DNA of 33,772 nt. Origin: Clostridia bacterium (GTDB lineage Bacteria > Bacillota > Dehalobacteriia > Dehalobacteriales > Dehalobacteriaceae). Positions within the stretch are counted from its first letter, which is position 1. The number at the start of each line of letters is the position of its first letter. This document shows, piece after piece, positions 1 through 33,772 of the stretch. The position numbers were made by a program, and so were the translations under genes. The notes beneath the pieces were generated by a model. The model was not told the origin of the DNA, ran no database searches, and worked only from the letters and a program-made list of their open reading frames with translations. The stretch spans positions 1-33,772 of the forward strand of contig DUPU01000039.1 in NCBI GenBank assembly GCA_012838175.1. Direction: 5' to 3'.

Positions 1-105
1 ACCCTGGAGGCGGCGGAGAAAGATTACGGAGTGGTAATCAATCCGGATACCATGGAGATTGATGAAGAGGCTACCGCCAAGCTGCGCAGTAGACATCAGA
101 AATAA
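1..105 (+). CDS. C-terminal end of a probable hydantoinase B/oxoprolinase-family protein (truncated by window start)
   Basis: Open frame from base 1 to TAA at 103-105: TLEAAEKDYGVVINPDTMEIDEEATAKLRSRHQK; the 'A..DYGVV(I/V)(N/D)P.T.E(I/V)D..AT..LR' tail resembles HyuB C-termini. Confidence 0.5.
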   Translation, partial: TLEAAEKDYGVVINPDTMEIDEEATAKLRSRHQK

Positions 106-130
106 CTAAATTTAAATAGAAACTTATAGA

Positions 131-178
131 ATCGCCAATCTTTACTGCAATTTTACGAAGAAGATTGGCGATTTTTTT
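131..178 (+). terminator. Rho-independent terminator
   Basis: Stem ATCGCCAATCTT (131-142) / AAGATTGGCGAT (161-172) followed by a T run. Confidence 0.85.
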
Positions 179-229
179 GTCTTTTAATGAAAAAATATTC
201 GTACTAAAATATAACTAAAAAGTATAAAT

Positions 230-2170
230 TTGGAATATAGATTGGGTGATAATGTGAGTATTAAACCATTCTTAACTGAGGAAGAAATATATCTTTTTCA
301 TGAAGGTACGTTTTATCACGGTTATTTGAAATTCGGTGCTCATCCCTTGAAGGTGAATGAAATTGAGGGGGTTCACTTCGCTGTATGGGCGCCCCATGCT
401 CAAAGTGTTCAGTTAGTAGGGGATTTTAATAATTGGCATGGGGAAGCGCATGAGATGAGTAAGCGGGGAGAAAGCGGGATTTGGGTGCTTTTTGTTCCCC
501 ACCTGGCTGAAGGAGAAATTTATAAGTATAAAATCAGGTCCGCAGAGGGTGAAATCTTTTATAAGGCAGATCCCTGGGCTTTTTTTGCCCAATGTAGGCC
601 GCAAACGGCTTCCATTTTTTATAGCCTTTCCGGATATGTATGGAACGATCAGCAATGGATGCAGGAGCGAAGTAATAGGAAAGAGGAACAGCCTCTCAAC
701 ATCTATGAGGTGCATTTAGGGTCATGGAAAAGAAAGGACACGGGAGCTTTTTTAAATTATCGGGAATTAGCCGGTGAAATAATTCCATATGTTCAGAAGA
801 TGGGATTTACCCATATTGAGTTGCTGCCTGTTATGGAACATCCTTGGGACGGATCCTGGGGCTATCAGGTAAGCGGCTATTTTGCCGCTACCAGCAGGTA
901 CGGAACGCCCCATGACCTGATGTATTTTATTGACCGGTGCCATCAGGAGGGAATAGGAGTAATTTTAGACTGGGTGCCGGGACATTTTTGTAAAGACGCC
1001 CATGGTTTAGGGCGATTTGACGGCACCCCTCTTTTTGAGGGAGATGAACACGACCAATGGGGTACTTATAAGTTTGATTTTTCCTGTAAAGAAGTGTGGA
1101 GCTTTTTAATCAGTAATGCAGTGTTTTGGTGCGACCGGTTTCATGTAGACGGGCTTAGGGTAGACGGGGTAACCAGCATGCTGTTTATAAACTACGGAAA
1201 AGAAAATAATTTTTGGAAAACCAATATTAACGGAGGATATGAGGACCTGGATGTTATTGGTTTTCTGAGAAAATTAAATGAGGTCATACATCACTATTTT
1301 CCGGGAGTACTGATGATTGCAGAAGAATCCACCGATTGGCCGCTGGTAACTAAGCCGGCCTGTCAAGGGGGATTGGGCTTCGACTATAAATGGAATATGG
1401 GATGGATGAACGATACCTTAAATTATATAGAGACAATTTTTCATCATCGCCCGGACAGGCATAATTTACTTACTTTTTCTCTTCTTTATGCTTTTTCGGA
1501 GAATTTTATTTTGCCCTTTTCCCATGATGAAATGGTTCATGGGAAAAAATCTTTGGTGGAAAAAATGCCGGGGAATTATGATGAAAAGTTTGCGGGTCTT
1601 CGTCTTCTCCTGTGTTATCAGATGGCTCATCCGGGGAAAAAACTCCTTTTTATGGGAGGAGAGATTGCTCAATTTATTGAATGGCGCTATGACCAGGGCT
1701 TGGATTGGGTCTTGCTGGACTTTGAGATGCATAGAAAGTTTCAGAAATATGTACAAATTATAAATCATCTTTACTTAAAGAAAAATGCTCTTTGGGAAAT
1801 TGACACCGGATGGGAGGGTTTCCGGTGGCTGGATGCAGATAATAAAAAAGAAAGCATGCTAATTTTCCTCCGCCAGGGAAAAGAGGCCAAAAGCTTTATC
1901 CTCGTGGTGCTGAATTTTCAACCCAAAGCATACCGAGACTATCGGGTGGGAGTGCCTTTTTCCGGCAACTATCGGGAAATATTAAATACTGATGAGGAAA
2001 GCTTCGGGGGAGCAGGACAGGTTAACAAGAGGGTTTTGAAATCAGAAGAGTTATCTTGCCATGGACTTAAATTTTCCATTAAAATTTCTATCCCTCTTTT
2101 AGCCGGTATCATGATTGAAAGAATTGAGGAAAGGGGAAGGGAAGATGAAAGTGCTTTTTGCCGTTGCTGA
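230..2170 (+). CDS. glgB: 1,4-alpha-glucan branching enzyme (GH13)
   Basis: 646 aa; VHFAVWAPHAQSVQLVGDFNNW, YEVHLGSW, GVILDWVPGHF, DGLRVDGVTSML, IAEEST, LPFSHDEMVHGKKS motifs. TTG start at 230; a GTG at 253 is an alternative. Confidence 0.95.
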   Translation: MEYRLGDNVSIKPFLTEEEIYLFHEGTFYHGYLKFGAHPLKVNEIEGVHFAVWAPHAQSVQLVGDFNNWHGEAHEMSKRGESGIWVLFVPHLAEGEIYKYKIRSAEGEIFYKADPWAFFAQCRPQTASIFYSLSGYVWNDQQWMQERSNRKEEQPLNIYEVHLGSWKRKDTGAFLNYRELAGEIIPYVQKMGFTHIELLPVMEHPWDGSWGYQVSGYFAATSRYGTPHDLMYFIDRCHQEGIGVILDWVPGHFCKDAHGLGRFDGTPLFEGDEHDQWGTYKFDFSCKEVWSFLISNAVFWCDRFHVDGLRVDGVTSMLFINYGKENNFWKTNINGGYEDLDVIGFLRKLNEVIHHYFPGVLMIAEESTDWPLVTKPACQGGLGFDYKWNMGWMNDTLNYIETIFHHRPDRHNLLTFSLLYAFSENFILPFSHDEMVHGKKSLVEKMPGNYDEKFAGLRLLLCYQMAHPGKKLLFMGGEIAQFIEWRYDQGLDWVLLDFEMHRKFQKYVQIINHLYLKKNALWEIDTGWEGFRWLDADNKKESMLIFLRQGKEAKSFILVVLNFQPKAYRDYRVGVPFSGNYREILNTDEESFGGAGQVNKRVLKSEELSCHGLKFSIKISIPLLAGIMIERIEERGREDESAFCRC

Positions 2171-3578
2171 GGCGGACCCATTTGCCAAAACAGGAGGATT
2201 AGGGGACGTGGGAGGATCATTGCCCTTGGCCGTAAACCAAGGTGGTTGTTTGATGACGGTAATAATGCCTAAATACAAGAAAATTCCTGCATCCTTACAA
2301 GAATCAATGGTGCATATAGCTGATTTTACCGTTAATTTAGGCTGGAGGAAACAGGGTTCGGTTCTTTGGGCCACTGAGTATCAAGGGGTGTCCTACTATT
2401 TTATTGATAATGAATATTATTTTTATCGGGATGATATATATGGTTATGATGATGACAAGGAAAGATTTGCCTTCTTTTCCCAAGGGGTACTGGAAAGCAT
2501 TTTGTATTTAAAAGACGATAAACCTGATATACTTCATTGCAATGATTGGCATACCGCTCTTATCCCGGTAATGCTCCGGGAGCATTACCGGGATAATTCC
2601 TTCTATCGAGGGATAAAGACTTTGCTCACTGTCCATAATATCAAGCACCAAGGGATTTTTTCAAAAGAACTTTTAGGCGATTTATTGGGCATGAGGGAAG
2701 ATTCTTTGGGAGCAAGGAGTTTGAAATTTCAAAATGCCATAAACTTTTTCAAGGGCGGACTGCTTACAGCCGATGTAATCTCCACAGTCAGTCCAAGCTA
2801 TGCCCGGGAAATAATGCAACCTGAATACGGAGAGGGATTGGAAGATATTATTAAAAAAAGAAAGGACAGTTTATCCGGTATTCTAAATGGGATCGACTAC
2901 AATAAATATAACCCCTACACGGATCCGGCGTTAACAGCCCACTATCCTTCTCCCGGATGGAAGAAAAAGAATAAAGAGGAATTACAAAGATATTTAAAAT
3001 TGACGGTAGAAGAAGGGGTACCGCTTTTCGCTATCGTATCCCGCTTAGTAGACCAAAAGGGGCTTGACCTTTTGGAACCGATTATGGATGAGATTTTAAG
3101 CCTGGATCTTCAAATGGTGGTTTTAGGCACCGGGGAGAAAAAATATGAAGAGATGTTTCATCATTTTGCCTGTAAATACCCGTCTAAGTTGGCGGCCATG
3201 TTTATTTTTCATGAGGAATTGGCTCGTAAAATCTATGGGGGAGCAGATTTGCTGCTCATGCCCTCCTGTTTTGAACCCTGCGGCTTGGCTCAGATGATGG
3301 CTATGCGTTATGGGACCATACCTTTGGTTCGGGAGACAGGTGGCTTAAAGGACAGTATTATTCCTTTTGATCCCGATACCGGCTTTGGCAACGGTTTTAC
3401 CTTTAAGTCTTATAAACCTGAGGAGCTTTTGTCTGCAATGAAGAAAGCCGTAACAATTTACAGAGACCAAAAAGCATGGACTCATCTGCAGGAAAGAGCC
3501 ATGGAAACAGATTTTAGCTGGGCAAAATCTGCCCAAAAATATATAGACCTCTATCAGGATATAATGAGGAGAGAATAA
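2145..3578 (+). CDS. glgA: Glycogen (starch) synthase, GT5
   Basis: MKVLFAVAEADPFAKTGGLGDVGGSLP, HCNDWHTALIPV, FEPCGLAQMMAMRYGTIPLVRETGGL; the RBS-preceded ATG at 2145 is preferred over the track start at 2115; overlaps the glgB 3' end. Confidence 0.95.
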   Translation: MKVLFAVAEADPFAKTGGLGDVGGSLPLAVNQGGCLMTVIMPKYKKIPASLQESMVHIADFTVNLGWRKQGSVLWATEYQGVSYYFIDNEYYFYRDDIYGYDDDKERFAFFSQGVLESILYLKDDKPDILHCNDWHTALIPVMLREHYRDNSFYRGIKTLLTVHNIKHQGIFSKELLGDLLGMREDSLGARSLKFQNAINFFKGGLLTADVISTVSPSYAREIMQPEYGEGLEDIIKKRKDSLSGILNGIDYNKYNPYTDPALTAHYPSPGWKKKNKEELQRYLKLTVEEGVPLFAIVSRLVDQKGLDLLEPIMDEILSLDLQMVVLGTGEKKYEEMFHHFACKYPSKLAAMFIFHEELARKIYGGADLLLMPSCFEPCGLAQMMAMRYGTIPLVRETGGLKDSIIPFDPDTGFGNGFTFKSYKPEELLSAMKKAVTIYRDQKAWTHLQERAMETDFSWAKSAQKYIDLYQDIMRRE

Positions 3579-3634
3579 GATATTATTATCTTAGATATTT
3601 TAATTATGAAGAGGTTTACCAATACTGAATTTAG

Positions 3635-6600
3635 GTGAGATGCTGGAGTATGCCAATGATCAAGGTTTATCATAACTCTCATGATACTTACTATCGGAAT
3701 CCTTTCGGGGCGGTTCCTTTAGGTACTCCGATTAAATTGAAAGTAAAAGTCATCGCAGATATCCCGGTGCAAGATTGTGTGCTCCGCTTGTGGGAACAAG
3801 GCTGCAGAGAACGTCTAATAAATATGAATCTAATAAAGATAAAACAGCAAGGGGAAAAAATTTGGCAGCTCTTTGAAACTACGTATACTCCGCCGGAAGC
3901 GCCGGGTTTGGTTTGGTATTATTTTCGTATAAAAATAGATAATAGATTTTTTTTCTACGGAAATAATAGGGAAAACCTGGGGGGAGCAGGAGAATTAAAA
4001 CTGCATGAACCTCCTTCCTACCAGATTACGGTTTATAAACCCAGCCCTGTGCCTCGGTGGTTTAAGAATGGCGTAATGTACCAAATATTTGTGGATCGTT
4101 TTTGCAAAGGCGAGGATGAGGCCTTGACCCCTGGAGTAAAAGAGAGTATTGCCCGGGAAAAAGGGCTTCTCCATCTAAACTGGTATGATACACCCTTTTA
4201 TTTGAAAGATGACAAAGGGCGCATTAGGCGATGGACATTTTTTGGTGGAAATTTGGCCGGGGTAAGGGAGAAACTGGATTACCTTCAGGAGTTGGGTATC
4301 AGTATTATTTACTTTAATCCCATTTTCGAAGCTGTCAGCAATCATAAATATGATACGGCTGATTATTTAAAAATTGATGGGATGTTCGGGGATGAAAAAA
4401 TCTTCCGAGAGTTGATTCAGGAAGCAGGGGAAAGGGGAATTTACGTTATTTTAGACGGGGTATTCAGTCATACCGGGTGCGACAGCATTTATTTCAATCG
4501 ATGCGGTCGTTTTCCGGGAAAAGGGGCTTATCAGTCGCCGGACTCACCCTATGCCAAATGGTACACTTTTCTGGATGATTGTCAAACTTATGCCTGTTGG
4601 TGGGGGGTTGATGATTTGCCAAATGTGAATGAGATGGAGCCCTCTTACCGCGATTTTATCTACCGGGGAGAAAACAGCGTAATACGCCACTGGATGAAAA
4701 CCGGGGTTAAAGGCTGGCGCCTGGATGTGGCAGATGAGCTTCCCGATGATTTTATTAAAGAAATTCGGATATTTTTAAAGGCGGCAGATCCGGAAGCAGT
4801 ACTTATCGGAGAGGTGTGGGAGGATGCTTCCAATAAAATTAGTTATGGCAAGCTAAGGGAGTATCTTTGGGGAGAAGAATTAGATTCAACGATGAATTAT
4901 CCTTTAAGAAGCATTTTTTTAGATTTTATGCTGGAAAAAAAGGATGCTTTTGTGACTCATCGTCGAATAATGAGCCTCTACGAAAACTACCCCCGGGAAA
5001 ATTTTTATGCTGCCATGAATTTAATTGGCAGTCATGACCGGGAAAGAATTCTTACTTTATTGGGTGAGGCTCCTGATGCTGAAAAATTAACGGAAAGAGA
5101 AAAAGAGAAATTTCGTCTGGAAGGAACGGCCCGGAAATTAGGGATAAAGAGGCTGAAGCTATTGTCTTTAATGCAAATGACTTTTCCCGGAGTCCCTTGT
5201 ATCTATTATGGGGATGAAGCAGGGATGGAAGGATATGCTGACCCCTATAATAGAGGGACATATCCTTGGGGTTTCGAGGATCAGGAGCTTATTTCTTGGT
5301 ATAAAAGGATCATTCGCTTGCGCCGGGAATATGGGGTAATTCAAGAAGGTGAGTTTTCCTCTTTTTATCAAGGCAAAGATGTTTACGGTTATCGACTGAA
5401 AGGTATTTCGGAAGAAATTATGGTTATAATCAACAGGAATACTTCCCTGGGGAGGAAAGTCAAGGCTGACTTTCTCAGTGCCCGGGAAGAAAAAAGCCTG
5501 GTCTTGGATCTGTTAGAAGGGAAGGTTATAGAAGATAAAGATATTGGAATATGGAATATTCCCCCTTTGGGAGGGCGTGTGCTTTATCGGAAGAGCCTGG
5601 AAAATTACGATCCTGCTAAACGTCAAATGCCAAAAGGATGCGGGGTGCTTCTTCATGTAACATCATTGCCGTCTCCTTGGGGAGTAGGGGATTTGGGTGC
5701 AGAAGCTTACCGTTTTATTGATTTTTTAGCATCCACCGGTCAAAATATCTGGCAGGTGTTGCCTCTGGGTCCCCCCGGACTGGGTCATTCCCCTTATCAG
5801 AATTATTCTGCCTTTGCCGGTAATGATCTTTTGCTGGATATCGATCAATTGGTAAGGGAGGGGCTATTAAGCCAGGAAGAGGTAAACGAGGAATTGGGAT
5901 TAATACAAAAGAAGATTAGGAATCAGGAAAAGGCAGATTTTTATCTAGCGGAAAAAAGCAAGGTTGGGCTTTTTCGAAAAGCTTATCATCGGTTTAATAG
6001 ATTAATGGAAGCCGGCCGGAATAATAAAACAGAGTCGTCCTTTCTTTCCTGGGATAATTTTTTAAAATTTCAGGAAGAAAACAGGTTTTGGCTGGAAGAT
6101 TATTGCCTTTATGCCGCTTTGAAAAGATATTATGACTATGCTCCCTGGTATTTATGGGATAAAGATATTGCGGAAAGAAAAGAAGAAAGAATGGTTTATT
6201 ACCGGGAAAAACTCTCGGATGAGATAAGTTACCAGTGCTTTTTACAATATACATTTTTAACCCAATGGCTTAATTTGAAAAATTATGCCCATGGGAAAGG
6301 CATTCTGATAGTAGGGGATTTGCCCATTTATGTTTCATCCGACAGTGCAGATACCTGGGCAAACCGTGAATTATTCTTTTTAGACCCCAAGGGATATCCT
6401 TATAAAGTGGCCGGTGTTCCTCCGGATTACTTTTCAAAGACGGGACAACTCTGGGGAAACCCTATTTATCGTTGGGAAGAGGCAGCCAAAGACGGTTATC
6501 TTTGGTGGGTAAAGAGAGTTAAGTTCAGCTTAAAAATGTATGATTATCTTCGGTTGGACCATTTTCGGGGGTTTGAAGCATTTTGGGCTGTGCCCGGGGG

Positions 6601-7090
6601 TGAAGAAACTGCTGTTAACGGGGTTTGGTTAAAAGGACCGGGGAAGAGATTTTTTGAAACCCTCTTTAAGAATATAGGGGATTTGCCCTTTATTGCTGAA
6701 GATTTAGGCTTGATTACGCCTGAGGTGCGCAACCTTAAAAACCTTTTCGGTTTTCCCGGAATGAAGGTTTTTCAGTTTTCTCCCCAAATAACAGGTGCAG
6801 GAGATACAAATTTTGTATATTACACAGGAACCCACGACAACGATACTTTAGTCGGGTGGTGCCGGAAACAGCCTCAAAAATATGATTATAAGGTAATTAT
6901 GGAAGAAATATATCAAAGTAACGCAGCTTGGGTAATCGTTCCCATGCAGGATATTTTAGGACTGGACAGTGAAGCCCGCATGAACATCCCCGGTACCGTT
7001 TACGGTAACTGGGAGTGGCGGTTGGATAAATCCTTATTGACGGAAGAGGTTGGCAGGTGGCTTTCTGAAATGGCCCAGGCCAGACCCTAA
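3635..7090 (+). CDS. Fused alpha-amylase family glycosidase (GH13) / 4-alpha-glucanotransferase (GH77, MalQ-like)
   Basis: Single 1151-aa ORF. N-half: NGVMYQIFVDRFCKGE, GWRLDVADE, LIGEVWED, NLIGSHDRERI. C-half from about 5620: GCGVLLHVTSLPSPWGVGDLG, LRLDHFRGF, PFIAEDLG, YTGTHDNDT. True start may be an ATG at 3650 or 3656. Confidence 0.92.
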   Translation: MRCWSMPMIKVYHNSHDTYYRNPFGAVPLGTPIKLKVKVIADIPVQDCVLRLWEQGCRERLINMNLIKIKQQGEKIWQLFETTYTPPEAPGLVWYYFRIKIDNRFFFYGNNRENLGGAGELKLHEPPSYQITVYKPSPVPRWFKNGVMYQIFVDRFCKGEDEALTPGVKESIAREKGLLHLNWYDTPFYLKDDKGRIRRWTFFGGNLAGVREKLDYLQELGISIIYFNPIFEAVSNHKYDTADYLKIDGMFGDEKIFRELIQEAGERGIYVILDGVFSHTGCDSIYFNRCGRFPGKGAYQSPDSPYAKWYTFLDDCQTYACWWGVDDLPNVNEMEPSYRDFIYRGENSVIRHWMKTGVKGWRLDVADELPDDFIKEIRIFLKAADPEAVLIGEVWEDASNKISYGKLREYLWGEELDSTMNYPLRSIFLDFMLEKKDAFVTHRRIMSLYENYPRENFYAAMNLIGSHDRERILTLLGEAPDAEKLTEREKEKFRLEGTARKLGIKRLKLLSLMQMTFPGVPCIYYGDEAGMEGYADPYNRGTYPWGFEDQELISWYKRIIRLRREYGVIQEGEFSSFYQGKDVYGYRLKGISEEIMVIINRNTSLGRKVKADFLSAREEKSLVLDLLEGKVIEDKDIGIWNIPPLGGRVLYRKSLENYDPAKRQMPKGCGVLLHVTSLPSPWGVGDLGAEAYRFIDFLASTGQNIWQVLPLGPPGLGHSPYQNYSAFAGNDLLLDIDQLVREGLLSQEEVNEELGLIQKKIRNQEKADFYLAEKSKVGLFRKAYHRFNRLMEAGRNNKTESSFLSWDNFLKFQEENRFWLEDYCLYAALKRYYDYAPWYLWDKDIAERKEERMVYYREKLSDEISYQCFLQYTFLTQWLNLKNYAHGKGILIVGDLPIYVSSDSADTWANRELFFLDPKGYPYKVAGVPPDYFSKTGQLWGNPIYRWEEAAKDGYLWWVKRVKFSLKMYDYLRLDHFRGFEAFWAVPGGEETAVNGVWLKGPGKRFFETLFKNIGDLPFIAEDLGLITPEVRNLKNLFGFPGMKVFQFSPQITGAGDTNFVYYTGTHDNDTLVGWCRKQPQKYDYKVIMEEIYQSNAAWVIVPMQDILGLDSEARMNIPGTVYGNWEWRLDKSLLTEEVGRWLSEMAQARP

Positions 7091-7118
7091 AATAAGCAGA
7101 TGTCCAGCCAAAACAAAA

Positions 7119-7170
7119 AAGGGAGTTGCTGCTCTTTGAACAATTCAGTTCCTTTGGCAACAACTCCCTT
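7119..7170 (-). terminator. Terminator for the minus-strand glutamine synthetase (possibly bidirectional)
   Basis: Stem AAGGGAGTTG / CAACTCCCTT; minus strand reads ...CAACTCCCTTTTTTGTTTT. Confidence 0.75.
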
Positions 7171-7207
7171 ATAATTTTGTGTCCGGTTTAGGCGAGTTTA
7201 TCCAGTA

Positions 7208-8638
7208 CTATAGATCGTAGTAGAGAGCGAACTCCGCCGGATGGGGAATCTGATTAAACCATTTGACTTCTTCCCGTTTCTTTTCCAGCCAGATTTCTAT
7301 TAATCGTTGGGAAAAAACATTTCCCTTCAATAGAAATTCGTAATCCTTTTCCAAAGCGTTCAGAGCTTCTTCCAGGGATCTTGGCAGGGATTTTATTTTT
7401 GCCTGCTCTGCTTTGGGTAAATTATACAAATTGGTATCATAAGGACCAAATCCGAGGGCTTCCGGGTCCATTCCCTTTTCCACCCCGTCTAATCCTGCCA
7501 TTAAAATGGCTGAAAAGGCATAATATGGGTTGCAGGTTGCATCAGGGCAGCGGATTTCAAAACGTTTTTGATCCGGAGTTCGGGCATAATCCGGAATGCG
7601 AATGACAGCACTGCGATTGGCGGTAGCATAACAAATGCTTACCGGAGCTTCATAACCCGGTATCAATCGTTTATAGGAGTTTGTGCTGGGATTGGTAAAA
7701 GCTAAAAGAGCAGGGGCATGGGTCAATAACCCTCCGATAAAGCTAAGGGCGATCTTGCTCAATCCGGAATAACCGTTGGCATCATAAAACACCGGTTTTC
7801 CCCCTTTAAACAGGTGAATATGAACGTGCATGCCGCTTCCGGCCTCACCAAACAGGGGCTTTGGCATAAAAGTAACGGTTTTGCCATTATTAAAGGCATG
7901 GTTTTTAACGATATACTTAATAAGCATGGTTTTATCGGATAATTCCCGCAAAGGGCCGGATTCCACTTCAATTTCCGATTGTCCGGGGCCTCCTACCTCC
8001 GGATGATGGTATTTAATGGCTACCCCTCGTTCTTCCAACAGAAGGCACATTTCACTTCTCAAATCGTAAAGTACATCCATGGGAGGGGCGATATGATAGC
8101 CTCCTTTTAAAGGAACTTTATAACCCCGGTTTTGTTCATTATTAATAGGCGTATTCCATTCAGCTTGTTCCGCATCGATAACAAATCCGGTGGAATGGGG
8201 TTTAGTTTCATAACTGATATGATCAAAGACATAAAATTCAAATTCCGGGCCGATCCGCATTTCATCCGCAATGCCCGAGGATTTTAAATATTCTTCTGCA
8301 TTTGTAGCTACGTTCCGCGGATACTGTTCAAACCGACGGTGCGGGTTACCGATAATATATACATCCCCAATCATAGATAAGGTGGGGGTTTTGACAAAAG
8401 GATCTAAAAAAGCAGTGGAGATATCAGGGATAAATACCATGTCGCTTTTTTCTACCGGGGCGAAGCCGTAGTTGGAGCCGTCAAAGCCAATTCCCTGAGT
8501 CAGAGTTTGATCAGAAAATCGTTCAACGGGAATGCTTAAATGACGCCATCGGCCCCAAATATCGATCATTTTGAAATCAATGATTTGAATATGATTGCTG
8601 GTACAATAGTTTTTGACTTCATCAAGTGTTTTAAACAT
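7208..8638 (-). CDS. glnA: Glutamine synthetase type I, GSI-beta-like
   Basis: 476 aa; FDGSNYGFAPVEKSDMVFIPD, KGGYHIAPPMDVLYDLRSEMC, GSGMHVHIHLF, NPSTNSYKRLIPGYEAPVSICYATANRSAVIRIPDYA, DTNLYNLP, C-term HPAEFALYYDL as in enterobacterial GS. Confidence 0.9.
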   Translation of the reverse strand: MFKTLDEVKNYCTSNHIQIIDFKMIDIWGRWRHLSIPVERFSDQTLTQGIGFDGSNYGFAPVEKSDMVFIPDISTAFLDPFVKTPTLSMIGDVYIIGNPHRRFEQYPRNVATNAEEYLKSSGIADEMRIGPEFEFYVFDHISYETKPHSTGFVIDAEQAEWNTPINNEQNRGYKVPLKGGYHIAPPMDVLYDLRSEMCLLLEERGVAIKYHHPEVGGPGQSEIEVESGPLRELSDKTMLIKYIVKNHAFNNGKTVTFMPKPLFGEAGSGMHVHIHLFKGGKPVFYDANGYSGLSKIALSFIGGLLTHAPALLAFTNPSTNSYKRLIPGYEAPVSICYATANRSAVIRIPDYARTPDQKRFEIRCPDATCNPYYAFSAILMAGLDGVEKGMDPEALGFGPYDTNLYNLPKAEQAKIKSLPRSLEEALNALEKDYEFLLKGNVFSQRLIEIWLEKKREEVKWFNQIPHPAEFALYYDL

Positions 8639-8678
8639 TGTAATCCCCTCTCTTGTTGAAAAAAGTTAACCTTAATAT

Positions 8679-8705
8679 ATTCTGCAAAATTAAATAATAT
8701 CCTCT
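8679..8705 (-). promoter_or_regulatory. Putative sigma-H promoter of the minus-strand glnA
   Basis: Minus strand AGAGGATAT (8705-8697) -N11- GCAGAAT (8685-8679); exact match to RNAGGAWWW-N11-RNNGAAT, 40 nt before the start codon. Confidence 0.65.
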
Positions 8706-8745
8706 AAAATTTTTCCTGCACTGCCAGAATTATATACATAATGTT

Positions 8746-8773
8746 TTGAATTTCGACAAATTTCTGGTATAAT
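8746..8773 (+). promoter_or_regulatory. Putative sigma-A promoter of the plus-strand glnA
   Basis: TTGAAT (8746-8751) -N16- TATAAT (8768-8773) with extended -10 TGG. Confidence 0.7.
8752..8759 (-). promoter_or_regulatory. Putative Spo0A box
   Basis: Plus TTCGACAA = minus TTGTCGAA, perfect 0A-box consensus, inside the -35/-10 spacer of the plus glnA promoter. Confidence 0.6.
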
Positions 8774-8836
8774 GGGAGAAGTTATAATATTGCTAATTCT
8801 TTATAAATTAATTTATTTTTTGGGGGATGAGAGTTT

Positions 8837-10168
8837 ATGTCAAAGTATACCAAGGAGGAAATTCTTTTAAAGGTTAAAGAACACAAGATAAAATTTGTTC
8901 GTCTTCAATTTACTGATATTTTCGGGGTTTTGAAAAATGTTGCAATTACTGATAAGCAACTGGAAAAAGCTTTAAACGGGGAAATGATGTTTGACGGGTC
9001 ATCTATTGACGGTTTTGTTCGAATAGAGGAGTCAGATATGTATCTAAAGCCGGATATAGACAGCTGGGCAATTTTTCCTTGGTGTTCATCAGAAGATGCC
9101 GCCGCCAGATTTATTTGCGATATCTACCGGGCTGACGACACTCCCTTTGAGGGGGATCCCAGGGTAATATTGCAAAAAGTTATTGCCGAAGCAGAATCCA
9201 TGGGATATACCATGAATGTAGGTCCGGAATGTGAGTTTTTCCTTTTCCATACGGACGAAAAAGGGGTTCCCACATTGGAAACCCACGACAAAGCAGGGTA
9301 TTTTGATCTGGCTCCTGTAGACTTAGGAGAGAATGCCCGGAGAGATATGATTTTAGCTTTGGAAGATATGGGTTTTGAAATTGAAGCATCCCACCATGAA
9401 GTTGCGCCCGGTCAGCATGAAATTGATTTTAAATATGCGGATGCCTTAACTACAGCCGATAATATTCAAACTTTTAAACTTGTTGTGCGTACCATCGCTC
9501 AGCGTCACGGACTGCATGCAACTTTTATGCCGAAACCTATTTTTGGGATCAATGGTTCCGGAATGCACGCCAATCAATCCCTTTTCAAAAACGGGAAAAA
9601 TGCTTTTTATGATCCCAACGGGGAGTTAGGCCTTTCTGAAGATGCCTATTATTATGTGGGGGGATTAATGAAGCATGCAAAGGCTATTGCCGCGGTGACA
9701 AATCCTACGGTAAATTCCTATAAAAGGTTGGTCCCCGGCTATGAAGCACCGGTTTACGTAGCCTGGTCCGGGCAAAACAGAAGCCCCCTTATTAGAGTTC
9801 CTGCCAAAAGAGGAGTTTCTACCAGAATAGAGTTGAGAAATCCCGACCCCTCCTGCAATCCTTATTTAGCTATTGCCGTAATGCTGAAAGCCGGATTGGA
9901 TGGAATAAAGAATAAAATCATGCCCCCTAAGCCGGTTAATTGTAATGTTTATGAAATGACTTTTAAAGAAAAAGAAAGTTTGGAAATTGAAAGCCTTCCC
10001 GCCAGTTTGGAAGAAGCAATAAAGGAATTAAAAAATGACCCTGTAATTTTAGATGCTTTAGGACCCCATGCCGCAAAAAGATTTATTGAAGCTAAAGAAT
10101 TGGAATGGAAAGATTATAGCTCAAAGATTACCCAGTGGGAGATTGACCATTATTTAACAAAATTTTAA
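8837..10168 (+). CDS. glnA: Glutamine synthetase type I, GSI-alpha (Bacillus-type)
   Basis: 443 aa; [77 protein letters not shown], short form with C-term [10 protein letters not shown]. Confidence 0.97.
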
Positions 10169-10242
10169 ATTGGTTTTGAGTACCTTATTATGTTTCATCA
10201 ACTTAACTACTAATTACATCATAGACGGAGGAAAAAGACAAA

Positions 10243-10902
10243 ATGGACAGAGCTTTAGAGGTATTAAATTTTGGCAAAAAGGAGTTTGTAGATTTTTATA
10301 AGTTAAATGAACGTTTTTGGCTTCAGAGGCTGGCTAACGATATTCCTGATGCCCTGATTTTTGTAGAGCATCCCCATGTCATTATCACAGGCAATGGGGA
10401 AGAAAAAAAGGGGATAACATTTCCCATTGCTATTGCTCGGAGAGATGAAATAGCCGCTTGTCAGGCGGATTGGTCAGGAAAAACAACATACCGGGGACCG
10501 GGGCAGTTGATTGTTTATCCGGTAATTCATCTGCAAAGACAAGGACTTACTTTTGAAGAGATTAACGATAAAATGGAAAATGTGCTGATCAATCTGCTTC
10601 AGCGATATGGTATCGAGGCGGATGCTTTGCCTCAAGGGGGAATCGGTGTAGATGGGTATAAAATTGCTTATATTGATTGGGACGCTCCCCAAAATGTGAC
10701 TAAATTCAGTATTGCCCTTAATGTTAACCCTCGTTTGTCTTTATTGCGGATGTTACAATTAGAAGAAGGCAACGTTAAAGGTGTTACCTCCATGTATTAT
10801 TTATTAAAGAAAAAGATTGATATGAGGGCGCTAAAAACGTATTTCGTAAAACAGTTTCAAAAGGAACTTGGTTTTAAGTCACTGGATGTTTCTTCCTTTT
10901 AA
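10243..10902 (+). CDS. LipB/BPL_LplA_LipB-superfamily protein lacking the canonical catalytic Cys
   Basis: 219 aa; LIFVEHPHVIITG, TTYRGPGQLIVYPVIHLQRQGL, YKIAYID, SIALNVNPRLSLLRMLQLEEGNVKGVTSM aligns by eye with LipB. Confidence 0.8.
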   Translation: MDRALEVLNFGKKEFVDFYKLNERFWLQRLANDIPDALIFVEHPHVIITGNGEEKKGITFPIAIARRDEIAACQADWSGKTTYRGPGQLIVYPVIHLQRQGLTFEEINDKMENVLINLLQRYGIEADALPQGGIGVDGYKIAYIDWDAPQNVTKFSIALNVNPRLSLLRMLQLEEGNVKGVTSMYYLLKKKIDMRALKTYFVKQFQKELGFKSLDVSSF

Positions 10903-10931
10903 TTTTGCCTTCGCGTCGGTTGAATTTTTTA

Positions 10932-10966
10932 ACCAAATTATGTTATTATGGTAATAATAATTTTGG
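10932..10966. repeat. Imperfect AT-rich inverted repeat upstream of dapF
   Basis: ACCAAATTATGTTATTA...TAATAATAATTTTGGT. Confidence 0.5.
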
Positions 10967-10991
10967 TGGTGCACATATTGTGGAGTAGCCA

Positions 10992-11840
10992 ATGAGAACT
11001 ATAAAATTTGTTAAAATGCATGGGCTGGGTAATGATTTTGTCCTGGTTGATCAGGTGAAGCAGGAGATTTATCATGATTTACATAATTTGGCCCCCATAA
11101 TTTGCCATAGACAATTTGGTGTAGGGGCAGACGGGCTGATTTTAATACTGCCTTCAGACAAAGCTGATGTTAGAATGCGTATCATTAACGCTGACGGAAG
11201 TGAAGCGGAGATGTGCGGCAATGGTATCAGATGTTTGGCAAAAATGGTTTATGAAACCGGTTTGGTAAACTCTCCGGTAATTGAAGTAGAAACTTTGGCC
11301 GGGATCATACGTCCGGAATTAATTCTAAATGATCATAATCAGGTCCTTTCCGTAAAGGTGGATATGGGCGAACCTCGGTTTGCACCTGAGGATATTCCGG
11401 TTTTAATGCCGGGGGAAAAGGTGATCAATCAGGCATTAGAAGTAGGAAATGAAACCATAATGATTAATGTTGTTTCCATGGGAAATCCCCATTGTGTTAT
11501 TTTTGTGCCTAACGTAGTTGGGGCTCCCGTGGCGGCTTTAGGTCCTATGGTGGAAAAACACCCTGTTTTTCCTGCCAAAACTAATGTGGAATTTGTAGAG
11601 GTTATTAACCGGCAAGAGGTAAAGATGAGAGTTTGGGAACGAGGGGCCGGGGAAACTATGGCCTGCGGAACAGGTGCATGTGCTGTGGCCGTGGCATGTG
11701 TCCTTAATAATAAAACTGACCGGCAATTAACAGTTCATTTAGACGGTGGAGATTTAACCCTATTATGGGCGGACAATAATCATGTTTTTATGACCGGCCC
11801 AGCAGAAAAAGTATTTGAAGGGCTCTATTTTATCAGGTAG
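10992..11840 (+). CDS. dapF: Diaminopimelate epimerase
   Basis: KMHGLGNDFVLVD, AEMCGNGIRCLAK, MGNPHCVIFV, ERGAGETMACGTGACAVAVA. Confidence 0.97.
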   Translation: MRTIKFVKMHGLGNDFVLVDQVKQEIYHDLHNLAPIICHRQFGVGADGLILILPSDKADVRMRIINADGSEAEMCGNGIRCLAKMVYETGLVNSPVIEVETLAGIIRPELILNDHNQVLSVKVDMGEPRFAPEDIPVLMPGEKVINQALEVGNETIMINVVSMGNPHCVIFVPNVVGAPVAALGPMVEKHPVFPAKTNVEFVEVINRQEVKMRVWERGAGETMACGTGACAVAVACVLNNKTDRQLTVHLDGGDLTLLWADNNHVFMTGPAEKVFEGLYFIR

Positions 11841-11893
11841 ATGTTAGTTTTTTAGCTAAGAGGGGGAAAGAATTGTATGGCTCCCGGATAACG

Positions 11894-11936
11894 TTTATCT
11901 ACCGCCAGGTAGGTAAAAATACCACTTGGTGATAAA
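11894..11936 (+). other. Predicted stem-loop in the dapF-dapL intergenic region
   Basis: TTTATC..GCCAGG..GGTA-AAAA-TACC.CTTGGTGATAAA; bulged stem with AAAA tetraloop and no downstream T run. Confidence 0.45.
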
Positions 11937-11971
11937 ATTTATTTACGTAGATTTATTTAGGAGGGAAACCA

Positions 11972-13147
11972 TTGAAACCACAAGCAAATAGAATGCAGAC
12001 CTTGCCACCTTATTTATTTGCCCGGATAGAGAAAATGATAGAGGAGAAAAAGGCTCAAGGGATTGATATTATCAGTTTAGGTATCGGTGATCCGGACCGG
12101 CCTACACCTGATTTTGTCATAGATAAAATGATTGAACAAGTGAAAAATCCCGCTAACCATCAATATCCTTCCTCAGTAGGGATGCTTTCATATCGGACCG
12201 GGGTGGCAGACTGGTACCGGAAAAAGTACCAGGTGGACCTGGATCCTCAGACAGAAGTAGTTGCATTAATCGGTTCCAAGGAAGGAATTGCCAATATAAA
12301 CTATTGTTATGTCAACCCCGGGGATATAAATCTGGTTCCGGATCCAGGATATCCTGTATATGGAATCGGCACTCTCCTGGCCGGGGGAGAGCCATATTAC
12401 ATGCCCTTATTAAAAGAAAACGGTTTTTTGCCTGATTTACAAGCAATTCCTGAAGAGGTGGCAAAAAAGGCTAAGATCCTCTGGTTAAATTATCCTAATA
12501 ATCCAACGGGTGCGGTAGCTACATTGGATTTTTTCCGCGAGGTGGTAGCCTTTGCCAAGGAATATGACCTTCTGGTCTGTCATGACCATGCTTATTCTGA
12601 ACTGGCTTTTGACGGTTATCGGCCTCCCAGTTTTTTACAGGCGGACGGGGCTAAAGAGGTAGGGATAGAATTTAATTCCCTATCCAAACCATTTAATATG
12701 ACCGGATGGAGAATCGGTTGGGCGGCAGGAAATAAAGAGATGATTGAAACCTTAGGCCGGTATAAATCAAATGTAGATTCCGGCGCTTTTCAAGCCGTTC
12801 AGTATGCCGGTTTGGCAGGATTGGCCAGTGACGGTTCATTTATTGAAAAAATGCAGAAGGTTTATGCGGAACGGAGAGACCTGATTATTGCCGGTTTAAA
12901 TTCAATGGGATGGAATCTGATCGCACCGGCGGCAACTTTCTATATATGGGCACCGGTCCCCAAAGGGTATTCTTCTGAGGGATTTGCCGAATTCGTTTTA
13001 GAAAGGGCAGGGGTGGTGGTTACTCCGGGTAATGGCTACGGGGCTCATGGAGAAGGATATTTCCGCATTTCGCTTACCATCGAAAAAGATCGCATAGAGG
13101 AGGCATTGACCAGAATGAAAAATGCCTTGGGAAAATTTGAATTCTGA
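11972..13147 (+). CDS. dapL: LL-diaminopimelate aminotransferase
   Basis: 391 aa PLP aminotransferase: [47 protein letters not shown]; adjacent to dapF; TTG start with GGAGGG RBS. Confidence 0.92.
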
Positions 13148-13170
13148 TTAATCAAAGATCAAAGCTAATC

Positions 13171-13198
13171 AAAGTGCAGCCTTTAAGGTGCACTTTTT
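13171..13198 (+). terminator. Terminator after dapL
   Basis: AAAGTGCAgCC...GGTGCACTTTTT. Confidence 0.75.
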
Positions 13199-13291
13199 GA
13201 AGTCTTAATTAATATAGAGTATACTTTGAAGAATTACTTAGAAAAGATACTTTTCAGCCAGACAGAACCGGCGTATAGGAGATATGATTTT

Positions 13292-14140
13292 ATGGACACG
13301 GTGGAGTTGCTTGCCCCGGCTAAGATAAACCTGGCTCTTGATGTAATCGGTAAAAGAGCGGACGGATATCACGATGTTAAAATGATCATGCAATCTATCA
13401 GTTTGGCCGATCGGGTAAGGGTTACGAAAAATTCCGGGAGGACCAGAATCAGTTCCAATGAGAGAAGCATTCCTTTAAATGAAAACAATATTGCCTTTAA
13501 AGCATGGAAATTGCTGAAAGAACAATTTCATCTCCCTGGAGGAGTGGATATTTTTTTGGATAAAAGGATTCCGGTAGCAGCTGGTTTGGCGGGAGGCAGT
13601 GCCAATGCCGCTGCGGTTTTAAAAGGAGTGAATTCCCTTTTTGATTTGGGATTATCCAATAAAAGCTTAGCTGAGATAGGTAGTAGGATTGGTGCGGATG
13701 TAGCTTTTTGCGTGATAGGCGGCACAGCTTTAGCTGAAGGAATAGGGGAAATTCTAACCCCTTTGCCGTCTTTGCCTACAGCCTGGTTGGTATTGGTAAA
13801 TCCGGGTTTTTCTGTATCCACCGGAGAAGTATATCAAAGCTTGCACTGGCAAAGCATTTCCCATCGGCCCGATATGGATTTTATGGTACAAGCTGTAAAA
13901 TCGGGAGATTGGGGCAAAATTTCGGTGCATATGGTCAATGTTTTAGAGGAAGTAACCTTAAAAAAATATCCTGAGTTAAATCAAATTAAAGCCGTGCTTA
14001 ATGAAGCAGGGCTTAAGTCCTTGATGTCAGGAAGCGGGCCGACGGTGTTTGGAATTGCCGATACTTATGAAAAAGCAATACGGACCGCCGAAACGATTAA
14101 AAATAAATGGGAAACCGTGTTAATAGCACATACAATGTAA
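13292..14140 (+). CDS. ispE: 4-diphosphocytidyl-2-C-methyl-D-erythritol kinase
   Basis: LLAPAKINLALDVIGKRADGYHDV, PVAAGLAGGSANAAAVL, LMSGSGPTVFGI; ATG at 13292 preferred over the track start at 13226. Confidence 0.93.
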   Translation: MDTVELLAPAKINLALDVIGKRADGYHDVKMIMQSISLADRVRVTKNSGRTRISSNERSIPLNENNIAFKAWKLLKEQFHLPGGVDIFLDKRIPVAAGLAGGSANAAAVLKGVNSLFDLGLSNKSLAEIGSRIGADVAFCVIGGTALAEGIGEILTPLPSLPTAWLVLVNPGFSVSTGEVYQSLHWQSISHRPDMDFMVQAVKSGDWGKISVHMVNVLEEVTLKKYPELNQIKAVLNEAGLKSLMSGSGPTVFGIADTYEKAIRTAETIKNKWETVLIAHTM

Positions 14141-14159
14141 AAGTTGACGGGGGTAACTC

Positions 14160-14858
14160 ATGATTAAAAGGCACAAACTACCACCGGTAAATCTTGAAAG
14201 TTATAAGCCTTTAAGAGAGATTGTTTTTGAAACCATCAGGGAAGCAATTATTTCCGGGCATTTAAGGCCCGGAGAAAGGTTAATGGAAGTGCAGTTGGCG
14301 CAAGAGATGGGGGTAAGCCGTACTCCTGTGCGGGAAGCGATTAGGAAACTAGAACTGGAAGGCTTATTAATTATGCTGCCGAGAAAAGGAACATATGTAG
14401 CGGAGTTATCTTTAAAAGATATTATTGATGTTTTTGAAATAAGGGCTGCTTTGGATTCTCTAGCGGCTGGTTTAGCTGCAGAAAGAATTTCCGATGGGGA
14501 ATTAGAGGAATTGGAACGGTCGTTTTTATCTGTGGTGGAAGCGGCTGAGCAAAATGATTTACGAAGTATTGTTGATACAGATACCATTTTTCATGATATA
14601 ATTTATAAAGCCAGCCGGAATGAACGATTAATTCAGATTATCAATAATCTTAGAGAACAGATTCAAAGATTCAGGACTACATCATTGGCCTTTCCGGGTA
14701 GGATGCAGGTTGCTGTTGATGAACATAGAAAGATTGTGGAAGCAATTTCGGAAAGAAATGTGGCTTTAGCTCAGGCCTTGGCTCAAGAACATATTGAAAA
14801 TGCAGAAAATATCATGCTGGAATCATTAAAAAAAAGCGGCCAGTGGACAGGCAAGTAA
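14160..14858 (+). CDS. GntR-family transcriptional regulator (FadR/FCD subfamily)
   Basis: EAIISGHLRPGERLMEVQLAQEMGVSRTPVREAIRKLELEGLL wHTH followed by an FCD-like helical domain. Confidence 0.92.
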   Translation: MIKRHKLPPVNLESYKPLREIVFETIREAIISGHLRPGERLMEVQLAQEMGVSRTPVREAIRKLELEGLLIMLPRKGTYVAELSLKDIIDVFEIRAALDSLAAGLAAERISDGELEELERSFLSVVEAAEQNDLRSIVDTDTIFHDIIYKASRNERLIQIINNLREQIQRFRTTSLAFPGRMQVAVDEHRKIVEAISERNVALAQALAQEHIENAENIMLESLKKSGQWTGK

Positions 14859-14932
14859 GTTTTGGGTTAGTGTTCTAAATCTGGTAAAATCCTACTGCCA
14901 AGTTCGGAACCGTATCAAAGGGGGGAAGTCGG

Positions 14933-15706
14933 ATGTCCGGTATTGATGCGGTAATACTCGCCGGAAGCACAAATGCAGGACGGCTTAGAAATTGCAGCAA
15001 GGAAGCCTTTGAAGCAATGGTGGAAATTGAAAAAAAACCTATGGTTTCATATGTTTTTGATGTATTAAAGAAATCCAAATCCATTAACAGAATAGTTCTC
15101 GCAGGTCCTCATGAACAAATGAGCCGGCTGTTTGGTAATATTGACCAAGTATATATAGCGCCTGGGGGAGATACGCCTATTGACAGTTTAATGAATGCTT
15201 TGGAGGTCTTAAAGCCTCAAGGTAATGTATTGGTCGCTACCTGCGATATTCCCTTATTGACAATTGATTCAGTGGCGGACTTTTTAAAAAGGTGTTCCAA
15301 AAGACAGGCGGATGTTTATTATCCGGTTATTCCCAAAGATGTAAATGATCGTTTGTATCCGGGTGTAAAAAGGACTTATATCAGGTTTAAAGACGGGACT
15401 TTTACCGGCGGAAATTTATTTCTCATTAATCCCAAGGTGGTAAAAGGTGCTGCTGACAAAGCCCGCGCATTTGTAGAAAAACGAAAATCTCCGATTGGTT
15501 TAGCCAAACTGGTGGGGTGGAGGTTTCTGGTAAAGTTTCTTCTTAGACTAGTGACTTTAAAAGAAACTGAAGAGAGGGTATCGAGGATTTTTGGGATTAA
15601 AGGAGCCGTTATTATTTCTCCTTTTCCTGAAGTAGGCATCGATGTAGATAAACCCAGCGATTTGGCTTTGGTCAGAGAAAAAATTGCACAAAGAATATTG
15701 TTATAA
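14933..15706 (+). CDS. Nucleotidyltransferase family protein (MobA-like NTP transferase fold)
   Basis: MSGIDAVILAG...NVLVATCDIPLLTIDSV; divergent G-rich loop. Confidence 0.75.
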   Translation: MSGIDAVILAGSTNAGRLRNCSKEAFEAMVEIEKKPMVSYVFDVLKKSKSINRIVLAGPHEQMSRLFGNIDQVYIAPGGDTPIDSLMNALEVLKPQGNVLVATCDIPLLTIDSVADFLKRCSKRQADVYYPVIPKDVNDRLYPGVKRTYIRFKDGTFTGGNLFLINPKVVKGAADKARAFVEKRKSPIGLAKLVGWRFLVKFLLRLVTLKETEERVSRIFGIKGAVIISPFPEVGIDVDKPSDLALVREKIAQRILL

Positions 15707-15739
15707 AAGGCTGTTGACATTTTGTCCAACAGCCTTTAT
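15705..15739 (+). terminator. Hairpin terminator
   Basis: AAAGGCTGTTG (15706-15716) / CAACAGCCTTT (15728-15738). Confidence 0.7.
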
Positions 15740-15868
15740 CTTACCATATTGCTATATTAACTAAAAATCTTTAGATAATAATAAATTTATGCAGGTTTTT
15801 CCTTTTGTTTGTAGAAAATGAATAATAAATAATATTGTGGAGAAAATATTCGGGATAATGGAGAGAAG

Positions 15869-16702
15869 ATGTGGGGGCGGAAAATGGAAAAGCTAAAAAG
15901 AACAGATCGTTTGGTGGTTTTGTCCACATTGTTGGCCAAAAATCCCAATACATTGTTTTCCCTGACTGACCTGGCCGCCTTAACCGGTGCGGCAAAATCC
16001 ACAGTCAGTGAGGATTTGACAATTGTTAAAGAGGTTCTCTCCAGTTTTTCATTAGGAGAACTTTATTCTGTTACAGGGGCGGCGGGCGGTGTGCTCTATA
16101 GGCCAAAAGAACATGCCGACGACATAAATGATTTTTTAGAAAAGTTATCGCAAAAATTAAGTGATCCGGAGCGTATGATTCCCGGAGGATTTATCTATAT
16201 GATTGATATAATTTTTAATCCTCAGATAATATCCAGGATTGGAGAGATTTTTTATACCAAGTTTCAGCATACGGATCCAGACTATATTATAACCATGGAG
16301 ACAAAAGGAATACCCATTGCCATGATGACGGCCCGTTCTTTTAATATTCCCTTGGTTATTATACGTAATTCAGGACGGGTAACGGAGGGGTCCTCTGTAA
16401 ATATAAACTATTTATCCGGTTTAACAAGACGAATTCAGACCATGTCATTGCCCAGGAGGGCTTTACCGCCCAATTCCAAAGTGCTGCTCATTGACGATTT
16501 TATGAAAGGGGGAGGAACAGCTCAGGGAATGCTTAACCTCATGAAAGAATTTAATGCGGAAGTAGTGGGTACAGGTGTTATGATTGCAACACGGGATCCC
16601 CGGGAGAAGTTAGTTAAGGATTACACAGCATTATTGGAATTAGTTTCAATAGACGAGGATAAAAAAGATGTCATCATAAGGCCATTTGGGGCAAAAAAAT
16701 AA
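15869..16702 (+). CDS. purR: Pur operon repressor, Gram-positive type
   Basis: N-terminal wHTH, PRTase-like domain, PRPP motif VLLIDDFMKGGGTAQGM; start may be the ATG at 15884. Confidence 0.93.
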   Translation: MWGRKMEKLKRTDRLVVLSTLLAKNPNTLFSLTDLAALTGAAKSTVSEDLTIVKEVLSSFSLGELYSVTGAAGGVLYRPKEHADDINDFLEKLSQKLSDPERMIPGGFIYMIDIIFNPQIISRIGEIFYTKFQHTDPDYIITMETKGIPIAMMTARSFNIPLVIIRNSGRVTEGSSVNINYLSGLTRRIQTMSLPRRALPPNSKVLLIDDFMKGGGTAQGMLNLMKEFNAEVVGTGVMIATRDPREKLVKDYTALLELVSIDEDKKDVIIRPFGAKK

Positions 16703-16757
16703 TTATTTACCTAAATTATGAATATTTAACTTAAGTTTTGGAAATTTAGTAAATATT

Positions 16758-16784
16758 GAAGGAATTTTATGGTAAACATAGAAT
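16758..16784 (+). promoter_or_regulatory. Putative sigma-H promoter of spoVG
   Basis: GAAGGAATT (16758-16766) -N11- ATAGAAT (16778-16784); exact consensus match; spoVG is a classic sigma-H gene in B. subtilis. Confidence 0.8.
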
Positions 16785-16833
16785 AGTTAAATATCCGATT
16801 AGTTTGTGCATAAGAGAAAGGATGGTGAGAGAT

Positions 16834-17106
16834 ATGAACGTAACAGATGTGCGCATTAGGAAAATACTCTCGGAGGGAAAAATGAAGGCTATTGTTTCTG
16901 TAACCATCGATGATGCTTTTGTCATTCATGATGTAAAAGTAGTTGATGGGCAAAATGGGTTATTTGTGGCTATGCCCAGCCGCAAAACTCCGGCAGGTGA
17001 GTTTAGAGATATAGCTCATCCAATTTCCCAACAGGCCCGCGATATTATTCAATCTAAAGTATTGGAAAAGTATCAGGAAGTGCTGGCTGAACAAGAAGCC
17101 GTATAA
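16834..17106 (+). CDS. spoVG: Septation/sporulation regulator SpoVG
   Basis: [67 protein letters not shown] at 16834 with RBS (track start 16756 overlaps the promoter). Confidence 0.96.
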
Positions 17107-17132
17107 AGAAAATTATTAAAACTTATTGGTTT

Positions 17133-17165
17133 TGGAGCACTTGTTGCTCCATTACTTTTTTTAGA
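17133..17165 (+). terminator. Terminator after spoVG
   Basis: TGGAGCA-CTTGT-TGCTCCA then a T-rich tail. Confidence 0.65.
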
Positions 17166-17216
17166 TATAAATGCTGCAAAGGCCGCAGGAATTTAAGGAA
17201 AAAGGTATGGGAGGTA

Positions 17217-18602
17217 ATGTTTTTGATTTTCGGATGTGCAATAATATTGGCAGCAGGTAAAGGGACCAGGATGAAATCACGCCTTCCCAAGGTTTTACAT
17301 AAATTGGGGGGTAAATATATGATTGAGTATGTAATAAACGGGGTGAGAGAACTTGGCGTGGAAAAACTTATTGCCGTAATCGGCCATGAGGCGGAAATGG
17401 TCCGGCAGGCTTTAGGGGAAGATGTTTTATATGCTGTTCAAAAAGAACAATTAGGTACCGGACATGCTGTTTTAACAGCTATGCCCCATATTAGGGAAGA
17501 GGAGGGTCAGGTGCTGGTAGTGTGCGGAGACACCCCCCTGATCAAGCCGGAGACATTTAAGAAATTATGGGATTTCCATCGGGAAAATAAGGCCGCTTGC
17601 ACCGTTCTTTCCGCTTTTCTGCCCGACCCTGCCGGCTATGGACGAATTGTTAGGGAAGAGGGAAGGGTAGTTAAAATCGTGGAGCAAAAAGATGCCTCAC
17701 CTGAAGAACTATCCATTCACGAAATTAATACGGGGACCTATTGCTTTGATTTAAAGAGTCTTAGAAAGGCCCTTACCCTATTGACACCCAATAATGCCCA
17801 GGGAGAGTATTATTTGACTGATGTATTGTCGATTCTTGTTTCTCAAGGTTTAAAGGTAAAGGCGGTGACGGCGGAAGATTATCAGGAGACTATGGGAATA
17901 AACAGCAGGTCCCAGCTGGCGGAAGCGGAAAAAGTATTAAGGGAAAGAAAGATTTATCAACTCATGGATGAAGGAATAACTATTATTGATCCCGCGTCAA
18001 CCTATATTGAGCAGGATGTCACTATCGGCCGGGATACCGTGATAGAACCTTTTACCTTTCTTCGAGGCAAAACCATCATCGGATCTGAATGTATCATCGG
18101 TCCTGAGGCTGACATTAAGGATTCTATAGTGGGAAACGGGGTGAATGTAAATAGGACGGTAATGATTGAGGCTTCGGTAGGGGATAATTGCCGTATCGGT
18201 CCTTTTGCCTATTTGCGTCCGGGTACAAAATTAAGCCATAACGTTAAGATTGGTGATTTTGTGGAGATAAAAAAATCAAATATTGGAGAACATAGCAAAG
18301 TACCTCATTTAACATATGTGGGTGACGCGGAAGTCGGTAAGAATGTCAATATCGGGTGTGGCACAATTACCTGTAATTATGACGGGAAGCATAAATACCG
18401 CACCATCATTAAGGACCGGGCTTTTATCGGCAGTAATACCAATTTGGTTGCCCCGGTAGAGGTGGGAGAAGGTGCCATGATCGGTGCCGGATCCACTGTT
18501 ACCAAGGACGTACCTCCCGATGGTTTGGCCGTAGCCCGGGAAAAGCAGGTTAATATTCCTGGATGGGCGGCCAGAAAGCGCAAACAGCAAGAAGAAAAAT
18601 AA
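17217..18602 (+). CDS. glmU: Bifunctional UDP-GlcNAc pyrophosphorylase / glucosamine-1-phosphate N-acetyltransferase
   Basis: CAIILAAGKGTRMKSRLPKVLHKLGGK, left-handed beta-helix hexapeptide C-terminus with IGCGTITCNYDGKHKYRT. Confidence 0.96.
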   Translation: MFLIFGCAIILAAGKGTRMKSRLPKVLHKLGGKYMIEYVINGVRELGVEKLIAVIGHEAEMVRQALGEDVLYAVQKEQLGTGHAVLTAMPHIREEEGQVLVVCGDTPLIKPETFKKLWDFHRENKAACTVLSAFLPDPAGYGRIVREEGRVVKIVEQKDASPEELSIHEINTGTYCFDLKSLRKALTLLTPNNAQGEYYLTDVLSILVSQGLKVKAVTAEDYQETMGINSRSQLAEAEKVLRERKIYQLMDEGITIIDPASTYIEQDVTIGRDTVIEPFTFLRGKTIIGSECIIGPEADIKDSIVGNGVNVNRTVMIEASVGDNCRIGPFAYLRPGTKLSHNVKIGDFVEIKKSNIGEHSKVPHLTYVGDAEVGKNVNIGCGTITCNYDGKHKYRTIIKDRAFIGSNTNLVAPVEVGEGAMIGAGSTVTKDVPPDGLAVAREKQVNIPGWAARKRKQQEEK

Positions 18603-18626
18603 AATACCAATTTCTTTTATAAAAAT

Positions 18627-18634
18627 TTGTCGAA
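18627..18634 (+). promoter_or_regulatory. Putative Spo0A box upstream of prs
   Basis: TTGTCGAA, perfect 0A-box; 15-nt context AAATTTGTCGAAATT is the reverse complement of the glnA-site context. Confidence 0.6.
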
Positions 18635-18639
18635 ATTAA

Positions 18640-18666
18640 ACAGGATATCATTAATGAAGGTAGAAT
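18640..18666 (+). promoter_or_regulatory. Putative sigma-H promoter of prs
   Basis: ACAGGATAT (18640-18648) -N11- GTAGAAT (18660-18666); exact consensus match. Confidence 0.65.
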
Positions 18667-18718
18667 AAAAACAGGGTATGAGTTATTGCTACTACTATTG
18701 GGAGGTAGTTAATTTATT

Positions 18719-19663
18719 ATGAGCAACAAAAAACTAAAACTTTTTTCCGCCAATGCCAATCCGAAGTTAGCTCAGGAAATAGCAGAGTATTTAGGATTAA
18801 GTGTTGGGGCGGCGAAGGTAATTCGTTTTAGCGACGGGGAAATTACCATGGAGATTGATGAAAGTGTGCGGGGCGCCGATGTTTTTATTATTCAGCCCAC
18901 TTGTGCACCGGTAAATGAGCATTTAATGGAATTGCTGATTATGATAGATGCTATTCGGAGAGCCTCTGCGCGGAGAATTACAGCAGTTATACCTTACTAC
19001 GGATATGCCCGGCAGGAAAGAAAGAGCAGGGCCAGGGATCCTATTTCTGCAAAATTGGTGGCAAATCTGCTTACTGCCGCGGGCGCGCGCCGGGTTTTAG
19101 CCATGGACCTTCATGCCAGTGCTATTCAAGGCTTTTTTGATATCCCGGTAGATCATTTGCCTGGAGTGCCCATTTTAGCGGATTATTACAAGAAAAAGAA
19201 TATGGAAAATGTGGTCGTAGTTTCTCCTGACCTAGGGGGAGTGACCCGGGCTCGGGACCTGGCTAACCGCCTGGAAACGGGTATCGCTATTATCGACAAG
19301 AGGCGCCCTCAACCCAATGTGGCGGAGGTAATGAATATCATCGGTGATATTGAAGGGAAAACAGTAATTATGGCCGATGATATCATTGATACTGCCGGGA
19401 CGATTACTTTAGGGGCGAAGGCTTTGATGGAGAGAGGAGCCAAAGAGGTTCATGCCTGTTGCACTCATGCCGTTCTTTCCGGTCCGGCAATTGAGCGTTT
19501 GGAACAGTCGGTAATTAAGGAAGTATTAATTACTAATACTATTCCTTACGATCCTAAGGAAAAAGTTTGTACTAAGATAAAAGTTCTGTCTGTGGCTCCT
19601 CTTTTGGGTGAGGCCATTATGCGTATCCATGAAGATCTGTCCGTCAGCAGATTATTTGACTAA
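18719..19663 (+). CDS. prs: Ribose-phosphate pyrophosphokinase
   Basis: [75 protein letters not shown]. Confidence 0.97.
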
Positions 19664-19668
19664 ACAGT

Positions 19669-19690
19669 CCCCCGCTCAGGCGGGGGTTAT
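19669..19690. terminator. Terminator between convergent prs and PRC-barrel gene
   Basis: CCCCCGC-TCAG-GCGGGGG then TTATTCTTT. Confidence 0.75.
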
Positions 19691-20529
19691 TCTTTAATTT
19701 CTTTGTTTTCTTCGGGAATTACTTTTATATTATCAGTTTGGTCCGCATCCATCGGGGGGCATAATTCTTGATTTTTTTCGGGAATCTCTTGACAGGGGGG
19801 TTCTTTATTAATTTCATTATCTTCATTATATGTGGGAGCTGGAGTCAGATTATCGGAATATTTTTGCTCAGATTTGTTTTGCCGGGCGTCCTTTTCTTCT
19901 TCCGCCAGTTTGGAAATGGAATTAGTAATAGCTTGACCTAATTTTTGCGAGGTTTGCACTGTAGTATCCCAAGCTTTAACGGTGGCTGCTTTTAAATCAA
20001 GCATCGTTTTTTGCAGGGGTTTGCTGCCTTCGCTGACAATCCGGCTTTCTGCTCCCTCCTTTACGATAATCGCATCTTTGCCAATGGTTATTACTTCCTC
20101 ACTGGAGAGCAATGTTTTGCCTTTCCAAAGCCCGTCCGTAAATTTGCCGCTAAGCTCAAGTCGGGTAATTTTTCCGGTAATATCAAAATAGAATTCTTCA
20201 ACATGTCCCAAAGCTTTGCCGGAAGTGCTGACTACTTTTGAGTTTATTATCCGGGCCGGACTTTTCATTAATTTGATGATTTGGGGAAAATTTGCCGGTT
20301 TTTCAGCTGTTCCTGATTTATCAATGACAATGGCATTGTCACCGATGTTTCTTACTCTGTTGAAAGGGATGATTTTGTCTTCTTTAAACCATCCTTTTTG
20401 ATTAATGACAAAAGCAACAATTGCTTTTAATCCCGGGTCTATCACCAGGTTTTTCACATAACCTAAATGCTCTCCCTCGTCCAGGCTTAGTACGGGAAGG
20501 GAGAGGATTTTTTTGCTTTGTTTTTCCAT
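19687..20529 (-). CDS. PRC-barrel domain protein with acidic/polar C-terminal tail
   Basis: 280 aa; two PRC-barrel-like repeats (LSLPVLSLDEGEHLGYVKNLVIDP and NSKVVSTSGKALGHVEEFYFDITGKI). Confidence 0.8.
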   Translation of the reverse strand: MEKQSKKILSLPVLSLDEGEHLGYVKNLVIDPGLKAIVAFVINQKGWFKEDKIIPFNRVRNIGDNAIVIDKSGTAEKPANFPQIIKLMKSPARIINSKVVSTSGKALGHVEEFYFDITGKITRLELSGKFTDGLWKGKTLLSSEEVITIGKDAIIVKEGAESRIVSEGSKPLQKTMLDLKAATVKAWDTTVQTSQKLGQAITNSISKLAEEEKDARQNKSEQKYSDNLTPAPTYNEDNEINKEPPCQEIPEKNQELCPPMDADQTDNIKVIPEENKEIKE

Positions 20530-20569
20530 TTAAGAACACCTCCTTCTCATGCAAGGTAAACTTGATAGA

Positions 20570-20596
20570 ATACTATGCTTGAACTTTAAGGGATAT
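20570..20596 (-). promoter_or_regulatory. Putative sigma-E promoter of the PRC-barrel gene
   Basis: Minus strand ATA (20596-20594) -N16- CATAGTAT (20577-20570), matching ATA-N16-CATANNNT; 40 nt before the start. Confidence 0.5.
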
Positions 20597-20711
20597 GCAA
20601 AATATCTGGAAAAACCTGACTCTTCCGGCAAAAAGTCTGGACAATTGGTAATTAAATCAGGATAATGAATATAAAAACTGATGAAGATTTTGTGCCTTGA
20701 GAAAGGAATGA

Positions 20712-21278
20712 ATGACAGTGAAAATAGTTGTCGGTTTAGGCAATCCGGGACCGCGATATGAAACTACCCGGCACAATGCAGGATTTATGGTGCTGGATTT
20801 GCTGGCGGAAAAACTAAACATAGCTTTTACAAAACAGGCCCATTTTTCTTTAATTGCCGAGGGGCGAATCCCGGGTGAAAAGGTATTGCTGATGAAACCT
20901 ATGACTTATATGAATTTAAGCGGTAAGGCAGTTTTGGATGCGGTTAATTTTTACAAGACGGAGTTGGCCGATTTATTAATAATCTATGACGATATGGATT
21001 TGGATGTAGGCAGATTGCGCGTTAGACATAAAGGCAGCGGAGGCGGCCATAAAGGAATGAATTCCATCATCAATGTCTTTTCCAATGAAGAGATTCCTCG
21101 AATTAAAATCGGAATCGGAAGGCCAAGTAGGGAACTACCGGCAGATTATGTTACCATGCCTTTTACTGATGAGGATTGGGAGTTGGTAAAACCTGTCTTG
21201 GAAAAAGGGGCCGAGGCGGCGGAGTTTTGGTTAAAAGAAGGTATTTTTTCCACCATGAATAAATACAATGGTACATAA
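20712..21278 (+). CDS. pth: Peptidyl-tRNA hydrolase
   Basis: IVVGLGNPGPRYETTRHNAGFMVLD, KPMTYMNLSG, IYDDMDLDVGRLRVRHKGSGGGHKGMNSI. Confidence 0.97.
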   Translation: MTVKIVVGLGNPGPRYETTRHNAGFMVLDLLAEKLNIAFTKQAHFSLIAEGRIPGEKVLLMKPMTYMNLSGKAVLDAVNFYKTELADLLIIYDDMDLDVGRLRVRHKGSGGGHKGMNSIINVFSNEEIPRIKIGIGRPSRELPADYVTMPFTDEDWELVKPVLEKGAEAAEFWLKEGIFSTMNKYNGT

Positions 21279-21307
21279 TATGATAAGAGTAGCAGCAAAC
21301 TAAGGCC

Positions 21308-21706
21308 ATGAATTGGGTATGGACAGGAATTCTGGCTGCCATGGGAGCATGGCAAGTTAATAAAATTGTCATTAGGTATTGGGGAGATTGGGGCACGGTT
21401 TGGATTACTCCTGTTATAGAAGAAATGCTGAAAACAGGAGGAGCGTTTTTCTTTGGGGCCAACCTTATTCTAACCCACGGAATGTTTGGGACAATAGAAG
21501 CTTTTTATGACCTAAAGACTGCCCGACGTAAAGGGCCGGCTGCTGCTTTAGCCAGTTTCTTGGGACATTTGGCCTTTGGCATTGCTGCTAATGCTGGATT
21601 GATATTTCATAAAAGTTTGTGGGCGGCTTTAATCTATGGAGTTATGGGTCATTTGGCATGGAATGTCTTGGTCTCTCTCTTGGTTAACAAGGAAGGGAAT
21701 GCTTGA
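21308..21706 (+). CDS. Small PrsW-like putative intramembrane protease
   Basis: 132 aa, hydrophobic; ordered motifs PVIEEMLKT (EExxK), GMFGTIEAFYDL, FLGHLAFG, MGHLAWN. Confidence 0.6.
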   Translation: MNWVWTGILAAMGAWQVNKIVIRYWGDWGTVWITPVIEEMLKTGGAFFFGANLILTHGMFGTIEAFYDLKTARRKGPAAALASFLGHLAFGIAANAGLIFHKSLWAALIYGVMGHLAWNVLVSLLVNKEGNA

Positions 21707-21781
21707 CGTGACAACTCTCATCGGATATACTGAAACATATTATCACGAGGGAGTATTATACCAGAGATAAAAGGCGCGGTC

Positions 21782-21817
21782 AGATTAGATCGTGCTTATT
21801 TCTGTGTGCGCTAATCT
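21782..21817 (+). other. Stem-loop upstream of mfd
   Basis: AGATTAG (21782-21788) / CTAATCT (21811-21817). Confidence 0.35.
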
Positions 21818-21844
21818 TTATGCGTTGAAAATTCGGAGGAAGTC

Positions 21845-24800
21845 ATGACATTAAAAGAGGTTATTGAGTCTTGGAAAACAAAGGAATCCTACCCCTCAGT
21901 GCGGAGGAATCTATATCCCGGTTACGGTCAATTAATTGTAGGATTGACGGATGTGCCCAGGTCCTGCTGGACAACAGCTTTGGCAGTTGATATGAAACAA
22001 CCTATTTTGGTAATTACCCCGACTGATGAAGGGGCAAAAACCGCTTTTGGGGATTTAACATCTTTATTACCTGAGGGCAAGGTTTATTATTTCCCTCAAT
22101 TAGACCTTTTGCCTTATGAGGTTTATGCCCGAAATGTGGAAATTATCGCCCAAAGAATGAAGGTCCTTACTAAACTTGCCTTCGGAGAACCGGTAATTGT
22201 GATAACATCGGTAGATGCTCTTTTAAAAAAAATTGCTCCCCGGAAAATCATAAAACAATATTCTTTAACTTTAAGCGTCGGTGAAAGTGTTGATATTCAC
22301 AAATTGGCAGCTGCTTTAGTTAATATGGGCTATACGAAAGAAGATCTGGTGGAAATACCGGGTACCTTCAGCACCCGGGGAGGTATTATTGATATTTTTC
22401 CTCTAACGGAGAACTCACCCTTAAGGGTGGAATTTTTTGATGATGAAATTGAATCCATCCGGTATTTTGATACAGATACCCAGCGCTCTTTGAAAGAAAC
22501 AAACGAAGTTTTTTTGCCCCCAGCTGATGAATTTCCTGCCGCTGAGGAATTACTTATGTCTGCCGGTAAAGTCCTGGCTAAGGAGCTGTCTTCCATTCTT
22601 CCCTCATATTCCGGTGCTGCCAAGAGACATTTAAGAGATACTTTTTTTCCCTATTTGGAAAAATTGGAACAAGGTATTTGGACTAAAGGTATGGAACAGT
22701 TTTTAACCTATCTTTATCCTGATGCCGGGGGACTTGGAGATTATCTTCCCCCGGAAGGTTTGGTAATTATTCATGAACCGGATATTGTCAGGGAAAACAT
22801 AGAAAAAATGAGAAAAGAACTTAATTCCTGGTATTACGATCTGTTGGAAGAAGGGAAAATCCTGCCCTCCTTTGGGAATAATTTTCTTGATTATGACCGG
22901 TATAGTGCCATGGTGCAAAAACACCCTTTCCTTTTGTTTGCCCTTTTGCCGGAAACGGCGGGACTTCCTGTAAAAGCAAAATATGATCTTATTACCAGGG
23001 ATGTACCCTCATATAAAGGCCGGCTGCACCAGTGGGCGGAAGATTTAACATACTACAAGAAGGAGAAATATTCCGTTGTCATTTCTGCCAGTTCCCAAAT
23101 CAGAAAGGAAAAGTTGCGGGAAATGTTGCGGGAAATGGATATTGAGGGTGTAGAAATTATTGATGCTGCTTTATCCAGGGGTTTTGACTGTCCGGCCTTT
23201 AAATTATTGGTTTTAAGTGAAACTGATATATTGGGGCAAAACATCCCGGCTAAGTCCCGCCGTATTAGGCGTCAAGGAAAAAAGATTGAGACCTTCCTTG
23301 ATTTAAAGGTAGGAGACTATGTGGTGCATGTGAACCATGGAATTGGGCGCTATTTGGGAGTAGTGCGATTGGATATTGGGGATACCCAAAGGGATTATTT
23401 GCATATTCAATACTCCGGGGAAGACAAACTTTACGTGCCAACGGAACAGGTAGATTTGATCCAAAAATATGTAGGGGGGGACGGTCATACTCCCAAGGTA
23501 TATAAATTAGGGGGTACAGAATGGAACCGGGTTAAAGCAAAGGTACGTTCTTCCGTCCAGGATATGGCCAAGGAATTATTAGCCCTTTATGCCGCCCGGG
23601 AAGCTATAAAAGGGCATGCCTTTTCCCCTGATACTGTCTGGCAAAAAGAATTTGAGGATGCTTTTCCCTATCCGGAAACCGTTGACCAGTTAAGGGCGGT
23701 AGAAGAAATTAAGAAAGATATGGAAGATCAAAAACCTATGGACCGGCTGCTGTGTGGTGATGTAGGCTATGGTAAGACAGAGGTGGCTTTGAGGGCTGCT
23801 TTTAAAGCGGTAATGGACGGAAAACAGGTAGCTGTGCTTGTTCCTACTACTGTTCTGGCCCAACAGCATCAGAGAACTTTTGAAGAGAGGTTTGCCGGCC
23901 TTCCTGTGACCATCGGAGTTTTAAGTCGTTTTAAAAGCCCTAAGGAAATTAAATCAACTATAAAAAGTTTAGCCCAGGGGGGAATTGATATTGTTATCGG
24001 CACCCATCGGCTTTTATCCAAGGACGTGAAGTTTAAGGATTTGGGGCTTCTGATTATTGATGAAGAACAACGCTTTGGTGTAGCCCATAAAGAGAAAATA
24101 AAAAAAATTAAGCAAAATATTGATGTCCTCACATTAACCGCCACCCCTATTCCGCGAACATTGCATATGTCCTTGGTTGGGGTGCGGGATATGAGTGTCA
24201 TCGAAACTCCTCCGGAAGACCGGCAGCCTGTGCAAACTTACGTTATGGAGTATCAGGAACGAGTGATTAAAGAAGCCATATCCCGGGAAATAAATCGGGG
24301 CGGACAGGTGTATTATGTGCATAACCGGGTAAATAATATTTTTCGTATTGCCGATCAGATTAAAACATTGGTTCCTGAAGCAAAAGTTATTATTGGTCAC
24401 GGTCAAATGAAAGAGCACGAATTGGAACAGGTGATGCTGGATTTTGTGGAAGGGTACTATAATGTTTTGGTATGCACCACCATTGTGGAATCGGGACTGG
24501 ATATCCCCAATGTTAACACTTTAATTGTAGATGAAGCAGATAATTTAGGGCTGTCACAGCTTTATCAACTTCGGGGCCGGGTAGGCAGGTCTAATAAACA
24601 GGCCTATGCTTATTTTACTTATCGCAAGGATAAGGTACTAAGCGGGATTGCCAAGAAAAGACTGACCGCTATTAGAGATTTTACCGAATTGGGCTCCGGC
24701 TTTAAGATTGCTATGCGGGACATGGAAATCAGAGGAGCAGGAAATATCTTGGGCCCGGAACAGCATGGACACATTTTAGCTGTTGGTTTTGATCTCTACT

Positions 24801-25327
24801 GCCGACTGGTGGAGGAAGAAGTTAGAAAACAGCGACAGAAAGGAAGTATTCAGGAAAAGATTACCCCTCTTCTGGAGTTGCATGTTGATGCTTATATTCC
24901 TGATCAATATGTGCAGGAAGTTGATTTGAAGATAGAATTATATAAAAGGCTGGCGGCGGCAGAAGAGCTAAAAGATGTTGATGATTTGGAAGATGAGGTG
25001 GAAGATCGTTTCGGTACCATGCCGCAACCGGTGCGGAACTTATTCATCCTGGGAAAACTAAAGGTATTGGGTCAGAAATTAAGGATAAACGGGATCATAC
25101 AACAAAAAAAAGCGGTCGGGGTTCGTTTTGCGCCGGATCATATGATTTCCGGCCAGGATTTAGCGGAAATTGCTAAGGAATTTGGCCGGCGCATATCTTT
25201 TAGTGTCTCCGGGGACTTGGAGATACGTATTAATATCGATAATTTGGCGCAAGAAAGATTGCTTTCCTTGATACAAAAAATATTAACAAAATTATTAGGT
25301 TTATCTCAAGGGAGGAGCGTGTTATAA
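21845..25327 (+). CDS. mfd: Transcription-repair coupling factor
   Basis: 1160 aa; LKVGDYVVHVNHGIGRYLG RID, DRLLCGDVGYGKTEVALRAAFKAVMDGKQVAVLVPTT, DEEQRFGV, LTLTATPIPRTLHMSL. Confidence 0.98.
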   Translation: MTLKEVIESWKTKESYPSVRRNLYPGYGQLIVGLTDVPRSCWTTALAVDMKQPILVITPTDEGAKTAFGDLTSLLPEGKVYYFPQLDLLPYEVYARNVEIIAQRMKVLTKLAFGEPVIVITSVDALLKKIAPRKIIKQYSLTLSVGESVDIHKLAAALVNMGYTKEDLVEIPGTFSTRGGIIDIFPLTENSPLRVEFFDDEIESIRYFDTDTQRSLKETNEVFLPPADEFPAAEELLMSAGKVLAKELSSILPSYSGAAKRHLRDTFFPYLEKLEQGIWTKGMEQFLTYLYPDAGGLGDYLPPEGLVIIHEPDIVRENIEKMRKELNSWYYDLLEEGKILPSFGNNFLDYDRYSAMVQKHPFLLFALLPETAGLPVKAKYDLITRDVPSYKGRLHQWAEDLTYYKKEKYSVVISASSQIRKEKLREMLREMDIEGVEIIDAALSRGFDCPAFKLLVLSETDILGQNIPAKSRRIRRQGKKIETFLDLKVGDYVVHVNHGIGRYLGVVRLDIGDTQRDYLHIQYSGEDKLYVPTEQVDLIQKYVGGDGHTPKVYKLGGTEWNRVKAKVRSSVQDMAKELLALYAAREAIKGHAFSPDTVWQKEFEDAFPYPETVDQLRAVEEIKKDMEDQKPMDRLLCGDVGYGKTEVALRAAFKAVMDGKQVAVLVPTTVLAQQHQRTFEERFAGLPVTIGVLSRFKSPKEIKSTIKSLAQGGIDIVIGTHRLLSKDVKFKDLGLLIIDEEQRFGVAHKEKIKKIKQNIDVLTLTATPIPRTLHMSLVGVRDMSVIETPPEDRQPVQTYVMEYQERVIKEAISREINRGGQVYYVHNRVNNIFRIADQIKTLVPEAKVIIGHGQMKEHELEQVMLDFVEGYYNVLVCTTIVESGLDIPNVNTLIVDEADNLGLSQLYQLRGRVGRSNKQAYAYFTYRKDKVLSGIAKKRLTAIRDFTELGSGFKIAMRDMEIRGAGNILGPEQHGHILAVGFDLYCRLVEEEVRKQRQKGSIQEKITPLLELHVDAYIPDQYVQEVDLKIELYKRLAAAEELKDVDDLEDEVEDRFGTMPQPVRNLFILGKLKVLGQKLRINGIIQQKKAVGVRFAPDHMISGQDLAEIAKEFGRRISFSVSGDLEIRINIDNLAQERLLSLIQKILTKLLGLSQGRSVL

Positions 25328-25355
25328 TTAGTTATCTTTGAAGGAGGTGTTTTGG

Positions 25356-26318
25356 TTGCGTTATCGTTCTTTGTTATTTTTGCTTTTGATGTCTTTATTA
25401 TTAACTGTCAGCTGCGGTACTAAGCCGGTGGCTGTTGTTAACGGGGAAAAAGTATCACAAGAAAGATTTGAGCGTTATTTTACTCAGGTGAAAACCTATG
25501 CGGAGCAGATGGGAATGTCCTTCGAAGGAGAAGAAGGGGAAAAACAATTAGCCAATTTAAAGCAGGATGCCTTGGACAACCTGATTGATGAAATCCTGAT
25601 TATGCAAACTGGGGGTAAGGAAGGCATCAAAGTAAGTGAAAATGAGATTAATGACTTTTTAGAACAACGGGTAAAAAACGCTTTTGAGAATAAAGAAGAA
25701 TACCTGGATTGGCTTGAATCGTTTGGACTGACGGAAGAAGAATTTAAAGATAAAATTAAATATCAACTGACCGGTCAGAAGCTATTTGAAAAGGTCACAG
25801 AACAAATTACCGTGACAGATGAAGAAGCCCGTAAAACTTATGAATCCGATAAGACTCCCTGGGAAAAGATTAAGGTTTCCCATATTTTAATTGGTGTGGA
25901 AAGAGATACCGCCAGCCAATCTGAGTTAGAACAAGCAAAAAATACCGCGATGTCTTTGATTAGGGAATTGGATCAAGGGGCCGATTTTGCGGAACTGGCC
26001 AGAAAATATTCGGCGGATCCCGGTTCTGCAAGTCTGGGCGGGGTTTTGGATATGGAATTTGCCAGAAATGATCAAGGCTTAGTTAAAGAATTTGTAGAAG
26101 GATCCTTTGCGTTGGAAAAGGTCGGGGATTACAGCAATAGTCCTGTGCTGTCCCAGTTTGGCTATCATATTATTAAATTAGATGCCAAGAAAGGCTCTTT
26201 TGATGAGGTGAAGGATGATCTAAAGAATCAGCTTATCCAAAAAGAGAAAAATCAGGCCTTTTCTGACTATATGGAAAAAATAAAAAAAGAGGCCAAGATT
26301 ACAAAAAATCTTTCCTAA
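25356..26318 (+). CDS. PrsA/SurA-like peptidyl-prolyl isomerase lipoprotein (parvulin)
   Basis: Signal peptide with lipobox LLTVSC, SurA-N-like domain, parvulin domain VSHILIGVE...ADFAELARKYSADPGSASLGG...FGYHIIKL; TTG at 25356 is well spaced from AAGGAGGTG. Confidence 0.9.
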   Translation: MRYRSLLFLLLMSLLLTVSCGTKPVAVVNGEKVSQERFERYFTQVKTYAEQMGMSFEGEEGEKQLANLKQDALDNLIDEILIMQTGGKEGIKVSENEINDFLEQRVKNAFENKEEYLDWLESFGLTEEEFKDKIKYQLTGQKLFEKVTEQITVTDEEARKTYESDKTPWEKIKVSHILIGVERDTASQSELEQAKNTAMSLIRELDQGADFAELARKYSADPGSASLGGVLDMEFARNDQGLVKEFVEGSFALEKVGDYSNSPVLSQFGYHIIKLDAKKGSFDEVKDDLKNQLIQKEKNQAFSDYMEKIKKEAKITKNLS

Positions 26319-26330
26319 GGATACTTTCGG

Positions 26331-26363
26331 GCAAAACAGGTTTTTCCGCTGTTTTGCTTTTTT
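26331..26363 (+). terminator. Terminator
   Basis: GCAAAACAG-GTTTTTCCG-CTGTTTTGC-TTTTTT. Confidence 0.85.
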
Positions 26364-26410
26364 GTCTGTCCTTTTGCTACTCTGTCGCGGATTCGTCCAT
26401 GGCAAAAAAT

Positions 26411-26440
26411 GAATAATAGACAGTAAAAAGTTATATACTA
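26411..26440 (+). promoter_or_regulatory. Putative sigma-G-like promoter of spoVT
   Basis: GAATA (26411-26415) -N18- TATACTA (26434-26440), close to GHATR-N18-CATNMTA (one -10 mismatch). Confidence 0.4.
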
Positions 26441-26498
26441 TCATTGAAACAGTGCAAATGACGTCAAAAGTTTAGCAAAAAGGAGGGAAAAGATTTAG

Positions 26499-27071
26499 AT
26501 GAAAGCAACAGGAATCGTACGGAGAATAGATGATTTAGGAAGGGTAGTGATCCCAAAAGAAATTCGCAGGACATTAAGGATTAGAGAGGGAGATCCATTA
26601 GAAATTTTTGTTGATCGGGAAGGGGAAGTCATATTAAAAAAATACTCTCCCATTGGTGAATTAGGCGATTTTGCCAAAGAGTACGCTGATTCCCTTTATG
26701 AAGCCATTGGTCACATAGCTTGCATTGCGGACCGCGATACAATTATTGCAGTAAGCGGAGCCTCGAAAAAAGAGTTTTTAAATAAGCCTATTGGGCCGGC
26801 AATAGAGCGGGTCATGGAAGAAAGGCGTTCCGTACTGATGAACAATCCCGGTGAAAACGCTGGTAATAAAGATTGTGCCATTATTGAAAGCGACAGCGAA
26901 GAAGAAGGATGTAAGTTTTCTGCCCAGGTTGTGTCTCCCATTATTGCACAAGGTGACCCTATCGGAGCAGTGATTCTATGCTCTAAGGAAGCTAATGTTA
27001 CCATGGGTGAAATGGAAGTTAAGCTGGCAGAAACTGCCGCAGGTTTCTTGGCAAAACAGATGGAACAATAA
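26499..27071 (+). CDS. spoVT: Stage V sporulation protein T
   Basis: MKATGIVRRIDDLGRVVIPKEIRRTLRIREGDPLEIFVDREGEVILKKYSPIGEL AbrB-like domain plus GAF-like C-terminus. Confidence 0.96.
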   Translation: MKATGIVRRIDDLGRVVIPKEIRRTLRIREGDPLEIFVDREGEVILKKYSPIGELGDFAKEYADSLYEAIGHIACIADRDTIIAVSGASKKEFLNKPIGPAIERVMEERRSVLMNNPGENAGNKDCAIIESDSEEEGCKFSAQVVSPIIAQGDPIGAVILCSKEANVTMGEMEVKLAETAAGFLAKQMEQ

Positions 27072-27113
27072 AGAGCAATTAGGGTATCGTTCCAAAACTA
27101 TTAGCTGCTGATT

Positions 27114-27142
27114 TAAAAAAATCGCCCCGGGGCGATTTTTTT
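27114..27142 (+). terminator. Terminator after spoVT
   Basis: AAAAAAATCGCCCC/GGGGCGATTTTTTT. Confidence 0.85.
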
Positions 27143-27263
27143 GTTTCCCCTAGTTCAAGAACCAAGGTGCATTTATTAATTGGCTTGCGCTAAATGGATT
27201 TAATTGCTAGAATAATGTCAGTAGTTTAGAAGTAAGAAAAATCGAAACTAGGAAGGGATTCTT

Positions 27264-28058
27264 TTGGATTTCAATATAAATAAGAAGCTAACCTTTGAAG
27301 ATTTGGTAGAAATAATGAGAATCCTACGAGGAGATAGAGGGTGTCCGTGGGATAAAGAACAGACGCATGAATCCATAAAAAAGTATCTTGTGGAAGAAAC
27401 TTACGAGGTATTGGATGCCATTGATGAAAAAAACATGCATAAATTATGTGAAGAATTGGGAGACTTATTACTGCAGATTACCTTCCACGCTCGGATAGCT
27501 GAAGAAGAAGGCCGTTTTAATATTAATGATGTAATTAGAGAAATTATTGAAAAAATGGTGAGAAGGCATCCCCACGTTTTTGGTTCTGCCTCTGCCCAAA
27601 CTCCGGAACAGGTATTGACTAAATGGGAAGAAATAAAAGACGTGGAAACAGATAAGCCCAGGCCGATACTGGATGTTCCCAAGAACTTTCCCGCTTTGTA
27701 CAGGGCGCAAAAACTCCAGCAAAAGGCAGCGCGGGTTGGGTTTGATTGGCCGGATATTACCGGGGCTTGGGACAAGTTAAAGGAAGAATTAAAAGAATTA
27801 AAGGATGCGGAAACCGAGGGTATAGGAATTAAAGAAGAATTGGGTGATGTCCTCTTTGCCGTGGTTAACTTAGCCAGATTTTTAGGTGTAGATGCTGAGG
27901 AAGCCTTACAGGATACCAATAGAAAATTTATTCAAAGATTTTCTCATATTGAAGAAAAGGCCAAGCTTATTAATGTGGATATTAAGGAATTATCTTTAGA
28001 AGAAATGGACATATTCTGGAATGAGGCAAAGACAAATAAAAATAAGGAAAATATCTAG
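27264..28058 (+). CDS. mazG: Nucleoside triphosphate pyrophosphohydrolase MazG
   Basis: RILRGDRGCPWDKEQTHESIKKYLVEETYEVLDAI, duplicated MazG domain with EELKELKDAETEGIGIKEELGDVLFAVVNLAR. Confidence 0.95.
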   Translation: MDFNINKKLTFEDLVEIMRILRGDRGCPWDKEQTHESIKKYLVEETYEVLDAIDEKNMHKLCEELGDLLLQITFHARIAEEEGRFNINDVIREIIEKMVRRHPHVFGSASAQTPEQVLTKWEEIKDVETDKPRPILDVPKNFPALYRAQKLQQKAARVGFDWPDITGAWDKLKEELKELKDAETEGIGIKEELGDVLFAVVNLARFLGVDAEEALQDTNRKFIQRFSHIEEKAKLINVDIKELSLEEMDIFWNEAKTNKNKENI

Positions 28059-28075
28059 AAAAAAATAGAATTATG

Positions 28076-28102
28076 GCAGGATTATCTTGGATTACCGCGA
28101 AT
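28076..28102 (+). promoter_or_regulatory. Near-consensus sigma-H-like promoter upstream of HU
   Basis: GCAGGATTA -N11- CGCGAAT; one mismatch (C for R). Confidence 0.35.
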
Positions 28103-28138
28103 TCTAAGTTAAGTAACAACTTTTAGGAGGGATATATT

Positions 28139-28414
28139 TTGAATAAAACCGACCTGATTAACAGTGTATCGGAAAAAGCTGAAGTAACAAAAAAAGATGC
28201 GGAAAAGGTTATCAATGCGGTGTTTGCCAGTATAAGTGAAGCATTGGCAGCAAATGAAAAGGTTCAATTAGTAGGTTTTGGTACCTTTGAAGTAAAGGAA
28301 AGAGCTGCACGTGTGGGACGGAATCCTCAAACGGGAGAAACTATAAACATTGCGGCTGCAAGGGTTCCTACATTTAAAGCCGGTAAGGGCTTAAAAGATG
28401 CAGTGGCTAAATAA
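28139..28414 (+). CDS. hup: HU family DNA-binding protein
   Basis: [29 protein letters not shown]...[35 protein letters not shown] start, AGGAGGG RBS. Confidence 0.97.
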
Positions 28415-28424
28415 ACATTAATAT

Positions 28425-28456
28425 AATCAGGTCCCGTTCAACGGACCTGATTTTTG
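28425..28456 (+). terminator. Terminator after HU
   Basis: AATCAGGTCC...GGACCTGATTTTT. Confidence 0.85.
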
Positions 28457-28470
28457 TTAAGGAGAGTTTT

Positions 28471-28740
28471 ATGAGATTAGATAAGTATCTTAAGGTTTCC
28501 CGATTAATAAAAAGGCGTTCTGTTGCCAAAGAAGTCTGTGACGGGGGAAAAGTATCCGTTAACGGAAAGACAGCCAAAGCAGGTACAGAGGTTAAGGTGG
28601 GAGATGTTTTAGAAATAGGCTTTGGTCCCCGGATGCTGAAGGTGGAAGTTTTGGCTGTGGCTGATTCGGTAAGAGCTGATCAGGCAAAAGATCTATATAA
28701 AGTACTTCAGGATGTTCGAGTGCCTCAAGACTGGTCATAG
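28471..28740 (+). CDS. rqcP: S4-domain RNA-binding protein RqcP (YabO)
   Basis: MRLDKYLKVSRLIKRRSVAKEVCDGGKVSVNGKTAKAGTEVKVGDVLEI and mfd-spoVT-mazG-...-yabP synteny. Confidence 0.92.
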   Translation: MRLDKYLKVSRLIKRRSVAKEVCDGGKVSVNGKTAKAGTEVKVGDVLEIGFGPRMLKVEVLAVADSVRADQAKDLYKVLQDVRVPQDWS

Positions 28741-28804
28741 TATAAATATGTTTCCTCCCGGAAAGGATAAAAAAGGACGAAAACAAAAGAAAAAAGCGGG
28801 AGGA

Positions 28805-29776
28805 ATGGATATGCAGAAACAGATTCAGCGCATGATAATTTTTTGCTTAATAGTGTTTATGGGAATTGCCGGTGTCAGTTGTACCAATCCGGAGAAGAAA
28901 CCTCAGGGTGAGGATGTTAAGCAGCGCGTCCAAGAATATAAAACCGAACCGACCATATCTTTGTATAATAATGAAACTAAAAAGAAAGAACGTATCAAAC
29001 TGGAGAAATATTTAGAGGGTGTTGTAGCCGCGGAAATGGACCCCAATTGGCCGCAAAACAGCCTTGCCGCACAAGCAATTCTCGCCCGGACTTTTACTCT
29101 GAAGAAAATTAAAGATGGCGGGGTAAAAGCTCATGGTACCGATGCTTCAACAAGTGTAGAAGAGTTCCAGGCTTATGACCCATCCAGAGTTAATGACCGG
29201 GTAAGAAAAGCGGTGCGGGATACCAGAGGTATGGTGCTAATGTATCAAGGGGAGTATATTAACGGTTGGTTTCATGCCGACGGGGGCGGGCAAACAGCCG
29301 CCTCAGCCATAGAAGGATTGGAGTATCGCAAGGAGAAGGCGCCTTATATTACCAGTGTAAAAGACCCGGGCCAGGCTATTACCGTACCGGAGAACAAATC
29401 TTGGACGGCCCGTTTTGATCTGGATACGGTAAGAGCAAAGGTTAAAGAGACGGTGGGAAATGATCCGGGGGAGATTACCTCAGCTGAAATAGTTGAAAAA
29501 GGACCCTCCGGACGAGCTATGAAAGTAAAGATAAATTCCGTCATTATCAGTGCACCGGCTCTGCGATTAGCTTTAGGCAACGAAAAAATGCGTTCCAGCT
29601 TGATAGATAAATTTGCTGTAGAAAATGGACAATTGGTGATCCATGGCAAAGGATACGGCCATGGCGTAGGGATGAGTCAATGGGGAGCAAGAGCTTTGGC
29701 AGAGCAGGGAAAAAGTCCGGAAGAAATCGTTAAGTACTGGTTTAAGGATGTGGAACTTAAAAAATTGTGGAAATAA
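28805..29776 (+). CDS. SpoIID/LytB-domain lipoprotein
   Basis: Lipobox-like IAGVSC; KLEKYLEGVVAAEMDPNWPQNSLAAQAILARTF; GYGHGVGMSQWGARALAEQGKSPEEIVKYWF; ATG at 28805 follows GGGAGGA (28748 is an alternative). Confidence 0.88.
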   Translation: MDMQKQIQRMIIFCLIVFMGIAGVSCTNPEKKPQGEDVKQRVQEYKTEPTISLYNNETKKKERIKLEKYLEGVVAAEMDPNWPQNSLAAQAILARTFTLKKIKDGGVKAHGTDASTSVEEFQAYDPSRVNDRVRKAVRDTRGMVLMYQGEYINGWFHADGGGQTAASAIEGLEYRKEKAPYITSVKDPGQAITVPENKSWTARFDLDTVRAKVKETVGNDPGEITSAEIVEKGPSGRAMKVKINSVIISAPALRLALGNEKMRSSLIDKFAVENGQLVIHGKGYGHGVGMSQWGARALAEQGKSPEEIVKYWFKDVELKKLWK

Positions 29777-29785
29777 TACACTCTG

Positions 29786-29810
29786 AATGCCCTTTAGGGC
29801 ATTTTTTTTT
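29786..29810 (+). terminator. Terminator
   Basis: AATGCCC-TTTA-GGGCATT followed by T run. Confidence 0.85.
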
Positions 29811-29838
29811 GATAAAAATTATCGTTTTTATCAAAAAA
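29805..29838. repeat. Perfect AT-rich inverted repeat
   Basis: TTTTTTGATAAAAA-TTATCG-TTTTTATCAAAAAA (14-nt arms). Confidence 0.7.
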
Positions 29839-29911
29839 GAGGGTAGTTGTGGAAAGGAAAATCAATTTTTTTGCATTATAAGCTATTGCTTTCATATCTG
29901 ATAAGATTTTT

Positions 29912-29929
29912 CTATAAGAATACTTATAG
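29912..29929. promoter_or_regulatory. Perfect palindromic operator-like site upstream of exporter
   Basis: CTATAAG-AATA-CTTATAG; related TATAAGAATATTCTATA at 29962-29978. Confidence 0.5.
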
Positions 29930-29952
29930 GATAAAAAGTAAAAACGGCGAAT
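29926..29952 (+). promoter_or_regulatory. Putative sigma-H promoter of the YeiH-type exporter
   Basis: ATAGGATAA (29926-29934) -N11- GGCGAAT (29946-29952); exact consensus match. Confidence 0.55.
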
Positions 29953-30110
29953 TATATAAATTATAAGAATATTCTATATTGATTATAATTATAAAAGTAT
30001 AACATGCGGGAGGTGAGTGTTATAGACAATTATAAGTTTAACAAATGATAAAAATGTGAAAGCGGCTACAAGTACAGGAAAAAATTAAAATTATTAAAGG
30101 AGGTTATGGA

Positions 30111-31871
30111 ATGGCTAATCCCTCTCTACAACAAAAAGCTAATCCCCAAAAAGATTATTCTTTTTTGTTAAAGCATGAGGATTATTGGGCTATTTGGCTG
30201 GGAGCTATTATTTTAATCTTTGGTATGTTTCTTTTTTTTGGAAATCCTCCGGCGGATATGAATCAAATCATTGCCGACAGCAATGCCACAATGCAGGCCG
30301 AAGCGGAAAGAGCGCCATTTAAAACTGTAGCCTGGCATGATGCTAATGCTGCAAAAACCAATTTAAAGGGGAGCAGTGCACCTGCGGTAAAAGCAATAAC
30401 CAAATATTTCGCTACTCCTGCCTCATGGAGCACTGACAACCCAATGAAATCATTTTATTTAAGTAAAGCTGATGCGGAAGCAAAAAGTGCAGCATCCGCT
30501 CAAGCTTATGAAGAGGCAAAGGCAGCTACCGCTGCAGCAAAGGAAGCCGCCTTGGCAGCGGAAGAAGCAGCCGCAGCGGCTGAGTTTAAGGATGCTGCTT
30601 TAAACGAAGAAGCAGAAGCAAAAATTGCGGCATGGCAAGACGCAAAAGATGCTGAAGCCAAAGCTAAGACTGCCGCAGAGACTAAACCATATAATCATAT
30701 CCTTACTATGATTGTATTAATGATTGTTTTAGGTCTTTTCTTCTCTATAGGAAGATACTTCATCGGTGATTCTGTGAAGAAATTCCTAACAGCGTTTCCG
30801 GTTGTTTTCATTGTGGCTGCTTTATCCTTCTTCTTGGGAAATCATCAATTTTCCAAGGCGTGGGGTATAGAATATGTTCTGTGGGCTATTCTAATTGGAT
30901 TTCTTATCAGTAATACGGTTGGTACACCTAAGTGGATTATGGCTGCAGTGCAGACTGAATATTATATTAAAACAGGTTTGGTGCTGCTTGGTGCTACTAT
31001 TTTAGTGAATAAGATTTTGCTTATCGGTATACCAGGAATTTTTGTAACTTGGGTTGTTACCCCCATTGTTTTAATCGGTACATTCTGGTTTGGTCAAAAG
31101 ATTTTGAAAATTGAATCCCCTACATTAAATATTACAATTTCCGCAGATATGTCTGTAAGTGGTGTTTCCGCTGCTATTGCTGCTGCTGCTGCAAGCCGGG
31201 CAAAAAAGGAAGAGCTGACATTAGCAGTTGGTATCTCAATTACGTTTACAGCGATCATGATGGTAGTAATGCCTTTGGTGATTAAAGCCATGGGTTTGAA
31301 TCCGGTACTTGGCGGTGCTTGGATTGGCGGAACTGTTGACTCCACAGGAGCGGTTGTGGCTTCCGGCGAAATCCTCGGACCTGTGGCCAGGGATGTGGCT
31401 GCTACCATAAAAATGATTCAAAACATCTTAATTGGATTAATGGCCTTCTGTATTGCTGCTTATTGGGCGTTAAAGGTGGATGTAGACAGAGCCAAGGATA
31501 CAGATTTGAGCTTTAAAGGTGCATTACGGGAAATATGGAATCGATTCCCCAAGTTTGTGATCGGATTCCTCGGTGCTTCTGTTGTATTTTCCATTATCTA
31601 TGGGGCAATGGGGGCAGATTCCTCAAAGGTGCTTATTGATAACGGGATTACTTCCTTTATCAGCAGCTTACAAAAATGGTTTTTTGCCCTGGCTTTTGCC
31701 AGTATTGGCTTATCTACAAATTTCCGGGAACTTACCAAGTACTTTAAGGGAGGAAAACCGGTTATACTATATGTGTGCGGCCAATCCTTTAATATTCTTT
31801 TGACCTTTACCATGGCTTATATTATGTTTATGAAAATCTTCCCGCACATTACAGAAGCATTATTGAAGTAA
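30111..31871 (+). CDS. YeiH-family putative sulfate exporter with Ala-rich extracytoplasmic insertion
   Basis: 586 aa; core AILIGFLISNTVGTPKWIMAAVQTEYYIKTGLVLLGATILVNK...WIGGTVDSTGAVVASGEILG typical of UPF0324/Cons_hypoth698; N-terminal TM plus about 150-aa hydrophilic Ala-rich segment. Confidence 0.85.
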   Translation: MANPSLQQKANPQKDYSFLLKHEDYWAIWLGAIILIFGMFLFFGNPPADMNQIIADSNATMQAEAERAPFKTVAWHDANAAKTNLKGSSAPAVKAITKYFATPASWSTDNPMKSFYLSKADAEAKSAASAQAYEEAKAATAAAKEAALAAEEAAAAAEFKDAALNEEAEAKIAAWQDAKDAEAKAKTAAETKPYNHILTMIVLMIVLGLFFSIGRYFIGDSVKKFLTAFPVVFIVAALSFFLGNHQFSKAWGIEYVLWAILIGFLISNTVGTPKWIMAAVQTEYYIKTGLVLLGATILVNKILLIGIPGIFVTWVVTPIVLIGTFWFGQKILKIESPTLNITISADMSVSGVSAAIAAAAASRAKKEELTLAVGISITFTAIMMVVMPLVIKAMGLNPVLGGAWIGGTVDSTGAVVASGEILGPVARDVAATIKMIQNILIGLMAFCIAAYWALKVDVDRAKDTDLSFKGALREIWNRFPKFVIGFLGASVVFSIIYGAMGADSSKVLIDNGITSFISSLQKWFFALAFASIGLSTNFRELTKYFKGGKPVILYVCGQSFNILLTFTMAYIMFMKIFPHITEALLK

Positions 31872-31905
31872 GACATCACCATACCCATAAATGGGAGGTT
31901 TATAG

Positions 31906-32196
31906 ATGCATTTACTAGGAGAGTCCTTACCTTTACAAAAAAAAGGGTTTAGGTTTAAGATTCCTAAATCGGCCGGTCTGGTTTTAGGATTAGTATTGAT
32001 GTATTTATTTGTATCCATAGGTTTGCCTTTCTTATCCCAATTAGCCGGATTTACTGAGGAACATCAAGTAATCATAGAAGAAGACATTCATGCCGGTGAA
32101 TGGTTTTATATTTTTGTTGAACAAATCAAGGAAATTGAACCTAGAGTTACCCATACTCTTCAGTACACACCCGGAATGGCAAAACCGGATAAATAA
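31906..32196 (+). CDS. Small single-TM protein of unknown function
   Basis: 96 aa; TM SAGLVLGLVLMYLFVSIGLPFLSQL; directly downstream of the exporter with GGGAGG RBS. Confidence 0.75.
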   Translation: MHLLGESLPLQKKGFRFKIPKSAGLVLGLVLMYLFVSIGLPFLSQLAGFTEEHQVIIEEDIHAGEWFYIFVEQIKEIEPRVTHTLQYTPGMAKPDK

Positions 32197-32212
32197 GGAA
32201 AGGACTTAATGC

Positions 32213-32245
32213 AAAAAACTCTCCCGGCTTACGGGAGAGTTTTTA
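32213..32245 (+). terminator. Terminator
   Basis: ACTCTCCCG-GCTTA-CGGGAGAGTTTTT. Confidence 0.85.
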
Positions 32246-32263
32246 AAACAAGAGGGTTTGAAA

Positions 32264-32887
32264 ATGGCTGAACAGGGTCAAATAATCAAAGATGAAAAAT
32301 ATGAAAGCATTTTTGCGTATGAGAGTAAAACGGCACAAATCATTGCCTCCAAGGTAATGGATAAGCCGGAACTTTCTCCTTGGATGATACTCATACCCAT
32401 AGTTTTTATTCCATTTTTGCAAAGATATCAAAAGTATAAGGATTCATGCAAAGTTTTTAGGGACGGTTTTCTCTATACTAAAACAATAGCCTTAGATATA
32501 GCTTATAAAGTTTACAGAAATGATCTTCCTCAAGAAGGTGTATCGGAATTAGTCTCTAAAATTGTACAAAAAAATTCTAATGTCGTTCCAGAAGTGCTAA
32601 ACATTTACCAAAAGCAGATTCAGGAGATAAAATTGCTCTGTCAACATTATTTGGCATTATTGAATACAGAAAAAGTTCAATATAAGGATATGGTTATCTG
32701 TTATTATCAAAACGAGAGTAAATATCGTGATTTCTTGTATAAACTGACAGAGGCTGAAAATGAAGTTAACAGCGCAGTCAATGCCACATTTAAAGAAGGG
32801 TTAATTGATGTTCCTGGAATCATGGAAAAAATGGAAAAATATCTTTTGCAATTCAGGCTTGATGAAGCAAAGAAGTTCTTTAATTAA
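32264..32887 (+). CDS. Uncharacterised protein with one hydrophobic segment near the N-terminus
   Basis: about 207 aa; LSPWMILIPIVFIPFLQRYQKYKD then a helical region; no family recognised. Confidence 0.7.
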   Translation: MAEQGQIIKDEKYESIFAYESKTAQIIASKVMDKPELSPWMILIPIVFIPFLQRYQKYKDSCKVFRDGFLYTKTIALDIAYKVYRNDLPQEGVSELVSKIVQKNSNVVPEVLNIYQKQIQEIKLLCQHYLALLNTEKVQYKDMVICYYQNESKYRDFLYKLTEAENEVNSAVNATFKEGLIDVPGIMEKMEKYLLQFRLDEAKKFFN

Positions 32888-32926
32888 TTATTTCAAGTAA
32901 CCAAGATAGTTCTTTTATTTAGTATT

Positions 32927-32953
32927 CTCTCCCTTTAGGGGGGAGTTTTTTTT
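32927..32953 (+). terminator. Terminator
   Basis: CTCTCCC-TTTAG-GGGGGAG followed by T run. Confidence 0.75.
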
Positions 32954-33026
32954 ATTCCTGGGCATATCATGGATTTTTTCACATAATCATTTATTAGATA
33001 GGTTTCTTAAGAGGGGAGGAAATAAG

Positions 33027-33311
33027 ATGCCTGATCAAAAGGTGCATTATTTCTCTTTGGATAATCGGGAAGTGTTTAAGTTAAAAGGAGTCACCAAGGT
33101 AGAAACCTTTGACGATGCGGAGATAGTGTTGGAAACGAATGCGGCGCCGATGGTCCTGAAAGGAGAAAATTTGCATATTAATAATTTAAATTTAGAAGCA
33201 GGGGAACTTACTGTGATCGGGTTGATGAAAACTATCCAATACTTAGAACCGCAAGGATATAAGTCGGTTAAAGGTAAAGGAAAAAGCATATTGAACAGGC
33301 TGCTTAAATAG
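33027..33311 (+). CDS. yabP: Sporulation protein YabP
   Basis: 94 aa; VFKLKGVTKVETFDDAEIVLETNAAPMVLKGENLHINNLNLEAGELTVIGLMKTIQYLE. Confidence 0.93.
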   Translation: MPDQKVHYFSLDNREVFKLKGVTKVETFDDAEIVLETNAAPMVLKGENLHINNLNLEAGELTVIGLMKTIQYLEPQGYKSVKGKGKSILNRLLK

Positions 33312-33324
33312 AGGGGAGAAGAGC

Positions 33325-33772
33325 ATGGACTTTCTCATTACCCAGATTTTTAATTTTTTTATGGCTATTGGCATCGGCCTGCTTATCGGAGTGCTTTTTG
33401 ACCTTTATCGCGGCTTGTGGAAAAAATACGCCCCGCCGTCCAAAACCATGCCTTTGTGGGATGTATTTTGGTGGCTTCTGGTGACCGCTCTGGTTTTTTT
33501 TATTTTACTGAACTTAAATTGGGGAGAATTGCGCCTTTATTTATTTTTAGGCCAGATTATTGGTTTTGTGTTTTATTATAAAAAAATCAGCCCTTATTTT
33601 TTAAAAAAAATCATTGCTTTTTTGTATTGGATGGAGAAGATTTTTAAAAAACTGGTTATTATCATCGTGATTCCCATCAGAATTATCAGAAAAATTTTGC
33701 TATGGCCTTTTATCATGATAACTATTGTGATAAAGAGAATAGTGTTTTTCCTCAAAAAAATTAGATGGGCAG
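33325..33772 (+). CDS. yabQ: Sporulation protein YabQ (truncated by window end)
   Basis: ATG at 33325 after GAGGGGAGAAG; MDFLITQIFNFFMAIGIGLLIGVLFDLYRGLWKKY..., no stop before 33772; directly after yabP; absent from the ORF track because it has no stop. Confidence 0.88.
   Translation, partial: MDFLITQIFNFFMAIGIGLLIGVLFDLYRGLWKKYAPPSKTMPLWDVFWWLLVTALVFFILLNLNWGELRLYLFLGQIIGFVFYYKKISPYFLKKIIAFLYWMEKIFKKLVIIIVIPIRIIRKILLWPFIMITIVIKRIVFFLKKIRWA

Follow-up and report, generated by a model that had tools for sequence, protein, structure and literature searches.

A divergent pair of glutamine synthetase genes with a probable sigma-H promoter before the GSI-beta-like member in a Dehalobacteriaceae genome

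RESULTS

The divergent genes and the gap between them

The window (the whole stretch of 33 772 nt that was analysed) contains two divergent type I glutamine synthetase (GS) genes, separated by a 198-bp intergenic gap (8639–8836). They are the only type I GS genes in the assembly. The minus strand carries a GSI-beta-like gene (GS-beta; 7208–8638, 476 aa) that matches TIGR00653 with 540 bits, and the plus strand a GSI-alpha gene (8837–10168, 443 aa) that matches the same family with 586 bits. The best solved relatives of GSI-alpha belong to the 7tdp, 7tfa and 4lnf class, which we take to be GS of the Paenibacillus, Bacillus and Staphylococcus type. Those of GS-beta are 3ng0 and 1hto/2bvc, presumably cyanobacterial and mycobacterial-type GS respectively. 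GS-beta is closest to the cyanobacterial, mycobacterial and enteric GSI proteins, and the alignment reveals the tyrosine of the NLYxLP segment; on both counts it belongs to the GSI-beta class. It is 82% identical in protein sequence to GS-beta of G002, one of the three other genomes of the family (G001, G002 and G003). The preliminary description of this DNA had assigned both proteins to these classes, and the nearest solved structures agree.

GSI-alpha is preceded by a sigma-A-type promoter with an extended −10 (8746–8773, plus strand), comprising TTGAAT (8746–8751), a 16-bp spacer and TGG-TATAAT ending at 8773, and matching the consensus at 10 of 12 positions in addition to the TG motif. An exact 0A box, the 8-mer TTGTCGAA (8752–8759, minus strand), lies within the −35/−10 spacer. 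On the minus strand the putative sigma-H promoter of GS-beta (8677–8705) is an exact consensus match, with the −35 AGAGGATAT at 8705–8697, 11 intervening nucleotides and the −10 GCAGAATAT at 8685–8677, 38 bp ahead of the GS-beta ATG at 8638. The 0A box is 46 bp from its −35. Direct reading and pattern scans place all three elements, and the spacing between the last two, where the preliminary description had put them. That description lacked a further candidate, a sigma-A-type promoter into GS-beta (8729–8756, minus strand) formed by TCGAAA (8756–8751), N16 and TATAAT (8734–8729), which is a consensus match only (10 of 12). The −35 elements of the two divergent sigma-A-type promoters overlap head to head, and the 0A box lies on both.

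The sigma-H promoter of GS-beta

The consensus used was RNAGGAWWW-N11-12-RNNGAATWW, located upstream of a gene and on the same strand. The site in the gap conforms to it in sequence and orientation, and the chance of such a match per 198 bp is 0.0006 under an order-2 model of intergenic DNA. No match was found on the plus strand of the gap, so sigma-H control of GSI-alpha was dropped.

Genes for SigH (378.8 bits), Spo0A (413.6 bits) and SpoIVA, a spore protein, are present, and this uncultured organism is therefore very probably a spore-former; among its named relatives a Desulfitobacteriaceae MAG is the nearest. The sigma-H consensus is used well above chance, with 63 matches in the whole genome versus 9 for a reversed control pattern. 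About 870 kb, covering 56 matches to a slightly stricter pattern, was examined by region. Intergenic DNA makes up only ~10% of this sequence but contains 39 of the 56 matches, and 32 of these 39 aim at a gene start at most 250 bp away; the densities are approximate because the contigs were picked for holding matches and the gene calling was crude, a bias from which the count of 63 versus 9 is free. Under the order-2 intergenic model 0.26 intergenic matches are expected in 86 kb, and 37 are observed. Most related genomes have a like excess.

Upstream regions of GS-beta were inspected in two overlapping sets, 15 from related genomes and 35 named loci, among which only that of G002, the nearest, resembles the window. 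Conservation is thus one comparison, since only two genomes carry such a region. In G002 AGGATATT is identical, and G.AGAA occurs at the same spacing and at a nearly equal distance from the ATG. The −35 is kept in place, but only part of the −10 is, with GAAA where the window has GAAT, so the G002 promoter may be weak or decayed. The upstream regions of other lineages have sigma-A-like TATAAT starts. GS-beta of G002 keeps these elements at a locus unrelated to that of the window, and the promoter would therefore travel with the gene. With the genome-wide enrichment and the −35 retained in the closest relative, the sigma-H promoter proposed in the preliminary description is very probably real, and transcription of GS-beta by sigma-H is supported.

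The range of sigma-H targets

Sigma-H matches in this genome precede dnaX, mreB, fhs, murA, ddl, dapB, coaD, hisD, prs and acsV, as well as genes for fructose-bisphosphate aldolase/phosphatase and carbamate kinase. This is not a sporulation-only set. In Sporomusa sphaeroides 322 sigma-H starts have been mapped, 16% of all starts, including those of acetogenesis genes, and the same breadth of targets is predicted for Moorella and Carboxydothermus by motif searches (PMC12456013). The resemblance to the broad SigH regulon of S. sphaeroides KIAC extends from AGGA/GAAT promoters before many metabolic genes to the Wood–Ljungdahl genes, which are among the SigH targets there and of which acsV and fhs bear a match here. 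The main text of that study does not mention glutamine, however (PMC12456013), and the promoters of the window are predictions. Since the consensus precedes many housekeeping genes, sigma-H at GS-beta does not imply sporulation. The timing at sporulation onset originally suggested for GS-beta is thus not borne out, and the set of targets suggests expression from growth into the transition phase.

The window contains a third exact sigma-H match (29926–29954), 156 bp before a gene whose product (586 aa) weakly matches the YeiH family.

The 0A box

The 0A 8-mer is expected 0.003–0.007 times per 198 bp (models of order 0–3), and at least two copies occur in 24 of 100 dinucleotide shuffles of the whole window. 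Intergenic regions contain 8 copies versus 1.2–3.2 expected. Two of the 8 are parts of sigma-H −10 elements, among which TGTCGAATA is common in this genome, and the other six stand against the same expectation of 1.2–3.2; a sizeable share is therefore chance. The box in the gap is weakly above chance. The idea that it forms the −10 of a further sigma-H promoter was rejected, since no AGGA is suitably spaced from it on its strand. One of these six copies precedes spo0A itself, which fits the known autoregulation of spo0A, though this copy may also overlap a sigma-H-like −10. In C. difficile there is a 0A box upstream of spo0A, and perfect boxes had predictive value for Spo0A binding in vitro (PMC3485338). 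Like the direct targets in that organism (PMC3485338), the gap has a perfect TGTCGAA core within ~120 bp of a start codon, and with Spo0A encoded in the genome it is a candidate target; unlike theirs, its box is a predicted binding site, and it is not conserved in the nearest relative.

The prs promoter of the window (18627–18668, plus strand) provides a positive control. Here 5 bp separate a perfect 0A box from the sigma-H −35 that follows it, and each of the four genomes of the family has TGTCGAA a few base pairs before a sigma-H-like AGGA/GAAT promoter of prs. Conservation of this composite in four genomes indicates that a real Spo0A/sigma-H site would be detectable, and the GS site fails the same test, which at the gap comprises one aligned relative. 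At the aligned position G002 reads TTGTATGTA, so that conservation of the box, which the preliminary description had made a touchstone, is absent there. None of the other GS-beta upstream regions inspected has the box at the equivalent position, nor does any of the GSI-alpha promoters of the relatives examined; the GS-alpha spacer of G003 has a degenerate TGCCGAA. An orthologous divergent pair was not found in the loci examined. The prs promoter is the stronger Spo0A/sigma-H candidate.

These data bear on the isoform switch put forward initially, in which Spo0A~P binds the box and blocks GSI-alpha, and sigma-H activates GS-beta as sporulation begins; the overlapping sigma-A-type start of GS-beta would perhaps be blocked too. 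A perfect box on both divergent sigma-A-type core promoters, a genome that encodes Spo0A, the predictive value of perfect boxes in C. difficile (PMC3485338) and the recurrence of the 15-mer AAATTTGTCGAAATT of this box at the conserved prs promoter all speak for it. They are set against the missing box in G002 and at other GS promoters (save the degenerate G003 sequence), the share of copies attributable to chance, and a distance of 46 bp from the sigma-H −35 where the family's conserved prs case has a few base pairs. Such a switch is unlikely. Moreover, a box lying on both −35 elements means that bound Spo0A would be expected to block both promoters and not to choose one. Blocking both would leave sigma-H free to transcribe GS-beta, a residual case for a switch that we consider doubtful. 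Of the initial proposal the part that stands is sigma-H reading into GS-beta; the part assigned to Spo0A~P, for which there is neither a conserved box in G002 nor, in the loci examined, an orthologous divergent pair, is unproven and unlikely.

At spoIIG-class promoters the 0A box overlaps the −35, and the spacing is 21–22 bp. Spo0A might similarly activate GS-beta from the minus-strand TCGAAA-N16-TATAAT, whose −35 the box overlaps. The 16-bp spacing differs from that of the class and the box is not conserved, which makes activation of this kind highly improbable.

Origin of the pair and the ANTAR leader

In G001 the GlgX/4-alpha-glucanotransferase (amylomaltase) gene lies directly before GSI-alpha, with ~177 bp between them, and is followed by GSI-alpha, lipB-like, dapF, ispE and on to spoVG, glmU and prs. 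The order in the window is the same except for GS-beta, which stands between the amylomaltase gene (3635–7090, plus strand) and GSI-alpha. On the simplest reading of this gene order GS-beta and its upstream region were inserted beside GSI-alpha in this lineage, and the divergent pair would be lineage-specific.

The GSI-alpha leader of the window is short (8774–8836, plus strand). Targets of ANTAR proteins have a signature hairpin whose hexaloop has A1 and G4 (PMC3369931). A simple hairpin scan found no such hairpin in the leader of the window, and found hexaloop hairpins in the GSI-alpha leaders of eight relatives (G001, G002, G044, G005, G046, G048, G045 and G053). Those of G001 and G002 are GGGC-hexaloop-GTCC with A and G as the first and fourth loop nucleotides, and in G001 a terminator-like stem comes after the hairpin. 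Not every relative has the hairpin; the same scan found no canonical example at the main GSI-alpha copy of G003. Weak Rfam matches at the GS-alpha leaders of relatives were set aside as chance-level, and an Rfam scan of the window gave no matches at the gathering score. Of 18 genomes searched, 13 have ANTAR genes, among them the three other members of the family (2–4 each), and one such gene lies right before GSI-alpha in G002, G003 and several others. This genome has no matches, in an assembly of 232 contigs that is 96% complete, so that a gene could fall in a gap. The relatives resemble the known antitermination of nitrogen genes by ANTAR proteins (PMC3369931), with the A1/G4 hairpin at GSI-alpha and in several cases the adjoining ANTAR gene, whereas GSI-alpha of the window has neither. 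Nitrogen control of glnA seems to have been rewired in this genome. Developmental control could have taken its place at the new head-to-head pair, with Spo0A~P silencing the assimilatory GSI-alpha and sigma-H raising GS-beta; this is improbable.

DISCUSSION

The account we favour, and regard as likely taken as a whole, combines a lineage-specific insertion of GS-beta, its expression by sigma-H and a GSI-alpha read by sigma-A without an ANTAR leader. A rearrangement would have brought in the GSI-beta-type gene together with a sigma-H promoter of its own, placing both between the amylomaltase gene and the GSI-alpha gene already there. GS-beta would be read by sigma-H RNA polymerase from 8677–8705, with a possible contribution from the sigma-A-type start at 8729–8756, and probably belongs to a broad sigma-H regulon whose activity extends from growth to the transition phase and is not restricted to sporulation. 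GSI-alpha would be read from 8746–8773 with no attenuator, having lost the ANTAR antitermination leader by which relatives tune it to nitrogen. The 0A box probably has a minor role at best, or is an accidental match. Searches of the open-access literature found no description of a glutamine synthetase under Spo0A or sigma-H. If sigma-H activity sets the level of GS-beta, nitrogen assimilation would be tied to the sigma factor that governs the transition phase, and loss of the ANTAR attenuator would illustrate one way for another form of regulation to take over from nitrogen control at glnA. In bacteria of this kind sporulation control should not be read from a sigma-H promoter alone.

GS-beta might alternatively serve nitrogen storage, with sigma-H driving both this gene and the synthesis of cyanophycin for spores. 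In G002 the gene is convergent with cphA-cphB-iadA, and this genome has the same cph cluster, which both here and in G001 has an exact sigma-H match upstream. The site in this genome adjoins a separate small gene, however, a terminator-like stem stands before iadA, and GS-beta (on C204) and cph (on C148) do not share a contig. A role of this kind is very unlikely.

The cyanophycin loci themselves are arranged as follows. The G002 locus (L251, 8497–14699) comprises GS-beta and, convergent with it, the genes for cyanophycin synthetase, cyanophycinase and isoaspartyl dipeptidase. In the present genome a small zinc-ribbon-like gene lies ahead of iadA-cphB-cphA, and the sigma-H promoter (L267, 7539–7567, minus strand) precedes that gene. 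The sigma-H sequences upstream of the other clusters are an exact match in G001 (L264, near 7349) and a near-match in G003 (L265, near 7710), both on the minus strand.

Follow-up and report, generated by a model that had tools for sequence, protein, structure and literature searches.

Organization of the glmU-prs region

The window analysed here is the whole 33,772-nucleotide stretch of a genome of the Dehalobacteriaceae (Clostridia bacterium, contig DUPU01000039.1). It contains a gene cluster, named from curated models, with the gene order spoVG-glmU-prs that is also found in the B. subtilis gcaD(glmU)-prs operon. Positions 18627-18666 read TTGTCGAA ATTAA ACAGGATAT CATTAATGAAG GTAGAAT, a predicted Spo0A box followed by the -35 element, spacer and -10 element of a sigma-H promoter (Table 1). 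The entire composite lies 3' of the glmU stop codon (18602) within the glmU-prs gap, 50-90 nt 5' of the start of prs, and 52 nt separate the end of the -10 element from the ATG at 18719. Re-reading of the window letters showed that the initial annotation had placed the box, the 5-nt gap, the -35 element, the 11-nt spacer and GTAGAAT correctly to the base. Its description of the sigma-H promoter as exact is to be read relative to a degenerate consensus (AGGAWWW at -35 and RNNGAAT at -10, 10-11 nt apart). Perfect TGTCGAA cores occur only twice in the window. Neither a second 0A box 10 bp from the prs box nor a terminator between glmU and prs was found in the window sequence.

Table 1. Predicted regulatory elements and genes in and around the glmU-prs gap.
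Feature	Position	Strand	Basis and remarks
purR sigma-H-like promoter	15791..15818	+	matrix; present also in G002 and G003
spoVG sigma-H promoter	16758..16785	+	top matrix match in window; kept in all four genera
glmU, gene 5' of prs	17217..18602	+	curated model
Spo0A box TTGTCGAA, predicted	18627..18634	+	core TGTCGAA 18628-18634; about -45 to -39 from inferred start; core as in PMC3485338
Gap ATTAA, box to -35	18635-18639	+	5 nt
Sigma-H -35 element ACAGGATAT	18640..18648	+	motif, matrix, alignment
Spacer CATTAATGAAG between sigma-H -35 and -10		+	11 nt
Sigma-H -10 element GTAGAAT	18660..18666	+	motif, matrix, alignment; 11-nt spacer
Transcription start (A), inferred from -10 position	18673, +/-2 nt	+	
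prs ribosome-binding site, approximate (GGGAGGT)	18699..18706	+	sequence; kept in four-genus alignment
prs, ribose-phosphate diphosphokinase (PRPP synthetase)	18719..19663	+	curated models NF002320, TIGR01251

Both strands of the window were scored with a weight matrix built from 30 C. difficile promoters that transcriptome data from a mutant and start sites had placed under SigH (PMC7438776, Table 3). The highest score was obtained at spoVG (20.75), followed by a minus-strand glnA gene (19.53), prs (19.5) and purR (17.85), which ranks the prs site third in the window. By this matrix, the three relatives examined within the family all have the spoVG promoter, and two have that of purR. The spoVG promoter, located 1.9 kb upstream of that of prs in the same gene cluster, would be read by the same sigma factor; unlike prs, it has no abutting 0A box in the window.

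Conservation of the composite in Dehalobacteriaceae

The family comparison comprised four genera with one genome each (G000, G001, G002 and G003), these being all that are available. The same arrangement is present at prs in all three of the other sampled genera. When the 40-nt composite was searched allowing up to 3 mismatches, a single match was found in the 2.4-Mb genome. A genome-wide scan with the looser pattern TGTCGAA-N3-9-AGGA-N14-17-GAAT placed a match at prs in every genome. It was the only match in G000, G001 and G002; G003 has a second one, inside an ORF. The reversed control pattern yielded 0 matches in the four genomes. In the four-genus alignment, 15 of 15 positions in the box, AGGA and GAAT were invariant, compared to 12 of the 67 positions in the rest of the glmU-prs gap up to the Shine-Dalgarno site (p 1.7e-9 by Fisher test, to be taken as a guide because alignment columns are not fully independent). 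The flanks of the composite were 36-55% identical. The single match in the genome and the invariance of the core within a diverged gap indicate that the element is under selection. Judged by these sequence comparisons, the predicted prs composite is not due to chance.

Distribution of the predicted sigma-H promoter and Spo0A box at prs

To score sites upstream of prs in other genomes, we used a matrix cut-off of at least 14, with expected numbers taken from Markov-simulated sequence. Among 34 class relatives, 25 have such a site at prs (1.07 expected), as do 9 of 32 other members of the phylum (0.67 expected). A few of these sites, e.g. that of G022, may have arisen by chance within glmU, and several of the genomes are congeneric. 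A negative control, the region upstream of sigH, gave 0 of 20 at this cut-off. The predicted sigma-H promoter at prs thus reaches well beyond Dehalobacteriaceae.

The predicted Spo0A box at prs is specific to Dehalobacteriaceae. Comparison of the region upstream of prs, which the initial annotation had proposed for related Clostridia, shows the composite in four of four genera of the family. In the phylum scan described below, it is absent from 15 of 15 genomes of the class, and other class members lack the box at prs though most have Spo0A and SigH, indicating that Spo0A control of the gene is not general. The sampled Bacillus genomes, Paenibacillus and other distant relatives likewise have no composite 5' of prs, a further indication that the trait is not general, and we know of no sigma-H promoter of prs itself in the B. 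subtilis gcaD-prs operon. In one phylum member (G076), TTGTCGAA is located 4 nt 5' of an AGGG-type site at prs.

All four family genomes contain Spo0A_C, i.e. a Spo0A with an intact DNA-binding domain. Its recognition helix is SRVERAIRHAIELAWDRGN, identical to that of B. subtilis Spo0A except at two positions. The gene for the spore sigma factor SigH is present in G000, G001 and G002; a search of the G003 assembly did not find it, perhaps due to a gap. Spores have been reported for Dehalobacterium formicoaceticum (PMC5597755). In C. difficile, purified Spo0A bound fragments containing perfect TGTCGAA boxes, which are predictive for binding, while a spoVG fragment was unbound (PMC3485338).

A common spacing across the phylum

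We searched 399 genomes of the phylum for the composite alone. The matches cluster at a distance of 6-7 nt from box to AGGA combined with 17 nt from AGGA to GAAT, where 32 of the 86 non-family matches fall, some of the 86 coming from close relatives so that the independent cases are fewer. Spacers that do not suit sigma-H (14 or 15 nt) served as an internal control and stayed at 0-2 matches per cell. The corresponding distances at the four family prs sites are (7,17), (6,17), (7,17) and (7,17). Among the loci read, the commonest target of the composite is dnaG, with a DnaG gene located 3' of it in 13 loci (L177-L179, L187, L200, L241-L244, L249, L250, L257 and L258); a SpoIIAA-like gene follows it in one locus (L259), both calls being made by N-terminal sequence without a family search. 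The spacing rule (box, 6-7 nt, AGGA, 17 nt, GAAT) is usable to find such promoters.

The composites before dnaG suggest that control of the primase-sigma-A operon by Spo0A is widespread. The dnaG-rpoD operon of Listeria is sigma-H-dependent (PMC4754846), and no report of Spo0A action at a dnaG-rpoD operon was found in the literature searched. The prs promoter shares its composite with these 13 loci and differs from them in the gene that it precedes.

The likeness to Spo0A-activated sigma-H promoters such as B. subtilis spoIIA, on which the initial annotation had based its proposal, is supported by the data: the spacing peak is common to prs and to the composites before dnaG and the SpoIIAA-like gene, and the genomes of the family contain spo0A (four of four) and sigH (three). 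As at spoIIA and the spo0A promoter Ps of B. subtilis, the 0A box is positioned 5' of the sigma-H -35 element, and the L259 composite has nearly the same spacing. Unlike these promoters, that of prs precedes a core metabolic gene and has one perfect box rather than several weak ones. The sigma-H promoter of spoIIA in the family itself (L169-L172, upstream of spoIIAA) is without TGTCGAA, so that within the family prs fits the Spo0A-activated class better. A TGACA-type element is conserved at this spoIIA promoter, about 25 nt 5' of the -35. Upstream of spo0A itself, a conserved TGTCGAA is found at about 45-70 nt in all four genera (L112-L115).

A model for regulation of prs and its alternatives

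These features are quite probably explained by an internal sigma-H promoter in the glmU-prs gap, activated by Spo0A~P from the box near -42 and operating on top of read-through. If transcription starts at about 18673, the center of the box falls near -42, adjoining the -35 element, and a position adjoining the -35 element is usual for an activator that contacts sigma region 4. Spo0A~P on this single abutting box would most likely touch region 4 of sigma-H and so behave as a class II activator. RNA polymerase with sigma-H would read the internal promoter, which would be turned on at the end of growth as sigma-H and Spo0A~P rise. Because no terminator was found between glmU and prs, basal read-through into prs from spoVG/glmU is expected, and the output of the sigma-H promoter would be an added, growth-phase-controlled source, able to raise the supply of PRPP as replication of the last chromosome copies is completed at the onset of sporulation. 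The prs promoter is thus probably activated by Spo0A~P, and the supply of nucleotides is probably tied to the switch into sporulation. We infer Spo0A binding, its sign (activation or repression), the start site and the physiological purpose from the DNA.

A different sign of regulation would have sigma-H drive prs while Spo0A~P, bound to the abutting box, lowers or just modulates transcription, for example by limiting PRPP synthesis after commitment. There is precedent at B. subtilis spo0A, where the sigma-H promoter can be stimulated or inhibited from single 0A boxes depending on position, and where Spo0A can repress Ps with 0A2 (PMC12090719). We nevertheless regard repression as unlikely at prs, where the box is just 5' of the -35 and covers no promoter element, and where the same spacing is seen before dnaG and the SpoIIAA-like gene.

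It is less likely still that the sigma-H promoter is real and that TGTCGAA serves a role other than Spo0A binding, for instance as a CGAA site of the PurR type or as an upstream promoter element. PurR boxes contain CGAA, purR is close by, and nearly all of the class members without the box do have Spo0A. However, the full 7-base 0A core is matched in four of four genera and the same composite recurs before dnaG across the phylum. A PurR box was rejected based on the four-genus alignment, which contains no paired conserved CGAA/TTCG.

Transcription of prs by sigma-A or read-through only, with a fortuitous motif, is very improbable. A weak sigma-A-like sequence overlaps the site (TAAACA-N18-TAGAAT, 9/12), and the absence of a terminator after glmU would favor read-through, but conservation is confined to the box and the sigma-H elements and sigma-H-like promoters recur at prs in other families. 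A promoter for sigma-A alone was rejected, being a weak match that leaves the conservation unexplained.

We give the least credence to TGTCGAA as the -10 element of a second, upstream sigma-H promoter in tandem: GTCGAAT is a natural sigma-H -10, for example at C. difficile spo0A and lplA (PMC7438776), but none of the four genomes has an AGG -35 located 10-12 nt upstream, and matrix scores are 3.5-7.1 compared to 12.9-19.5 for the annotated site. On the sequence evidence, both the tandem and the plain sigma-A readings fit worse than a Spo0A-activated sigma-H promoter. In C. difficile, the perfect 0A boxes of spo0A, lplA and ssuA (PMC3485338) appear to fall on SigH -10 elements (PMC7438776); counts of TGTCGAA can therefore confuse the two signals, and a check for this overlap is needed generally.

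Implications for PRPP synthesis

The open literature searched contained no report of prs being controlled by sigma-H or Spo0A. The prediction made here adds prs to the targets of a known class of promoter rather than proposing a new mechanism, and is well supported by comparison. PRPP feeds the synthesis of purines, pyrimidines, NAD, histidine and tryptophan, and is the signal read by PurR. Because falling GTP triggers sporulation in Bacillus, control of PRPP synthetase by Spo0A and sigma-H would, if true, link nucleotide supply to the sporulation decision via feedback. On a broader view, to which we give an even chance, sigma-H control of prs would be an old trait of many anaerobic Bacillota to which one family added a Spo0A switch; together with the sigma-H promoters of purR and spoVG in the cluster, it would tie the PurR signal molecule PRPP to the sporulation decision, alongside a dnaG-sigA operon under the same promoter type.

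Other predicted sigma-H sites in the window

The region 8678-8758 (minus strand) precedes glnA (7208-8638), which encodes a type I glutamine synthetase, and contains a near-perfect sigma-H promoter. A 0A box lies 48 nt further 5' and has 15 bases (AAATTTGTCGAAATT) in common with the prs box; G003 keeps the glnA sigma-H promoter and not the box. The sigma-H-like promoter upstream of purR has the form GCAGGTTTTTCC...TGTAGAAAA and is also present in two other genera.
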